From NCBI RefSeq assembly GCF_014836545.1, contig NZ_JACSQS010000001.1, positions 424,928-488,927 of the forward strand: a stretch of 64,000 nt of DNA. Direction: 5' to 3'. This document shows, in pieces, positions 1 through 64,000 of this stretch. A program made the position numbers and the translations under genes. The notes under the pieces were generated by a model, which was not told the origin of the DNA, did no database searches, and saw only the letters and a program-made list of their open reading frames with translations. The stretch comes from Stenotrophomonas lacuserhaii (GTDB lineage: Bacteria > Pseudomonadota > Gammaproteobacteria > Xanthomonadales > Xanthomonadaceae). Every line of letters starts with the position of its first letter. Position 1 is the stretch's first letter.

Positions 1-72
1 GGCCAAGGCCGCCACTTCGTCGATCGTCACGCCACTGGCTTTGCGGCGGACCGATTTCTTCGGCTTCTCCAA
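1..72 (-). CDS. LacI-family transcriptional regulator, N-terminal fragment (runs off the window)
   Basis: Read on the minus strand, the first bases encode a basic stretch followed by SGVTIDEVAALA, which matches the start of a LacI-type helix-turn-helix (TI-x-DVA-x-x-AGVS). The rest lies outside the window. A TTG at 72 gives a short basic leader; a GTG at 117 is an alternative, and a stop lies further upstream. The gene is divergent from the xylan-use operon that starts at about 184, the usual place for its sugar-acid or xylose-responsive repressor. Family assignment rests on about 24 residues, so the family is likely but the ligand is inference. Confidence 0.55.
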   Translation of the reverse strand, partial: MEKPKKSVRRKASGVTIDEVAALA

Positions 73-183
73 TACGCGCTCCCATTGTGCTTCGTGGCGC
101 CATCGCCAGCCGCGCACGTCCCGAGCTTACAAGGTTTACCGCCCGCGCTGCGGGGTCGCCCGGATGGCAAGCGGTGTCATTGG

Positions 184-2298
184 ATGCTGGCTGCCGTGGT
201 GGCCTTGATGGCCTGCATCGGCAGCGCGCAGGCAGAGGATGGCTACGCGCTCTGGATGCGCTATGTGCCCCTCGATGCCCCGCTTGCCGCCGCCTACCGC
301 ACGCAGCTGGCTGAAGTGGTGGCGCCTGATCACACACCGACCCAGCGTGCCGCACGCGAAGAGCTGGAGCGCGGCCTGGCCGGACTGCTCGGCAGCGCCC
401 CGCCCATGCGGGTTGCGGCGGCCACCGGCCCTGCCGTGGTGCTGGGTACGCCGCAGTCATCGCCATTGATCGCGCCGTTCGGCGAGCAGATTGCATCGCT
501 GGGCGGAGAGGGCTACCTGCTCGAACGTACGCGTCTGGCTGGGCACGATGTGGTGCTGGTGGCCGCTCGCACGGATATCGGCGTGCTGTACGGCACATTC
601 CATCTGCTGCGCCTGCTGCAGGCCGGCGCGGCACTGGACACCCTTGCGGTGCGCGAATCGCCGCAGCTCGGTCGGCGCGTACTCAACCACTGGGACGACC
701 TGGACGGGCACGTGGAACGCGGCTATGCAGGCCGCTCGCTGTGGGAGTGGCAGACCCTGCCGGAATGGCGCGACCCGCGCTATACCGACTACGCACGGGC
801 CAACGCGTCGGTGGGCATCAACGGCACGGTGCTGAACAACGTGAATGCCAGCGCGCAGAGCCTGGCGCCGGAGTATCTCGACAAGGCTGCGGCGCTGGCC
901 GACCTGTTCCGGCCCTACGGCATCCGCGTCTACCTGAGCGCGCGCTTCAGCGCGCCGATCGAACTGGGCGGGCTGGAAACCGCCGACCCCCTCGACCCGG
1001 CGGTACGACGGTGGTGGCGGGACAAGGCCGCGGAGATCTACAGCCGCATTCCGGATTTTGGCGGCCTGCTGGTAAAGGCCAATTCGGAAGGCCAGCCCGG
1101 CCCGCAGGACTACGGTCGTTCGCACGCCGAAGGTGCCAACCTGCTGGCCGATGCGCTGGCCCCGCATGGCGGCGTGGTGATGTGGCGGGCCTTCGTCTAT
1201 GCGCACGACGTTCCTGCAGACCGGGCCACGCAGGCCTATACCGAATTTGTCGGCCTGGACGGTGCCTTCCGCCCGAACGTGATCCTGCAGGTGAAGAACG
1301 GGCCGATTGATTTCCAGCCGCGGGAGCCGTTCCATCCGCTGTTCGGTGCCATGCCGCGTACCCCGCTGATGATGGAGGTCCAGATCACCAAGGAGTATCT
1401 CGGCTTCGCCACGCACCTGGTGTACCTGGGGCCACTGTACGAGGAAGTGCTGCACGCCGACGCCCATGCACGCGGCAAACGTTCCACCGTGGCGCAAACG
1501 CTCACCGGCATGGCCGGCGTCGCGAATATCGGCAACGATCGCACCTGGAGTGGATCGCACTTCGACCAGGCCAACTGGTACGCCTTCGGCCGTCTTGCGT
1601 GGAACCCCGGGCAGAGCGCCGCCGACATCGCGGCGGAGTGGGCGGCGATGACCTTCTCACCGGATCGCGAGGTGGTGCAGCCCATCGTCGGCATGATGAT
1701 GGGCTCGCGCGAGGCGGCAGTGAACTACATGACTCCGCTTGGCCTGCATCACCTGATGGCACGCGGACACCACCATGGCCCCGGTCCGTGGGTCGACGGC
1801 GGTCCGCGCGCGGACTGGACGTCGGTGTACTACCACCGCGCCGACCGCGATGGCATCGGCTTTGACCGCACGGCGCGCGGCAGCAATGCGGTGGCCCAAT
1901 ACGCACCGCACGTGGCAGACCGCTACGGTGACCTGCAGCAGGTCCCCGAATCGTTGCTGTTGTGGTTCCACCACCTGCCCTGGGACCACCGCATGGCGTC
2001 CGGCCAGACACTGTGGGACGAACTGGTCCGGCGCTATGCGCAGGGCGTGCGCGGTGTCGAGGACATGCAGAGCACCTGGGCAGGCCTGCGCGGCAGGGTG
2101 GATGCACAGCGCTACGCGCAGGTCGAAGCGTTCCTGCGCATCCAGCGCCGCGAAGCACAGTGGTGGCGCGATGCCAGCGTGGCGTATTTCCAGTCGGTCA
2201 GCGGCCGACCCTTGCCGGAGGGAGAGGCCACGCCACCGCATCCGCTGGCGTGGTACCAGGCCCAGCAGTCTCCGTCCGCGCCGGGAGATGGCCGATGA
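184..2298 (+). CDS. Alpha-glucuronidase, glycoside hydrolase family 67
   Basis: Removes 4-O-methyl-glucuronic acid from the non-reducing end of glucuronoxylo-oligosaccharides. Family landmarks are visible: the NSEGQPGP acid loop (codon near 1087), KNGPIDFQPREP with the predicted base Asp near 1309, and MMEVQITKEY with the second base Glu near 1375. The length of about 700 residues fits the family. A hydrophobic leader ending SAQA suggests export to the periplasm. The start is uncertain: ATG 184 gives a leader with no basic n-region, while TTG 85 or GTG 94 adds basic residues upstream, and the frame stays open to the window edge. The stop overlaps the next start (ATGA), so the two genes are translationally coupled. 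It is the first gene of the xylan-use operon. Confidence 0.93.
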   Translation: MLAAVVALMACIGSAQAEDGYALWMRYVPLDAPLAAAYRTQLAEVVAPDHTPTQRAAREELERGLAGLLGSAPPMRVAAATGPAVVLGTPQSSPLIAPFGEQIASLGGEGYLLERTRLAGHDVVLVAARTDIGVLYGTFHLLRLLQAGAALDTLAVRESPQLGRRVLNHWDDLDGHVERGYAGRSLWEWQTLPEWRDPRYTDYARANASVGINGTVLNNVNASAQSLAPEYLDKAAALADLFRPYGIRVYLSARFSAPIELGGLETADPLDPAVRRWWRDKAAEIYSRIPDFGGLLVKANSEGQPGPQDYGRSHAEGANLLADALAPHGGVVMWRAFVYAHDVPADRATQAYTEFVGLDGAFRPNVILQVKNGPIDFQPREPFHPLFGAMPRTPLMMEVQITKEYLGFATHLVYLGPLYEEVLHADAHARGKRSTVAQTLTGMAGVANIGNDRTWSGSHFDQANWYAFGRLAWNPGQSAADIAAEWAAMTFSPDREVVQPIVGMMMGSREAAVNYMTPLGLHHLMARGHHHGPGPWVDGGPRADWTSVYYHRADRDGIGFDRTARGSNAVAQYAPHVADRYGDLQQVPESLLLWFHHLPWDHRMASGQTLWDELVRRYAQGVRGVEDMQSTWAGLRGRVDAQRYAQVEAFLRIQRREAQWWRDASVAYFQSVSGRPLPEGEATPPHPLAWYQAQQSPSAPGDGR

Positions 2299-4277
2299 GC
2301 CGGGCAGCGTGGAGGGGCTGGCTGCTGGCGATCACGCTGGGCTGCTGCGCAGGGCCCGCACCGGCGCAGCACACGATGGCGCCGTTGCTGCATCCGCTGT
2401 TCCAGGATCACGCCGTCCTGCAGCGGGACCAGCCGATTCGGGTCTGGGGGACTGCCGCTTCGGGCGTCAGCCTCCGGGTGGAGCTGGCCGGCCGGACAGC
2501 CACCGCCCGCGCCGATGACAGCGGCCATTGGCGGGCCATGCTGCCGCCGCTGGCGGCAGGCGGCCCGTACGAGCTGGCGATCCGGGCCGGGAATGCCGTC
2601 CAGGTCGTGCGCGATGTGCAGATGGGCGATGTCTGGCTGTGTTCCGGGCAGTCGAACATGGAGCTTCCGGTCTGGCGCGCGCTCGACGCAGCCAGCGAAA
2701 TCGCTGCCGCCACGCAGCCGATGATCCGCCTGTTCACCGTGCCGAAGGCGGTGGCCGTTTCGCCACGACAGGAGTTTGCAGGACCCGTTGCCTGGCACGC
2801 CGCATCGCCGGACACCGTGCGGGACTTCTCCGCTGCCTGCTTCTACTTCGCACGCGAGCTGCAGAAGACCGTCGCGGTACCGATGGGGCTGATCCAGGCG
2901 GCGTGGGGCGGTTCCCGCATCGAGGCATGGACCAGCGCCTCTGGCCTGCGCCGACAGGACGGCATGGACCCGGCGCTGGACGTACTGGCGCTGTACGCAA
3001 CCGATCCGGTGGCCGCCAACGCCCGATGGGGCCGACACTGGCAACAGTGGTGGTCCACGCACATGGGCGCGGGCGCCGATGAAAGCCCGTGGCAGCCCGC
3101 GGCAGATCGCACTGGCTGGCAGCAAGCGCCGTCCCTGCTGGGGGCATGGGAGCACTGGGGCGTGCCTGCGCTTTCCCGCTACAACGGCATGGTCTGGTAC
3201 CGCAGCCAGGTGACCCTGACCGTGGCGCAGGCAGGGCAGGGCGCACGCCTTGAACTGGGTGCGGTGGATGAGACGGACATGACCTGGGTGAACGGCGTGG
3301 CCGTGGGCAGCGAGAACGCGCCCGGTTCGGCGCGGTCCTACGCGCTGTCAGCCGGCTTGCTGAAGGCTGGTGCCAACACGGTGGTGATCAACGTGCTGGA
3401 TACCTATGGCGATGGCGGCCTGGCAGGCCCTGCAAGCGCCCACGCGGTGGTGCTGGACGATGGCACGCGCCTGGTGCTGGACGCACCGTGGCAGTACCAG
3501 CCAGCGCCCACGGCGCAGGCCCCACCGCTGGCGCCGTGGCATGCCGCCACGGGCGTGTCCACGCTCCACAACGGCATGATCGCCCCGCTGGGCCAGCCTG
3601 GGCTGCGCGGAATGCTGTGGTACCAGGGCGAATCCAACACTGGCGACGGCGCGGCCTATGCGGCACGCCTGCGCGGCCTGCGCGATGACTGGCGCGGGCA
3701 GTTCGGTGCGCAGATGCCGTTGCTGGTGGTGCAGCTGGCCGGCTATGGCCAACCGCCCGCAGCACCGGTGGAAAGCGGCTGGGCACAGGTCCGCGAGGCG
3801 CAGCGGCGGGTCGTGGCGGAGGACCCGCACACCGGCCTCGCGCTGGCGATCGACATCGGCGACGCCTACGACATCCATCCGCCCAACAAACAGGAACTGG
3901 GCCGGCGCCTGGCGCGCGTGGCACGCCACGTCGTCTACGGCGAGCGCGCGATCGCCCCGTCCGGCCCGACCGCACGCACGGCATCGCGTACTCCTGCGGG
4001 GGTAAGGATCGCCTTCGATGATGTCACCGGCGCCCTGGCCACCACCGGTGCCAACGGACCCATGGGCTTCGAACTATGCGATGCGCAGGCGCGGCAATGC
4101 ACCTACGCGGAGGCGCTGCTGGACGGTCATGACGTGGTGCTGCGCAGCCCGCAGCCAGTGCCCGGCGCGCGCGTGCGCTACTGCTGGGCCGATGGCCCGA
4201 TCTGCACGCTGCGCGATCGCAGCGGCGCACCGGCCGGCCCCTTTGAACTATCCCTCGACGCTGCGGAGATTCCATGA
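2295..4277 (+). CDS. Secreted SGNH-type sialate O-acetylesterase-like acetylesterase, probably acting on acetylated xylan
   Basis: 660 residues starting at an ATG that overlaps the GH67 stop. A signal peptide ends near GPAPAQ. The SGNH block I motif CSGQSNMELPV (Ser nucleophile) and WYQGESN are present, with a DIHPPNKQELG Asp-x-His catalytic block near the C-terminus. A jelly-roll-like insert separates the two halves, as in sialate O-acetylesterase family proteins. Annotated family names mention sialic acid, but placement between GH67 and GH43 in a xylan operon makes O-acetyl removal from xylo-oligosaccharides the better inference. The stop overlaps the next start by four bases. Confidence 0.88.
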   Translation: MSRAAWRGWLLAITLGCCAGPAPAQHTMAPLLHPLFQDHAVLQRDQPIRVWGTAASGVSLRVELAGRTATARADDSGHWRAMLPPLAAGGPYELAIRAGNAVQVVRDVQMGDVWLCSGQSNMELPVWRALDAASEIAAATQPMIRLFTVPKAVAVSPRQEFAGPVAWHAASPDTVRDFSAACFYFARELQKTVAVPMGLIQAAWGGSRIEAWTSASGLRRQDGMDPALDVLALYATDPVAANARWGRHWQQWWSTHMGAGADESPWQPAADRTGWQQAPSLLGAWEHWGVPALSRYNGMVWYRSQVTLTVAQAGQGARLELGAVDETDMTWVNGVAVGSENAPGSARSYALSAGLLKAGANTVVINVLDTYGDGGLAGPASAHAVVLDDGTRLVLDAPWQYQPAPTAQAPPLAPWHAATGVSTLHNGMIAPLGQPGLRGMLWYQGESNTGDGAAYAARLRGLRDDWRGQFGAQMPLLVVQLAGYGQPPAAPVESGWAQVREAQRRVVAEDPHTGLALAIDIGDAYDIHPPNKQELGRRLARVARHVVYGERAIAPSGPTARTASRTPAGVRIAFDDVTGALATTGANGPMGFELCDAQARQCTYAEALLDGHDVVLRSPQPVPGARVRYCWADGPICTLRDRSGAPAGPFELSLDAAEIP

Positions 4278-5974
4278 TGCTGACGCGCCTGCTGCTTGCC
4301 ACGATGATCCTGTTGTCGGCCGCTGCGACGCCGCCGCTGCGGGCCGCGCCTGCGCCACCGGTTCATTTCGACTGGTTCGAGTACACCGGTCGGGACGTTG
4401 CCTTCGAAGCGCCCCTGCCACCCGGGCACTACCGCAACCCGATCCTCGCCGGCTTCCACGCCGACCCCAGCATCACCCGTGCGAACGGCCGCTACTACCT
4501 GGTCAATTCCAGCTTTACCTACTTCCCCGGTATACCCGTTTTCGAAAGTGTGGACCTGGTGCACTGGAAGCAGGTCGGCAACGTCATCGACCGACCGACG
4601 CAGTTGGATTTCGATGGCCTGAGCGTGTCGCGTGGCATATTCGCTCCGGCGATCTCCTACCACGACGGCCTGTTCCATGTGGTCACCACCGCAGTGGACA
4701 GTGGCGGCAACTTCATCGCTACCGCAAGCGATCCTGCCGGGCCGTGGTCAGACCCGCACTGGCTGCCGGGCGTGGAGGGCATCGATCCTTCGCTGTTCTT
4801 CGACGACGACGGCCGCGTCTACCTGCTGAACAATGACGTGCCGCCCGGTTTGCCGCGCTACGAGGGCCACCGTGCGATCTGGATGCAGCAGATCGACATG
4901 GACAACTACGCGCCGATGGGCCCGCGCAAGGTGCTGATCGACGGCGGCGTGGAGCCGGCGAAGAACCCGATCTGGATCGAAGGACCTCACCTGTACAAAC
5001 GCGAGGGCTGGTATTACCTGTCCGATGCAGAGGGCGGCACCGGGCCGCAGCATTCGCAGGTGGTGCTGCGCAGCCGTGATGTCTGGGGACCTTATGTCCC
5101 GTATGCGCGCAACCCCATCCTGACCCAGCGCGATCTGCCGGAGGACCGGCCACTGCCGATCACCAATGCCGGCCATGCGGACCTGGTGGAGGGACCGGAT
5201 GGGTCGTGGTGGGCGGTGTTCCTTGCCAGCCGCAACTATGCCAAGCGCCACTACAACACAGGCCGGGAGACCTACCTGCTGCCGGTCCGATGGCGCGATG
5301 GCTGGCCGGTGATCCTGCCAGCCGGCCAGACCATTCCGTATACGCTCAAGGCACCGTCATGGATGCAGGGCGATGCGTCGCAGGCACCGTTCACCGGCAA
5401 CTTCGTCGATCGCGATGAGTTCGATGCGCCGACGCTCGGCAGCGGCTGGCTGCGCGTGCGTGTGCCCAAGCGACCATGGGCAGACCTGCGCGAGCACCCC
5501 GGCGCGCTGACGGTGCACCCGCTGGCGGAAGACCTCGACACGCTGCGCAACCCCGCCTTCCTGGGCCGACGCCAGCAGCACCTGCGCTTCGAGGCCAGCA
5601 CCGCGATGAGCCACCCGGCAGCAGGCGTGGCGGCTGGCTTGGCTGCCTTCCAGAGTGAAACGTACTGGTATTTCCTTGGCGTCCGCCGCCTCGGCGCTGA
5701 TCGCGTGACGGTCTTCTTGGAAGGACGCGACGGCGGCGGGACGACCCGGCTGCTGGCCACCCGCGATGTGGACGCGAGCGCTTCGCTGCGGCTGAAGATC
5801 ACCGGTGACGAAGCCCGCTATGCCTTTGCCTTCGACAGCGGCGACGGGCACGGCTGGCAGACCCTCGCAGCCGAGGTGGATGGAACGGTATTGAGTACTG
5901 ATCGCGCAGGCGGCTTCGTGGGCGCTCTGCTGGGACCATTCGCACGCGATGAGCGTGCCTTGAGGAGTAAATGA
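4274..5974 (+). CDS. Glycoside hydrolase family 43 beta-xylosidase/arabinofuranosidase, exported
   Basis: 566 residues with a signal peptide (cleavage after LRA). The five-bladed GH43 catalytic domain starts at HYRNPILAGFHADPSI. Predicted catalytic residues are Asp64 (general base, HADPS), Asp171 (pKa modulator, GIDPSLFF) and Glu236 (acid, WIEGPHLY). A C-terminal beta-sandwich from about residue 375 resembles the extra domain of GH43 xylosidases. It would release xylose or arabinose from xylan fragments in the periplasm. It is coupled by ATGA overlaps to genes on both sides. Exact specificity (xylosidase versus arabinofuranosidase) cannot be told by eye. Confidence 0.92.
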   Translation: MMLTRLLLATMILLSAAATPPLRAAPAPPVHFDWFEYTGRDVAFEAPLPPGHYRNPILAGFHADPSITRANGRYYLVNSSFTYFPGIPVFESVDLVHWKQVGNVIDRPTQLDFDGLSVSRGIFAPAISYHDGLFHVVTTAVDSGGNFIATASDPAGPWSDPHWLPGVEGIDPSLFFDDDGRVYLLNNDVPPGLPRYEGHRAIWMQQIDMDNYAPMGPRKVLIDGGVEPAKNPIWIEGPHLYKREGWYYLSDAEGGTGPQHSQVVLRSRDVWGPYVPYARNPILTQRDLPEDRPLPITNAGHADLVEGPDGSWWAVFLASRNYAKRHYNTGRETYLLPVRWRDGWPVILPAGQTIPYTLKAPSWMQGDASQAPFTGNFVDRDEFDAPTLGSGWLRVRVPKRPWADLREHPGALTVHPLAEDLDTLRNPAFLGRRQQHLRFEASTAMSHPAAGVAAGLAAFQSETYWYFLGVRRLGADRVTVFLEGRDGGGTTRLLATRDVDASASLRLKITGDEARYAFAFDSGDGHGWQTLAAEVDGTVLSTDRAGGFVGALLGPFARDERALRSK

Positions 5975-8652
5975 TGACGCGCACGCCCCGGCTCCCGATG
6001 TTCCGCACGCTGGCGCTGTGCGCCGCCATCGCCTTGAGCAGCGTCGGCCAGGCGGCCGAAGCCCAGCCCTGGCGTGACACTGCGGCAAGCTTTGAAAGCC
6101 GCGCCGCCGCGCTGGTGGCGCAGATGACCCTGGAGGAAAAAGCGGCGCAGATGCAGAACGCCGCGCCCGCCATCGAGCGCCTCGGCGTTCCCGCCTACGA
6201 CTGGTGGAACGAAGGCCTGCACGGGGTGGCACGCGCAGGGCAGGCGACGGTCTTCCCACAGGCCATCGGACTGGCCGCCACCTTCGACGTGCCGCTGGTG
6301 CGCCAGGTGGCCACCACCATCAGTGACGAAGCGCGGGCCAAGCATCACCAGTTCGTCCGCGAGGGATCACATGGCCGCTACCAGGGGCTGACCTACTGGT
6401 CGCCGAACATCAACATCTTCCGCGACCCACGCTGGGGCCGCGGCCAGGAAACCTACGGCGAAGACCCGTACCTCACCGCGCGCATGGGCGTGGCCTTCGT
6501 GCACGGACTGCAGGGCGACGACCCGGTGTACCGCAAGCTCGATGCCACGGCCAAGCATCTGGCCGTGCACAGCGGGCCGGAGGCCGACCGCCACCACTTC
6601 GATGCCCGCCCCAGCAAGCGCGATCTGCATGACACCTACCTGCCGGCCTTCGAAGCGCTGGTGAAGGAGGGCCAGGTGGATGCGGTGATGGGCGCTTACA
6701 ACCGCGTGTACGGCGAGTCCGCCAGCGCCAGCCGCTTCCTGCTGCGCGAAGTACTGCGCCGTGACTGGGGATTCAAGGGTTACGTGGTGTCCGACTGCTG
6801 GGCCATCGTGGATATCTGGAAGCATCACAGAATCGTTCCCAGCCGTGAAGCCGCCGCGGCATTGGCGGTCAAGAACGGTACCGAACTGGAGTGTGGCCAG
6901 GAGTACGCCACGCTGCCTGCCGCGGTACGGCAAGGCCTGATCACGGAAGCAGAAATCGACGATGCGGTGACCCGGCTGTTCACCGCGCGGATGCGGCTGG
7001 GCATGTTCGACCCGGCCGAACGGGTGCGCTGGGCGCGGATCCCCGCATCGGTGAACCAGGCCCCGGCGCACGATGCGCTGGCCTTGAAGGCCGCGCAGGA
7101 ATCGCTGGTACTGCTGAAGAACGAAGGCGTGCTGCCGCTGTCACGCGACCTCAAGCGCATCGCCGTGGTCGGCCCCACCGCCGATGACACCATGGCACTG
7201 CTCGGCAACTACTTCGGCACCCCGGCCGCACCGGTGACCGTCCTGCAGGGAATACGCGATGCAGCGAAGGGCATCGAGGTGCGCTACGCACGCGGTGTGG
7301 ACCTGGTTGAAGGGCGCGACGATCCCAACGCCACCCCGCTGATCGAAGCGGCCTACCTGCGGCCGTCGGCCGACTCGCCGGAACGGGGCCTGCGCGGTGA
7401 GTACTTCCGTACGGCCGATCTGTCCGGCACCCCGGCCCTGGTGCGCACCGATGCCCAGATCGGCTTCCGCTGGGATCGCGGTTCACCGACCGACAACCTG
7501 CTGGCCCGCGGTGAAGCCGCGCCGGGGCAGGGGATTCCCAGCGATGGTTTCAGCATCCGCTGGAGTGGCGAACTGGTGCCGCCGGTGTCCGGGCGCTACC
7601 GCATAGAAGCAGCAGCCGATGACGGCTACCGCCTGTACATCGATGGCAAGCGGGTACTGGACCGGTGGGGTGACAGCGATCGCCTGCAGGGCGATGGCGT
7701 GGAACTGGACCTGCAGGCCGGACGCGCCTATGCGCTGAGGCTCGAGTATTTCGATGCCGAGCGCGATGCCGGCGTGCGGCTGGGCTGGCGCATGCCGGGC
7801 GCGAAGCCGCCCTTCGAGGAAGCGGTGGACGCAGCCCGCGAAGCGGACGTGGTGGTGTTTGTCGGCGGGCTGACCGGCGATGTGGAAGGCGAAGAAATGA
7901 AGGTCAACTACCCCGGTTTCGCCGGCGGTGACCGTACCGATCTGCGCCTGCCCGCGCCGCAGCGTGCACTGCTGGAAGCGCTGCATGCCACCGGCAAGCC
8001 GGTGGTGATGGTGCTGACCGGCGGCTCCGCGCTGGCCGTGGACTGGGCCGATACGAATGTGCCGGCAATCCTGATGAGCTGGTACCCCGGGCAACGAGGT
8101 GGCACCGCCGTAGGCCAGGCCCTGTTTGGCGACGTCAACCCCGGCGGACGCCTTCCGGTCACCTTCTACAAGGCGGGCCAGACGATGCCGGCGTTCGACG
8201 ATTACACGATGGAAGGCCGCACCTACCGCTATTTCCGTGGCGCCCCGCTGTACCCGTTTGGACACGGGCTGTCCTACACGCGGTTCGACTACGGCACGCT
8301 GCAGCTCGATTCCGCCCGCATCGGCGACGACGGGACGCTCAAGGTGCAGGTCGAGATAACCAACGCCGGCAAGCGCCCGGGCGATGAAGTCGTGCAGTTG
8401 TATGTGCGGCGCATGCAGGCACAGCCCGGCGATGCCCAGCAGGAGCTGCGCGGGTTCCAGCGTGTCCACCTGGCCCCGGGCGAGCGGCGCACGGTCGCCT
8501 TTGATCTGCAGGCGAAGGACGCCCTGCGCCAGTACGACGAGGTCCGCGCAGCGTATGCCGTGCCGGCCGGGTCCTACGAGGCAAGGGTAGGCAGCTCCAG
8601 CACCGACATCCGCGCGACAAGCAGGTTCACCGTGGAGGCCGGCCGTGACTGA
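5971..8652 (+). CDS. Glycoside hydrolase family 3 protein with inserted PA14 domain (beta-glucosidase/xylosidase)
   Basis: 893 residues with a signal peptide ending near QAAEA. The N-terminal GH3 barrel includes GYVVSDCWAI, where Asp275 is the predicted nucleophile. A PA14 domain (about residues 473-609, LRGEYFR to LGWRMPG) is inserted in the second GH3 domain, as known for some family-3 enzymes where it shapes the substrate pocket. A fibronectin-III-like domain follows from about residue 772 (VEITNAGKRPGDEVVQLYV). In this operon it most likely cleaves xylobiose or short xylo-oligosaccharides. The start overlaps the GH43 stop, and its own stop lies inside the next gene. Confidence 0.93.
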   Translation: MMTRTPRLPMFRTLALCAAIALSSVGQAAEAQPWRDTAASFESRAAALVAQMTLEEKAAQMQNAAPAIERLGVPAYDWWNEGLHGVARAGQATVFPQAIGLAATFDVPLVRQVATTISDEARAKHHQFVREGSHGRYQGLTYWSPNINIFRDPRWGRGQETYGEDPYLTARMGVAFVHGLQGDDPVYRKLDATAKHLAVHSGPEADRHHFDARPSKRDLHDTYLPAFEALVKEGQVDAVMGAYNRVYGESASASRFLLREVLRRDWGFKGYVVSDCWAIVDIWKHHRIVPSREAAAALAVKNGTELECGQEYATLPAAVRQGLITEAEIDDAVTRLFTARMRLGMFDPAERVRWARIPASVNQAPAHDALALKAAQESLVLLKNEGVLPLSRDLKRIAVVGPTADDTMALLGNYFGTPAAPVTVLQGIRDAAKGIEVRYARGVDLVEGRDDPNATPLIEAAYLRPSADSPERGLRGEYFRTADLSGTPALVRTDAQIGFRWDRGSPTDNLLARGEAAPGQGIPSDGFSIRWSGELVPPVSGRYRIEAAADDGYRLYIDGKRVLDRWGDSDRLQGDGVELDLQAGRAYALRLEYFDAERDAGVRLGWRMPGAKPPFEEAVDAAREADVVVFVGGLTGDVEGEEMKVNYPGFAGGDRTDLRLPAPQRALLEALHATGKPVVMVLTGGSALAVDWADTNVPAILMSWYPGQRGGTAVGQALFGDVNPGGRLPVTFYKAGQTMPAFDDYTMEGRTYRYFRGAPLYPFGHGLSYTRFDYGTLQLDSARIGDDGTLKVQVEITNAGKRPGDEVVQLYVRRMQAQPGDAQQELRGFQRVHLAPGERRTVAFDLQAKDALRQYDEVRAAYAVPAGSYEARVGSSSTDIRATSRFTVEAGRD

Positions 8653-11125
8653 TGCAGGCAGCGTGGCAAGCACCGAACACACGCTGTCGATCCGGGAAAA
8701 GCTCGGCTACAGCCTGGGCGATCTCGCGGCGAACCTGATCTTCCAGACGCTGATCACCTACCTGGCGTTCTTCTACACCGACGTATACCGGCTTCCGCCC
8801 GCCACTGCGGCAACGATCATCTTCGTGATCGGCGTGCTCGGCGCGTTCGTGTTCACGCCGCTGATCGGCATTGCCGCCGATCGCACGGTCAGCCGCTGGG
8901 GCAAGTTCCGGCCGTGGATCCTGTGGACGGCGATCCCGTTCGGGGTGTTGTCCTTGCTCGCCTTCAGCACGCCGGACCTGGGGCCCCGCGCGAAGATCGT
9001 CTACGCCGTGGCCACCTACGGCCTGCTGATGCTGGTGTACGCGGCCAACAACCTGCCGTACTCCGCGCTCAGCGGGGTGCTTACGGGCAGCATGGCCCAG
9101 CGCAACAGCCTGTCGGCCTACCGCTTCGTGGCGGTGATGATCGCGCAGTTCATCATCCAGGTGCTGCTGTTGCCACTGGTGCTGATCCTCGGCGATGGTG
9201 ATCGCATGCTGGGCTTCGAGCGGGTCATGACGGTGTTCGCGGTGGTGGGCACGCTGTTCTTCCTGACCACCTTCGCCACCACGCGCGAACGCATCGTCCC
9301 GGCCCGGGAACAGACCGGCGGCGTACTGCAGGACCTGTCCGACCTGCTGCGCAACCGGCCGTGGAAGGTGATGCTGCTGCTGACCATCCTGGTGTTCGTC
9401 AACCTGGCCCTGAAGGGCGGCACCTACATCTACTATTTCCAGTACTACATGCGTGATGCCGCGTTGGCGGGCTTCCTCGACAGCTCCGGCTTCAACGCTT
9501 TCATCGGTGGATTGAACGCAACGCTGAGGCGGTGGGGCCTGGCCGGATTCACCTGGCCGGAAGACCCGGCGACCTCGGCCTTCAGCCTGTTCAATGCGTG
9601 CGGCATCCTCTGCATGATCCTCGGCATCGGCGTCTCACGCCGGCTGGCTGACCGCTTCGGCAAGCGGGATGTCTTCGGTGGCGCGTTGCTGGTGTGCACG
9701 CTGTTCCTGCTGGCGTTCTACTTCTTCCCGCCCACCGCGGTCGGCGTGGCCTTCGTCGCCTTCATGCTGCATGGGTTCTGCTACGGCATCACCATCCCGC
9801 TGCTGTGGGCGATGATCGCCGACGTCGCCGACTATTCCGAGTGGAAGAACCATCGCCGCGCCACCGCGATCGTGTTCTCCGCGATGCTGTGCGGGCTGAA
9901 GATCGGCCTGAGCATTGGCGGTGCGCTGGTCGCGGGGATCCTCGCGCACCATGGCTACCAGGCTGGCGCGGAACAGCAGCCGCAGGCGGTGGTGGACGGC
10001 ATCCGACTTACGGTCAGCGTCTACTGCTCGATCCCGTTCCTGCTCGCGGTGGCGCTGCTGTTCCTGTATGAGATCGACAAGCGCATGGAGAACCGGATCG
10101 AGCAGGAGCTGCTGCAGCGCCGGCAGACTGGCAGCCTTGACCAGCTGGCGGCGCGCGCGATCTCGCAGCCCGTGCTGAGCCACCTTTACACGGCGGATCC
10201 GTCGGCCCATGTGTTCGAAGGGCGGCTGTACATCTATCCCTCGCACGACATCGACAGCGGTGCTCCGTTCGATGACGAAGGCGGTCACTTCGGCATGGAG
10301 GACTACCATGTGCTGCGGATGGATACGCCCGCTGGCGAGGCCATCGACTGCGGCGTCGCGCTGCATGTGCGTGACGTGCCCTGGGCCAGCCGGCAGATGT
10401 GGGCGCCGGACGCGGCAAGCCGTGATGGGCGCTACTACCTCTATTTCCCCGCCAAGGATGCGCAGGGCCTGTTCCGCATCGGCGTGGCGGTAGGGGATCG
10501 CCCGGAGGGCCCGTTCACTGCCGAAGCAGAGGCGATGGAGGGCACCTACTCGATCGACCCGGCGGTGTTCGAGGACGACGACGGCACGCATTACCTGTAC
10601 TTCGGTGGCATCTGGGGTGGCCAGCTGCAGAAGTACCGTGACAACCGCTTCGGTGCGGCGCACGAGGAGCCCACCGGCGATGCGCCTGCATTGGGGCCAC
10701 GCGTTGGACGGCTGGAAGCAGGCATGACCCGGCTTGCCGAGCCCACGCGGGAGATCGTGATCCTGGACGAACACGGACTGCCGCTGCGCGCCGATGACCA
10801 CGCGCGCCGCTTCTTCGAAGGCCCCTGGCTGCACAAGTACCAAGGGCGGTATTACCTGTCGTACTCCACCGGTGATACGCACCTGCTGTGCTACGCAACC
10901 GGCGATAGTCCGTACGGACCGTTCACCTATGGCGGGGTGATCCTCAAGCCGGTGGTGGGCTGGACCACGCATCATTCCATCTGCGCATTCGAGGGGCAGT
11001 GGTATCTGTTCTACCACGATGCCTTGGCGTCCGGCGGGGTCACCCACCTGCGCTCGGTCAAGTGCACCCCGCTGCACATGGAAGCCGATGGCAGCATCCG
11101 CACCATCGATCCTTATGGCGCTTGA
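8645..11125 (+). CDS. GPH-family sugar:cation symporter fused to a GH43 glycosidase domain
   Basis: 826 residues from a GTG start overlapping the GH3 stop by eight bases. Residues 1 to about 490 form a 12-helix glycoside-pentoside-hexuronide symporter (LGYSLGDLAANL, ADRTVSRWGKFRPW), like XynB/XylP-type xyloside importers. After a charged linker (MENRIEQELLQRR) a complete GH43 domain starts near 510: Asp518 (TADPSAH), Asp638 (YSIDPAVF) and Glu725 (FFEGPWLH) are the expected catalytic triad. In related loci these are, to my knowledge, separate neighbouring genes. Here one uninterrupted frame joins them, which would tether a cytoplasmic glycosidase to the inner face of the importer. A missing stop from an assembly error is the alternative. 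Confidence 0.9.
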   Translation: MTDAGSVASTEHTLSIREKLGYSLGDLAANLIFQTLITYLAFFYTDVYRLPPATAATIIFVIGVLGAFVFTPLIGIAADRTVSRWGKFRPWILWTAIPFGVLSLLAFSTPDLGPRAKIVYAVATYGLLMLVYAANNLPYSALSGVLTGSMAQRNSLSAYRFVAVMIAQFIIQVLLLPLVLILGDGDRMLGFERVMTVFAVVGTLFFLTTFATTRERIVPAREQTGGVLQDLSDLLRNRPWKVMLLLTILVFVNLALKGGTYIYYFQYYMRDAALAGFLDSSGFNAFIGGLNATLRRWGLAGFTWPEDPATSAFSLFNACGILCMILGIGVSRRLADRFGKRDVFGGALLVCTLFLLAFYFFPPTAVGVAFVAFMLHGFCYGITIPLLWAMIADVADYSEWKNHRRATAIVFSAMLCGLKIGLSIGGALVAGILAHHGYQAGAEQQPQAVVDGIRLTVSVYCSIPFLLAVALLFLYEIDKRMENRIEQELLQRRQTGSLDQLAARAISQPVLSHLYTADPSAHVFEGRLYIYPSHDIDSGAPFDDEGGHFGMEDYHVLRMDTPAGEAIDCGVALHVRDVPWASRQMWAPDAASRDGRYYLYFPAKDAQGLFRIGVAVGDRPEGPFTAEAEAMEGTYSIDPAVFEDDDGTHYLYFGGIWGGQLQKYRDNRFGAAHEEPTGDAPALGPRVGRLEAGMTRLAEPTREIVILDEHGLPLRADDHARRFFEGPWLHKYQGRYYLSYSTGDTHLLCYATGDSPYGPFTYGGVILKPVVGWTTHHSICAFEGQWYLFYHDALASGGVTHLRSVKCTPLHMEADGSIRTIDPYGA

Positions 11126-11972
11126 AGCTAGTTCACCGCTGGATGATGCGCAGGCGCCGATGGCAGGTGGCCAGCAGCATTGGCTGCGGGCGGGCCGGAT
11201 GGAGGTCGCGCTCGCTCCCGAAGCAGGCGGACGAATCGCGCAGATGCGGTACGACGGCGTGGACTGGCTGGTAGGCGAGCGCGAGGGCGGGGCGGCTGCC
11301 ATCGGCTGGGGGTGCTACCCGATGGTGCCCTGGGCTGGGCGCATCCGACGCGGTCGCTTCAGCTTTGATGGCAAGGTTTTCGTGCTGCCTGCGAACCTTG
11401 GGGCGCATGCGATCCATGGGGTGGGATTCACACGGGCCTGGCAGATCGAGCGCCTCGAAGTCGATACTGCGATGTTGTCGTTGGCCCTTCCGGAAGACCG
11501 CTACTGGCCTTTCGGTGGCGTTGCGACGCAGTGTATCCGTGTCGTGCCGGATGGCGTGGAACTGCGGCTCGCCGTGCAGGCCGGCGACAAGGCGATGCCC
11601 GCCGTGATCGGCTGGCATCCCTGGTTCCGCAAGCCGGACCAGCTGCTGTTCTCACCGAGTGCGATGTATCCACGGGACAGGGAGGGCGTTGCCACGCTGC
11701 CTCGCATCACGCCCGCGCCTGGCCCGTGGGACGACTGTTTCATCAACCGGGCTGAGGTGATGCTGGTCTCGGAAGGACAGCGGCTGCGGTTGCAGGCGGA
11801 AACGGACCATTGGGTGGTGTATGACGGGACTGCGTACGCTACCTGTGTGGAACCGCAGACGGGCCCGCCTGATGGCTTTACGTTGCTGCCCAGGCGGCTC
11901 GGGGCGGGGGAGCGGTTGGAGCTGCGGTTTTTGCTTTGTTGGGAGGGCGATGAACCAAGCTGGCGAACGTAA
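11115..11972 (+). CDS. Aldose 1-epimerase family protein (galactose mutarotase-like)
   Basis: 285 residues from an ATG overlapping the transporter stop by 11 bases. It has the mutarotase beta-sandwich landmarks: AIHGVGF with the catalytic acid His, IGWHPWF with the second His, and CVEPQTGPPDGF with the catalytic base Glu. There is no signal peptide, so it is cytoplasmic. It would interconvert anomers of xylose or another sugar released by the upstream enzymes. It is the last gene of the overlapping operon. The substrate is not visible from the sequence. Confidence 0.88.
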   Translation: MALEASSPLDDAQAPMAGGQQHWLRAGRMEVALAPEAGGRIAQMRYDGVDWLVGEREGGAAAIGWGCYPMVPWAGRIRRGRFSFDGKVFVLPANLGAHAIHGVGFTRAWQIERLEVDTAMLSLALPEDRYWPFGGVATQCIRVVPDGVELRLAVQAGDKAMPAVIGWHPWFRKPDQLLFSPSAMYPRDREGVATLPRITPAPGPWDDCFINRAEVMLVSEGQRLRLQAETDHWVVYDGTAYATCVEPQTGPPDGFTLLPRRLGAGERLELRFLLCWEGDEPSWRT

Positions 11973-12080
11973 TGGAAGGGCATTTTTCGAATGGTACGCT
12001 GGAGCGCTACAGCGCCTGGCGGGGGACTCGTTCCACGTCACGCGTGCCACCTTCAGACACCTCTAGCGCCGACGCCTTCC

Positions 12081-12668
12081 ATGCAACTCCTCCGCGTGCT
12101 TCTGTTGGCGAGTTTGATGATCCTGTCGGGCTGTGGCGCGCCCTCCACGGCCCCAGCCGTAAACAGTCTCCTCGTCCCCTATCTGGATCGCCCGGGTGTG
12201 GATCCGGCCGGCGGCAACGCGGTGGTGGTGAGGCTGTCCTGGATAAACGGGAACGCTCTCACAGGGCCTGGCAGGGACGCGGGGACGCCGGCCGAGCGGA
12301 TCCGGTTGCTCATACGCCCGCGGATCGCCCCTTCCTCAATCCCAGACGCAACGGATTTGAAGCATGCCGACGAGGGACAGGGCTTCGTTCGCTATTTCCC
12401 ACCCAGCACGTCACTTTGGCGCGGCGTGCTGGTGTTCACCGGCCCAGAAGGTCATCGGGTGGAATCCGTACAGAGTTTCGGGGATTCACCAGGGGCAGGA
12501 AACTATCGCGCCGTGATGCAGATGGACGGCGTGTACCTGCAGTACCTGTATGCCGCGACCAACCACGAGGACCATCTGCGCGCTGCGGAGATCGTCCATC
12601 GATGGTTCAACGCGCAACCGCATCCCCGCGAACTCGATGCTCCAGCGGACAGCCGTCTGCAGCGTTGA
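12081..12668 (+). CDS. Predicted lipoprotein of unknown function
   Basis: 195 residues. The start at ATG 12081 gives a short signal peptide with a lipobox (LMILSGC), so the mature protein should be lipid-anchored at Cys17. I do not recognise the rest. It is a compact soluble domain with aromatic-rich strands (RYFPPSTSLWRGVLVFTG, YLQYLYAAT). It stands alone between the xylan operon and a small membrane protein, with no obvious operon partner. Confidence 0.6.
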   Translation: MQLLRVLLLASLMILSGCGAPSTAPAVNSLLVPYLDRPGVDPAGGNAVVVRLSWINGNALTGPGRDAGTPAERIRLLIRPRIAPSSIPDATDLKHADEGQGFVRYFPPSTSLWRGVLVFTGPEGHRVESVQSFGDSPGAGNYRAVMQMDGVYLQYLYAATNHEDHLRAAEIVHRWFNAQPHPRELDAPADSRLQR

Positions 12669-12939
12669 GCGTGGCGGGGCCATGGTGGAGCGGGGCCCGC
12701 GCGCCCTCCTGAGAGCAAAAGTCGTCAGCCCTCTCCAGCCCTCAAACGTTCGCCCGCTTCCTTCAAAGTCAACACTTGCATGCTGGCATCGTGCGCAGCA
12801 CGCACGCCGGATCGAATACCTCTTGACCGGCCGGGTCATGGATACAGTCTGGAAAGCTGGGCATGGTTCTCACTACAGAAAAATCCGTCACTTCAAGGGC
12901 CGGGTAGCTTTCTGTAGGCACCTGCTGTTCAATTGATAC

Positions 12940-13416
12940 ATGATCAGCGAATATTCCGGGATCGTTGCGATCCTAGCCTTGATAGTTTCGATGATATCCA
13001 CTTGGATATCGTATCGCGCGCACCGCCATTCGCGCGATTCCAAGCAGGATGAGTTACAGCTTGCATTCTCTCGCGAGAGATCCGAGTTCATGGTTAGGAT
13101 TGATCGAGCGACGAATTTGTTTGATCGGCACGAGCGCAGGACCAAGAGTCTGCTGGCTCACATCGAAAGCTTGCCGCCCCATGAGCAACCCGCTATGGCT
13201 GATGCGCTCGCGCAACTTCGTGATGACCTGACATATTTGGAGCGTTGCCAGCGCCAAGCAAGGTCCCTTTGGAGTGAGGTTTACGACCTGAGTCCATCCG
13301 GGTTGGCGCATCACAAGCCCCGGTTTCTCGCTCTCCTCGAGGACGACGAGAAGATCATCATCGAGAGGGAGCTGCGATCTGATGCACTAGGCATCAAATG
13401 GCAGACAGATATCTAG
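12940..13416 (+). CDS. Small protein with one N-terminal membrane helix and coiled coil, unknown function
   Basis: 158 residues. One transmembrane helix (about residues 7-25) is followed by a charged, helix-rich cytoplasmic region (SRERSEFMVRIDRATNLFDRHERR). Base composition is visibly lower in G+C than its neighbours, including the preceding 270 bases of intergenic sequence, which hints at recent acquisition. A TTGACC box near 12823 could belong to its promoter, but the spacing to a -10 is poor. I do not recognise the family. Confidence 0.55.
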   Translation: MISEYSGIVAILALIVSMISTWISYRAHRHSRDSKQDELQLAFSRERSEFMVRIDRATNLFDRHERRTKSLLAHIESLPPHEQPAMADALAQLRDDLTYLERCQRQARSLWSEVYDLSPSGLAHHKPRFLALLEDDEKIIIERELRSDALGIKWQTDI

Positions 13417-13476
13417 AAAGGGCCGTGTGACAGCGGCTGCGCAGCCGAAGCTAGCCGCATTCCACCCGCTCGCAGC

Positions 13477-16125
13477 TCAGCCCCCGCGCGAGAGCTCGCG
13501 CGCGAGGAAAGGGGCCGTCCTGCTTGCCTCGGCGCGAGACACTTGGTGAGGCGTTCCCTTCGCCACGATGGTGCCGCCCGCAGCACCTGCGCCAGGCCCC
13601 ACGTCAATCACCCAATCGGCCTGTGCGACCGCCCGCATGTCATGCTCGATCATCACCACCGTGTTCCCCGCATCAACCAACCGTTGCAGCTGAAGCATCA
13701 ACCTGTCCGCGTCAGATGCATGCAGACCCGTAGTCGGTTCGTCGAGTACATAGAGCGTGCGACGTCGCTGGCCGCGCTGCAGCTCGGTCGCCAGCTTGAT
13801 GCGTTGCGCCTCACCGCCTGAAAGTTCCGTCGCCGGCTGGCCCAGCCGTAGATAGCCCAACCCGATTTCCCGTAGCACCTGCAGCGAGCGGGCAATCGCA
13901 TCCTCCTCGCCGAAGAACGCGTGCGCCTGGTCAACCGTCAACTGCAGGACCTCGGCAATGTTGCGGCCATTCCATAGTACCTTCAGCGTGGCCTCGTTGT
14001 AGCGCGCGCCGTGGCACGCAGGGCAGGGCGCGTAGACGCTGGGCATGAACAGCAGCTCGACGCTGACGAACCCCTCGCCCTCGCAGGTCGGGCATCTGCC
14101 TTTGGCCACGTTGAACGAGAAGCGGCCCGCATCGAAACGGCGTCGGCGTGCGTCCGGGGTATTGGCGAACAGCTTCCGCACATGGTCGAACAGCCCGATA
14201 TAGGTGGCCAGATTGGACCGCGGCGTGCGGCCGATGGGCTTCTGGTCCACCTGGACGACCCGCTGGATGGCGTCCACATCGCCTGCCAGCCGACCGCGCG
14301 TTGCTTCGATGACGGATGGCCCATCCGTGGGGGCGACATCGGGGCCGTCATCCGGCGGCTCATGGCCCAGGTGCAGCAGTACCAGCTCCGGCAGCGCCTG
14401 CGCCATCAGGCTGGACTTGCCCGACCCCGAAATCCCGGTCACGGCAGTCAGCAATCCCAGCGGCAGCTGCGCATCCACTCCCTGCAGGTTGTGGCGGTGG
14501 ATACCCTTCAGTTCCAGCCAGCTACCGGCGTTGCGCTTGCGGCTTGCAGGCGCAGGCACCTGGTCGAAAAGATACTGGGCGGTGCGGGAATCCTGCGCCT
14601 GGCGCAGGCCACCGGGTTCGCCACTGTAGAGAACGCGTCCGCCGTGCTCGCCCGCCTGCGGGCCAACATCCACCAGCCATTGCGCGCGGCGCATCAGCTC
14701 CAGATCGTGTTCGACGACAAAAACCGAATTTCCCCCATCACGCAGCTGACCAAGCGCATCGTAGAGCGCCTCGCTATCGGCAGGGTGCAGGCCAGCCGAT
14801 GGCTCATCCAGCACGTACAGCACGCCGAAAAGCAACGAACTCAGCTGCGTACCCAGTCGCAGGCGCTGCAGTTCGCCGGCCGAAAGCGTGGGTGTCGCGC
14901 GATCCAGGGAGAGATACCCCACGCCGAGCGAACGCAGCTGTGAGACACGTGCCATGATGCCTCCCGCCAGCCGCTGGGCCGCCATGCGCTTTTCCTCCGA
15001 CAGGGCCGAGGTCAGGCGTACGTCAGGGGCGGCGGCGTGGGCGGTGCGCCCGCTTGCCACCCGTTGGGCGCGATCGCGGCGTGTCGCGTTCCTGCTGCGT
15101 GAGCCACGGCTATGTGCGCTGAAATCACCCTGTGCCACGGGCGCCAGCAGATCCGCCAGTTGATCCAATGGCAGGCGCATGAACTCGCCGATGTCCACGC
15201 CGGCGAAGGTGACCGACAGTGCTTCAGGTTTCAGGCGCTTGCCTTGGCAGGCGGGACACAGCTTGCCCTCCATGTAGCGGGAAACCCGCTTTCGCATCAG
15301 CGCGCTCTGGGTCGTGGCAAAGGTGTGCAACACGTAGCGGCGGGCGCCGGTGAAGGTCCCCATGTAGCTCGGTTCAAGCTTCCGCTTCAGGGCGGCGCGG
15401 GTTTCGGCCGGGGTGAAGCCTGCGTAGACCGGTACGCTCGGCGCTTCCTCGGTGAACAGAATCCACTCTCTGTCCTTCCTCGGCAGCTTCTTCCACGGCA
15501 CGTCGATGTCGTAGCCCAGCGTGACCAGGATGTCGCGCAGGTTCTGCCCGTGCCATGCCGGCGGCCAAGAGGCGACGGCGCGTTCGCGGATGGTCAGCGA
15601 CGGGTCCGGAACCATCAGTGCTTCGGTCACCTCGTAGACGTGCCCAAGGCCATGGCAGGTGCTGCAGGCGCCCTGCGGCGTGTTGGGTGAGAAGTCCTCG
15701 GCATAGAGCATGGCCTGGCCGGGCGGGTAGGCCCCAGCCCGCGAGTACATCATCCGCACCAGGCTGGACAGCGTGGTCACACTGCCCACCGATGAACGCG
15801 CATTACTGGCCCCGCGCTGCTGCTGCAGCGCAACCGCCGGCGGCAGCCCGTCGATGGCATCCACATCGGGGACGCCGGCTTGGTCGATCAGGCGCCGTGC
15901 GTAGGGCGCTACGGACTCGAAATAGCGCCGCTGCGCCTCAGCGAAGACGGTGCCAAAGGCCAGCGATGACTTGCCCGAACCCGACACCCCCGAGAACACC
16001 ACCAACGCATTTCGCGGAATGGAGACATCGACATTCTTGAGGTTATGCTCGCGCGCTCCGCGGACCTCGATGCAACCGCTTGCTACGGCAGCGGAGGATG
16101 GCGGATCGATGGGCGGGTGGGGCAT
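13477..16125 (-). CDS. UvrA-like excinuclease ABC subunit A paralogue (class II, UvrA2-like)
   Basis: 882 residues from ATG 16125. Two ABC ATPase halves are seen: Walker [14 protein letters not shown] and [13 protein letters not shown], and signature motifs [12 protein letters not shown] and [12 protein letters not shown]. Zinc-binding CxxC pairs are present (CSTCHG, CPACQG, CPTCEG, CPACHG). It is shorter than housekeeping UvrA (about 940 residues), and the region after the first Walker A lacks room for a full UvrB-binding insert, as in UvrA2-type proteins linked to DNA-damage or drug tolerance. It is followed by no uvrB or uvrC. Family is certain; its role separate from UvrA is inference. 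Confidence 0.88.
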
Positions 16126-16228
16126 GGCGGCAGTCCTGCGGGCAGTGAGCGGCACGCGTGACAGCGCGCCCGATGGCTCATTCTCGCTGCTGCGGGGTGA
16201 AGGTTGGTGAGGGTGGTGTGGGCAATGG

Positions 16229-17035
16229 CTACGCCTTACCGCGGCAATGCGGGAACCGGCCGCATCCTTGGAACTGCTCGCCTGTTCGGCGATTGGTTCT
16301 CAAGACCAGTACGCTACCGCACCTTCTGCAGGCAGCTGCTTGGGGGGTGGGGCAAGGTGCAGGCTCAAGTTGCGGTTCGACACGAATTGCGGCTGGCTTC
16401 TGCACAGCCCGGATCATGCCAAGCAACTCCTCGCCACCGATCAGCTCTATGGGCTTTCCCGCCGCGAACGCTTCGGCATCACGGGTGAATGTGCCGATGC
16501 AAACAATCTTGACCGCATCAGCGCGGTGGTGCGCCAGTAGCCCTGCCATCTCGCGCACCACGCTTACGCCGATCTGCCGTGACCGCCATTGCTTGCATTG
16601 GACGAGAACCTTCTGACCCTGCTTGCGCAGGATCAGATCGATACCTCCATCAGGACCGCCCAATCCAGTTTCTTCCACCGTGTAGCCGTGGCGTCGGAAT
16701 GCTTCACCTACCAATTGCTCGAACTGGGCCCAACTGCCAGAGGCCAGGCTCTCCAGCGAGTCCCGGGTATCGAGCAGGCGTCGGCGGCGACGGGAGCCAA
16801 GGAAGGAGGCGAGGGCAGCCATCCAACACAGTCCCAGAAGCAGCCATGCCAGTGGTGCCAGTATGTTGCCGAGCTGTGCGCCGAGCCCGACTGCAAGCGG
16901 ACCGTTGTGCTTTGTCAGCCACCAAGGGAGGACGTGGTGGATCGCAATGAAGCCGACGACGCCTGCGACGATGCCTGCGGGCCAGGGCAGCTCAGCCAGC
17001 ACCTCGAATCCGTTCTTCTTTCCTCTACGTGCCAT
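16229..17035 (-). CDS. Membrane-anchored restriction-endonuclease-like (Mrr_cat) protein with topoisomerase-type zinc finger
   Basis: 268 residues. Two membrane helices (about 20-38 and 55-80) come first, then a basic patch (SRRRRR), then an Mrr-type PD-(D/E)XK fold. GPDGGIDLIL gives Asp133, and VQCKQW gives Gln146-x-Lys148 with the usual Glu replaced by Gln, as in many Mrr-cat proteins. The C-terminal CRRCG...GCGRFPHC block (Cys236, Cys239, Cys258, Cys264) is a topoisomerase-I-like C4 zinc finger. Proteins of this design are widespread in proteobacteria with unclear function. The active site looks intact. Confidence 0.82.
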   Translation of the reverse strand: MARRGKKNGFEVLAELPWPAGIVAGVVGFIAIHHVLPWWLTKHNGPLAVGLGAQLGNILAPLAWLLLGLCWMAALASFLGSRRRRRLLDTRDSLESLASGSWAQFEQLVGEAFRRHGYTVEETGLGGPDGGIDLILRKQGQKVLVQCKQWRSRQIGVSVVREMAGLLAHHRADAVKIVCIGTFTRDAEAFAAGKPIELIGGEELLGMIRAVQKPAAIRVEPQLEPAPCPTPQAAACRRCGSVLVLRTNRRTGEQFQGCGRFPHCRGKA

Positions 17036-17323
17036 GCAGTGATCTCCGTCTCAGGCTGCACGATAGCGGCTGGGATGATGGTTGTCAGAGGAACTACATT
17101 GATGGTGATATGCAGAGGGATCCAACAGCTCGGCGCTTTTGACAAACCCCATCGCGTCAGCGCGTCTAAAACACGCGGAAGGCTTGTCGGCAGCCACGCC
17201 CAGCGCATTGACCCCGACGCGTCAGAACCCGTTCCAGGCGTCACTGTTGAGCATCGGGTGCGCGCCAGGGGCTCGTTCCCATAATCGCTATAGAACCGTT
17301 ACTCAGGCGGCTAGTGCGCTGTA

Positions 17324-17767
17324 TCAGCACGGTTGATCAGGAACGTCCTGCCAGCCACCCTCTATGCGCTTCAGACGGTGTCCCGACATGCAACGTTCGC
17401 CAGGCCTCAAGGGTAGGGGGAAATACCGTTCCGCTGGTGCGCTGAGCCTGACACTGCGCGGCATTACAGCTTCAAGATCACGCGTCAGCTGTTCATCCAA
17501 CTTCGACATTTCTCGATCAAATGCGGCTTGCTCTGACTTTGTCATCGGCCGCATGAGCTCGGCTGTCATGGCCGCCGCCTGCCGCCGCGCGTTCCACTCA
17601 ATGAGGCCCATTGCGATGGCTAGGGCCGCCGCTACGCCCAGCGCGATTGCCACCCACGGGATCCGGGGCTCGTCTCTGGTCCTCGGATAGTCGCGCGGGC
17701 GTGCCCTGAAGTTCACCTCCGCCATGTCCTGTTTGCCAAATGTCGGCTCATGCCGTTCGCGTTCCAT
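17324..17767 (-). CDS. Single-pass membrane protein of unknown function
   Basis: 147 residues with one membrane helix (about 38-56, VAIALGVAAALAIAMGLIEW), a basic cytoplasmic N-terminus and a periplasmic C-terminal region containing two Cys residues (RCMSGH and the final Cys). ATG 17767 is preferred because AGGGGTGG stands just upstream on the coding strand; an internal ATG at 17725 is possible. It resembles small proteins often found in Xanthomonas-type genomes, but I do not recognise a domain. It is the last normal-composition gene before the dif site. Confidence 0.6.
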   Translation of the reverse strand: MERERHEPTFGKQDMAEVNFRARPRDYPRTRDEPRIPWVAIALGVAAALAIAMGLIEWNARRQAAAMTAELMRPMTKSEQAAFDREMSKLDEQLTRDLEAVMPRSVRLSAPAERYFPLPLRPGERCMSGHRLKRIEGGWQDVPDQPC

Positions 17768-17957
17768 ACGCCACCCCTGTGCGTGTCCCGGCTCGCATTG
17801 TAGAGGGTGTAGGGGTCTGTCCCTACGGGTAACGTTTCAACCGTGCTGTGGTGGCTGCGGCCTACGTCAGTAGACCCGGAAGGGGAGCAAGAGCCGATCC
17901 AAAGCTTGAGCCAGTGCCATCCAGAGCCCACAAACGCGGCGTTATGACGGATCCATG

Positions 17958-17985
17958 ACTTCGCATAATGTATATTATGTTCTAC
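17958..17985 (+). other. dif: XerCD dif recombination site
   Basis: The central 20 bases, CGCATAATGTATATTATGTT, are identical to the same part of the E. coli dif site as I recall it. The layout is XerC arm (ACTTCGCATAA, 17958-17968), six-base centre (TGTATA, 17969-17974) and XerD arm (TTATGTTCTAC, 17975-17985). Only the outer end of the XerD arm departs from the usual TTATGTTAAAT. That is what an att junction of a dif-integrated element would look like, with one outer arm coming from the element. GGGNAGGG octamers found by eye point towards this site from both sides, supporting a chromosomal terminus location. Confidence 0.8.
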
Positions 17986-18033
17986 TCGCACGACTGTCTC
18001 GAGCGCCAGCGCCCACCACTGTGTCCGCAGCAC
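17986..18033 (-). pseudogene. Fragment of a kfrA-like gene next to dif
   Basis: The minus strand reads QWWALALE, the same octapeptide as in the intact kfrA-like protein encoded at 18312-19247. At DNA level, bases near 18002-18022 are nearly identical to bases near 18995-19018. Upstream and downstream similarity is lost at once: the frame runs straight into the dif site on one side and the repeat cluster on the other. I read it as a leftover of an earlier element inserted at the same dif. It is short, so chance convergence is not excluded. Confidence 0.45.
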
Positions 18034-18203
18034 CCTACCGATGTCATCTGCTCCTTAACCATGACATGCCCCTTAATAATGTCATCCCCTAAGGAATGTG
18101 CTCTGCAAAATCAATAAGCTAGCCGACTCAAAGGCTCTTGCTGGCGAGGTCGGGCTTATTGGCGATTTCCCTTAATCGTGTCGTGATCCGATATCGTGTC
18201 ATC
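18033..18203 (+). repeat. Five imperfect copies of a 16-bp repeat beside dif
   Basis: Copies begin at 18033, 18053, 18071, 18170 and 18188. The consensus is CCTTAATCRTGTCATC. The best copies are CCTTAATAATGTCATC (18071) and CCTTAATCGTGTCGTG (18170). The first three are spaced 20 and 18 bases apart and the last two 18 apart, so the sites lie on roughly the same DNA face within each cluster. They lie between dif and the end of the kfrA-like gene. Arm-type integrase sites or KfrA operators are the natural guesses; neither is proven. Confidence 0.6.
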
Positions 18204-18311
18204 GCCCCGCACCATCACGGCTTCTTCTTACTTCCAGGACTTGGCGGCTTGTCGTTGGTCCTATTGGTCCTATTTGATGTCCTTCGATGAGCGCCAAGCA
18301 AGCCGGCACTC

Positions 18312-19247
18312 CTATTTCGTGGCCTTGGATGAGCTCTTCTTAGCCCGCTTTTGGGTGCTTGTCTTCCGTAGATCAGGAGTCACCTGGCTTCGCCTAAGCG
18401 CAGCCTCTAGATCCGCTGGTAAGTTCTGGAGCTTGGCCAGCTGATCTTCTAGAGCTTCACATCTGCCACGCTGCTTGTCCGCCATCTGTATTGCCGCCGC
18501 GGTGGCTGAGCGCGCCTTTTCAAGGCTGTGCCGCATCTCTGTTTCAATCGACGCATTCCTTTTTACTGCGCTGGCAAGCTTCGTCTGCAATGTCTTGGCC
18601 TCTTGTCTAGCGCGATCGAGATCACCCAGCGCTCGATTTTCGACAGATCTGACGTGCTCAGCCAGGGTCTCGCGCTCGGATCTCGCCGATTCCTCAGTCT
18701 CTTGCAGCCTGTCGTAGAGAACCTGCCGTGAGATCTCCACTTGCTCAAGTCGCTGAATAGCGGAAGTTCGCTGCCCAGCGAGTTCCGCAGCCTGCAGCTG
18801 AAGCTGATCGACCAAGCGCTGCAATTCCGTGGCCTGGGCGCAGGCTAGGCGTTCGGCAACAAGGGCCGCCTCCGACTTCGCATGGACAGCGCTCATCTCA
18901 CCTGCGAGTGCTTGGGCCCGGACAAGAAGTTCCTCTTGTTTGACTGTAAGCTCCTGGCGCACCTCGGAGAACTCAGCAAGGACGGCATCACGCGCATGTT
19001 CTAGCGCCAACGCCCACCATTGCCCAGCAAGCTTCCCCACCACAGCCGGAGCGTCTTTCACGCTTGGCTTCTCAGGATGCAACCGACTTCCAAGGCTTAG
19101 CCACCAAGTATCAAGCAAGCGGGTAACCGTGTTGGGGGAGCCCGTACCCAGATGGGCCCGAACGCGCTCCACTGTCGGGCGCTCACCCTTTGCGACTAGC
19201 GCGTCAGCGGCGCCGTGCACGTCTAGTTCCGTGATGCCGCGAGCCAT
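18312..19247 (-). CDS. KfrA-like DNA-binding coiled-coil protein
   Basis: 311 residues. The N-terminal region (about 1-110, GITELDVHGAADALVAKGERPTVERVRAHLG) is a KfrA-type helix-turn-helix domain. It is followed by a long alpha-helical coiled coil (about 110-285) and a basic tail (KKSSSKATK). On plasmids KfrA binds DNA and supports partitioning; chromosomal relatives often lie beside integrases. Here it is divergent from a tyrosine integrase, separated by 104 bases that contain a GATAA-N7-TTATC dyad, so it may autoregulate and control the integrase. GGAG sits eight bases before the ATG. Confidence 0.82.
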   Translation of the reverse strand: MARGITELDVHGAADALVAKGERPTVERVRAHLGTGSPNTVTRLLDTWWLSLGSRLHPEKPSVKDAPAVVGKLAGQWWALALEHARDAVLAEFSEVRQELTVKQEELLVRAQALAGEMSAVHAKSEAALVAERLACAQATELQRLVDQLQLQAAELAGQRTSAIQRLEQVEISRQVLYDRLQETEESARSERETLAEHVRSVENRALGDLDRARQEAKTLQTKLASAVKRNASIETEMRHSLEKARSATAAAIQMADKQRGRCEALEDQLAKLQNLPADLEAALRRSQVTPDLRKTSTQKRAKKSSSKATK

Positions 19248-19295
19248 TGAATAGTCTCCTGTGCGGGCGCCCTGCCCCGTTGATTCCGTACTAGT

Positions 19296-19312
19296 GATAA
19301 GTGCTGATTATC
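19296..19312. promoter_or_regulatory. Candidate KfrA operator dyad
   Basis: An inverted repeat GATAA-N7-TTATC lies between the divergent kfrA-like and integrase genes. KfrA proteins bind dyads near their own start, so this is a plausible autoregulatory site. The arms are only five bases, so the call is weak. Confidence 0.3.
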
Positions 19313-19332
19313 GCGGGTACGGTGTTCTCTGC

Positions 19333-19360
19333 ATAGCGAACATTACATATTATGAAAGAT
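19333..19360 (+). other. Weak dif-like sequence overlapping the integrase start
   Basis: ATATTATGAAAGAT at 19347-19360 resembles the centre and XerD arm of dif, and the XerC side is poorly conserved (about 16 of 28 positions overall by eye). If real, the kfrA-like gene would lie between two Xer-type sites. It may equally be an AT-rich promoter region. Confidence 0.22.
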
Positions 19361-20447
19361 ATTTCTACAATTCCCGTGTCCGCCGCGACGGCCTCCTCTC
19401 TGGCACTGCCCGAACAGCTGGCCCAACAGGCTGCCGATGCGGTCCGCGAGCTGCTGGCCGAAGCTGCGGCCGAGAACACCACCCGCAGCTACACCAGCGC
19501 CCTGCGGTACTGGGCGGGCTGGCATGCAGCGCGCTACGGCATCGAGCTGGCTTTACCGGTACCCGAAGCCACCGTGCTGCAGTTCGTGGTCGATCACGTA
19601 CAGCGCCGCTCAACCGACGGCGAATTGGCATGGGAACTGCCACCAGCCGTCGACCAAGCCTTGGTGACCGCCGGCCTTAAGGCCAAACTTGGTCCTTGGT
19701 CCTTGGACCTTGGCCACAGTGCGCCATCGCGTTGCCGTGCTGTCCACGGCGCACCGACTCAAGCAAGTGACCAATCCCTGCGAGCAGCCGGCAATCCGCA
19801 CCGTGCTCAGTCGCGCGGCGCGGGCCGCGGTCAAGCGCGGCGAGCGCCCACGCAAGAAGACTGCGATCACCCTGACCGAGCTGGAGGCCATATTGGCCAC
19901 CTGCGACGATAGCCTGGAAGGAATTCGGGATCGCGCCCTACTCTGCTTCGGGTTCGCTAGTGGCGGCCGCCGGCGTAGCGAGATCGCCGCGGCCGACCTG
20001 CGCGACCTGCGCCGGATTGGCGAGGCGGGCTATATCTACCGGTTGGAGCACAGCAAGACCCAGCAGGCCGGGGTTACGGTCACCTCGACCCCAGATAAGC
20101 CGGTGCTCGATCGGGCCGCCCTCGCCCTCCAGGACTGGTTGGAGGCCTCAGGCCTCACCGAGGGGGCGATCTTCCGGCGGCTGTGGAAGCAACGCATCGG
20201 CCCCGCTCTCTCCCCGGCCGCCGTAGGCGAAATTGTGCAGCGACGGGCGCGCCTGGCCGGGTTGGAGGGGGATTTTGGTGGGCATAGTCTCAGGTCAGGC
20301 TTCGTGACTGAGGCAAGCCGCCAAGGGGTGGCACTGCCGGCGATCATGCAGTTGACCGAGCACCGGTCAGTGTCGAGTGTGGTGGGGTATTTCCAGGCCG
20401 GAGGAGCGACATCGAATCCCGCTGCACGTTTATTAGAAGATCAATAG
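19352..20447 (+). pseudogene. Tyrosine recombinase/integrase interrupted by a 7-bp tandem duplication
   Basis: Bases 19352 to about 19700 encode a SAM-like N-terminal domain (AAAENTTRSYTSALRYWAGW). From 19689 to 20447 the catalytic domain continues one frame over: Arg in SGGRRRSEIAAADL, HSKTQQ, HSLRSGF with His-x-x-Arg, and LTEHRS...GYFQAG with the Tyr nucleophile. The break falls exactly on two adjacent copies of GGTCCTT (19691-19697 and 19698-19704). Deleting one copy restores a continuous KLGPWTLATVRHRV, the expected wild-type joint. The enzyme would then be about 360 residues. So one slippage event inactivated it, or the tract is reversible or an assembly error. No ribosome-binding site is obvious at 19352. 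Confidence 0.85.
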
Positions 20448-20582
20448 AAATTGCGCAAAGACTAGGCTTGTACGTCCGCCATTCCAACTGATTGATCTTC
20501 TGAAAAAACTGCAGACAAGCGTTAGACGGCGCTCGGGACCTTGGCAACTCTGACGCACCCAGATGCGAATCTGTCGGCATGA

Positions 20583-22841
20583 CTAGGCCCGCGCAGCCGT
20601 ATCGCCGGTTTCAGCTACCTCGCCGCCACCGACGAACACATTGACTTCGTTTTCAGCAACGATCGCCATGATCGCAGGCAGCCCATCTTCCCGAAGTCGA
20701 GACTCAAGTTTGGCAAGCAGCTCCTTGTCCAAGGCACTTGGAATCGCTCGGACACCTGGGGGATGGGAATGCCATTCGCCGATGTAGCCCACCATGCCCC
20801 TGGTCAGCGATGAAGCGTGTTCAACCAGTTCTGGCACCCCTGCCCTACCCCGAATGAAGCTGTCGGGGTGAGCCACGCTATCTAAGGGCGCCTCTCGCGC
20901 ATCGACGATCGTTACCGTTCGCACCTTGTGGTCAAAGATGCCAAGCAACACACCACCCGTTTCCACCGGCAAGCATGCCGACCTCATCGCGAGCATCTGG
21001 TCCTCAAGCCCTTCGTCCCACCTCACCTTCCAAGAATATCCTTCCAAGCTTCGAACCGGCCTGACTGCAATCGATGCGACACTCACCGCACCCGAGTTTT
21101 CATCATGGGTTCGAATTTCAATACGAGCATTTGGCTCCAAGACACCCTGCCTTAGGGCTCGGGAGAGTTGGGCGGCGTGGAGCTGAACTAGCTCATGTGA
21201 CAAGACGAAGCTGTGATCACGACAACCGGCCCCGACACGGATCTGTGCTGCGGTGTGCAAATGCTTCTGCCCCCAAGGCTCGTGCAACAGAGCTCGATAA
21301 TATTGCGCTTCTAACGCCGAGAGACGCATGCAGCGATGCTCATCCTCCAACATCAAGACAGATGCAAGCCCCGAATGCGTAAAGAACACGGATGCCGAGC
21401 GAGCGAGATCATGCTCAGACCAATCGCGCGGCACGGAGAGCGTTGTGGACGCGTCGACGAGCAATGCGCTTTCGCGCAGACAGCTTTCCACCTCAGAGGC
21501 ATCAAAGTCACTTGCAGAAGCGTAAACAGCTTTAGCGAGAATCGGCCTCGCAAACACCGCATCAATCTTCCCGCGAATGACATCCACCTTCTTTAAGCCG
21601 ATGTCGATGGCGTTAGCTTCGTGGCGAACGACATTGTGGGGAGCCACCTGATCTGGATCGATAAGGTTCCACCGCCCCCATTGCGAGCGAGCCCAAAGAT
21701 TTGCGAGCGCGCTACCGAGTGATCCGACACCCGCCAATGTGCCCCGAAAGTCTGCCCTGCTGGCTTCTATGCCTGACATCGCCCGGGCATGCATCATAGG
21801 AGGCGTTTGAAGGACCTCCAAAGGTGCCAGCTTGAAGGCACGTCCCTCCTCACTTAAAGCGGCCACATCACCGCCCAAAAGGTCGATGGCATAGGCCTTC
21901 GCGTTAGGGGCCGCGCGACCCAATACACCGAGCTCGATTCCAACATCTTCCCAAGGCGCGGCAACAGCGTAAGCCCGAGCGTCCCACCGATCTATTTTCC
22001 CATCTCGCAAACGTGGAATTCGCAATAGAAGAAGCAGCTGCAACTTGCATGCTGTTTTTTGATTTGCTACACGAGTAAGGCTTTTCAAGGCCTCGGAAAG
22101 GGCTGGCGACAAATCAGACCCCAAAGCCGTGAGCTGGTCGTCCAGGGCACCCAGCGTGGAGGGGCTTCGCTGAATAGGCTGATGGCCAATGGGCGGCAGA
22201 TCTAAGACAGCAACTTGCCAGCGAGGCGCGCCGTCAGTTGCCTTGGTTCCCGCTAGCCAATAGCGTCTCTCCGCGCTTTCATCGGCAAGATTGAGATAAA
22301 GCCGCTCTTTCTTTTCGCCGTCCCAATCAGAGGGGAGAACCACTACGTCGCCGGAGCTATAGAAAAGCTGTTCTAATGCCTGGTCCTGAGCATGGATCGT
22401 TCCGTCGGCCGTAGAAGCAAGCCACCACAGCACTTTTCGGAGGTGCCGCTCTGCGGTCCACTGCCGCTCCTCGAAGCCCCAGCTCTCATAGAGACAAAGT
22501 GACGCGGGCTCTCCGTCTGGGACGCCGTTGAGATGGATGACGTCCGGAAAATCCGTGCGCAACGCCCTCACTTCGGCAGGCACCATCGAGCCGGGACAGA
22601 AGCTTAGACAGAGTCGCTCCCGAGGCCAAATTCCAGGCGAGTTCTGAGGAGCAACCGTGCCGTCGCCAACGTCTGCGACCACGCCAACATGCGGCACTGG
22701 GGCCTGGATCAGGCGCAACCCCACGACATCAAAGTGAGGGTGCGCCTCACAGGCGCGCAAGAGTGCGGCCAGTGCCGAACTCGCCAACTCTTCCGGGATG
22801 GCATTGATTGGCTCACCCCAGTTGATGTAGTTCGCCATCAT
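20583..22841 (-). CDS. Three-domain E2-E1-JAB protein of a ubiquitin-like conjugation system
   Basis: 752 residues. Domain one (1 to about 170) is an E2-like fold: HLNG and SLCLYESWGF place the predicted catalytic Cys at 116, followed by WTAERHLRKVLWWL typical of this family. Domain two (about 355-600) is a ThiF/E1 adenylating fold with GVGSLGS (371-377) and LIDPDQVAPHNVVRH. Cys540 in GAGCRDHS is a candidate E1 cysteine. Domain three (about 610-745) is a JAB/JAMM isopeptidase: Glu627, His691-Ser-His693, Ser702 and Asp705 form the metal site. One chain could therefore activate, transfer and remove a modifier. Its ATG overlaps the stop of the MBL gene (TGATG), so the two are coupled. CBASS Cap2 and Cap3 are separate relatives. 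No ubiquitin-like gene or CD-NTase is nearby. Confidence 0.87.
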   Translation of the reverse strand: MMANYINWGEPINAIPEELASSALAALLRACEAHPHFDVVGLRLIQAPVPHVGVVADVGDGTVAPQNSPGIWPRERLCLSFCPGSMVPAEVRALRTDFPDVIHLNGVPDGEPASLCLYESWGFEERQWTAERHLRKVLWWLASTADGTIHAQDQALEQLFYSSGDVVVLPSDWDGEKKERLYLNLADESAERRYWLAGTKATDGAPRWQVAVLDLPPIGHQPIQRSPSTLGALDDQLTALGSDLSPALSEALKSLTRVANQKTACKLQLLLLLRIPRLRDGKIDRWDARAYAVAAPWEDVGIELGVLGRAAPNAKAYAIDLLGGDVAALSEEGRAFKLAPLEVLQTPPMMHARAMSGIEASRADFRGTLAGVGSLGSALANLWARSQWGRWNLIDPDQVAPHNVVRHEANAIDIGLKKVDVIRGKIDAVFARPILAKAVYASASDFDASEVESCLRESALLVDASTTLSVPRDWSEHDLARSASVFFTHSGLASVLMLEDEHRCMRLSALEAQYYRALLHEPWGQKHLHTAAQIRVGAGCRDHSFVLSHELVQLHAAQLSRALRQGVLEPNARIEIRTHDENSGAVSVASIAVRPVRSLEGYSWKVRWDEGLEDQMLAMRSACLPVETGGVLLGIFDHKVRTVTIVDAREAPLDSVAHPDSFIRGRAGVPELVEHASSLTRGMVGYIGEWHSHPPGVRAIPSALDKELLAKLESRLREDGLPAIMAIVAENEVNVFVGGGEVAETGDTAARA

Positions 22842-24019
22842 CAGCCCGCACGCGGGGCAGCAGCCGCTGCAAGGCCTGCCGCGCCCGAACGCTGGGCTGC
22901 TCTGACCTTCGCCCCTCCGGCCGTGATCTCAATTTCAATCGGCTCCGGAGCCCACGTTTGCGGAGTCTCGCCGGTGCAAAGAAAGGTGCCAGCCTTACTT
23001 GCCAAAATCGCCTTGTATTCTCGCTTTGCGCGGGTGCACGGCGGATCGCTCTCATCGTCCTTGATGGGCTTGGAGCTTGAAATAATCTTAGCGCCAAAGC
23101 GCGCCTGGGACAGCGCATTTCGCGCGGAAGCGCTGACCACAGCCTCCTCTCCACATCCTGACCAGCTGTCACGCGAAAAGACATGCCACGAGCAGTGGTG
23201 AGGTGTTTCAAGGACGTCGTATTCGAGCACCTCGGGCGCGTCCTTATAGCGCTCCCACAGCCGCTCCCAGATCGCGACTTCTGCATCACCAGCGGTGAGA
23301 AAGCGACAACTGCTCTGGTTCAGCCCGCCTACGGAAGACGCCAGTTCCATGTTGAGGATCACACTGGAATGGTTCTTGGCGCGCAGGTCCACCTCCTCAT
23401 CATCGTCGCAAACGAGCGACGGGGCCAGAAGCTGAGCACGGAAGTGGGCGTTCTCCATGCCATTGATGCGGCTAAAGTGGTCGCCGGAACGGACCAAGAT
23501 CGCTTCAAGACCTTCGGTTTTTCCGCCTTTATCTTCGCCCATCAGCAGGATGCGGTCGCCCTCCAGGACAGCACCATCTCGGAAACTCTGAACGCGACGC
23601 TTTGCCTCGGTTCGGAAGGCCTTTGCGTCGTCGCAGAAGGTCATGATCTTCGAGGCACGACGGAAAACAATCGGTGAGGACCACATCTCACGGATGACGA
23701 TCCTTTTCTCAGACTGCGGCTTCTCGTCGTCGGCGTAGCCGCTCAGAGGCCCCAGATGAAAGTGCTTTTGCAGCCCTGTGCAATGGTCCTTATCCGGGTG
23801 GCTCAGCAAAAAGACGTCCACATAGGGTCGCCCATTCGCGTCAATGGGAAGGCGAGCTCTGAGGTCAGCGGCGACGTCTCGGGCCTCATCATTGTTCGGG
23901 TCGTCGGCACATTGCCGAATGTTGATGTCCACCAAGATGGTGCTATTGGCGAAATCGACCAAGCGCACCAGTGCCATGTCTCCATTGGCTACTGGGAAGA
24001 AGGTAATCGAAGCACTCAT
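22841..24019 (-). CDS. ComEC-type metallo-beta-lactamase-fold hydrolase, partner of the E2-E1-JAB protein
   Basis: 392 residues, no signal peptide or membrane helix. MBL motifs are SHPDKDHCTG (His74-x-Asp76-x-Asp78-His79, the variant seen in ComEC-like domains rather than strict HxHxDH), NHSSVIL (216-222), LTAGDAE with metal ligand Asp245, and ETPHHCSWH (His274, His275). ComEC-type domains are nucleases or phosphodiesterases, so a nucleic acid or nucleotide substrate is likely. The protein ends in a flexible Ala/Gly-rich tail whose last residues are PRAG, that is, a C-terminal glycine right before an E1/E2 gene. A strong TTGACA/TATAGT promoter precedes it. Function is inferred. Confidence 0.82.
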   Translation of the reverse strand: MSASITFFPVANGDMALVRLVDFANSTILVDINIRQCADDPNNDEARDVAADLRARLPIDANGRPYVDVFLLSHPDKDHCTGLQKHFHLGPLSGYADDEKPQSEKRIVIREMWSSPIVFRRASKIMTFCDDAKAFRTEAKRRVQSFRDGAVLEGDRILLMGEDKGGKTEGLEAILVRSGDHFSRINGMENAHFRAQLLAPSLVCDDDEEVDLRAKNHSSVILNMELASSVGGLNQSSCRFLTAGDAEVAIWERLWERYKDAPEVLEYDVLETPHHCSWHVFSRDSWSGCGEEAVVSASARNALSQARFGAKIISSSKPIKDDESDPPCTRAKREYKAILASKAGTFLCTGETPQTWAPEPIEIEITAGGAKVRAAQRSGAAGLAAAAAPRAG

Positions 24020-24071
24020 TGGGGTTCGCCTATCCTCTGACCACCAGATGTAGTGGCCCTCTTGAGATCGA

Positions 24072-24112
24072 ACTATACTGAGTATTCGCGTTATGTCAAT
24101 GTCGTATACTGA
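24072..24112 (+). promoter_or_regulatory. Candidate WYL (CapW/BrxR-like) operator region and WYL-gene -10 box
   Basis: TATACTGA occurs twice as a direct repeat (24074-24081 and 24105-24112), 31 bases or about three helical turns apart. The first copy is part of a palindrome. The second contains TATACT at 24105-24110, a good -10 for the WYL gene starting at 24139 (AAGGA ribosome site at 24126-24130). A single dimer pair bound here could repress both divergent operons. Confidence 0.45.
24073..24099 (-). promoter_or_regulatory. Promoter of the MBL/E2-E1-JAB operon with operator in the spacer
   Basis: On the minus strand TTGACA (24094-24099) and TATAGT (24073-24078) are separated by 15 bases. 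The palindrome ATAC-TGA-GTAT (24075-24085) overlaps the -10 and spacer, an ideal place for a repressor to block polymerase. The divergent WYL gene is the obvious regulator. Confidence 0.55.
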
Positions 24113-24138
24113 TTGGGACGAATAGAAGGATCCCCCGC

Positions 24139-25038
24139 ATGAAAGAAGCCCAAGTAGCTCCCTCCCGCCGAGGCAGGTGGGGCCAAGACCGTCGATTGGA
24201 GTTCATTGACTCCCGCCTCTACTGGGAAGGTCGACTCAATCGCGCAGATCTAACGGATTTTTTCAGCATCTCGGTCCCCCAGGCCTCTCTGGACTTCGCT
24301 GAATACCAAGCCCGGGCCCCTGGCAACATGGCCTATGACCGGGGGGAGAAGGCCTATCTGGCAGCCGGCGGGTTCGCACCGATCCTCACAGACGGCAGCA
24401 GCACCCGATACCTGGCCGAGCTCTATGCGCTGACGACAGGGGCAATCCCCGCTGATCTCAGCTTCCTGGGAGCTCTGCCTGCGTCGGATGTCGTGCGGCA
24501 CCCTACTCGACTGGTGTCGGCCCCCTTGCTGCGCCAGGTGTTGCGGGCGATCAATACCCAAAATGCTCTTGAGATCACCTATCAGACGATCGCGCGGCCA
24601 GAGCCCGACCGGAGGGTAATCAGCCCGCATGCGCTCGCTTACGATGGGTATCGGTGGCACATTCGCGCGTATTGCCACAATCGCCGAAGCTTTCGGGACT
24701 TTCTCTTTGCCCGGATTTTGGAGTGTGAAGGGCCCAAGACCTGGCTACCGGTCAAGGTTCGGGACGAGGAATGGGAGACGCCTGTCACGATTGCGATCGG
24801 GCCCAATCCAGCGCTTGAGGAAGGTCGGCGCCGCGTGATCGCGCTGGACTACGGGATGACTGATGGGCGGCTGGACATCTCTACGCGCCTGTCGCTGGCC
24901 TTTTACTTGCTTAAACGCCTCGGACTGGACCGCCCCATAGGCGCACTCGCCCCCCACGAACAGCACATCACGTTGCTCAACCGGGCCGAGCTTGAGCCTG
25001 TCCTTCCCCAACTCAACCCACGCAATTCAACCGGCTAA
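24139..25038 (+). CDS. WYL-domain transcriptional regulator of the CapW/BrxR type
   Basis: 299 residues. The N-terminal winged helix (about 10-75, WGQDRRLEFIDSRLYWEG then RLNRADLTDFFSIS) is the pattern of defence-island regulators CapW and BrxR. The WYL domain (about 130-205, ALEITYQ, RRVISPHALAYDGYRWHIRAYC) should bind a ligand, and a WCX-like C-terminal domain follows. Such proteins repress CBASS, BREX and similar systems until a signal, possibly a nucleic acid or nucleotide, releases them. It is divergent from the MBL/E2-E1-JAB pair and four bases upstream of the four-helix membrane protein, so it probably controls both. Confidence 0.85.
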   Translation: MKEAQVAPSRRGRWGQDRRLEFIDSRLYWEGRLNRADLTDFFSISVPQASLDFAEYQARAPGNMAYDRGEKAYLAAGGFAPILTDGSSTRYLAELYALTTGAIPADLSFLGALPASDVVRHPTRLVSAPLLRQVLRAINTQNALEITYQTIARPEPDRRVISPHALAYDGYRWHIRAYCHNRRSFRDFLFARILECEGPKTWLPVKVRDEEWETPVTIAIGPNPALEEGRRRVIALDYGMTDGRLDISTRLSLAFYLLKRLGLDRPIGALAPHEQHITLLNRAELEPVLPQLNPRNSTG

Positions 25039-25042
25039 TCTT

Positions 25043-25693
25043 ATGGCACGCTCGCACAAAGACTCCAATCGCCTAGCGCTGCTGTCGGCTTTGGCGAGCA
25101 ACCTGCTTCTATACTACGCCCTTGCCCGTGGCTTGGATCTGGGAAAGATCAGCACTGGTGCGATGATGGGACACCTCAACCTGCTTCTGCCAGGTGGGCT
25201 GGCCATCGCCTTTACGAGCATAGTCAATGCACAACTGAACTCGCTGCATAAGGCAAGGATCGTCTTCTGGCGGTGGACGCATCCCCTTCCCGGCACGCGG
25301 GTGTTCACGGAGCTTGCCCCAGATGATCCCCGTATTGATCTAGATTCCTTGAACGCCCATTTGGCCCCGTTGCCGGTTGAACCTCGCCAACAGAACTCCC
25401 TCTGGTATCGCCTGTATCAAGAACAGCAAGACACTGCGGCCGTTAGTCACTTGGACCGAAATTGGCTCTTTGCCCGAGACTACTGCTGCGTCATCGCGCT
25501 CCTGGCACCGATCCTAATCGTCGCAGGTCTCTGGCAGCTCCCAAGTCTCAATGTCTACGCATCTCTCGTGGGCTTGTTGGTGTTTCAGTTCTTAGTCGCC
25601 CGGCAGGCGGCTAAGAACTACGCTGAGCGGTTCGTCACCACGGTTGTCGCTCAAGCGCTGGCTAAACTCTCCGCGAAGCCTGCTGGAAATTGA
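25043..25693 (+). CDS. Four-helix membrane protein, candidate effector, unknown family
   Basis: 216 residues from ATG 25043; GTG 24992 inside the WYL gene is less likely. Two membrane helices (about 10-30 and 43-63) come first, then a soluble domain of about 85 residues with conserved-looking Trp and Arg (VFWRWTHPLPGTRVF), then two more helices (147-165 and 171-188) and a short amphipathic tail. The 2+2 arrangement recalls membrane effectors of nucleotide-signalling defence systems, where the helices form pores, but I see no clear match. It starts four bases after the WYL stop and is presumably co-transcribed. Confidence 0.6.
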   Translation: MARSHKDSNRLALLSALASNLLLYYALARGLDLGKISTGAMMGHLNLLLPGGLAIAFTSIVNAQLNSLHKARIVFWRWTHPLPGTRVFTELAPDDPRIDLDSLNAHLAPLPVEPRQQNSLWYRLYQEQQDTAAVSHLDRNWLFARDYCCVIALLAPILIVAGLWQLPSLNVYASLVGLLVFQFLVARQAAKNYAERFVTTVVAQALAKLSAKPAGN

Positions 25694-25874
25694 GGTGCTG
25701 CCGACATGCCAGTGCCACTGTCCGAAGGCTCTAGCGCACCACATCCATATCAATCTCCTGTGGGAGAAGACCAGATGCCAGTGGCGAGCCCAGGAAGGCG
25801 CATCGGAGGGCGGGATACGGTGAAGCAGGCACATGCCATGCGCGGGATCGAGGGCTCGTTGATCTGGTCACAAG

Positions 25875-27470
25875 CTATAGGGAACCTGCCATACCAACAG
25901 GCTTCGACGCAGATTGGCTAGTGGCCATTTCCTTCGATTGCTGGATGACAGGTCTCATGAGAGCGAGGAAATCCTCTTCGAAGTCGCCCACGCCGTCCCC
26001 ATCTGCATTCGGAAATCGATTTTTCAGGTCCGTGAGGAAGTACATTCCACTGATCGTTGGATTGTTCTCAACTCCGAACACCTCGATCATCGGGCGATCC
26101 TTCAACGTCGCGCAGGTGTACATTGCCCCCTCAAAGCTGAGCACGCGATACGGCACCTTATCGATCAGATCTTCAGGAAGTCCCTTTTTGCTGATCTGAT
26201 CCACCACATGACCATGCAGCGTCGTCGTGGTGATGTCGCTGAACAAGATCCAGTCTTCGAGAGTGATGATGATGTTGAAGTACTGGCAATCGTTTTCTTG
26301 CTTAGCCTGCATCTCACGATAGATGTTGGCGTAGTTCTGAACGACAGCCTCGGCGAGCTTTACAATGTCCTTTTCCAAGTCACTGACCTGCTCCGCCACA
26401 CGTCCACTCAACGACAAGCGCTTTGACTTGCACTCTACGAACGCGCAGTTTCCGGGCGACCTGACGATCCAGTCCGTCCCGTCATATCGCTGCTTTCTGA
26501 TCTTTTGGGATTGCGGTTCTTCGACTTCATAGCGCTTCTCCAGGCTTCTAAGCATCCGACCCGTGATGCTCTCGAACGCATCACCGAAGGCGTGGGGAAA
26601 ACCCTTTGCGTTAACTAGGTCGAAATACAGACCTTCAAGCAATCGGCGCTCCAATGCTGGTGGCACTGGACACAAGACGCGATCTGGGTGGCCTGGAAAC
26701 AATGAGATCAACGGATAGAAGTGAAATGCGTTGAAGGTGTACTCCCAGCAATCATTCTGACGCTGCGTCTCAATGAGCTTCTTGCGCATCGGCTCCAAAC
26801 CACCGGTGATGCGTTCGAAGAAGCGTGTCGACTGCGATCTATCCACCCCAAGGATTGCGTAGTCCGTTGTGGTGTTCATATGTACCCGAATGAGTGCTGA
26901 CGCGATCACGCCGAATGTCAGGACGAAATATGTATCGACATCGATCCCAAGATGCTCTTCGAAGATTGCCCGCAGGGCTGGCGTTCTGTACATCGCCAGG
27001 TAGCGACCGATCTTGGCCCGTGTCAGTCGGCTGAACCGCGGAAACTGGTCCTGCGCAATGCGGTGCAGCGTCAGCATAATGTCCGTATTTGGATTGTCCT
27101 CGTGCACATCATTAGCGAACTTATCCAAAGCACTCTTTACGTCTGCAAAGTCCGGCCAATTCGCTAAAGAATGCCCTGTAGGCCTCCCACTTCTGTCCGC
27201 ATGCAAAAGCAGCTCGCGAGCCAGAAGCTCGACTTGGTGAGGAAAGAGATACTTCTCGATATCGTGGGAGTAGCCTCGCTCATCCCGGTGGAGATAGCTG
27301 TCAGGTAGTTTCACTTGGCCAGAGACCAGCCTTGAGTACTGCCATACGTGACGCAGCGAGTCCTCCAACGGCACCTTCCGTAGCGCTGATTTTACCTTTG
27401 CATAGTCTGCTGGCACGTCGCGACTGTCCTTGAGCGAAGCCGCCGAGGATAGCACCAGCACACCCCTCAA
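25875..27470 (-). CDS. Large protein with PD-(D/E)XK nuclease-like domain, unknown family
   Basis: Up to 531 residues. The N-terminal two thirds are helix-rich and unrecognised (YLHRDERGYSHDIEKYLFPHQVELL). From about 295 there is a nuclease-like core: Glu300 in AFESITGRML, Asp333 in GTDWIV, and Glu346-Cys-Lys348 in FVECKSK, the order and spacing of a PD-(D/E)XK fold. No helicase, methylase or DNA-recognition partner is beside it. The start is unclear: only TTG or GTG codons are available (27470, 27461, 27455, 27416) after an upstream stop, so the true N-terminus could be shortened or frameshifted. It is convergent with the four-helix gene and divergent from the peptidase gene. Confidence 0.62.
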   Translation of the reverse strand: MRGVLVLSSAASLKDSRDVPADYAKVKSALRKVPLEDSLRHVWQYSRLVSGQVKLPDSYLHRDERGYSHDIEKYLFPHQVELLARELLLHADRSGRPTGHSLANWPDFADVKSALDKFANDVHEDNPNTDIMLTLHRIAQDQFPRFSRLTRAKIGRYLAMYRTPALRAIFEEHLGIDVDTYFVLTFGVIASALIRVHMNTTTDYAILGVDRSQSTRFFERITGGLEPMRKKLIETQRQNDCWEYTFNAFHFYPLISLFPGHPDRVLCPVPPALERRLLEGLYFDLVNAKGFPHAFGDAFESITGRMLRSLEKRYEVEEPQSQKIRKQRYDGTDWIVRSPGNCAFVECKSKRLSLSGRVAEQVSDLEKDIVKLAEAVVQNYANIYREMQAKQENDCQYFNIIITLEDWILFSDITTTTLHGHVVDQISKKGLPEDLIDKVPYRVLSFEGAMYTCATLKDRPMIEVFGVENNPTISGMYFLTDLKNRFPNADGDGVGDFEEDFLALMRPVIQQSKEMATSQSASKPVGMAGSL

Positions 27471-27769
27471 CGCTCCGGTGGTGAGCTACGGCGACAGCCT
27501 TATCGCCTGATCGCAGGAATCGTGGCCATGATCCTTGGCCTCTCATGGGAGAACGCAGGTTTGCAACAAGCCCTCGGACACCATTCATCACAGGTATGCC
27601 TGTTTGGCGGCTCTCCAATTCTCCGAACATGCTTGGGCTTCCTGAACCCGGTTGTTCGTAGCCCTGATAAATCGTCCTAATCGGGAGCTTTTTGCCGCTC
27701 GTCGACTGGCCATATAGATCTGCTTCTGGGCGAGCGCGAACGTCCAGGTAAGCGGGGGTTAACACCAAT

Positions 27770-29017
27770 GTGGCGTTTAAAGTAAAGTGTGGGAAGACGT
27801 CACGGCAACCTCCCCGTTGGGGAGATAGGGCGGCGTCAGACGAAGGAGTTTCGTCGACGGGTCTAGTCGCAAAGGCCTTTCAGACTGGAGTTGGGGAGGG
27901 TGTGGTGTTCGACTTCTTGCAAAAAAGCGCTTCTGACGCGCTGCCACTGGAGTTCGGACCTGTCACTGGGCGGGACCGGATTCAGATCACCGCAACATTG
28001 AAATGCAATGCTCAGGGAGCGCCTATGTTTTCGCAGGCACTGCCTTCCGACGTGCTCGAGAGCGCAGGAACATCATTGAACGGAAATGATGTGTGCCGCC
28101 ATGTTTTTAGAATCATTCAGTCCCTCTTTGACGACCCGGCTCTAAAGCCCTTAACAAAGAAGGCTCAAGTTGTCGGTGTCATGAGCGATGAGTCATGTGT
28201 CAACGGCCTTGCAACACGACTGCATATTGGCGAGGACAAGCACCTAATCAACGTAACTTCAGGAACGATGCTGCGCGGCACCGTTGCGTTGTACCGCCTA
28301 CTCGGCCATCAAGTTCTTCAACAGGCTGGCAGTGAGTTCGTGCAAGAGGCCACATCTAAGTTTCACGCCCATCCATTCCCCATGCCGCGCGGTCTCGATT
28401 TACGCAAGTACGGTCTGGAGTGCGCTGTGTATGGGATGCTAGCGGTCTTCTGCCATGAGCTCGCCCACGTTCTGAGGGGACATACGGCATTCGTAAGTCT
28501 GCGTCTCGGGCTGGACGCGTTGTGTGAAGCAGGAGAATCCAGAGATGGAGGGGCGCTCGACGTCAGGCGTCTAATTGAAGTCGACGCCGATGACTATGCC
28601 GGACAGTTTCTCGCAGACATCCTCTTCCGTAACCAAGTACAGACTAAACAGCTGCTGGAAGACACTGCAGCAACGGCCCGTTTCCTGAAGGTTGCAGCCG
28701 GTGTTCTGGCACTCTACTTGGGCTTCAACAAAGAGGGAGGCGCCTACTACGGCGGCCCTGCGCGGGCGCACTTGGTTCTATCGTCGCTGCTGCATCGCTG
28801 CACCGACGACCCCGAAGCTGCCTCCTGGCTGCGCGACCAGATTAAGGATATTCAAGCCGACATGGTTGGTGCGGGTCTCGTCACGCGGGAGGATGTTGCT
28901 CTTCTTGAAAAAGAAAAAGCGGACCTGGCCAACTTGAGCATCCCGGCCAGAAACGCAGTTGAGCACGAGTGGATCGCCGTTCGGCCATGGACGAATGAAC
29001 TAAAGATCAGGGTGTAG
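27770..29017 (+). CDS. Predicted zinc metallopeptidase (HExxH), Lit-like
   Basis: Up to 415 residues. VFCHELAHVLRGH supplies the HELAH zinc motif (His229, Glu230, His233), and LIEVDADDYAGQ supplies the downstream Glu/Asp ligands about 37 residues later. This spacing resembles the phage-exclusion protease Lit and related soluble peptidases. No membrane helix is clear apart from a short hydrophobic stretch near 308-320. The start is uncertain: GTG 27770 or GTG 27902/27905, which has GGGGAGGG just upstream. The 299 bases between this gene and the divergent nuclease-like gene hold no further gene I trust. A role in defence is inference from the island context. Confidence 0.65.
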   Translation: MAFKVKCGKTSRQPPRWGDRAASDEGVSSTGLVAKAFQTGVGEGVVFDFLQKSASDALPLEFGPVTGRDRIQITATLKCNAQGAPMFSQALPSDVLESAGTSLNGNDVCRHVFRIIQSLFDDPALKPLTKKAQVVGVMSDESCVNGLATRLHIGEDKHLINVTSGTMLRGTVALYRLLGHQVLQQAGSEFVQEATSKFHAHPFPMPRGLDLRKYGLECAVYGMLAVFCHELAHVLRGHTAFVSLRLGLDALCEAGESRDGGALDVRRLIEVDADDYAGQFLADILFRNQVQTKQLLEDTAATARFLKVAAGVLALYLGFNKEGGAYYGGPARAHLVLSSLLHRCTDDPEAASWLRDQIKDIQADMVGAGLVTREDVALLEKEKADLANLSIPARNAVEHEWIAVRPWTNELKIRV

Positions 29018-29160
29018 CGCTCTGCACTAATCGAACAAGCTACGCCGCGTGTCGCATAGATTTTGCGGGGGCATCTCGTGCGCTGGCCAACGATATACCT
29101 ATTAACGCTGGCAGCGTACGTTCGCCCTACCCCCGATAAACATCCCTAATCCAGCAGCGG
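29018..29160. other. Right junction of the accessory island, no gene
   Basis: Between the peptidase stop and the lysR remnant there are about 140 bases with no coding potential. A half-match to the XerC arm of dif (TCGCATA, 29053-29059) is present, but the centre and XerD arm are absent. This is where the island ends and chromosomal sequence resumes. Confidence 0.4.
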
Positions 29161-29638
29161 AATTTCGGCATTTCCACCCCGTGGTCCTACCGGTGCCTGG
29201 CTCGCCGCATGTGGCAACCAGAACAGTTGACGGCGGTGGTGGCTCCGCCGGACTACCTGCTCAAGCATGGACTCTCGGAGACACTGCATGACCCGATCGA
29301 CCGCACCTGGTGGACTGTACGCGAGAGTTCGAGGAAATGGGCCGTCCTTAGAATGCGGATCGACCATCGGCCGGTGTCAGCGATATGGGCATCGTGCTGC
29401 TGGCAACTGCTCAGTCGTTTGGGATCGCCTTGGCGCTTGAAGAGCTGGTAACAGGCCTCATCGAGGCGGGCACAATTGTTCGACTGACCCGTACTGGCGC
29501 CCTGCCTTTCCCGGTTACAACACCTGTTACCCACGCCGCCACCAGCCGTCGGCGGCATTCGCCTTGTTGGTGAGCGAGCTGCGCTCACGCGCCACCGAGG
29601 CGAAGACTCCATCCCGCATTGATGCACTGGGCACATAA
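29161..29638 (+). pseudogene. Decayed lysR-type regulator, C-terminal half in three frames
   Basis: Three consecutive pieces of a LysR effector-binding domain occur in different frames. The first is LTAVVAPPDYLLKHG with SETLHDPI (from 29161). The second is MGIVLLATAQSFGIALALEEL (from 29385). The third is FPGYNTCYPRRHQPSAAFAL (from 29507), ending at a TAA at 29636. The last piece closely resembles [18 protein letters not shown] in the intact LysR encoded at 37350-38243. The DNA-binding half is missing and the remaining part has at least two frameshifts. It was probably the regulator of the PaoABC-like operon just downstream and lost its 5' half to the island. Confidence 0.72.
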
Positions 29639-29814
29639 GAGCATTCGCGAATCGTGCGGTTTTAAATACCACCGCCTCGGCTAGCATCAGTGCAGTGAAT
29701 CGGTGCCAGCACTTTCCTGCCAGCTGAGAGGCCCAGCATCATGACCCTGCTCGCCCGGGCGTACGCACGTCCTGATTTCTGCGTGGTGGAAAGCCGTCCC
29801 GAGGCATCTCGCCC

Positions 29815-30456
29815 ATGACGGACGTTCGATTGACCCGAAGAGAGCTGCTGGCAATGGGCGCGACGACCACGGCGGGCGCCGTGGCAGCGCTCACTCCTTT
29901 GCCCGCCCATGCGACCGCCAGGGAAGATCACTCGAGAGCGTTGCCGGTCCACGAATCCACAGTCTCGCTGGAGGTCAACGGACGCCCCCTCGTGCTGCAG
30001 GTCGACAACCGAGGCAGCCTGCTCGATGTGCTGCGCGAGCAACTGCGCCTCACGGGGACCAAGAAAGGCTGCGACCAAGGACAATGCGGCGCCTGCACGA
30101 TCCTCGTCGATGGTCGACGGATCAACTCCTGCCTGACATTGGCGGTCATGTTCGAAGGCGCTTCGATCACCACCATCGAGGGAATTGGTACGGCAGCGCA
30201 GGCTCACCCGCTGCAGCGGGCGTTCGTGAAACATGATGGCTACCAGTGCGGTTACTGCACGCCGGGTCAGATCTGCTCGGCGATCGGCGCCCTGGATGAG
30301 ATCGAACGCGGCGTTCCCAGCTTCGCCAGTGACGATCCTGCCGCCATGCCTGAGCGGACGGAACCTGAGATCCGCGAGCGGATGAGCGGCAACCTCTGCC
30401 GCTGCGGCGCCTACCCCAACATCGTCGCGGCGATCCTCGAAAGCGTGGAGACCTGA
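29815..30456 (+). CDS. Tat-exported [2Fe-2S] subunit of a PaoABC-like aldehyde oxidoreductase
   Basis: 213 residues. A twin-arginine signal ([10 protein letters not shown] followed by a hydrophobic stretch to AHA) exports the folded protein. Two [2Fe-2S] clusters are predicted: the plant-type set CDQGQCGAC...NSC and the helical set CGYCTPGQ...CRCGAYPN. This is the small subunit of the xanthine-oxidase family enzyme, like E. coli PaoA (YagT), which passes electrons from the molybdenum subunit. The FAD subunit gene starts one base after its stop. Confidence 0.9.
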
Positions 30457-30457
30457 G

Positions 30458-31405
30458 ATGAAGCAGTTCACCTTCGAGCGCGCGACCTCGCCTGCCGATG
30501 CCGTCCAGAAAGCAACCCATACACCGGGCGCCCGCTTCATCGCAGGCGGTACGAACCTGCTTGACCTGATGAAACTGCAGATCGAGTCTCCTACCCACCT
30601 GATCGACATCAATGCCATCGGCCTGGACACCGTCGAATCGACGCAGGATGGCGGAATAAGGATCGGCGCACTGGTGCGCAATGCCGACCTGGCGGCGCAC
30701 CCGCGCGTGCGCAATGAGTACGGCGTGTTGTCGTCGGCCCTGGTATCAGCTGCGTCGGGCCAGCTGCGAAACCGGGCCACGACCGGCGGAAACCTGTTGC
30801 AACGCACGCGCTGCCCGTACTTTTACGACACCAACCAGCCGTGTAACAAGCGACTGCCCGGGTCGGGGTGCGCAGCCCTTGGCGGTTACAGCCGCCAACT
30901 GGCCGTCGTGGGTGCGAGCACGGAGTGCATTGCCACCCATCCCAGTGACATGGCCGTGGCACTGCAGGCCTTGGGCGCGGTGGTGGAAACACAGCAGCCA
31001 GGCGGTTCGAGCGGACAACACACGCTGGAGGCGCTGTATCGCGCACCCGGCTCCACACCGCACCTGGAGACGGCGCTGATGCCAGGTGAGCTGATCACCG
31101 GGGTCCGCCTGCCCCCTCCCCCTGCGGGCCGCCAGGTGTACCGGAAACTGCGCGACCGCGCGTCTTACGCGTTTGCGCTGGTGTCAGTGGCGGCGATCGT
31201 TGATGGCCCGGCCATGCGCGTGGCCGTGGGCGGCATATCGCACAAGCCCTGGTCGCCACGCGGGCACGCTGGACATTCCGCTGCCGCGATCATGTCCGCA
31301 CTCCGCGCTGAAGCGACAACCTCGGCGATAGCCACCGAACAGAACCGCTTCAAGCTGGATCTCGTCGAGCGCACTCTCGCTTCTATCCTCAACCGCACCA
31401 CGTGA
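30458..31405 (+). CDS. FAD-binding subunit of PaoABC-like aldehyde oxidoreductase
   Basis: 315 residues. The FAD-binding loop is [13 protein letters not shown], and the C-terminal CO_deh_flav_C domain follows. A Cys-rich insert, [15 protein letters not shown]...GSGC, matches the extra [4Fe-4S]-binding loop known for PaoB. No signal peptide of its own is seen, so it is presumably carried out with the Tat-bearing small subunit. It sits one base from paoA-like and 31 bases from the molybdenum subunit. Confidence 0.9.
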
Positions 31406-31436
31406 TGCGCCATCTCCCGATGGAAGGAGGAACAAC

Positions 31437-33623
31437 GTGAAGTTTGACCAACCCGCAGGCGAGAATCCGATTGATCGGCAAACCGTGGTCGGACAGCCGC
31501 TGGACCGCCTCGACGGTCCGCTCAAGACCGCCGGCCAAGCACGCTACGCTTACGAACAGCATGACGTGGCGACTGGCCAACTCTACGGGGTGATTGTTGG
31601 CGCTTCCATCGGCCACGGGCGCCTGCTGGACATCAACACGGACAGGGCCCGTTCCGCGCCCGGGGTTCTCGCCGTGCTGACCGCGCGCAACGCAGGCCCT
31701 CTTGGCAAGGGAGAATTCTATGTCGCGACGCCGCTGGTTTCCGATGCGGTTTCGCATTACCACCAGGCGATCGCCGTGGTGGTCGCCAGCACCTTCGAGC
31801 AGGCCCGCGCGGCCGCGCATCTTGTCCACGCACGTTACGAGAGAGTCCGTGGCGCCTTTGATCTTTCATCCGCGGTATTTCCCGAGGAGCCGCCGGCCAA
31901 CAGCCCCGACGTGCACATCGGCGATTTCGACGCCGCCTTCGCAGCCAGTGCCGTGAGGGTCGACGAAATCTACGAAACACCGGACCAGTCCCACGCCATG
32001 ATGGAGCCGCATGCCACGGTCGCCACCTGGAACGACGGCAAGCTGACGATCTGGACGGCGATCCAGATTGTTTCGTGGGGCATGCGTGACCTGTCGAAGA
32101 TTTTCGGGACGCCGCAATCCGACATTCGCATCATTTCGCCCTACATCGGTGGCGGCTTCGGCGGAAAGGCCAGCGTCCTCAGTGATGCCGTGCTGGCGGC
32201 GGCGGCCTCGCGTCTTTGCGGACGCCCGGTCAAGATCGCCCTGGAACGCAACCTGATGTTCAACAACACCTCGCACCGGCCAGCCACCCGGCAGCGCGTG
32301 CGGATCGGCGCGGACAACGCGGGGCGGCTGCAGGCGATCGGTCATGAGACCTGGTCCGGCAACCTGGTCGGTGGGCCCGCGGAGCGCTCCACCATCCCCA
32401 CTGCGTCCCTGTATGCGGGGGCGAACCGGCTGCTGCGCACACGGCTGGCCAGGCTGGACCTGCCCGAAGGCAACGCGATGCGCGCGCCCGGCGAAGCGCC
32501 TGGCCTGATGGCCTTCGAGGTGGCGATGGATGAGCTGGCAGAGAGGCTGCAGCTGGATCCTCTTGAGCTTCGCCTGCGCAACGATGCGGACAGAGACCCG
32601 ACGCTGGACAAGCCATTCAGTACACGCCGTTTCACCGATTGCCTGCGCATCGGCGCGGAGCGGTTCGGCTGGGACCGCCGCGCGCGCGTGCCCGGCTCCG
32701 TCCGCGATGGGGATGAGCTGGTGGGACTGGGGCTGGCAAGTGCCATCCGCGGCAACAACGTGACCAACTCAGCGGTGCGCGTCCGCCTGCAGGCTGGCGG
32801 CAGGCTCATTGTTGAAACGGACATGACCGACATCGGCACCGGCAGCTATACGATCATCGGGCAGACCGCGGCGGAGATGCTTGGACTGCCCCTTGAGCGT
32901 GTCGATGTGCGACTGGGGGATTCCAGTTTTCCCCGGGCGTCGGGCTCCCTCGGCCAGCGCGGGGCGAACAGTTCAACCTCGGGCGCCTTCGCGGCATGCC
33001 AGAAACTTCGAGAGGCGCTGTGCGCGGCCGCCGGCGCGGACCTTGCTGAGTGTGAGTTCCAAGGCGGTGAGCTGCTGCATGATGGCAAGCGCATACCGCT
33101 TCAGCAGCTGGTCGTGGGGCGTGAGCTCGTTGCCGAGGACGGCATCGAGTTCGACACGGCGCGGGGCGGGCTGGCCCACCAGACCTTCGGGGCGCACTTC
33201 TGCGAGGTACGCGTCAACCGTTTCACCGGCGAACTGCGCGTTACGCGGATGCTGGCGGTGTGCGCGGCAGGCCGCATACTCAATCCAAAGACAGCCCGCA
33301 GCCAGGTCATCGGGGCGATGACCATGGGCCTGGGCGGCGCACTGATGGAATCACTCGCCGTGGATCGGCGCCTGGGCTATTTCGTCAATCATGACCTGGC
33401 AAGTTACGAGGTCCCGGTGCATGCGGACATCATTGACCAGCAGGTGATTTTCATCGACGAACTGGATCCGCACTCCTCACCCATGAAAGCCAAAGGGGTG
33501 AGCGAACTCGGCATATCCGGGGTGGCAGCGGCCGTTGCCAATGCGGTCTACAACGCGACTGGCGCACGCGTACGCAGCTACCCGATCACGATCGAGAAGA
33601 TCTTCCCGCACCTGCCTGCCTGA
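31437..33623 (+). CDS. Molybdopterin-binding subunit of PaoABC-like aldehyde oxidoreductase
   Basis: 728 residues from GTG 31437 with a good GGAAGGAGG site. Family landmarks: GGGFGGKASV (Mo-pterin contact), MRAPGEAPG and KGVSELGISG with the catalytic Glu near the C-terminus. It oxidises aldehydes to acids in the PaoABC family. A maturation factor (XdhC/PaoD) is not present in the window, so MCD insertion must be supplied from elsewhere. Together with the two preceding genes it forms a complete heterotrimer operon. Confidence 0.92.
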   Translation: MKFDQPAGENPIDRQTVVGQPLDRLDGPLKTAGQARYAYEQHDVATGQLYGVIVGASIGHGRLLDINTDRARSAPGVLAVLTARNAGPLGKGEFYVATPLVSDAVSHYHQAIAVVVASTFEQARAAAHLVHARYERVRGAFDLSSAVFPEEPPANSPDVHIGDFDAAFAASAVRVDEIYETPDQSHAMMEPHATVATWNDGKLTIWTAIQIVSWGMRDLSKIFGTPQSDIRIISPYIGGGFGGKASVLSDAVLAAAASRLCGRPVKIALERNLMFNNTSHRPATRQRVRIGADNAGRLQAIGHETWSGNLVGGPAERSTIPTASLYAGANRLLRTRLARLDLPEGNAMRAPGEAPGLMAFEVAMDELAERLQLDPLELRLRNDADRDPTLDKPFSTRRFTDCLRIGAERFGWDRRARVPGSVRDGDELVGLGLASAIRGNNVTNSAVRVRLQAGGRLIVETDMTDIGTGSYTIIGQTAAEMLGLPLERVDVRLGDSSFPRASGSLGQRGANSSTSGAFAACQKLREALCAAAGADLAECEFQGGELLHDGKRIPLQQLVVGRELVAEDGIEFDTARGGLAHQTFGAHFCEVRVNRFTGELRVTRMLAVCAAGRILNPKTARSQVIGAMTMGLGGALMESLAVDRRLGYFVNHDLASYEVPVHADIIDQQVIFIDELDPHSSPMKAKGVSELGISGVAAAVANAVYNATGARVRSYPITIEKIFPHLPA

Positions 33624-33785
33624 GGTGCAGGCAGTAATGCGCGGCGATTCATACCGTGGGCGAATGACTGATATCCGTTCCATGTCCTTCCGCCATGAGT
33701 CCGCGGCCGTTAGCGTTAGGACCTGCTACCGCGCGCTTCAGTGAAAGCCGCCGCGGTGATCGCGAACCTGGCTGAAAGGAACACC

Positions 33786-34868
33786 ATGACCCGAACCCTC
33801 CTGCGCGCCACGATCCTGGCGGCGATGACCGGCCTGATGGCAGGCAACGCCGCAGCTGCAGATTACCGCCTCAATCCGTACTCGCTGGCTTACGAGGGGG
33901 CCATTTCCACCAATGCCGCCGGACAGGTCAACATCTATCCGGTCGTCTACCCCCTCAACGGGGTGGAAATCGCAGCGAACATCTACACCCCGGCGGGATA
34001 TCCGTCAGCTGGCTCCTACCCTGCGGTGGTCGTGGCCCATCCCAACGGCGGCGTGAAGGAACAGGTTGCCGGACTGTACGCCCAGCGCCTGGCGGAACAG
34101 GGTTACATCGCCATCACCGCCGATGCCGCTTACCAGGGCGGCAGTGGCGGAACACCGCGCAACGTGGACAAGCCGGCCTTCCGCATTGAGGACATCCATG
34201 GCATGGCGGACTTCATCTCGCGCTATCCGGGCGTGGATAACGCGCGACTGGGCCTGCTCGGCCTGTGCGGCGGCGGCGGCTATTCACTGGCCGCTGCCGC
34301 AACGGACAAGCGCTTCAGAGCGGTGGCCACCATCAGCATGTTCAACTCAGGGCGCGTGCGCCGGAACGGATACGCTGATTCGCAGTTGCAAACCATCCAG
34401 CATCGGCTGCGGCAGGCCTCTGACGCGCGCGCGCAGGAGGCCGCAAGGGGCGAAGTCCTTTATTCCGGTGACGCCAACCTTTCCGAGGAGCAGATCGCCT
34501 CCCTCCCGTTCGATCTCTATCGGCAGGGGTATGAGTACTACTGGAAGACCCATGCGCACCCGCGCTCCACCTTCCGCTACACCACCAGCAGCCTGATGGA
34601 TCTCATGCGCTGGGATGCGACCGACCAGATGGCGCTGGTCGACCAGCCGCTGTTGATGATTGCCGGCACCAAGGCCGACAGCTTGTACATGTCCGAGGAT
34701 GCATTCGCCAAGGCGACCGGCACCGAAGACAAGGAGCTGTTCACCCTGGACGGCGCAACCCACATCGAAACCTACTGGGTGCCCCGCTACGTCAATGCTG
34801 CCGTCAGCAAGCTGGCGACCTTCTACGCACGCACTCTGGCGCCCGCAACCACCGGAGAGCGCTCGTGA
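33786..34868 (+). CDS. Exported alpha/beta hydrolase, dienelactone-hydrolase-like
   Basis: 360 residues from ATG 33786 (GAAAGGAACACC upstream). A Sec signal ends near NAAAA. The nucleophile elbow GLCGGGG places a Cys where most hydrolases have Ser, as in dienelactone hydrolases; Asp (GTKADS) and His (GATHIETYW) complete the triad. The protein would be periplasmic. Its GTG-overlap with the following cupin gene indicates coupling. Substrate is unknown; the cluster suggests small reactive or aromatic compounds. Confidence 0.8.
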   Translation: MTRTLLRATILAAMTGLMAGNAAAADYRLNPYSLAYEGAISTNAAGQVNIYPVVYPLNGVEIAANIYTPAGYPSAGSYPAVVVAHPNGGVKEQVAGLYAQRLAEQGYIAITADAAYQGGSGGTPRNVDKPAFRIEDIHGMADFISRYPGVDNARLGLLGLCGGGGYSLAAAATDKRFRAVATISMFNSGRVRRNGYADSQLQTIQHRLRQASDARAQEAARGEVLYSGDANLSEEQIASLPFDLYRQGYEYYWKTHAHPRSTFRYTTSSLMDLMRWDATDQMALVDQPLLMIAGTKADSLYMSEDAFAKATGTEDKELFTLDGATHIETYWVPRYVNAAVSKLATFYARTLAPATTGERS

Positions 34869-35341
34869 TCAGACTGATACTCGGAACCGCCCTGGCCGCA
34901 GCCGCCCCCTTTGCACAGGCCGATTCCGAGGTGGCCGGCGGGCAGACGATCATCCGCAAAGGCACGCGGCCTTCGGTGACCGGCCCGGCGGATCGGTTCA
35001 CCGGCCACGTGCGTGTGGATCCGCTGTTTGCCGCTGATGAGGAGATCCCGGCAAGCGCAGCCTACGTGACCTTCGAGCCCGGTGCGCGCTCGGCGTGGCA
35101 CGTGCACCCTGCCGGGCAACGGCTGGTTGTCGTCGCCGGTGCGGGCCTCACCCAGCAGTGGGGAAAGGCCGTGCAGGAGATCCATCCCGGCGATGTAGTG
35201 GTATGCCCTGCCGGGGTGAAGCACTGGCATGGTGCAGCGCCCGACAGTCCGATGACCCACTTGGCAATGGGCGGCGTGTCGGAAGGGAAAGTCGTTCAGT
35301 GGATGGAGGCCGTCACCGATGACCAGTACCACGCCCGCTAG
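34865..35341 (+). CDS. Exported cupin-domain protein
   Basis: 158 residues from GTG 34865, overlapping the hydrolase stop by four bases. A signal peptide (LILGTALAAAAPFAQA) is followed by a single cupin barrel with metal motif HVHPAGQ and the second motif PAGVKHWHGA. Small cupins like this are often found with carboxymuconolactone-decarboxylase-like and aldo-keto reductase genes, as here. The catalytic role is not known. It overlaps the following CMD-family gene by 23 bases. Confidence 0.82.
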   Translation: MIRLILGTALAAAAPFAQADSEVAGGQTIIRKGTRPSVTGPADRFTGHVRVDPLFAADEEIPASAAYVTFEPGARSAWHVHPAGQRLVVVAGAGLTQQWGKAVQEIHPGDVVVCPAGVKHWHGAAPDSPMTHLAMGGVSEGKVVQWMEAVTDDQYHAR

Positions 35342-36098
35342 GCCCCGTTGGCTGTGCATGGCAGTTGCCTGTGCGTTGGCCGCGGGAGGCTTGATCTCAT
35401 CTGCGCAGGCCAATGACAACCCAACGGAATCCTCGAACATGACCGTGTCCCCGCCGACCTCGCAGACTCTTACTGCACGTCAGCAGTCGATTCCCCTCAT
35501 CACCGCCGCCGCCGCCACCGGCAACCTTCCGCAACTCGACATCGCACTGAATCGTGGGCTTGATGCCGGCCTTACCCTCAGTGAGGCGAAGGAAATCCTG
35601 GTGCAGCTGTATGCCTACGCAGGCTTCCCCCGCAGCCTCAACGCGCTGGGCGAATTGATGAAGGTCGTCGAAGCGCGCCGACAGCAGGGCATCGAAGATG
35701 CTCCAGGCCGCGAGCCGACCCGCGCGGTACCTGTTGGCGATGCGTTGCTGGCCGTCGGCACGGCCAACCAGACCCGCATTTCCGGTGCGCCGGTCAAAGG
35801 TCCGGTCATGGAGTTCGCACCGGTGATCAACCAGTACCTCCAGACCCACCTGTTCGGTGACATCTTCGAGCGTGACAACCTGGACTGGCAAAGCCGTGAA
35901 CTGGCCACGGTCGGCGCACTGGCAGCGATGCCTGGCGTGGAGGCCCAGTTGCGCTCGCATATGGCAGCCAGCATTCGCGTGGGCTTGTCCATCGCGCAGC
36001 TGCGGCAGGTTGTGCAACTGCTGGAGGACGCGGGTGAGGCGGCGGCAGCAGGACGGGCCCGCGAGGCCTTGGACCAGCATGTCGCCGCATCGCGCTGA
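35319..36098 (+). CDS. Exported carboxymuconolactone decarboxylase (CMD)-family protein
   Basis: 259 residues with a signal peptide (cleavage near AQA). Two CMD-like helical repeats are visible, at about 60-120 (LTLSEAKEILVQLYAYAGFP) and about 180-245 (RELATVGALAAMPGVEAQL). The CxxC of the AhpD branch is absent, so a peroxidase role is unlikely. It sits between a cupin and an aldo-keto reductase, a common trio. The reaction is unknown. Confidence 0.8.
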   Translation: MTSTTPARPRWLCMAVACALAAGGLISSAQANDNPTESSNMTVSPPTSQTLTARQQSIPLITAAAATGNLPQLDIALNRGLDAGLTLSEAKEILVQLYAYAGFPRSLNALGELMKVVEARRQQGIEDAPGREPTRAVPVGDALLAVGTANQTRISGAPVKGPVMEFAPVINQYLQTHLFGDIFERDNLDWQSRELATVGALAAMPGVEAQLRSHMAASIRVGLSIAQLRQVVQLLEDAGEAAAAGRAREALDQHVAASR

Positions 36099-36151
36099 CC
36101 CGCTGCCCTGTCGAAGCAGGCGCGCCCCACCAACCTGACCTGGAGTCCACG

Positions 36152-38243
<2,092 letters not shown>

Positions 38244-38258
38244 TGATGCAGCCCCGAT

Positions 38259-38277
38259 ATAAGCGATATCCGATTAT
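38259..38277. promoter_or_regulatory. Candidate LysR-type operator
   Basis: ATAA-N11-TTAT, an inverted repeat of the form expected for LysR proteins, lies between the divergent lysR and flavodoxin genes. Its centre GATATC is itself palindromic. Confidence 0.5.
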
Positions 38278-38317
38278 GCCACTACAAGTCGAAGTCCGGC
38301 GAGCGTAGATTGGCTGC

Positions 38318-39926
<1,609 letters not shown>

Positions 39927-39958
39927 CCGGTCCAGCAGTTCCCTCCCCGCGCGATGAA

Positions 39959-39984
39959 ACGGCGCCCCGTTATCGGGGTGCCGT
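39959..39984 (+). terminator. Stem-loop after the aldo/keto reductase gene
   Basis: An 11-bp stem (ACGGCGCCCCG against CGGGGTGCCGT, one G-U pair) closes a TTAT loop. There is no U tract after it, so it may be a weak terminator or a mRNA-stabilising hairpin between the AKR and the MFS gene. Confidence 0.5.
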
Positions 39985-40018
39985 CTCCATCAGCGTGCGC
40001 TTTGCCGTGCAGGAATCC

Positions 40019-41440
40019 ATGAACACCTCCCCCACTTCCTTACTCGCCCACCAGACTGCGGTACTGGGCATCATCCTGACCAGCTATCTGCTTATTATCC
40101 TGGACGTGTCGATCGTGATCACCGGATTGCCGCGTATCCAGGAGGAACTGCAGTTCTCGCAGGCACAGTTGGCCTGGGTGCAAAGCGTATATACGCTGTT
40201 CTTCGGCGGCTTCCTGTTGCTGGGGGCCCGGGCGGGAGACATCCTCGGACGCCGACGCATGTTTCAAACCGGGCTGGCTGTCTTTACGATCGCATCGCTC
40301 GCGGTAGGCCTCGCGCCCAGCGCCAACTGGATGGTGGCGGCGCGAGCCGTACAAGGGGTCGGGGCGGCCATCCTTGCGCCCTCCTCGCTTGCGCTGCTGG
40401 CCATCCACTTCCCTGAGGGACCGCAACGGCGCAGGGCAACGTCGCTGTACGGTGCAGTGGCCGGTATCGGCGCCAGCATCGGGTTGGTGATGGGGGGGTT
40501 GCTCGCGGACCTCTGGAGCTGGCGCGTCGGCTTCTTCATCAATGTACCGGTAGGAATCGTGCTTGCACTCGCCGGCGCGCGTTACATCGAAGAATCCGAA
40601 CGACATGCAGGCGACTTCGACCTGCTCGGTGCGGTACTGTCCACGGCCGGCTTCGGCGCTTTGATCTGGGGCATCGTCAACCTCGGCGACGTCGGCTGGC
40701 AGGACCTTCCTTCCCGTATTGCCGTCGTCATCGGGCTTGCCTTGATCGTGCTGTTCATAACCCACGAATCCCGTGCGCCACAGCCGATCATGCCACTGCA
40801 CCTGTTTCGCCACCAGGCCCGCTCGGCCGCCTATCTCGCGAGGTTTCTGCTGCTCGGCGGCATGGTGACCTTCTTTTTCTATTCAACGCAGTTCATGCAG
40901 TCGGTTCTGGGATTTTCAGCGCTTGAAGCGGGCTTGGGCTTTCTACCAATGACACTGGTCAATTTCGTTTCTGCGCTCTACGGCTCCAAGCTCCTGCCCA
41001 AAGCCGGCCCTACTGCGCAGACGTTGACGGGGCTGATGCTGATCGTGGCCGGCATGGCCTGGCTGTCGCAGGTAGATGCCAGCGCAACCTATCTGCTGGA
41101 TGTCGCACTTCCGATGGTATTGATCGGCGCCGGTCAAGGTCTGTGCTTCGGGCCCCTCACCGCCGCTGGCGTTGTGGGAACCACGCGGCAGGACGCCGGT
41201 GCCGCCTCGGGCGTGGTCAACGTTGCCCATCAGCTGGGCAGCTCGGCAGGACTGGGGGCAATGGCAGCGCTGGCAACGGCCGCACAAGCCGGCGGCTCGG
41301 GTGCGGCCGCTGCCGCTCGCGGGGTCTCGGCCGCCCTACAGGGTGGAACGGTGCTGCTCGGGCTGGCTGCTGCGGTGGCGATGATCCTGTTCGCTTCCAA
41401 CTTACGACCGACCGGTGGGGCCGAGCCTGGCGTGGAGTAA
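40019..41440 (+). CDS. MFS multidrug efflux transporter, DHA2 family
   Basis: 473 residues from ATG 40019 (AGGA five bases upstream), with about 14 helices. Motif A is GARAGDILGRRRMF, motif C-like AGIGASIGLVMGGLL follows, and DHA2 features include WRVGFFINVPVG. It exports hydrophobic drugs or metabolites using the proton gradient. It stands alone after the AKR cluster; a second DHA2 transporter lies at 42148-43596 on the other strand. Confidence 0.88.
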   Translation: MNTSPTSLLAHQTAVLGIILTSYLLIILDVSIVITGLPRIQEELQFSQAQLAWVQSVYTLFFGGFLLLGARAGDILGRRRMFQTGLAVFTIASLAVGLAPSANWMVAARAVQGVGAAILAPSSLALLAIHFPEGPQRRRATSLYGAVAGIGASIGLVMGGLLADLWSWRVGFFINVPVGIVLALAGARYIEESERHAGDFDLLGAVLSTAGFGALIWGIVNLGDVGWQDLPSRIAVVIGLALIVLFITHESRAPQPIMPLHLFRHQARSAAYLARFLLLGGMVTFFFYSTQFMQSVLGFSALEAGLGFLPMTLVNFVSALYGSKLLPKAGPTAQTLTGLMLIVAGMAWLSQVDASATYLLDVALPMVLIGAGQGLCFGPLTAAGVVGTTRQDAGAASGVVNVAHQLGSSAGLGAMAALATAAQAGGSGAAAAARGVSAALQGGTVLLGLAAAVAMILFASNLRPTGGAEPGVE

Positions 41441-41593
41441 GCGAAGCTGCCAGTGCACCATGAAGCACGCGTGCCGGCAGCCAGTACCTTCGATAACGAT
41501 CCCTGATCGCCAGCCCACGCCAGCATCGCCGTCGCCATAGCATCTTTTGATGCGGGCGCCTGACCTCTCCGATCAACATCGAAGCGTTTCTCT

Positions 41594-42073
41594 TCAGTGA
41601 CGCCCTCCCCGCTTGACCAGCGCTCGTAGCTGAAATGGGATGCCGACAATCAGCGCCAGCAGGAGCGTGCCTTGGACGCCCAGCAGGAGCGGATCCTTCA
41701 AGCCGGTTGCCAGCGGGGCTTCGGCAGGAAGCCTTCGCATCGTCTCGCTTACTGTTGGCACCATCAGGAGAAACACCGTAATGGTGAGCGCGACGCATTG
41801 GAGGTATGTCCACAAACGCTTCGCCGGTCGCCCCAGCGCGATGCCATATCCGAACAGAAGCAGGATGAGGGTGACGCTCGCGATGATGGTGCTTACCGGT
41901 TGATGCGCGATCGGATACACCGTAAGTACGCCCAGCAGCATGAACCAGAAATAGGCACGCCCAGGTGAGGTCCCAGGGACGATTCGTCCGTGCTTGACAA
42001 GCATGTAGACCGCAAGCGGAATCGCGGGAAGACTGCCCAGCGTGTGGAGCCATCCGATTGGAGAGATGTTCAT
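41594..42073 (-). CDS. Small multi-pass membrane protein, unknown function
   Basis: 159 residues with four to five membrane helices (about 8-24, 40-58, 62-80, 88-105, 128-148). A buried charged motif PGRAYFWFMLLG and YPIAHQP recalls DUF2306-like proteins, but the match is loose. It is preceded on the same strand by a DHA2 transporter and an SDR gene, and may share their operon. Confidence 0.55.
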   Translation of the reverse strand: MNISPIGWLHTLGSLPAIPLAVYMLVKHGRIVPGTSPGRAYFWFMLLGVLTVYPIAHQPVSTIIASVTLILLLFGYGIALGRPAKRLWTYLQCVALTITVFLLMVPTVSETMRRLPAEAPLATGLKDPLLLGVQGTLLLALIVGIPFQLRALVKRGGRH

Positions 42074-42147
42074 CGTTCATTCCATTCTGATCAAGCGATA
42101 TCTGACTAATGCCGGAGAGGCAGAGAAACAGTCCGGAGGGACTCGGG

Positions 42148-43596
42148 TCACTTGGCCGCCGCCTTGCTGGCGTCGACGTTCTTCAGGTCCAGCTTGCTGC
42201 CAGCCAGCCTCCTGCTGAGAACTGCAGCCGCCGTCATAGCGATGCTGATCAGGAGGCATGCGACCGCAAAGCTTGATTCCACGCGATCGGCAGCCGCTCC
42301 ATCGGGCGCCAGTGTGAAGAAGGCCCCGCCGACCAAAGCGACTGACAGTGCGGCGCCAAGTTGCATTGCCGCGCTGAGCATGCCGGCCGCGAGGCCCGCC
42401 CAGCGGGGCTCCACCAGATCGATGTTCAGCCGCACCAGCGCGGGTACGGCGATACCCTGGCCGACACCGATAAGCACCAGGGGCAAAGGAATAAGGGAAG
42501 GCTTGCCGATCACAGCCGCGCCGGCTGTCAATACCAGGCCCGCCACCTCCAGCCCCATACCGAACGCAGCCGCGTTCGACCCCAACCATCGCGAGAGCCG
42601 CAGGCCCAACGGCGGCCCCAGCAGCTGTCCCACCCCGACCGGAAGGATCGCGAGCCCCGCAGCCAAGGCATCGCGGTGTAGACCCGCTTGCTGATACACC
42701 GCGAAGGTCAGGAAGAACGCCGCCAAGGCGTAGAAAAGGACCGCGGCCGCCAGGCCGAGATACAGCCCATTGGCTGCCGACATGACCGAGGGCGGCACCA
42801 GGGGCGTCCTGGCCCAGCGTTCCCGATGCTTTTCGTAGCGCCAGAAGATGACGAGGAGTGATGGACTCAGGCCCAGCAATCCCAGACTCCACCAGGGCCA
42901 TCCATGCTCGCGTCCTTCAATGAGGGGCACCACAACCGCGAGAACGCCGAGCGCCAGCAACACCGCCCCTGGAAAATCCATTCCCCCTGCATGTTCTTCC
43001 TTGGTCTCGCGCACCAACATCAATGCGGCAGGTACGGCAAGAACAATGACGGGAATGTTGATGAGGAAGACGCTGCGCCACCCCATGCCCCAGAGGTCTG
43101 CCGAGACCAGCACACCTCCAAGAAGCTGGCCGCCGACAGCGGCCAGCCCGAATGTTGCCCCGTACAGACTGAGCGCACGACTCTTCTCGCTTGCCGGAAA
43201 CATCGCATGAATGGACGCCAGTGCCTGCGGTGCCATCACGGCCGCAGAGATGCCTTGCAGCAGCCTGCCCAAGACCAGCACACCGGCCGAGCCTGCGAGC
43301 CCACAGATCGTCGATGCCAGCCCGAATCCGAGCATGCCTGCAACAAATGCGCGCCGACGCCCATGGATGTCACCCAGGCGACCGCCAAGGATAAGGGTGA
43401 CGGCGTACGCCATCGCGTAAACAGATACCACGAGCTGCGCCACATCTGCTGACGCGTGCAGATCCGTCCTGATCGAGGGCAATGTTACGTTGACAATGAA
43501 AAAGTCCAATGGCGGCAGAAGCGTGCCGGTCAGGAGAACGGCCAAGGCAGGCCAGCGGCGTGCGTCGGTCGCACCCGGATTGGAATCAATGGGCAT
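42148..43596 (-). CDS. MFS transporter, DHA2 family
   Basis: 482 residues with about 14 helices. GGRLGDIHGRRRAF is motif A, and WRSVFLINIPV is the helix-6 motif of the DHA2 branch. It is probably co-transcribed with the SDR gene just upstream (43633-44379) and divergent from a LysR gene. Substrate is unknown. Confidence 0.87.
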   Translation of the reverse strand: MPIDSNPGATDARRWPALAVLLTGTLLPPLDFFIVNVTLPSIRTDLHASADVAQLVVSVYAMAYAVTLILGGRLGDIHGRRRAFVAGMLGFGLASTICGLAGSAGVLVLGRLLQGISAAVMAPQALASIHAMFPASEKSRALSLYGATFGLAAVGGQLLGGVLVSADLWGMGWRSVFLINIPVIVLAVPAALMLVRETKEEHAGGMDFPGAVLLALGVLAVVVPLIEGREHGWPWWSLGLLGLSPSLLVIFWRYEKHRERWARTPLVPPSVMSAANGLYLGLAAAVLFYALAAFFLTFAVYQQAGLHRDALAAGLAILPVGVGQLLGPPLGLRLSRWLGSNAAAFGMGLEVAGLVLTAGAAVIGKPSLIPLPLVLIGVGQGIAVPALVRLNIDLVEPRWAGLAAGMLSAAMQLGAALSVALVGGAFFTLAPDGAAADRVESSFAVACLLISIAMTAAAVLSRRLAGSKLDLKNVDASKAAAK

Positions 43597-43632
43597 GGAG
43601 CTGGTCCTGGTAAGTTTCGCTCGGTCTTCGGG

Positions 43633-44379
43633 TCAGCGCATTCCGCCGGCGCCAATGATGCGTTCGCCGGTCACCCAGGCCGCATCAGAAGACGCGAGAA
43701 ACGAGACGATCGAGGCGATCTCTGTTACCTGCCCAATCCGTCCCAGTGGTGTCTGCTGCTCGTTCCACACCTGAAAGTCAGACCCCATCACGCCATTGGC
43801 GTGCGTACCGTCCGTCTCGATCAGCCCTGGGTTTACTGAGTTGACGCGGATTCCACGTGGCCCCAGCTCGCGCGACAGCACGCCTGTGATGGCGTCGATG
43901 GCTCCCTTGGTACCGCTGTAGATCGAGCTCTCGGCCGGCAATATCCGCGTCACGAAGGAACTGATATTGATGATGCTGCTGCCTTCGGCGAGGAACGGGG
44001 CGGCGGCGCCGGTGACCAGAAGCGGGCCAAGCACGTTCAGATCAAACTGCTGGCGATACAGTGCCTCGGTGGTGGCCTCGATCTTTGCGAACTGGTAGAT
44101 GCCAGCGTTGTTGACCACGATGTCCAGCCGACCGAAATGATCGATGGCCGACTTGATCAGGCTATCCACTTCCGGCTTGTTGCGGACGTCGGCACGCACC
44201 GCAATCGCGCGACCACCCTCCCCTTCAATTCCAGCGACCACGTCCTTTGCCTCGCTATCGCTCGTCGCATAGTTCACAACCACCTCGGCGCCTTCGGCTG
44301 CCAAGCGGCGCGCTATGCCCGCGCCGATTCCTTTGGATGCGCCCGTTACCAGCGCCACTTTACCGTTCAGCTTACTCAT
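43633..44379 (-). CDS. Short-chain dehydrogenase/reductase
   Basis: 248 residues from ATG 44379. Classical SDR: TGASKGIGAG nucleotide motif, NNAG, catalytic Ser in INISSF and Tyr-x3-Lys as YSGTK, with a final AGGMR. It uses NAD(P)H. It is divergent from a LysR regulator (44499-45422), which probably controls it together with the DHA2 transporter. Confidence 0.9.
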   Translation of the reverse strand: MSKLNGKVALVTGASKGIGAGIARRLAAEGAEVVVNYATSDSEAKDVVAGIEGEGGRAIAVRADVRNKPEVDSLIKSAIDHFGRLDIVVNNAGIYQFAKIEATTEALYRQQFDLNVLGPLLVTGAAAPFLAEGSSIINISSFVTRILPAESSIYSGTKGAIDAITGVLSRELGPRGIRVNSVNPGLIETDGTHANGVMGSDFQVWNEQQTPLGRIGQVTEIASIVSFLASSDAAWVTGERIIGAGGMR

Positions 44380-44498
44380 GTCGTCCAACTCCGATGGCAG
44401 CAACGTCAATGCAGGGCGGCATGTTGCCCCTGACAGGGTTGTTTGGGGACTGCCATTCCTGCATATTCCGCGTACATTCTTGAACGGGTGGCCGTAGC

Positions 44499-45422
44499 GT
44501 GGACTGGAGTGATATCCGCATATTTCTTGCGGTCGTCCGCGGAAGATCGCTGGGCGAGGCAGCTCGAACCTTGGGCGTGAGCCATCCGACGGTGGGCCGT
44601 CGGATAAAGGCGCTCGAGGACGAGGCCGAGCAGCCCCTCTTTCGTAGAACGAAAGACGGCCTGGTGCTCACCGATACCGGAGACGCGGTGCTCTCACTTG
44701 CGGAATCCATGGAGGAATCGGCGCTGTCCATGGAGCGGCGCCTGGCTGGCAACCATGGGCGCCTGGAAGGCATCCTGCGGATAGCCGCGGCCGATTGGTT
44801 CGCCGCCTACGTCCTGGCGCCCGTTTTCATGGAACTCGGGCGGCTCCACCCTGCCGTCGTGCCCGAGGTAATCGCGAGCTACCGCCTTCTTGATCTCTCC
44901 CGTCGCGAGGCCGACGTTGCCTTTCGCATCGTGCCATTCAGTGAGCCAGACATTGTCCAACGCCGACTGATGACCATGCCGTACGGCCTGTACGGATCGG
45001 CAGCAGCGGTGCAGGCGGTGATCGATGACCCGCAGTCGGTGCGTTTGATTCTCATGAATTCAGCCCAGGCCCACTTCCCTGATGTCACGTGGCTGCTGGA
45101 CCGGTTCCCACACTCCAAGCGCTCGCTGACCAGCACCAGCCGTAGCGTTCAGGCTCAGATTTGCCTTCGAGGCCACGGCGTTGCTGTGTTGCCAAGACCA
45201 TTGGCGGAAGGCATGGAAGGTCTTCGCCGCATCGATCTGCTCGGGCAGCCCCCCGGTAGGGACATCTGGGTTGGTTACCACCAGGACCTTCGCCACATGG
45301 ATCGGCTGCGCGCACTGCTGGAGATCACTGAACGAACGCTACGTGAACCCGCAAATCCTCCCGATGGCCAGAGAAAACTAAGCGCGAGGGCCGGGCACGC
45401 GTCAGACGTTGGGCAAACCTGA
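44499..45422 (+). CDS. LysR-family transcriptional regulator
   Basis: 307 residues. The HTH lies at the N-terminus (GRSLGEAARTLGVSHPTVGRRI) and the effector domain follows. The 119-base gap to the divergent SDR gene should carry its operator; I see no clear T-N11-A dyad there. Its 3' end overlaps the tetR gene by 21 bases on the opposite strand. Confidence 0.88.
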   Translation: MDWSDIRIFLAVVRGRSLGEAARTLGVSHPTVGRRIKALEDEAEQPLFRRTKDGLVLTDTGDAVLSLAESMEESALSMERRLAGNHGRLEGILRIAAADWFAAYVLAPVFMELGRLHPAVVPEVIASYRLLDLSRREADVAFRIVPFSEPDIVQRRLMTMPYGLYGSAAAVQAVIDDPQSVRLILMNSAQAHFPDVTWLLDRFPHSKRSLTSTSRSVQAQICLRGHGVAVLPRPLAEGMEGLRRIDLLGQPPGRDIWVGYHQDLRHMDRLRALLEITERTLREPANPPDGQRKLSARAGHASDVGQT

Positions 45423-45983
45423 CAGCCGCGCCAGCACATCCGCCCGGCACACATCCAGGATCTCGTCCGCCAGCGGTGAGTCGTCCGGGCAGGACCGGGA
45501 CAACACCGTCGCGCCGACGGCCTGGGCCATCAACGCGATACGCCGCGCACGTGACTGTTCGGGTGTGGGACTGTCGGCCTGACCTGCCGGGTAACGGGAT
45601 ACGGCCAGCTGCGCTTCGATACCCGCCGCGAAGGCTTGCTTGACCGACGTTGGCTGCCGCGCCGCATCACTGCAGAGCGCCGCCATCGTGCAGCCCTGGC
45701 CTGGATTGTCGCGATGCTCCCGCGACAGGTAATAGCCAAGGAACGCCGCCCCGTCCGTCTCGCCGAGCGACTCGGCCGAGTTGGCGAAGCCGCAGCTGGC
45801 AGATTCGGCCATCAAGTCCGCTTTGGACCCGAAGTGTTTGTAGAAGCCGCCGTGGGTAAAGCCCGCAGCGGCCATCAGGTCCGCCACGCCCACGCCGTCG
45901 AAGCCCCGTTCCCGGAAAAGCGCGGAAGCGGTTTCGACGATGTGTGCCCGGTTGGCCTGCGCTTGTGCCTTGGTGACCTTCAT
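45402..45983 (-). CDS. TetR-family repressor of the adjacent ene-reductase operon
   Basis: 193 residues. HTH: FRERGFDGVGVADLMAAAGFTHGGFYKHFGSK. The ligand domain has several Cys residues (CGFAN, GCTMAAL, SCPDD, CRADV), which would suit thiol sensing of electrophiles as in NemR. It is divergent from an OYE gene, with a 16-bp perfect palindrome in between. The region overlaps the lysR 3' end. Confidence 0.88.
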   Translation of the reverse strand: MKVTKAQAQANRAHIVETASALFRERGFDGVGVADLMAAAGFTHGGFYKHFGSKADLMAESASCGFANSAESLGETDGAAFLGYYLSREHRDNPGQGCTMAALCSDAARQPTSVKQAFAAGIEAQLAVSRYPAGQADSPTPEQSRARRIALMAQAVGATVLSRSCPDDSPLADEILDVCRADVLARLSGLPNV

Positions 45984-46037
45984 GACGGCTTGCCTCTTGG
46001 TGCTCTGCCCTGCTGGAAGCGCAGTTTACCACGCATA

Positions 46038-46086
46038 GATGATGCGCATCATCAAACCGTTGACATCTAAGATTACGCTCATCATC
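46038..46086. promoter_or_regulatory. TetR operator pair and promoter for the ene-reductase operon
   Basis: GATGATGCGCATCATC (46038-46053) is a perfect 16-bp palindrome. A degenerate second copy, GATTACGCTCATCATC, follows at 46071-46086. TTGACA at 46060-46065 between them is a strong -35 for the OYE gene. Binding at both copies would block transcription in both directions. Confidence 0.65.
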
Positions 46087-46120
46087 ATTGCGCCATCCCC
46101 GCTTCCGAGTCCTCCTCGCC

Positions 46121-47218
46121 ATGACAGCCACGACGCTCTTCCAGCCCTACCCCCTTGGCCGCGTCACGCTGGCCAACCGCATCGTGATGGCACCGCTGAC
46201 GCGCAACCGCGCCGGGGCCGGCCTGGTGCCCAGTCCGCTGGCTCCCACCTACTACGCCCAGCGCGCCTCGGCCGGCCTGATCATCACCGAGGCCACGCAG
46301 ATCTCGGCCCAAGCGCAGGGCTACCAGGACACACCCGGGCTTTACACGCAGGACCAGATAGAGGGCTGGCGCAAGGTCACCGATGCCGTGCACGCAAGCG
46401 GCGGACGCATCTTCGTGCAGCTATGGCACGTAGGCCGTATCTCGCACGTGGACCTGCAGCCGGGCAACGCCGCGCCTGTGTCCGCCTCGGCCATCCGGGC
46501 GCAGACCAAGACCTTCGTCCACAACGCCTTTGTCGATGTGTCCGAACCGCGTGCACTGGAGATCGACGAGCTGCCGGCCATCGTCGACGACTTCCGCCGC
46601 GCGGCTGCCAATGCGATTGCGGCCGGGTTCGACGGTGTGGAAATCCACGGTGCCAACGGCTATCTGCTTGAACAGTTCATCAAGGACGGCGTCAACCAGC
46701 GCACCGATGCGTACGGCGGTTCGATCGAGAACCATGCGCGCCTGCTGCTTGAAGTCACCGCCGCCATCGCGGAGGAGATCGGTGCCGATCGCACCGGCGT
46801 GCGCATCTCACCGGTCTCCCCGGCCAACGCCATCGCAACCCTCAGCGACCCGCAGCCGCAGTACGACTACATCGTCGACCAGCTCAGCGCGCTGGGCATC
46901 GTCTACCTGCATGTGGTCGAAGGCGCGACGGGCGGGCCACGCGACGTGGCCGCGTTCGATTTCGACGGCCTGCGCCGCCGTTTCACCGGAACTTACCTGG
47001 CCAACAACGGCTACGACCTGGAGCTGGCCAACGCGCATCTCGCCGCTGGCAAGGCCGACCTGTTCGCCTTTGGCCGTGCCTTCATCAGCAATCCGGATCT
47101 CGTCGAACGCCTGAAGACCGGCGCGCCCTTGAACGCCCTGGACCCGGCCACGTTGTATGGCGGCGGCGCGGAAGGCTACACCGACTACCCCGCCCTGGCC
47201 GACACGCCCGCGCAGTAA
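46121..47218 (+). CDS. Old-yellow-enzyme-family alkene reductase (NemA-like)
   Basis: 365 residues from ATG 46121. FMN barrel landmarks: NRIVMAPLTRNRA, HVGRISH (active-site region), GVEIHGANGYLLEQFI and GGSIENHARLLLEV. It reduces electrophilic C=C bonds (2-alkenals, maleimides, nitro esters) with NADPH. It is repressed, by inference, by the divergent TetR, the same arrangement as E. coli nemR-nemA. An SDR and a quinone-type MDR follow in the same direction. Confidence 0.92.
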   Translation: MTATTLFQPYPLGRVTLANRIVMAPLTRNRAGAGLVPSPLAPTYYAQRASAGLIITEATQISAQAQGYQDTPGLYTQDQIEGWRKVTDAVHASGGRIFVQLWHVGRISHVDLQPGNAAPVSASAIRAQTKTFVHNAFVDVSEPRALEIDELPAIVDDFRRAAANAIAAGFDGVEIHGANGYLLEQFIKDGVNQRTDAYGGSIENHARLLLEVTAAIAEEIGADRTGVRISPVSPANAIATLSDPQPQYDYIVDQLSALGIVYLHVVEGATGGPRDVAAFDFDGLRRRFTGTYLANNGYDLELANAHLAAGKADLFAFGRAFISNPDLVERLKTGAPLNALDPATLYGGGAEGYTDYPALADTPAQ

Positions 47219-47278
47219 CCCCGTCTCAATCGCCATCGCGGCGTCCCCGCTGCCACATTCCCTTTCAAGAGACACACC

Positions 47279-48064
47279 ATGAGCCTGCCCACTGTCCTCA
47301 TCACCGGCGCCTCCAGCGGGATCGGCACCGTCTACGCCGAACGTTTTGCCCGCCGCGGCCACGATCTGGTCCTGGTCGCGCGCGACAAGGGGCGGCTGGA
47401 TGCACTGGCCGAGCGCCTGCGCCACGCCACCGGCGTTGCCATCGACGTACTGCCGGCCGACCTCACCCAGCGCAGCGACCTGGCCATCGTTGAAAGCCGC
47501 CTGCGCGACGATGCCCGCATCGGCATCCTGGTCAACAACGCGGGCATCGCCCAATCCGGCGGCTTCACCGAGCAATCGGCCGACAGCATCGAACAGCTGC
47601 TCACGTTGAACACCATCGCCCTGACCCGCTTGGCCGCGGCAGTTGCACCGCGCCTGGCCAACGCCGGCGAAGGCGCGATCATCAACATCGGCTCGGTGGT
47701 TGGGCTGGCGCCGGAGTTCGGCATGTCCGTCTACGGTGCGTCCAAAGCCTTCGTGCTGTTCCTGTCGCAGGGACTGAGCGTGGAGCTGACGCCCAAGGGC
47801 GTCTATGTGCAGGCTGTGTTGCCTGCGACCACGCGTACCGAAATCTGGGAGCGCGCCGGCATCGACATCAACACGCTGACGGACGTGATGGATGTCGGCG
47901 AGCTGGTCGATGCGGCCCTGGTCGGCTTCGATCGTCGCGAGACCGTAACCATTCCGCCGCTGCATGTTGCCGAACGCTGGGACACGCTGGACGCCTCCCG
48001 CCAGGGACTGCTCTCGGACATCCGGCAGGCACAGGCGGCGGAACGTTATCGCCCCGCCCAGTGA
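47279..48064 (+). CDS. Short-chain dehydrogenase/reductase
   Basis: 261 residues. TGASSGIGTV, NNAG, Ser in INIGSVV and Tyr-x3-Lys in YGASK define an intact classical SDR. It lies 60 bases after the OYE gene and is probably co-regulated with it by the TetR protein. Substrate is unknown. Confidence 0.9.
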   Translation: MSLPTVLITGASSGIGTVYAERFARRGHDLVLVARDKGRLDALAERLRHATGVAIDVLPADLTQRSDLAIVESRLRDDARIGILVNNAGIAQSGGFTEQSADSIEQLLTLNTIALTRLAAAVAPRLANAGEGAIINIGSVVGLAPEFGMSVYGASKAFVLFLSQGLSVELTPKGVYVQAVLPATTRTEIWERAGIDINTLTDVMDVGELVDAALVGFDRRETVTIPPLHVAERWDTLDASRQGLLSDIRQAQAAERYRPAQ

Positions 48065-48138
48065 AGCCCTGACCGCACCGGCACCCACCCTCCCCGGTCC
48101 GCAACCCGACGGCCCCCTCAACCAGAGACACACCGCTC

Positions 48139-49140
48139 ATGAAAGCCTTCCTGATCGACCGTTATGGCAAAAAGGAGACCGGCCGCATCGGCGACGTACC
48201 CCGGCCTTCGCTTCGGGATGACGATGTTCTCATCCGCGTGCACGCGGCCAGCGTCAATGCGCTGGACACCAAGATCCGCACAGGGGAGTTCAAGCTGATC
48301 CTGCCCTTTCGCCTGCCGCTGATACTCGGCAACGATATGGCCGGCACGGTGGTCAGTGTCGGTGCCGCAGTGCAGGACTTCAAACCGGGCGATGAGGTGT
48401 ACGCGCGTCCCGATGATGATCGCATCGGCACCTTCGCCGAGTTCATCGCGGTCAACGCAGCCTCTGTTGCCCTCAAGCCCAGCAACCTCACCATGGTGGA
48501 GGCCGCCTCGCTGCCATTGGTCGCGCTGACCGCCTGGCAGGCGCTGGTCGAAACCGCGCAGCTCAAACCCGGTCAGAAGGTCTTCATCCAGGCCGGCTCC
48601 GGCGGTGTCGGTACCGTGGCGATCCAGCTGGCCAAGCATCTGGGCGCCTTCGTTGCCACCAGCACCAGTACCGCCAACGTGGGCTGGGTGAAGGAGCTTG
48701 GCGCGGATGTCGTGATCGATTACAGGCGGCAGGACGTCGTCACGGAACTGCGTGACTACGATGTGGTGCTCAACAGCTTGGGCAAGGATGAACTGAACCG
48801 CTCGCTGCAGATCCTCAAGCCGGGCGGGCATTTGATCTCCATCTCCGGGCCACCCACGCCGGCATTTGCTGCGGCGCGCGGACTTGCATGGCCGCTGAAG
48901 CAGGTGCTGCGCTTGGTCAGCCGTGGCATCCGCAGCAAGGCCAAACGGAAGCGAGTGACGTACACGTTTCTGTTCATGCGCGCCGACGGGCATCAGCTGA
49001 GCGAGATCACTTCACTGGTGGAGTCCGGTGCCATCCGTCCGGTCATCGAACGGGTCTTCCCCTTCCAGGAAACCCGCAGCGCGCTGGCCCACGTGGAGAG
49101 CGGGCGGGCCAAGGGCAAGGTGGTGGTGGAGGTGCTGTAG
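48139..49140 (+). CDS. Zinc-independent quinone oxidoreductase-like MDR protein
   Basis: 333 residues. The N-terminal GroES-like domain is followed by a Rossmann motif (AGSGGVGTVAIQLA). The Cys-rich structural zinc loop is absent, as in quinone oxidoreductases and reticulon-4-interacting-protein relatives. NADPH-dependent reduction of quinones or enones is likely. It is third in the OYE operon direction and convergent with the serine hydrolase. Confidence 0.9.
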   Translation: MKAFLIDRYGKKETGRIGDVPRPSLRDDDVLIRVHAASVNALDTKIRTGEFKLILPFRLPLILGNDMAGTVVSVGAAVQDFKPGDEVYARPDDDRIGTFAEFIAVNAASVALKPSNLTMVEAASLPLVALTAWQALVETAQLKPGQKVFIQAGSGGVGTVAIQLAKHLGAFVATSTSTANVGWVKELGADVVIDYRRQDVVTELRDYDVVLNSLGKDELNRSLQILKPGGHLISISGPPTPAFAAARGLAWPLKQVLRLVSRGIRSKAKRKRVTYTFLFMRADGHQLSEITSLVESGAIRPVIERVFPFQETRSALAHVESGRAKGKVVVEVL

Positions 49141-49178
49141 CGCGCAATGCGTTCGGTAGGCAAGGACATGGCAACGGG

Positions 49179-50876
49179 TTAGAAGGTCCGACCCACAGAA
49201 TGGAATACAAGGTAATGAACTGAATCGTCCCGGCCACGCATAACCTTGAATCGATAGCGACGCAGCGTTTCCCTTGCTGCAACGTCAAGCACTCTATCTC
49301 CCGAACTCTCGTCGATGGCCAGGTCCACCGGAACCCCGGACCGATCGATCTTGAAGCGAGTTCGGGTACAGGATCCAGCCACAGGCTCTTCGCCCATCGG
49401 CCCGCGTGGAATCACGAAAGGCTCCCGGTGAACGATGAGGGCTTCGGTTGCCAGAATCCGAGCGTCTGTTGCGCCGCACGGAGATGGCGCAGGCGCTGGC
49501 GGAGACAGATGCCAATGCAGGTTGATGAGCAGTCGATCGCAGATGGGGGGATCGCGGTTGCTCAGGCAGGCCATGGTCATGTCATTGGTGGGATAGACCG
49601 AAAGCGCCGCGCTGGTCCCAGCCGCGCCCCCGCCGTGTCCCCAATGCGGGAACTCTTCCGGGCCGGAAGAGATGAAGCCGTAGCCATACCAATCGGTCTG
49701 CTGCTTGATCGCCTCCTGCAACAGCGGCAACGGGATCAAGGTGCCTGCCTTGAGCGCGCCGACGAATCGCAACTGATCTTCGACGGTCGAAACTCCGCCC
49801 CCGGCTGGCGATCCTCGCCACGGTAGCTGGCTGGCACTGGGCACCAGCTTCCCGTCGTCGTCCCGGGTGTAGCCGCGTGCGATTCCCGACATGTGTTCCC
49901 TGTCTGGATAGTGGGTCGCCGCCATGCCGGCGGGATGGAAGATGTGCTCATCCAGATAGGCGTAGTAGCTCTGTCCGCTTACCTTTTCCACCAGCGCGCC
50001 GAGGAGCAGGAAGCCGTAGTTCGAGTAATCGAAGGCTGATCCGGGTGCAAACGACGGGCCGCGATCACCGTTGAGCTTTATGAGGTCGTCGATGGTGCGG
50101 GCCCAGGCGCGATTGACGCCCTCCTCCGGCTGGAGTACGCCGATATCGCCGGTGCCACCCTGATGGGTGAGCAGTTGCCGGATGGTGACCTTCGCCATCT
50201 CCTTGTTCGGATAGTCCGGCAGGTACTTCCCGACGGGATCGTCGAACTGCAGCGTGCCGGCGTCGATCATCTGCAACACCGCAACCGCGGTGAACATCTT
50301 GCCTTGGGAGGCGAACAAGAAGGGGGTGTCCAGATGCACCGGCACCTGGTTCTCGCGATCTGCCGGTCCGAATGCCTTGCCGTACAGACGCTTGCCATTG
50401 CGTTCGATGACGAGCGCGCCAGAAAAACGGTCGGCCCTCGCAAGCTGCGTGGCGAATGAATCCAGCGCCTTCAGCGCCTCGTCCTCCGGCAGGGGCTGCG
50501 GTTCCTGCTTGATCTCAGCGAGTTTCGTGTCGCCAGCCGCTCCAGCCGTGATCGTGACCCGCCGGTATGCCGGGAAACTGCGCTCGCGTGTCATCGCCAC
50601 GAAGATTCCCGGCTCATTCCGCTCAACCGTCACCACGTCCAGGCCGCCGGTTTCTTCGCGGCTGTCGAGCAGGTAGTCCAGGTTGAGATCCGCGTCGGCG
50701 AAGTGATGCGCGTTGAACGCCTGAAGCTTGGCCTTGTCGTTGCTGTTGAACGCCACCAGCCAGGCATCAAACGCGGCTTCGGCAGGCGGCTTGGCAACGG
50801 TGGTTGACGCCAGCACAAGCAGCGCGGCCGCCAAACCCATGCGTTGGAACGTGATCATGCTTGTCGCTACGGTCAT
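49179..50876 (-). CDS. Exported serine beta-lactamase-like hydrolase with C-terminal TonB-type domain
   Basis: 565 residues, starts at 50876 or 50858. A signal peptide ends near TVAKP. Residues 30-130 form a small alpha/beta domain. The penicillin-binding-like domain has the nucleophile motif Ser-Gln-Gly-Lys, YSN (FDYSNYG) and HGGG. The last 100 residues (FKIDRSGVPVDLAIDESSG, AARETLRRYRF) match a TonB C-terminal domain. Class C-like esterases with this extension are uncommon. Substrate is unknown. Confidence 0.82.
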   Translation of the reverse strand: MTVATSMITFQRMGLAAALLVLASTTVAKPPAEAAFDAWLVAFNSNDKAKLQAFNAHHFADADLNLDYLLDSREETGGLDVVTVERNEPGIFVAMTRERSFPAYRRVTITAGAAGDTKLAEIKQEPQPLPEDEALKALDSFATQLARADRFSGALVIERNGKRLYGKAFGPADRENQVPVHLDTPFLFASQGKMFTAVAVLQMIDAGTLQFDDPVGKYLPDYPNKEMAKVTIRQLLTHQGGTGDIGVLQPEEGVNRAWARTIDDLIKLNGDRGPSFAPGSAFDYSNYGFLLLGALVEKVSGQSYYAYLDEHIFHPAGMAATHYPDREHMSGIARGYTRDDDGKLVPSASQLPWRGSPAGGGVSTVEDQLRFVGALKAGTLIPLPLLQEAIKQQTDWYGYGFISSGPEEFPHWGHGGGAAGTSAALSVYPTNDMTMACLSNRDPPICDRLLINLHWHLSPPAPAPSPCGATDARILATEALIVHREPFVIPRGPMGEEPVAGSCTRTRFKIDRSGVPVDLAIDESSGDRVLDVAARETLRRYRFKVMRGRDDSVHYLVFHSVGRTF

Positions 50877-51024
50877 GCGCTCTCCATTGCGTCCCGGCCG
50901 AGTTGACTATTGGACCAGACGCAAGCGCAGTCAATGCCCGTACCTGCGGAACCGGCCGGTTTGCCTGAAGTAGCCCTTATCACCGATCATTCAGCGCTAA
51001 CGTTTTGAACCCACGGAGAACATC

Positions 51025-51513
51025 ATGAAAGGACTCTTGCTCAACATCGCCATTTCGTTGACGGCGGTGACGATATCGCTTTACGCCCTGCATGAAGCGG
51101 GCCACGCAAATGACCCGTCCCGCGTCCTGGAAGCCCGTGGCCTGATCGTCAGGGACGCCTCCGGAGTCGCCCGCGTGGAGATAGGCGCGCCGGTGAACGG
51201 GCCCATGGTCCTTGGAAAACGCGAAGAACGCGTCGCGCCCGCGGCCGGCATCCTTCTCAACGGTCCAGACGGCAATGAGCGCGGCGGTTACCTGACGGTC
51301 GACACCGGCGATGAGGCGGTGCTGACGCTGGATGGTGCAGGCGACGGCGGTGAAGTCTTCAAGGTGGTGGCCAATGAAAAGGCCGGTGCGTCCTTGTTCG
51401 TCATCCACCAGAACGGATCGGTCGCCATGTTGACCACCTACCAGGGGCATCCTGAGCTCCGCTTCATCGAGCAGGATGGCACGGTGAGCTACTCACAGGG
51501 GGCCAAGGAGTAG
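51025..51513 (+). CDS. Hypothetical exported protein
   Basis: 162 residues with an N-terminal hydrophobic segment (LLNIAISLTAVTISLYAL). The rest is beta-rich with short repeats (VRDASGVARVEIGAP, LDGAGDGGEVFKV), suggesting a small beta-barrel or beta-helix. No family is recognised. It stands between a serine hydrolase and the second PaoABC-like operon. Confidence 0.6.
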   Translation: MKGLLLNIAISLTAVTISLYALHEAGHANDPSRVLEARGLIVRDASGVARVEIGAPVNGPMVLGKREERVAPAAGILLNGPDGNERGGYLTVDTGDEAVLTLDGAGDGGEVFKVVANEKAGASLFVIHQNGSVAMLTTYQGHPELRFIEQDGTVSYSQGAKE

Positions 51514-51527
51514 CGCGCCCGCCGGGA

Positions 51528-53807
51528 CTACATCATCACCTTGTCCGGCGTGATCGGCGTACTGCGGATGCGCTTGCCCGTGGCGTGATGGATGGCGTTG
51601 CAGATCGCCGCCGACACGCCCACCAGGCCGATCTCCCCTACTCCCTTCGCCCCGATACTGCTGACCACCCGGTCGTCTTCCTCCACGAACAGCACGTCCA
51701 CGTCATGGATATCGGCGTTGACCGAGACGTGGTACTGGGCCAGATCGCGGTTCATGAAACGCCCAAACCGATGGTCGGATTCGGTATGTTCGTGCAGCGC
51801 CGCGCCGATGCCCCACACCACCCCGCCGATGATCTGGCTGCGTGCGGTAGTCGGATTGAGGATGCGACCCGCGGCGATCGCACTGACCACGCGCATCACC
51901 CGCACCGTGCCGAGTTCCTCGTCCACCCGTACCTCCACGAACACGGCGCTGTGCGTGGCGCGGGTATAGCGGCGCTGCTTCAACACATTGGGCAGCAGCA
52001 GGTACTTCGCTTCGATGCTGGCTTTGCCGGCGTCGGCCAGCAGCGTGGTGAGGGCAACGGCGCTGCCCGGGTCAGCCCGCAGTGCCATGCTGCCGTTGGC
52101 GAATACCACGTCATCCACGCCGGCACGGCTGAACGCCGAGTCCTTCCTTCCAGCAGCAAGCGCGAGCAGCTGCCGGCGCAGCTTGGCACAGGCCCCATCC
52201 ACTGCCGAGCCCACCGTGCTGACATGCGATGAGCCGCCCTCGATCGGGGCCACCGGCAGCGTGGAGTCACCCAACTGGAAGGTGACCTGTTCCAGCGGCA
52301 GGCCCAGTGCTTCGGCGGCGATCATGCTCATCACCGTATAGGTGCCGGTGCCGATATCGGTGGCCGCACTGCTGACCACCAGCCGGCCATCGGCATGTAG
52401 CTCGGCATGGGCGCGCGCGAACATCTGCATCGCGTCCCACTGGCCGGTCGCCATGCCCCAACCCACCCATTCGTTGCCTTCGCGGCGCGCGCGCGGTAAG
52501 GGCGCGCGATCGGCCCAGCCGAAGCGCTCGGCACCGCGGCGGTAGCACTCGCGCAGGGCCTTGGTGGAGAACGGTTTGCCGTCGGCAGGATTGGTTTCGG
52601 CGTAGTTCTTCAGCCGCAGTGCCAGCGGGTCCATGCCGATCTCATTGGCCAGCTCGTCGATCGCCACTTCCAGCGCATGCATGCCATGCGCCGCGCCGGG
52701 GGCGCGCATGTCGATCGGCGTGTACTGGTCCTGGTCTACCAACTTGTAGCCCACATGCACGTTGTCGCAGGCGTACAGCTGGCCGCTCCAGTTGACCACC
52801 ACTTCCACGTAGTCCTCGATGCGCGATGTCTCGGCCACGGCCTCGTGCCAGATCGAACGCAGGGTGCCGTCGGCATCGGCGGCAAGCTTTACCCGCTGCA
52901 CGGTCTCCGGTCGGTGGCCGAAGGTGAACATCTGCTGGCGCGTGAGGACAACGCGCACCGAGCGCTCCAGCGCCAACGCGCCCATCACCGCCAGCGGAAG
53001 CTGGTACTGCGGGCGAAGCCCGGAGCCGAACGCACCGCCCACGTAGGCATTGCGCACGGTGACCTTGCGCTTGGGCAGGCCGAACACATGCGAGACATAC
53101 CAGCGGCTGTTCTGCGAGCCCTGGGTCTTGTCATGGATGGTCAGGTGGCCGTCGTCACCGCGGATCACCGTGCTGGCGAACAGCTCCATCGGATTATGGT
53201 GCTCCACGCCGCTGTAGAAATCGGCCGATATGCGGTGCGTGGCCTGTGCGAACGCCTGGTCCGGCTCGCCCTTGTCCTTCGGCGGCGCGGAGAATCCGGC
53301 CTTCATCTTGCGCGGCTCACGCGCTCGTTCAACGGAGGTGACCAGGTTGGTTTCGTGCGCCTCGACCTCATACCGCACGCCCACCAGCCCGGCCGCGTGA
53401 CGCGCCGCCTCGAAGGTCTCGGCCAGCACCAGCGCAACCGGCTGGCCGCTGTAGCGTATCTGTGCGTCGTACAACGGCCGGAAGGGTGATCCTGCCGGGG
53501 CCGTCATGTCCTTGTAGAAGATGCCGGCACCGCGCATGTGCGGACGGTTGAGGTGGGTCAGCACCTGCAGTACGCCCGGTACCGCCAGCGCGGCGTCCAG
53601 GTCGAAGCCGACGATGCGCCCCTTTGCGATGCTGCTGTTGACCACCACGCCATGGACCAGATCCTCGGCCGGCCACTCCGCCGCGTAGCGTGCCTGGCCG
53701 GTCACTTTGGCCCGGCCATCGATGCGCGGCGTTCCGGTCCCGGTCGGCACATGGCCGGTTCCCGGCTCGGCTACGGGAACCTGCGGTTGCTTGGGATAGG
53801 GACTCAT
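51528..53807 (-). CDS. Molybdopterin-binding subunit of a second PaoABC-like oxidoreductase
   Basis: 759 residues from ATG 53807, whose start overlaps the FAD gene's stop. GGAFGSGLRPQ, MRAPGAAHGMHA and GAKGVGEIGLVG (catalytic Glu) identify the xanthine-oxidase-family catalytic subunit. It is a paralogue of the 31437-33623 gene, in opposite orientation, with a longer N-terminus. It should oxidise aldehydes or N-heterocycles. Confidence 0.92.
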   Translation of the reverse strand: MSPYPKQPQVPVAEPGTGHVPTGTGTPRIDGRAKVTGQARYAAEWPAEDLVHGVVVNSSIAKGRIVGFDLDAALAVPGVLQVLTHLNRPHMRGAGIFYKDMTAPAGSPFRPLYDAQIRYSGQPVALVLAETFEAARHAAGLVGVRYEVEAHETNLVTSVERAREPRKMKAGFSAPPKDKGEPDQAFAQATHRISADFYSGVEHHNPMELFASTVIRGDDGHLTIHDKTQGSQNSRWYVSHVFGLPKRKVTVRNAYVGGAFGSGLRPQYQLPLAVMGALALERSVRVVLTRQQMFTFGHRPETVQRVKLAADADGTLRSIWHEAVAETSRIEDYVEVVVNWSGQLYACDNVHVGYKLVDQDQYTPIDMRAPGAAHGMHALEVAIDELANEIGMDPLALRLKNYAETNPADGKPFSTKALRECYRRGAERFGWADRAPLPRARREGNEWVGWGMATGQWDAMQMFARAHAELHADGRLVVSSAATDIGTGTYTVMSMIAAEALGLPLEQVTFQLGDSTLPVAPIEGGSSHVSTVGSAVDGACAKLRRQLLALAAGRKDSAFSRAGVDDVVFANGSMALRADPGSAVALTTLLADAGKASIEAKYLLLPNVLKQRRYTRATHSAVFVEVRVDEELGTVRVMRVVSAIAAGRILNPTTARSQIIGGVVWGIGAALHEHTESDHRFGRFMNRDLAQYHVSVNADIHDVDVLFVEEDDRVVSSIGAKGVGEIGLVGVSAAICNAIHHATGKRIRSTPITPDKVMM

Positions 53808-54847
53808 GCGGCATGCTCCGGTTGGCCGCGGCGTCGGCCACGATTGTCGATGGTGCCCTCGGTGGCTGCCTGCAGGGCGCGCACCACCGCGCGTCGTGCC
53901 AGCGGGATCTTGAAGGCGTTCTGCCCCTGCGACTGCGCCCCTTCCAGCAGCCGATCGGCCGCTGATTCGAAGGCTGTATCGCCCGGCATCGCGCCAATCA
54001 ACAGCCGTTCGGCGTCGGTGCTGCGCCATGGCTTGTGCGCCACGCTGCCCAAGGCCAGCCGCGCATCGGTGATGCGTCCGTCGGGCCCGATTTCCAGCGC
54101 GGCGGCGACCGACACCAGCGCGAACGCGTAGGACAGGCGCTCGCGGATCTTCAGGTAGGCACTGTGCGCGGCAAAACGCCCGCCTGGCGGGAGCGTCAGA
54201 TGGGTGATCAGCTCGTCTGCCGCCAGTGTGCTGTCCTGTTCAGGCTGGTCGCCAGGCAGGCGGTGGAACGCGCCGAAGGGAATTGCGCGGGTGCCGCGCA
54301 CGCTGGTGACATGCACTGTGGCATCGAGCGCTGCCAGCGCGACGCACATATCGGAGGGATGCGTGGCGATGCAGTGCTCGCTGGCGCCGAGGATCGCGTG
54401 GTACTTGGTCAGCCCGCCCACGGCCGAACAGCCACTACCCGGTTCGCGCTTGTTGCAGGGCGTCGCACGGTCATAGAAATAGGTGCAACGCGTGCGCTGC
54501 AGCAGGTTGCCGCCGTTGCTGGCCATGTTGCGGATCTGCGGCGAGGCCGCCGCCAGAATGGCCGCCGCAAGCAGGGGATACTCGCGTTCCACCAGCGGGT
54601 GGTACGCCGTGTCAGCATTGCGGGCGGTGGCGCCGAGCTGCAGACCGCCCTCTTCGGTGGCGGTGATGGCGTCCAGCGGCAGCGCGTTCACATCCAACAA
54701 CCCGCTGGGCTGCATCACCTGCAGCTTCATCAGATCGAGCAGGTTGGTGCCGCCGGCGATGGGCTGGATGGGGCGCCCGGGGGTGCTGGCAAGCTGCTGC
54801 AAGGCCTGCTGCAGCGACGCGGCGCGTTCGTAGGTGGGGGGAATCAT
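53804..54847 (-). CDS. FAD-binding subunit of the second PaoABC-like oxidoreductase
   Basis: 347 residues. [13 protein letters not shown] binds FAD, and QRTRCTYFYDRATPCNK...GSGC is the extra [4Fe-4S] loop typical of PaoB-type subunits. It overlaps both neighbours (ATGA at 53804-53807 and 54844-54847). The catalytic partner is the gene ending at 51528. Confidence 0.92.
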   Translation of the reverse strand: MIPPTYERAASLQQALQQLASTPGRPIQPIAGGTNLLDLMKLQVMQPSGLLDVNALPLDAITATEEGGLQLGATARNADTAYHPLVEREYPLLAAAILAAASPQIRNMASNGGNLLQRTRCTYFYDRATPCNKREPGSGCSAVGGLTKYHAILGASEHCIATHPSDMCVALAALDATVHVTSVRGTRAIPFGAFHRLPGDQPEQDSTLAADELITHLTLPPGGRFAAHSAYLKIRERLSYAFALVSVAAALEIGPDGRITDARLALGSVAHKPWRSTDAERLLIGAMPGDTAFESAADRLLEGAQSQGQNAFKIPLARRAVVRALQAATEGTIDNRGRRRGQPEHAA

Positions 54848-55431
54848 GCGGGCACCGTGCCGGGTGTCCAGTGCGCAGGGGATGGCTCGGGGGCATCCGG
54901 CGGGCCTTGGGCTTCCTCAAGCACCGTCATCACCGCATCGGTGATCTGCGGGTAAGCGCCGCAGCGACAGATGTTGCCACTCATCAGTTCGCGCACCTGG
55001 TCACGGGTGCAGGCCTGGCCCTCATTGATCAATCCTTGCGCCGAACACAGCTGGCCGGGCGTGCAGTAGCCGCATTGCAGGGCATCCTTGGCGATGAAGG
55101 CCTGTTGCAGGGGATGCAGGGCATCCCCGTTCGCCAGGCCCTCGACTGTGGTGATGTCGGCGCCCTGCTGCATGACCGCCAGGGTCAGGCAGCTATTGAT
55201 GCGGCGGCCGTCGACCAGCACCGTGCACGCGCCGCACTGGCCGTGGTCGCAGCCCTTCTTGGTGCCGGTCAGCTGCAGGCGGTCACGCAGCAGGTCCAGC
55301 AGGCTGACCGTGGATTCGACCTCCAGCGTATACGCCTCGCCATTGATCGTCAGGCGCAGCGGATACAAGGGGGAAGCGTGCGTGGCGGGCGGCGGTGGGG
55401 TAGCCACCCCGGATGTGGGGAAATCGCTCAT
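54844..55431 (-). CDS. [2Fe-2S] subunit of the second PaoABC-like oxidoreductase
   Basis: 195 residues from ATG 55431, or 204 from 55458. CDHGQCGACTVL...NSC and CGYCTPGQ...CRCGAYPQ bind two [2Fe-2S] clusters. A Pro-rich leader (SGVATPPPPATHASP) replaces the twin-arginine signal seen in the first operon, so this enzyme is likely cytoplasmic. It begins the second oxidoreductase operon. Confidence 0.9.
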   Translation of the reverse strand: MSDFPTSGVATPPPPATHASPLYPLRLTINGEAYTLEVESTVSLLDLLRDRLQLTGTKKGCDHGQCGACTVLVDGRRINSCLTLAVMQQGADITTVEGLANGDALHPLQQAFIAKDALQCGYCTPGQLCSAQGLINEGQACTRDQVRELMSGNICRCGAYPQITDAVMTVLEEAQGPPDAPEPSPAHWTPGTVPA

Positions 55432-55479
55432 GGCAGGTCCGGCTAGGGCGTCTGCCAACCACCCTGCGCCTCGGCTCGT

Positions 55480-55665
55480 CTATTTCGGGTGCACGTTGCA
55501 TGTGCTGCGTGCGAAGTCGTGTCGGACGAGCTCGGCGGTTCCCTTCTCTGAAGCGCCCGGAAGCGCCACGGTTCCCTTGCTTCCCGCAGCGGAGGCCGGG
55601 GAACGGCCTGCCGCTGTTGGAAATACGACGGCAACGCCGAGGGTGAGCAGTTGTCGGGTGCACAT
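55480..55665 (-). CDS. Small exported protein downstream of copZ-like gene, unknown function
   Basis: 61 residues. AAGGAGA lies eight bases before ATG 55665 and an N-terminal hydrophobic segment (LLTLGVAVVFPTAA) suggests export. The C-terminus contains His and Cys (HDFARSTCNVHPK), which could bind metal. It starts 24 bases after the copper chaperone stop, so it probably belongs to the copper operon. I do not recognise it. Confidence 0.42.
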   Translation of the reverse strand: MCTRQLLTLGVAVVFPTAAGRSPASAAGSKGTVALPGASEKGTAELVRHDFARSTCNVHPK

Positions 55666-55688
55666 GGGCACGTCTCCTTGAACGAGGA

Positions 55689-55895
55689 TCAGCCGGCAGG
55701 CCGGGAAAGGTGCGGGTATCCCGCTTCGGCAAGTGCGGCGAGGAACACGGCGGGCTCCCGCACCGTGTCCACGCTCACCGTCCGCGCTGCCATGTCGATC
55801 TGGATCCCGGCCGAAGGATCGGCACCCAGCAGGGCGGCCCTCACCGGCTTGGCGCAGGAACCGCATGTCATCCGGGGAATGTGGAACTGAAGCAT
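55689..55895 (-). CDS. Heavy-metal-associated copper chaperone (CopZ-like)
   Basis: 68 residues from ATG 55895 (AGGAG six bases upstream). A single HMA fold with MTCGSCAKPV, where Cys-x-x-Cys binds Cu(I). Its function is to carry copper to CopA and CueR. A CueR-type promoter (55937-55957) lies just upstream. Longer starts (up to 55943) are possible. Confidence 0.82.
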   Translation of the reverse strand: MLQFHIPRMTCGSCAKPVRAALLGADPSAGIQIDMAARTVSVDTVREPAVFLAALAEAGYPHLSRPAG

Positions 55896-55936
55896 GGTCA
55901 TCTCCTGGTGGGTTGGTACGCCGACTACTTTCGGCG

Positions 55937-55957
55937 TTGCCAACGTGGCAAGGTCAA
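55937..55957 (-). promoter_or_regulatory. CueR-type MerR operator/promoter of the copZ-like gene
   Basis: On the minus strand TTGACC (55952-55957) is followed immediately by the dyad TTGCCACGTTGGCAA (55937-55951). A -35 followed by a 15-base inverted repeat in an over-long 19-20 base spacer is the signature of MerR/CueR-controlled promoters. Confidence 0.7.
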
Positions 55958-56033
55958 CCTGCTTCTTTGAAGAAATCGCATCGTCCTTGGCTTGCGTTCA
56001 TGTGGTCGCAGATGCTGCCGAGGGCACTCCGGT

Positions 56034-56534
56034 TCAACCTTTGCGCTGCAGGCTCCTGCGCGCACGCGGCGAAGCCGGCGTATCCGTGCCGAAGCGCGGC
56101 GTCCTGCGCGGGGATGCCGCCGTGGCGCTGACTTTCCCGGCACCGACGGGCTCTGCGAGCTCTTCGATGATCGGGCAGTCGGGGCGATCGTTGCCGTGGC
56201 AGCTGCTGGCAAGATCACGCAGCGTGCGCGCCATGGCCTGCAGTCCGCTGATCCTGTCTTCCAGTTCGGCAACGTGCGCCAAAGCGACCCGCTTCACGTC
56301 CGCGCTGGCACGTTCGCCGTCACGCCACAGCAGCAGCAGCTCGGCGATCTGTTCCACCGTGAAGCCAAGGTCGCGCGAGCGGCGGATGAAGCGGAGGGTG
56401 TGGGCGTCCTGCTGGGTGTAGCAGCGATAGCCGGCCTCCGACCGGGCAGCGGGCGGGATCAGGCCGATGCCTTCGTAGTAACGGATCATCTTGGCCGAAA
56501 CGCCGGAGGCCTTCGCTGCTTGTCCAATGTTCAC
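56034..56534 (-). CDS. cueR: CueR-like Cu(I)-responsive MerR-family activator
   Basis: 166 residues. MNIGQAAKASGVSAKMIRYYE is the MerR winged-helix start. The metal loop CHGNDRPDC, followed by PII, provides the two Cys residues spaced as in CueR. The C-terminal tail (about 35 residues rich in Arg, Pro and Ser) is longer than in E. coli CueR. It lies 26 bases after copA. It activates promoters with the long-spacer dyad found at 55937-55957 and 59119-59139. Confidence 0.85.
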   Translation of the reverse strand: MNIGQAAKASGVSAKMIRYYEGIGLIPPAARSEAGYRCYTQQDAHTLRFIRRSRDLGFTVEQIAELLLLWRDGERASADVKRVALAHVAELEDRISGLQAMARTLRDLASSCHGNDRPDCPIIEELAEPVGAGKVSATAASPRRTPRFGTDTPASPRARRSLQRKG

Positions 56535-56560
56535 GCTGGTTTCCCCTGCACGCTGTGCGG

Positions 56561-59077
56561 TCAGTATGGAGCACGCGCGAGCGGTGCGCGGAAGCGCTTG
56601 AGCCGCAGCGCGTTCACCAACACGAAGATGCTTGAAACGGCCATTGCCGCAGCGGCGAAAACCGGTGACATCAACGTGCCGTTGAAGGGATACAGGACGC
56701 CGGCCGCTACCGGGATCAGCACGGCGTTGTAGGCGAAGGCCCAGAACAGGTTCTGTTTGATGTTGCGCAGCGTGGACCGGCTCAGTGCGATGGCGTTGAC
56801 CACCCCGCGCAGGTCACCGGCCATCAGCACCACGTCGGCGGCCTCTATCGCCACATCGGTCCCCGTGCCGATTGCCAGGCCGACGTCTGCTTCAGCCAGG
56901 GCCGGCGCATCGTTGATGCCATCACCCACGAAGGCGACCCGTGCGCCGTCTGCGCGGAACCGCTTCAGCGCGGCGACCTTGCCATCGGGCAGCACCTCGG
57001 CCGCCACGTCGTCGATGCCAAGCTGGCGAGCGATCGCCGCTGCGGTGGCGGCGTTGTCACCGGTGATCATCGCGACGCGCAGCCCGAGCGCATGCAGCGC
57101 CTTGATCGCCTCCGGCGTGGTGTCCCGGATCGGGTCGGCTACCGCGATGATCGCCGCCAGGCGACCGTCGATCGCGGCATACAGAGGACTCTTGCCCTCC
57201 GCGCCCAGCCGCTGCGCAACCGGCAGGAACACGCTGGCATCCAAGCCCAGCCGGGCCATGAAACGGTCCGCTCCGACGGCCACCTGCTGACCGTCAACGG
57301 TGGCGGTGACCCCGAAGCCCGGGGTCGCATCGAAGCCTTCGGCCGCCCCGACGGCAAGCCCGTGACGGGTGGCAGCGGCCACGATGGCCTCGGCGACCGG
57401 ATGCTCCGAGCGGGACTCCACGGCCGCGACCAGCGCCAGCACGCGGTCATGATCGAAGCCTGCGGCCGGCACCAGATCGGTCAGTTCAGGGTGGCCCTTG
57501 GTCAGCGTTCCGGTCTTGTCCAGTGCCACCACGCTGACATCGCGCAGGGCCTGCAGTGCCTCGCCTTTCCGGAACAGCACGCCGAGTTCGGCTGCGCGGC
57601 CGGTACCCACCATGATCGACGTCGGCGTGGCCAGCCCCATCGCACATGGGCAGGCGATGATCAGTACGGCCACCGCGTTGACCAGTGCGAAGGTCAGCGC
57701 TGGCGAAGGCCCGAACACCAGCCACGCCACGAAAGTCAGCGCCGCCGCAGCCATCACCGCCGGCACGAACCACAGCGTCACCTTGTCCACCAGTGCCTGG
57801 ATCGGCAGCTTGGAGCCCTGCGCCTGCTCGACCAGGCGGATGATCTGCGCCAGCACCGTGTCCGCGCCCACCCGGGTGACGCGGAAGCGGAACGCGCCGG
57901 TCCGGTTCAGGGTGCCACCCACTACGCGGGCACCCACGCCCTTGGATACGGGCGCCGGCTCCCCGGTGATCATGCTTTCATCCACCCAGGAAGCGCCTTC
58001 GACGACCTCCCCGTCCACCGGCACCTTTTCACCGGGGCGGACCGACACCACGTCGCCGGCCACCACCTGGCCCAGCGGTATCTCCACGCTGGCGCCGTCG
58101 CGCTCTACCCGCGCGGTCCGCGGCTGCAGTCCGACCAGTCGCTTGATCGCCTGCGAAGTGCGTCCCTTGGCGCGCGCCTCCAGCGTGCGGCCCAGCAGGA
58201 TCAGTGCAACGATCACCACGGCAGCTTCGAAGTAGACGTTCGCGGTGCCAGGGGGAAGCACCTGGGGGGCGAACGTTGCGACCACCGAGTAGGCATAGGC
58301 TGCAGAGGTACCGAGCGACACCAGCGAGTTCATGTCCGGCCCGCCGCGCAGCAGCGCCGGCACGCCCGCGCGGAAGAAGCGCAGCCCCGGCCCGAGCAGG
58401 ACCAGCGTGGCCAATGCGAACTGCAGGTACCAGCTGGTCTGCTGGCCGAGCGTATGCATTACCCAGTGATGCACGGATGGCACCAGGTGCGAGCCCATCT
58501 CAAGCACGAAGACCGGCAGACCGAGGACCGCGGCAAGCCACAGTGAACGACGCAGGCCAGCCGCTTCGGTCTCGCGGCGCGCGGCCTGCTGGTCTTCCGC
58601 CCCGGCATGCGCATCCATCACCGGATGCGCACGATAGCCCGCTTTTTCGATGGCACCGGCGAGCTGGCCGAGGCTGACCACCCCGGCAAGGTGGCGCACC
58701 TGGACGCGTTCGGTGGCCAGGTTCACATCGGCCTGGACCACGCCGGGCAGCTGTCGCAGGGCTTTCTCCACCCGCCCCACGCAGGAGGCGCAGGTCATGC
58801 CGTGGATCGTCAGCGCGCTGTTTTCTTCCGCCAGCGCATAGCCTGCCTTGACCACCGCATCAGCCACTGCCTGCGGGTCGGGCACGCCGCTGAACGTGAC
58901 CTGCGCACGCTCGGTAGCCAGGTTGACCACTGCTGTTCTCACGCCGGGAGCCGCGTTGAGCGCGCGCTCGACGCGTGCGGCGCAGGACGCACAGGTCATA
59001 CCCTTGATCGGGAGGCTCAGCGCCCCGTTGGACGGGTCGCCTCGCCCGTAAGCGTCTGGAAGAACGGCCGAAGCCAT
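56561..59077 (-). CDS. copA: P1B-type copper-exporting ATPase CopA
   Basis: 838 residues from ATG 59077. Two N-terminal HMA domains (MTCASCAAR and MTCASCVGR), membrane helices, the TGEP phosphatase motif, the CPC metal site ([11 protein letters not shown]), phosphorylation motif [13 protein letters not shown] and [10 protein letters not shown] are all present. It pumps Cu(I) to the periplasm. The gene is driven by a CueR-type promoter at 59119-59139 and followed by cueR. Confidence 0.95.
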
Positions 59078-59118
59078 GGGATACACCTCGAAAGCCCAAG
59101 TTGCGGACAGCTTGGGGA

Positions 59119-59139
59119 TTCCCACCGTGGGAAGGTCAA
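59119..59139 (-). promoter_or_regulatory. CueR-type operator/promoter of copA
   Basis: TTGACC (minus strand, 59134-59139) followed by TTCCCACGGTGGGAA (59119-59133), an exact inverted repeat around one base. It is the classic copper-responsive MerR promoter with stretched spacer, 42 bases upstream of the copA start. Confidence 0.85.
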
Positions 59140-59197
59140 GGCGGCGCCTCGCCGCCGTGCCGACCCGGCTGGCCCGGCACGCCGGAATCACCGGCTC

Positions 59198-59392
59198 TCA
59201 GTGCGGCGGCTTGTATTTACGCAGTTCAGTGGTCAACACACCGACTTCCTGTACGGCCCGCTTGAGTTGGTCTTCGTCCAGGCCCAGCTCCTTCGCCCAG
59301 AAGCGGAGCTCCCATTCTTCATTGATGTTGATCCGGTCCGGATCCTTCGGTTTGCCGCCCGGGGTCTGCACAGGTTTGGGTGGCTGGGTCAC
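59198..59392 (-). CDS. DUF3606-type small protein
   Basis: 64 residues. KPKDPDRININEEWELRFW and AKELGLDEDQLKRAVQEVG match the short DUF3606 family common in Xanthomonadaceae and other proteobacteria, function unknown. It lies upstream of the copA promoter and is followed by it in the same direction. Confidence 0.8.
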   Translation of the reverse strand: MTQPPKPVQTPGGKPKDPDRININEEWELRFWAKELGLDEDQLKRAVQEVGVLTTELRKYKPPH

Positions 59393-59639
59393 GGGGGTCT
59401 CCTGAAGGCTGCAGTCCCGGAGAATCTAGCGAGCGGGTAGCGAAGGTGCCCTGCTTCCGGTGTCGCGACGATGGCAACGAAGCGGCGCGTTTCGTCACCC
59501 CGGCTGAACCCTCGGGGCGGCCGTCAAGCGCGCGTGACCTGTGTGTCTACGCCTGCGCTCCATCCGCACACAGCTGCATCTCACGGCGTTGCCGGGCCAG
59601 GCGGCAGCATCCAGCTTCCTCATCCATGAGATCCGCGCC

Positions 59640-60218
59640 ATGTCTTTCATCGTTCCCCTGCGTGCCACTGTCGTCGCCCTGGGCCTGATCGGCAGCAGCG
59701 CCGCCAGCGCACAGACGAGTGCAGCCCCTTCCCCCTCAAGCAGCGCCGCTTCCACCGCCAACGCCCCGTCTGGCGAACTGCGCCAGCAGCAGGCCCTGGG
59801 CGTGCTTTCGGCGATCAACCAAGCGGAAATCAACGCCGGGCAACTTGCTCTGTCGCGGGCCCAGACCGAACCTGCCCGCCAGTACGCGCAGGCCATGGTC
59901 CGCTCGCACACGGAAAACGAGAAGATGTTGGCAGCGTGGAAGCCCGACCGCAGCAGCGCGCCGGCGCAGGCCAAGACGGCCGAGGCAAAGGCTGAAGCCG
60001 CCGCATTGGCCAAGCACCAGGGCGCCGCGTTCGACAGTGCTTACCTGCAGGCCATGGTGAAGGACCACCGCAAGGCGCTGCAGACGCTGGATGACAGCCT
60101 CCTGCCTGCGGCAGCCGATGCCGAGGTGCGGGCATTCCTGCAGAAGACCCGTGGACACGTGGCCGATCACCTTGCCCAGGCAGAACGCCTGGCCGGCACC
60201 CCCGCCACCGGCCGCTGA
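59640..60218 (+). CDS. DUF4142-family exported protein
   Basis: 192 residues from ATG 59640. A signal peptide ends at ASA; then an Ala/Ser/Pro-rich stretch; then a helical DUF4142 domain (INQAEINAGQLAL, YAQAMVRSHTENE, FDSAYLQAMVKDH, DHLAQAERLAG). Such ferritin-like-fold proteins are linked to stress in this lineage; biochemical function is unknown. It lies just before the SRPBCC and ADH genes. Confidence 0.8.
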   Translation: MSFIVPLRATVVALGLIGSSAASAQTSAAPSPSSSAASTANAPSGELRQQQALGVLSAINQAEINAGQLALSRAQTEPARQYAQAMVRSHTENEKMLAAWKPDRSSAPAQAKTAEAKAEAAALAKHQGAAFDSAYLQAMVKDHRKALQTLDDSLLPAAADAEVRAFLQKTRGHVADHLAQAERLAGTPATGR

Positions 60219-60233
60219 TCTACGGAGCCCACC

Positions 60234-60737
60234 ATGCACGTTCCCGATCCCCATGACAGCGAAGCTGCCCGCCCAGCACCGATCAGGCGGGCGATTACCC
60301 TCCAGGCCAGCGTCGAGCGCGTGCTGGATGCATGGACCGACCCGGCCGTGCAATCCGTCCTGTTTGCCGGCTTCGCCGATTTCGTCGAGTCGAGCAGGGA
60401 AGGCAGCCGCTGGCGGGTGAGCGCACCGTTGGGCCAGCATCCGATCGTATTCCTGCGCACCGTGGGGCAGTCCGCGCTGCGGGTGCAGCAGGACGTGGAG
60501 GGCGACGCCGGCGTGCTGGCGTCGCTCTCGCTCACCGCCAGGCCCTGCGTCAACCGGGATGGCGTGGAAGCGGAACTGCAGGTGCGTTACGCGCCGGACG
60601 GCGTGGTCGAACGGCTGGCAGCGCGACTCCTGGATCCCGCCCCCCCAGCCCTGGCCGGGCAGATTCTGCGCCGCCTCCGCGCCGGCCTGGAAACCGGCGA
60701 AGTCCCTACCCTGCAGTCCAATCCGGCCGCGCGTTGA
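60234..60737 (+). CDS. SRPBCC/START-like protein
   Basis: 167 residues. The pattern AITLQASVERVLDAWTDPAVQSVLF and DFVESSREGSRWRVSAPLG resembles cyclase/dehydrase-type SRPBCC lipid-binding folds. Its role is unknown. It sits 15 bases after the DUF4142 gene and 20 before the alcohol dehydrogenase, so the three may be one operon. Confidence 0.65.
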   Translation: MHVPDPHDSEAARPAPIRRAITLQASVERVLDAWTDPAVQSVLFAGFADFVESSREGSRWRVSAPLGQHPIVFLRTVGQSALRVQQDVEGDAGVLASLSLTARPCVNRDGVEAELQVRYAPDGVVERLAARLLDPAPPALAGQILRRLRAGLETGEVPTLQSNPAAR

Positions 60738-60757
60738 GGCCGAACAGGAGATTCCCC

Positions 60758-61933
60758 ATGCGTGCCCTCTGCTGGAATGGTGTCAACGACCTGCGGGTGG
60801 AAACAACCCCCGATCCGATCCTGGTCAACCCGGGCGATGCGATCATCAAGGTCGGCCTGAGCACGACCTGCGGTTCGGACCTGCATTTCATCGATGGCTA
60901 CATCCCGGGCATGCGCGAAGGCGACATCATCGGCCACGAATTCATGGGAACAGTGATGGAGGTCGGCCCGGCGGTCACCGCGATCCGCCCGGGCCAGCGC
61001 GTGGTGATCCCGTCCTTCATCTCCTGTGGCCGCTGCTGGCACTGCGGGCGACACGAATATTCGTTGTGTGACAACACCAATCCGAACGGTCACCTGCAGG
61101 AGCCCGTGCTGGGCTACCCCACTGCCGGGATCTACGGGTACACGCACGCCTTCGGTGGCTATGCCGGTTCGCACGCCGACTACATCCGCGTGCCGCATGC
61201 CGACGTCGGCTGCTTTGCCATTCCGGACGACGTCAGTGACGAAGACGCGTTGTTCCTGTCCGATGCCGGACCGACCGGGTTCATGGGCGCGGATTTCTGT
61301 GCCATCCGGCCCGGCGACGTCGTGGCGGTATGGGGGTGCGGCGCGGTGGGCCTGATGGCCCAGCTGAGCGCACGCCTGCTGGGCGCCGAGCGGGTGATCG
61401 GCATCGACCGCCTTGCCGAGCGCCTGGCCATGGCGCGGGACGTGGTGGGCAGCGAAACCCTCGACTACAGCGCCGTGGACAGCGTGCCCGAGGCGCTACG
61501 CGAACTGACCGGCGGCCGCGGGCCCGACGCCTGCATCGATGCGGTGGGAATGGAAGCCCATGGCACGGGCGCCGGCTACGCCTATGACCGCGTGAAGCAG
61601 GCGCTGCACCTGCACACCGACAGGGGGCAGGCGCTGCGCGAAGCGATCCTGGCCTGTCGCAAGGGCGGCACGCTGTCGGTGCTCGGCGTCTACGGGGTCA
61701 TGGACAAGTTCCCGCTGGGCACGTTGATGAACAAGGGCATCACCGTGCGCACCGCGCAGCAGCATGGCCAGCACTACCTGCCCAGGCTGCTCGCGCTCGC
61801 CCAGCAGGGTGATCTGCTGCCGCGCTTCATGGCCACCCATCGCATGCCGCTGGAGGATGCGGTGGGTGGCTATGACCTCTTCAAGCACAAGAAGGAAGGC
61901 TGTGTCCGCGCCGTGTTCGTACCCGGCGCGTGA
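60758..61933 (+). CDS. Zinc-dependent alcohol dehydrogenase (glutathione-independent formaldehyde dehydrogenase-like)
   Basis: 391 residues from ATG 60758 (AACAGGAG upstream). Catalytic zinc ligands: CGSDLH and GHEFMG; structural zinc loop CGRCWHCGRHEYSLC. The Rossmann motif WGCGAVGLMA follows. It most resembles the threonine/formaldehyde-type Zn-ADH family that oxidises or reduces small aldehydes. It ends 19 bases before a strong terminator. Confidence 0.9.
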   Translation: MRALCWNGVNDLRVETTPDPILVNPGDAIIKVGLSTTCGSDLHFIDGYIPGMREGDIIGHEFMGTVMEVGPAVTAIRPGQRVVIPSFISCGRCWHCGRHEYSLCDNTNPNGHLQEPVLGYPTAGIYGYTHAFGGYAGSHADYIRVPHADVGCFAIPDDVSDEDALFLSDAGPTGFMGADFCAIRPGDVVAVWGCGAVGLMAQLSARLLGAERVIGIDRLAERLAMARDVVGSETLDYSAVDSVPEALRELTGGRGPDACIDAVGMEAHGTGAGYAYDRVKQALHLHTDRGQALREAILACRKGGTLSVLGVYGVMDKFPLGTLMNKGITVRTAQQHGQHYLPRLLALAQQGDLLPRFMATHRMPLEDAVGGYDLFKHKKEGCVRAVFVPGA

Positions 61934-61952
61934 GCCGCACCAGTGGCAGCGA

Positions 61953-61978
61953 AAAAGCCCGGCCATGGCCGGGCTTTT
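61953..61978. terminator. Bidirectional rho-independent terminator
   Basis: A perfect 26-base palindrome: AAAAGCCCGGCCA followed by its complement TGGCCGGGCTTTT. GC-rich stem with A and U tracts on both sides, so it can end both the ADH gene (plus) and the Mn-catalase gene (minus). Confidence 0.85.
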
Positions 61979-62006
61979 CAATGAGCGATGGTCCCGCCCG
62001 CCGCAA

Positions 62007-62909
62007 TCAGGGCTCGCGGGGCCGGCGCAGCACCGCGCCGGCGCCCACGCCAGCACCCAGTTCGGCGCCTGTCGCAGGCTCGATTTCCGGATTGGACATC
62101 GTTCGCAGGGTCATTTCCTCCACTGCCGCCTGCTCGGCCGGCGTCAAGCCCACTGAGAACGATCCGTCGCCGCCGTCCAGGGCCGCCTGCGCATCGCGGT
62201 CAGTGACCCGTTCCCACAATTCCCCGCTGTTCCAGCTGCCAACCTGGTCACCCTCGCCCTGGGACATATCCATGTACAGATCGGTGAAGGCCGGATCGCC
62301 CGGCATCTTGCCCGGCGGGAAGTTCGGCGTGATGCTGTAAAGAGCCTTCTCGAAGGACTTCTGGTGGGCCACTTCGCGGGTCATCAGGAAACGCAGTGCA
62401 TCCTTGATGCCCGGATCGTCGGTCACGTTGATCAGCCGCTCGTAGACCAGCTTCGCACGGGCTTCGGCGGCGATGTTCGAACGCAGGTCTGCGGTCGGCT
62501 CGCCAATGGAATCGACGTAGGCGGCAGTCCACGGCACGCCGCTGGAATTGACCAGCGCAGGGCCGCCACCGTAGAGGATCTGCTCGGTATGGCTGGTGCT
62601 GTTCTGGCTCAGCAGCCGCATGTCCTCGACCTCGGCCATCGCTTCGGACTGCACGGCCTTGGGGCCCTTGTTCAACATCGCGATGATCGTACCGATGATC
62701 TCCAGGTGGCTGATCTCTTCGGTGGCGATGTCGTACAGCATGTCTTTGCGCCCGGGATCGCATTCGCCCAGTGCCTGGGTGAAATAGCGCATGGCGGCCG
62801 CCAGCTCACCTTGTGGCCCGCCGAACTGTTCTAGCATGAGGGTGGCAAGCGCTGGATTGCTTTCGCGCACGCGGACCGTGTACATCAGCTTTTTGTGGTG
62901 AAGAAACAT
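62007..62909 (-). CDS. Manganese catalase family protein
   Basis: 300 residues from ATG 62909 (AGAGGAGTT upstream). It is a four-helix bundle: EQFGGPQGELAAAM, ATEEISHLEII, ARAKLVYERL and VAHQKSFEKAL carry the Glu and His ligands of the dimanganese site. It dismutates hydrogen peroxide. The C-terminal tail is Ala/Gly-rich. It neighbours the YciE/F and KGG stress proteins. Confidence 0.9.
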   Translation of the reverse strand: MFLHHKKLMYTVRVRESNPALATLMLEQFGGPQGELAAAMRYFTQALGECDPGRKDMLYDIATEEISHLEIIGTIIAMLNKGPKAVQSEAMAEVEDMRLLSQNSTSHTEQILYGGGPALVNSSGVPWTAAYVDSIGEPTADLRSNIAAEARAKLVYERLINVTDDPGIKDALRFLMTREVAHQKSFEKALYSITPNFPPGKMPGDPAFTDLYMDMSQGEGDQVGSWNSGELWERVTDRDAQAALDGGDGSFSVGLTPAEQAAVEEMTLRTMSNPEIEPATGAELGAGVGAGAVLRRPREP

Positions 62910-63130
62910 CAGCAACTCCTCTGTTTGCGACGGCGCCGCAGCGTCTGCGCGGTGCGCGCACGCTGGGTCCGATGGCTCGACATTGATGGTGTGCGCCCAA
63001 GGCTTTCGGCCCACGCAACGAGGATGCGCGTGGCACCCGTGTACGGCCGTGGATGGCACGTGGGCAGCGCATGAGTACCTGCCGCCTCGATGCTGATATG
63101 GCGTTCACGAAGCGGTCGCCGGCGCAAAGA

Positions 63131-63158
63131 AAAACCCCGGCCGTCGCGCCGGGGTCTT
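63131..63158 (-). terminator. Rho-independent terminator of the YciE/F-like gene
   Basis: Stem CCCCGGC...GCCGGGG with a short loop and a T-tract (GTTTTTCTTT on the minus strand), just after the stop of the gene at 63183-63692. Confidence 0.75.
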
Positions 63159-63182
63159 CCTTGCGCTGCTGCCGCGGACCGG

Positions 63183-63692
63183 TTACTTCTTCGCGGTCAC
63201 GCCGGGGGTCGCGTCACGCACGAGAAACTCTTCGGTAACCTCCGGCAGGTTCTCGAGCAGCCAAGCGGCCATCGCCTCTTCCTGGACCAGGATCTCACCG
63301 CACACCTGTGCGACTTCATGCTCGCCGGCGGTGCGCGCTGCGGCGATCAGCGAGGTGTAGCTGGCGATCTCGAAGCACTCGAACACATAGCCCGCCATCG
63401 CACCCTTGACGATCTCGTCCGATGCGGTCATTCCGCCGACGGCCTGGCCCATCGCCGCCATCTTGCCCAGCGCATCCTTCACGATGGACGGCGACCCGCC
63501 CAGGTTGCTGATGCACTGTTCCAGGCGCTCACGCTGGCCCACCGTCTCCTGGATGTGTTCTTCGATACGCGCCTTGAGTTTCGGATAGTGATCGATCCGA
63601 CCTGCCTGTGCTTTCAGCATCTGCTCGGCCTGCTGTTCCATTGCATGGGCATCACGCAGCCAATCCAGCAGGTTTTCCTTGATCTCTGTCAT
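63183..63692 (-). CDS. YciE/YciF-family ferritin-like protein (DUF892)
   Basis: 169 residues. The helical DUF892 fold has EQQAEQMLKAQAGRID, IEEHIQETVGQRERLE, FECFEIASYTSLIAAA and EILVQEEAMAAWL with the metal-binding Glu/His residues. These proteins are induced in stationary and osmotic stress. The upstream neighbour on the same strand encodes a KGG-type (YciG-like) protein, the usual partner. Confidence 0.88.
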   Translation of the reverse strand: MTEIKENLLDWLRDAHAMEQQAEQMLKAQAGRIDHYPKLKARIEEHIQETVGQRERLEQCISNLGGSPSIVKDALGKMAAMGQAVGGMTASDEIVKGAMAGYVFECFEIASYTSLIAAARTAGEHEVAQVCGEILVQEEAMAAWLLENLPEVTEEFLVRDATPGVTAKK

Positions 63693-63848
63693 GTCGTTGC
63701 TTCTCCGCGGGTGGGAAGGGACAGCATGTCCGCTGGCCCGTCAATCAGCCGCCAACGGGTCGTGGAAAGCGTGTCCTTTTACGGTGCAGGGGCCGTTAGC
63801 CTGCGCTTGTCGCGGTTGCTCACCCGCGCTTCGATCGTGATGAAAACA

Positions 63849-63886
63849 GCCCGGCACCTACGCGCGGAGCGCTTCAGGTGCCGGGC
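63849..63886 (-). terminator. Stem-loop between the KGG gene and the YciE/F-like gene
   Basis: GCCCGGCACCT and its complement AGGTGCCGGGC face each other across a 16-base loop, right after the KGG stop; GTTTTCA follows on the minus strand. Probable transcription terminator. Confidence 0.6.
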
Positions 63887-63906
63887 CCAAGGAGGGGAGG
63901 TGCAGA

Positions 63907-64000
63907 TTACCTCTGCTGGCGCCCGCCCTGCTGGTTGCCCTGGTTGCCGCCTTGGTTGCCACCGCCGTCCTGGCGCTGCTGGCCGCCCTTCTGCCCGATC
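63907..64000 (-). CDS. KGG-repeat (YciG-like) stress protein, C-terminal part
   Basis: The last 30 codons read GQKGGQQRQDGGGNQGGNQG and end QQGGRQQR before a TAA at 63907-63909. The Gly/Gln-rich KGG repeat is that of YciG-type stress proteins. The start lies outside the window. Confidence 0.65.
   Translation of the reverse strand, partial: IGQKGGQQRQDGGGNQGGNQGNQQGGRQQR

Follow-up and report, generated by a model that had tools for sequence, protein, structure and literature searches.

A 6A-MBL operon with a CapW regulator and a probable membrane effector on a small mobile unit of Stenotrophomonas lacuserhaii

On which protein would a ubiquitin-like conjugation module act when its operon holds no CD-NTase, and which neighbouring gene product would stop a phage? 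This question was raised by a locus within a stretch of 64,000 nucleotides from Stenotrophomonas lacuserhaii (hereafter the window), in which the ORF list and a sequence check recovered all four genes of an earlier note: those for a metallo-beta-lactamase-fold (MBL) protein and an E2-E1-JAB protein, read divergently from those for a WYL protein and a membrane protein, here termed memA. No gene for a CD-NTase or a ubiquitin-like protein was seen in the operon, and no nucleotidyltransferase model was among the Pfam matches obtained for these four genes together with six ORFs next to them.

The E2-E1-JAB protein (752 aa; 20583..22841, minus strand) scored 640 bits against NF058523 (6A-MBL_cap2_3; cut-off 320) of NCBIfam, and the ComEC-like MBL protein (392 aa; 22841..24019, minus strand) 421 bits against NF058524 (6A-MBL_enzyme; cut-off 220). 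On these profile matches, the locus is a member of the system recently named there as the "anti-phage 6A-MBL system", and the earlier description of the pair as merely noted in surveys understated its status. The same operon type had already been described as type 6a (Iyer et al., 2006; PMC1779556). The core is thus already known, and the new part is what the comparison adds: no membrane or phospholipase partner is given in NF058523, NF058524 or the corresponding row of the 2006 table (PMC1779556), and to these the window adds CapW and memA. A literature search found no paper on the term "6A-MBL" or on MBL conjugation, although absence from print is not claimed.

In the E2-E1-JAB protein, the Prok-E2_A, ThiF and Prok-JAB domains all exceeded their Pfam cut-offs. 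The E2 catalytic cysteine Cys116 (22494..22496, minus strand), the GxGxxG loop of E1, and Glu627, His691, His693, Ser702 and Asp705 of the JAB metallopeptidase domain (residues 603-738; 20628..21035, minus strand) were kept in 24/24 correctly framed sequences of an alignment of 25 rows, window included, with the L008 row outside the 24. These observations bore out the earlier reading of a single protein carrying all three domains in a conjugation module without a CD-NTase, its catalytic residues being intact in the window, as well as the translational coupling of the two genes, in which TGATG holds both the stop of the MBL gene and the start of the E2-E1-JAB gene.

Comparisons of gene neighbourhoods were based on 36 non-redundant core loci. 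The count omits L013 and L015 (MBL truncated or incomplete); L064, L086, L104, L105 and L111 (MBL sharing 90% identity or more with one already counted); L061, L062 and L065 (same contigs as L003, L002 and L004); L076 and L077 (in which no 6A MBL was recognised); L100 and L101 (in which no MBL of any kind was recognised); L108 (E2-E1-JAB outside the stretch); and L110 (genes in pieces). L078 was kept although it fell below the cut-off and its E2-E1-JAB gene is split by an insertion.

The metal-binding motif HPDKDH of the MBL protein (residues 74-79; 23783..23800, minus strand) contributes His74, Asp76, Asp78 and His79, which together with Asp245 and His274/His275 were invariant in 58/58 aligned MBLs, window included. 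The best fold match was the MBL domain of ComEC, and against PADLOC only weak LmuA and RTasMBL matches were obtained. The structural model had a mean pLDDT of 89.5, with residues 379-392 below 50; this Ala-rich tail of very low confidence (22844..22885, minus strand) ends in PRAG, of which Gly392 is the likely conjugation end.

This ending was found to recur throughout the family. Ala, His, Tyr or Phe followed by Gly within 9 residues of the end occurred in 37/37 non-redundant 6A MBLs with intact ends (those of the 36 core loci plus L108), as compared with 37/356 background ORFs, which were picked mechanically as the longest non-overlapping frames of at least 250 aa, so that some may not be genes. 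Among these 37 representatives the motif was retained down to about 28% identity. The residue preceding the glycine varies and differs between lineages, and, among 36 strict matches, 19 end exactly at Gly and 17 have 1-6 further residues, these extra tails being short and dissimilar to each other; L097, for example, has a natural tail in PRAG-SPR. For L004 the count used the final match, THG, although PRAG lies ahead of it. Likewise, 119 of the best 120 of 2580 MBLs ended in RAG, KAG, PAG or PHG followed by 0-6 residues, with Gly as the very last residue in 78; the remaining one had PRAG and then a longer tail. These 120 sequences, all sharing 55% identity or more with the window MBL, are not independent. 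In MBLs without E1/E2, the motif was found in 0/8 distinct weak relatives (10 rows among the weak loci L022-L040, 19 in all, yielded an ORF to the profile, and 8 of these ORFs are distinct) and in 0/6 distinct second MBLs examined, a count that leaves out L069, L070 and L107. A bare Gly end without the motif occurred once in each of these sets (L026 and L060, respectively). A Gly end also arises by chance, being present in 23/356 background ORFs.

In type II CBASS, the CD-NTase is reported to keep a C-terminal Gly/Ala where its operon includes Cap2 and Cap3, but not where the architecture is different, and this residue is required for conjugation (PMC10097602). The 6A-MBL locus resembles that system in its E1-E2 and JAB chemistry and in the Gly end on a partner enzyme (PMC10097602), and further in its phospholipase or membrane effectors and CapW control (PMC9122588; PMC10097602). 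It differs in that the window lacks a CD-NTase and the Gly-ended enzyme is a metal-dependent hydrolase, that E2, E1 and JAB form a single chain, and that some MBLs have 1-6 residues past the glycine. Judged from these sequence features, the conserved Gly end being on the MBL and not on a CD-NTase, the locus would work like CBASS but is not CBASS; E1/E2 are likely to take the MBL as their substrate where type II CBASS uses its CD-NTase, and the E2-E1-JAB enzymes probably act on it through its own glycine tail. The earlier note had also stated that no ubiquitin-like gene is present. None was indeed seen in the operon, but this probably misses the point, since the MBL itself carries, in 37/37 cases, the conserved C-terminal Gly needed by E1.

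The WYL protein (299 aa; 24139..25038, plus strand) matched CapW of S. maltophilia (7tb6) with an E-value of 4.4e-72 over residues 9-286 of 299, and BrxR (7t8k) with 3.2e-44. The gene is divergent from the MBL operon across a gap of 119 bases, an arrangement also seen in CBASS (PMC9122588). By this near full-length similarity and divergent position, the protein is CapW, as the earlier note had supposed. Upstream of the MBL gene, a sigma-70-like promoter, TTGACA-16-TATAGT (24072..24099, minus strand; 11/12 matches), is predicted for the MBL-E2E1JAB operon, though one such promoter found in the scanned region versus 0.6 expected in shuffles is weak by itself. Sequence inspection revealed the palindrome ATACTGAGTAT (24075..24085) over the -10 box; it had no conservation in the other intergenic regions compared, and its role as a candidate CapW operator is a guess.

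The listed memA ORF begins at TTG 24992, whereas the ATG at 25043 gives a protein of 216 aa (25043..25693, plus strand), as long as its two closest matches. AlphaFold2 predicted an all-helical structure (pLDDT 84) with long helices at residues 5-29, 45-64, 132-165 and 169-211, in agreement with the previously proposed 2+2 arrangement of hydrophobic helices, here around a small helical part. The protein is a probable membrane effector. A search at E 0.001 gave 112 related proteins, memA itself included; there was no family match in Pfam, NCBIfam or PADLOC (PADLOC at E 0.01), every match in the fold search was weak, and function was not indicated by sequence or fold.

Around the 36 cores, memA was near 11, memB near 13, memC near 4 and a patatin near 6, some membrane-acting partner being near 32/36; as the profiles for memB, memC and patatin came from genes of these same neighbourhoods, with matches accepted up to 5.5 kb, this figure describes how often such partners recur and does not amount to independent evidence. 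No partner was recognised in 2/36 cores (L014, and L066, which lies at a contig end). The patatin was confirmed by Pfam in L063, L073 and L075 and recognised by its own profile in L078, L102 and L103, and memA, memB and memC have no detectable homology to each other. In 303 genomes, the window's own included, four strong memA matches were found, all beside an MBL and three beside a 6A core; in 289 genomes, the same was true of four memB matches, the fourth MBL being judged by eye. Both memA and memB were also paired with stand-alone MBLs. In L008, L009, L010, L063 and L073 the partner is immediately downstream or overlapping, and in one case a patatin is fused to the JAB end of E2-E1-JAB. These observations suggested that interchangeable membrane-acting partners belong to the 6A-MBL system.

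Co-occurrence of the four genes, the check suggested earlier, accordingly stood in part: the exact set with memA and WYL was present in only 6/36 loci, while a membrane-acting partner was found near 32/36 and CapW, which is rarer, in 14/36. The window order recurs in Arenimonas, Thiothrix and Acinetobacter, and on plasmids of E. coli, Klebsiella, Enterobacter and Vibrio memC replaces memA in the same order.

Two related arrangements deserve comparison. PDC-M48, a PADLOC candidate comprising the M48A membrane protein and the M48B MBL, likewise pairs an MBL with a membrane protein; judged from its two model names it lacks E2-E1-JAB, and no glycine motif was present in the second MBLs examined. 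PDC-M48B was matched by such second MBLs in L004, L007, L060 and L075 and PDC-M48A by the membrane protein of L067, and neither the window MBL nor memA matched PDC-M48 at E 0.01 in PADLOC. The Bil and Bub systems employ E1, E2 and JAB in suspected immunity and have a ubiquitin-like gene; compared with them, the E2 of the window belongs to Pfam family A (Prok-E2_A). Bub operons also hold CapW or CapH and CapP (PMC13373217).

Alignment by blastn with a second genome of the genus (L064, 4541-11924) delimited a mobile unit at 18310..25724, with 97% identity along 7420 bases; the rest of the 18 kb compared showed no similarity. The common block begins at the gene of a KfrA_N-type DNA-binding protein (18312..19247, minus strand; PF11740, 82 bits, cut-off 26) and stops just past memA, so that memA, as previously supposed, travels with the system. 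In 500-base bins the identity was 83-86% over the KfrA gene and 95-100% in the remainder, which runs from the integrase up to the right end. The tyrosine integrase (19352..20447, plus strand; PF00589 on 19689-20447) is split between two frames in the window. Uninterrupted versions occur in other genomes, L064 having a 362-aa open frame, and other units with this integrase bear PADLOC-matching cargo. A neighbouring gene is GapS1-like, below the cut-off, which suggests that the region gathers defence genes.

We consider it reasonably probable that these parts make up one anti-phage operon of the 6A-MBL type, in which CapW serves as the switch and memA as the membrane effector, borne by a small mobile defence unit and operating as follows. 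CapW would keep the divergent promoter shut until infection or DNA damage yields its ligand. E1 would then adenylate the C-terminal glycine of the ComEC-like MBL, which would next be transferred to the cysteine of E2 and attached to target proteins; trimming of the short tails present on some MBLs may fall to JAB, as may removal of the MBL from its conjugates. Conjugation would activate or position the MBL, whose hydrolysis, probably of nucleic acid or nucleotide, would release memA in the membrane, and memA would damage the membrane and thereby stop phage growth. Of this scheme, the sequences show which system it is and that the regulator is CapW, that the catalytic residues are intact and the glycine end conserved, that membrane-acting partners keep company with the cores, and that the genes move as a unit; conjugation, tail trimming, the substrate of the MBL, the sequence of steps, membrane damage and defence against phages are inferred.

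The division of roles between MBL and partner admits another reading, in which the MBL is the terminal effector, a ComEC-like nuclease loosed by conjugation on phage or host DNA, with memA and the phospholipases as independent defence genes, or as anchors, that do no more than accompany it. The fold match to ComEC, the invariant metal site, cores such as L014 with no recognised partner and the divergent transcription of the window memA are all compatible with it, but the frequency of partners near the cores, their directly downstream or overlapping position in several loci, the patatin fusion and the pairing of memA and memB with stand-alone MBLs speak against it, and we regard it as rather unlikely. 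Of the earlier proposal that the MBL may be a regulated effector, the regulation is kept: we think the effector more likely to be the membrane protein or phospholipase, upstream of which the MBL would act as the regulated enzyme.

Nor does the glycine tail have to be a conjugation end; it could be a docking or oligomerisation peptide for JAB or E1, with E1/E2 targeting another, unlinked protein. Two MBLs without E1/E2 that end in Gly, and the lineage-dependent residues ahead of the glycine, would accord with docking, which nevertheless seems improbable given a motif kept in every representative down to about 28% identity, extra tails that are short and mutually unlike, an operon in which no ubiquitin-like gene was seen, and the conjugation end used in the type II CBASS precedent (PMC10097602). 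Least credible, and in our judgement very improbable, is a chance neighbourhood of a two-gene 6A operon and an unrelated WYL-membrane pair in a defence island: the rarity of the exact set (6/36) and the GapS1-like gene would fit it, but the co-mobility of the block from the KfrA gene to just past memA argues strongly against it, as do the same order in Arenimonas, Thiothrix and Acinetobacter and its memC counterpart on the enterobacterial and Vibrio plasmids. Joint recurrence elsewhere and near-identity in the second genome thus indicate that the gene set is not due to chance.

For the family as a whole, we lean slightly toward regarding 6A-MBL as a CBASS-like system without a nucleotide cyclase, in which the hydrolase would be both the ubiquitin-like modifier, through a Gly end that JAB may expose, and the signalling enzyme, controlling the interchangeable membrane effectors memA, memB, memC and patatin phospholipases; the pair of MBL and membrane protein could stand alone, with E2-E1-JAB added as a control layer. 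Related loci occur on plasmids: a related MBL (E 1e-20) was found in 226/72,556 PLSDB records (126 from Klebsiella and 25 from Escherichia), and the locus L096 of the E. coli SE11 plasmid pSE11-2, which comprises memC, CapW, MBL and E2-E1-JAB, was matched in 36/5426 complete E. coli genomes, 29 of them over at least 80% of the locus; the system is thus open to study in E. coli K-12. If the proposed mechanism is true, ubiquitin-like conjugation in bacteria regulates enzymes besides nucleotide cyclases, and an enzyme that is conjugated can also act as the modifier, its tail extending past the glycine as in ubiquitin precursors. The membrane partners would then constitute a third class of component for the 6A-MBL system, whose mode of stopping phages would be testable by simple deletions.

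The four genes that the earlier note described at 20583-25693 were all confirmed. The E2-E1-JAB gene (20583-22841, minus strand) encodes a protein with Prok-E2_A, ThiF and Prok-JAB domains, each scoring over its Pfam cut-off, and its start overlaps the end of the upstream gene for the ComEC-like MBL protein (22841-24019, minus strand) in the sequence TGATG. Divergent from this pair, the WYL gene (24139-25038, plus strand) is followed by the membrane-protein gene memA (25043-25693, plus strand), which likely starts at the ATG at 25043 rather than at an earlier TTG, as judged from the 216-aa length shared by its two closest matches. The E2-E1-JAB and MBL proteins scored 640 bits (cut-off 320) against NF058523 and 421 bits (cut-off 220) against NF058524, respectively, both being equivalog models of NCBIfam release 20 named 'anti-phage 6A-MBL system'. 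Since such models exist for both core proteins, the two-gene core was already known, and the locus adds a new member to this named system. What the earlier note saw was correct, and its judgement mostly stood. The E2, E1 and JAB catalytic residues were retained in all 24 correctly framed aligned sequences.

The block at 18310-25724, beginning at a KfrA-type gene and ending 31 bases past memA, was 97% identical over 7420 bases to a block in a second genome (L064) belonging to the same genus, and no other similarity was detected beyond it within the 18 kb compared. Identical residues between the two amounted to 746/752 for E2-E1-JAB, 390/392 for MBL, 298/299 for WYL and 211/216 for memA. This shared block is the best evidence for the four genes forming a single cargo. 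It includes a tyrosine integrase whose frame is interrupted in the window and open in the second genome. This integrase, mostly accompanied by a KfrA_N gene (18312-20447 in the window; L132-L139 elsewhere), forms a small mobile carrier within the genus: it was present in 25 of 61 genomes of the genus (E 1e-60), and seven of the eight integrase places fetched (L132-L139) also showed KfrA similarity, in one case a partial match. When proteins of six of these places (L132 and L135-L139) were scanned with PADLOC, five were positive, namely for type I restriction (L136), Gabija GajA/GajB (L137, where the integrase lacks a KfrA match), PDC-S45 (L132), an OloA-like protein (L139) and, weakly, PDC-M54A and Avs4 (L135); no match was obtained among the scanned proteins of L138.

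Just beyond the mobile unit, a 531-aa gene (25875-27470, TTG start as listed) resembles the anti-phage family GapS1, at 55 bits under the cut-off of 320. The gene at 16229-17035 carries an Mrr-type nuclease domain (PF04471, 105 bits) preceded by an N-terminal stretch that by eye appears hydrophobic, and also matches a zinc ribbon weakly, and that at 27770-29017 shows weak M48-type metallopeptidase similarity under the cut-off, with a HELAH motif.

The CapW-like assignment of the WYL protein was borne out by its match to the solved CapW structure 7tb6 (E 4.4e-72); BrxR was also matched. A promoter-like site of the MBL operon, TTGACA-16-TATAGT, is overlapped in the window by the palindrome ATACTGAGTAT. 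In other operons, ssDNA is reported to release CapW repression (PMC13373217). At the Methylocystis locus L106, CapW is replaced by a helix-turn-helix and ImmA/IrrE pair reminiscent of CapH+CapP.

The MBL protein was shown to end in a variable, often Ala-rich stretch terminating in or near a fixed glycine, which lies within PRAG in many relatives as well as the window, and within xHG or xYG in others. Among the best 120 of 2580 homologues, all fairly close, this glycine was the exact end in 78 and was followed by 1-6 residues in a further 41; the remaining one (P0187) has PRAG and then a longer divergent tail. In 37 genomic MBL representatives, non-redundant at 90% identity and as low as about 28% identical to the window MBL, [AHYF]G occurred among the last nine residues in all 37, versus 37/356 other ORFs (250 aa or longer) in their neighbourhoods; the corresponding values were 36/37 versus 17/356 for a stricter motif and 21/37 versus 23/356 for a terminal Gly. 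Among MBLs without an E2-E1-JAB partner, the motif was absent from all eight distinct weak relatives and all six distinct second MBLs examined, a plain terminal Gly occurring in one of each (L026 and L060). The AlphaFold2 model of MBL (mean pLDDT 89.5) was confident outside some loops and residues 379-392, where pLDDT fell below 50. In type II CBASS, part of the evidence that Cap2 conjugates the CD-NTase is the latter's Gly/Ala end, which is conserved where the operon also encodes Cap2 and Cap3, not in other architectures (PMC10097602). We infer that MBL is the protein conjugated by E1 and E2, and JAB trimming may be needed for MBLs with residues past the glycine. No description of this glycine end was found in the literature searched.

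Further 6A loci were collected from 14 titled contigs obtained by an MBL search, from plasmids, and from NCBIfam-model searches of 297, 348, 398 and 293 genomes (6, 10, 6 and 7 over cut-off), these samples overlapping and each including the window's own genome. The co-occurrence that the earlier note proposed to tabulate held in part: among 36 non-redundant cores, CapW was found at 14, and profiles made here placed memA within 5.5 kb of 11, memB of 13, memC of 4 and patatin of 6, with at least one of these membrane-acting partners at 32. Because the memB, memC and patatin profiles came from these same neighbourhoods, 32/36 represents recurrence, not an independent test. Of the four remaining cores, that of L067 lies near a membrane protein matching PDC-M48A and that of L072 near an unclassified one, L014 has no recognised membrane partner, and L066 stops at a contig end. 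No relationship was detectable among memA, memB and memC, and in L103 (8469-12005) patatin is fused at the C-terminus of E2-E1-JAB (1178 aa). No description of such interchangeable partners was found in the literature searched.

Several loci showed other arrangements. Tle1-like phospholipase genes with hydrophobic helices lie near memB-bearing cores in L002 (7500-8990, PF09994) and L106 (9763-11307, annotated DUF2235). In L078 (7241-9651), a 6A-like E2-E1-JAB gene with a patatin gene behind it is split by an insertion of two ORFs resembling IS66 genes. No MBL gene was recognised alongside the E2-E1-JAB genes of L100 and L101, the ORF start in L100 resembling, by eye, an MBL C-terminal remnant.

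Reverse searches from memA and memB offer a better test of the association than the neighbourhood count. memA was rare: all four strong matches in 303 genomes (own included) adjoin an MBL, three of them a 6A core, and two weak matches were located elsewhere. Three of four memB matches in 289 genomes adjoin a 6A core, and the fourth adjoins a stand-alone MBL, as judged by eye. In L144 (8645-10586), memB and a stand-alone MBL, near transposase-like and KilA-N-like genes (labels by eye), possibly form a minimal pair without E1/E2.

In the most likely order of events, CapW would open the MBL operon once its ligand appears, E1/E2 would join MBL to targets, with JAB limiting or preparing this conjugation, the conjugated MBL would act on nucleic acid or nucleotide, and memA would then damage the membrane; the steps after transcription are those that we infer. 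The main rival is that MBL serves as its own effector. As the strong memA matches and the memB matches of the reverse searches sit beside MBLs, MBL-membrane pairing is the common theme, likewise seen in the PADLOC candidate PDC-M48; E2-E1-JAB seems to add a layer of control to such a pair.
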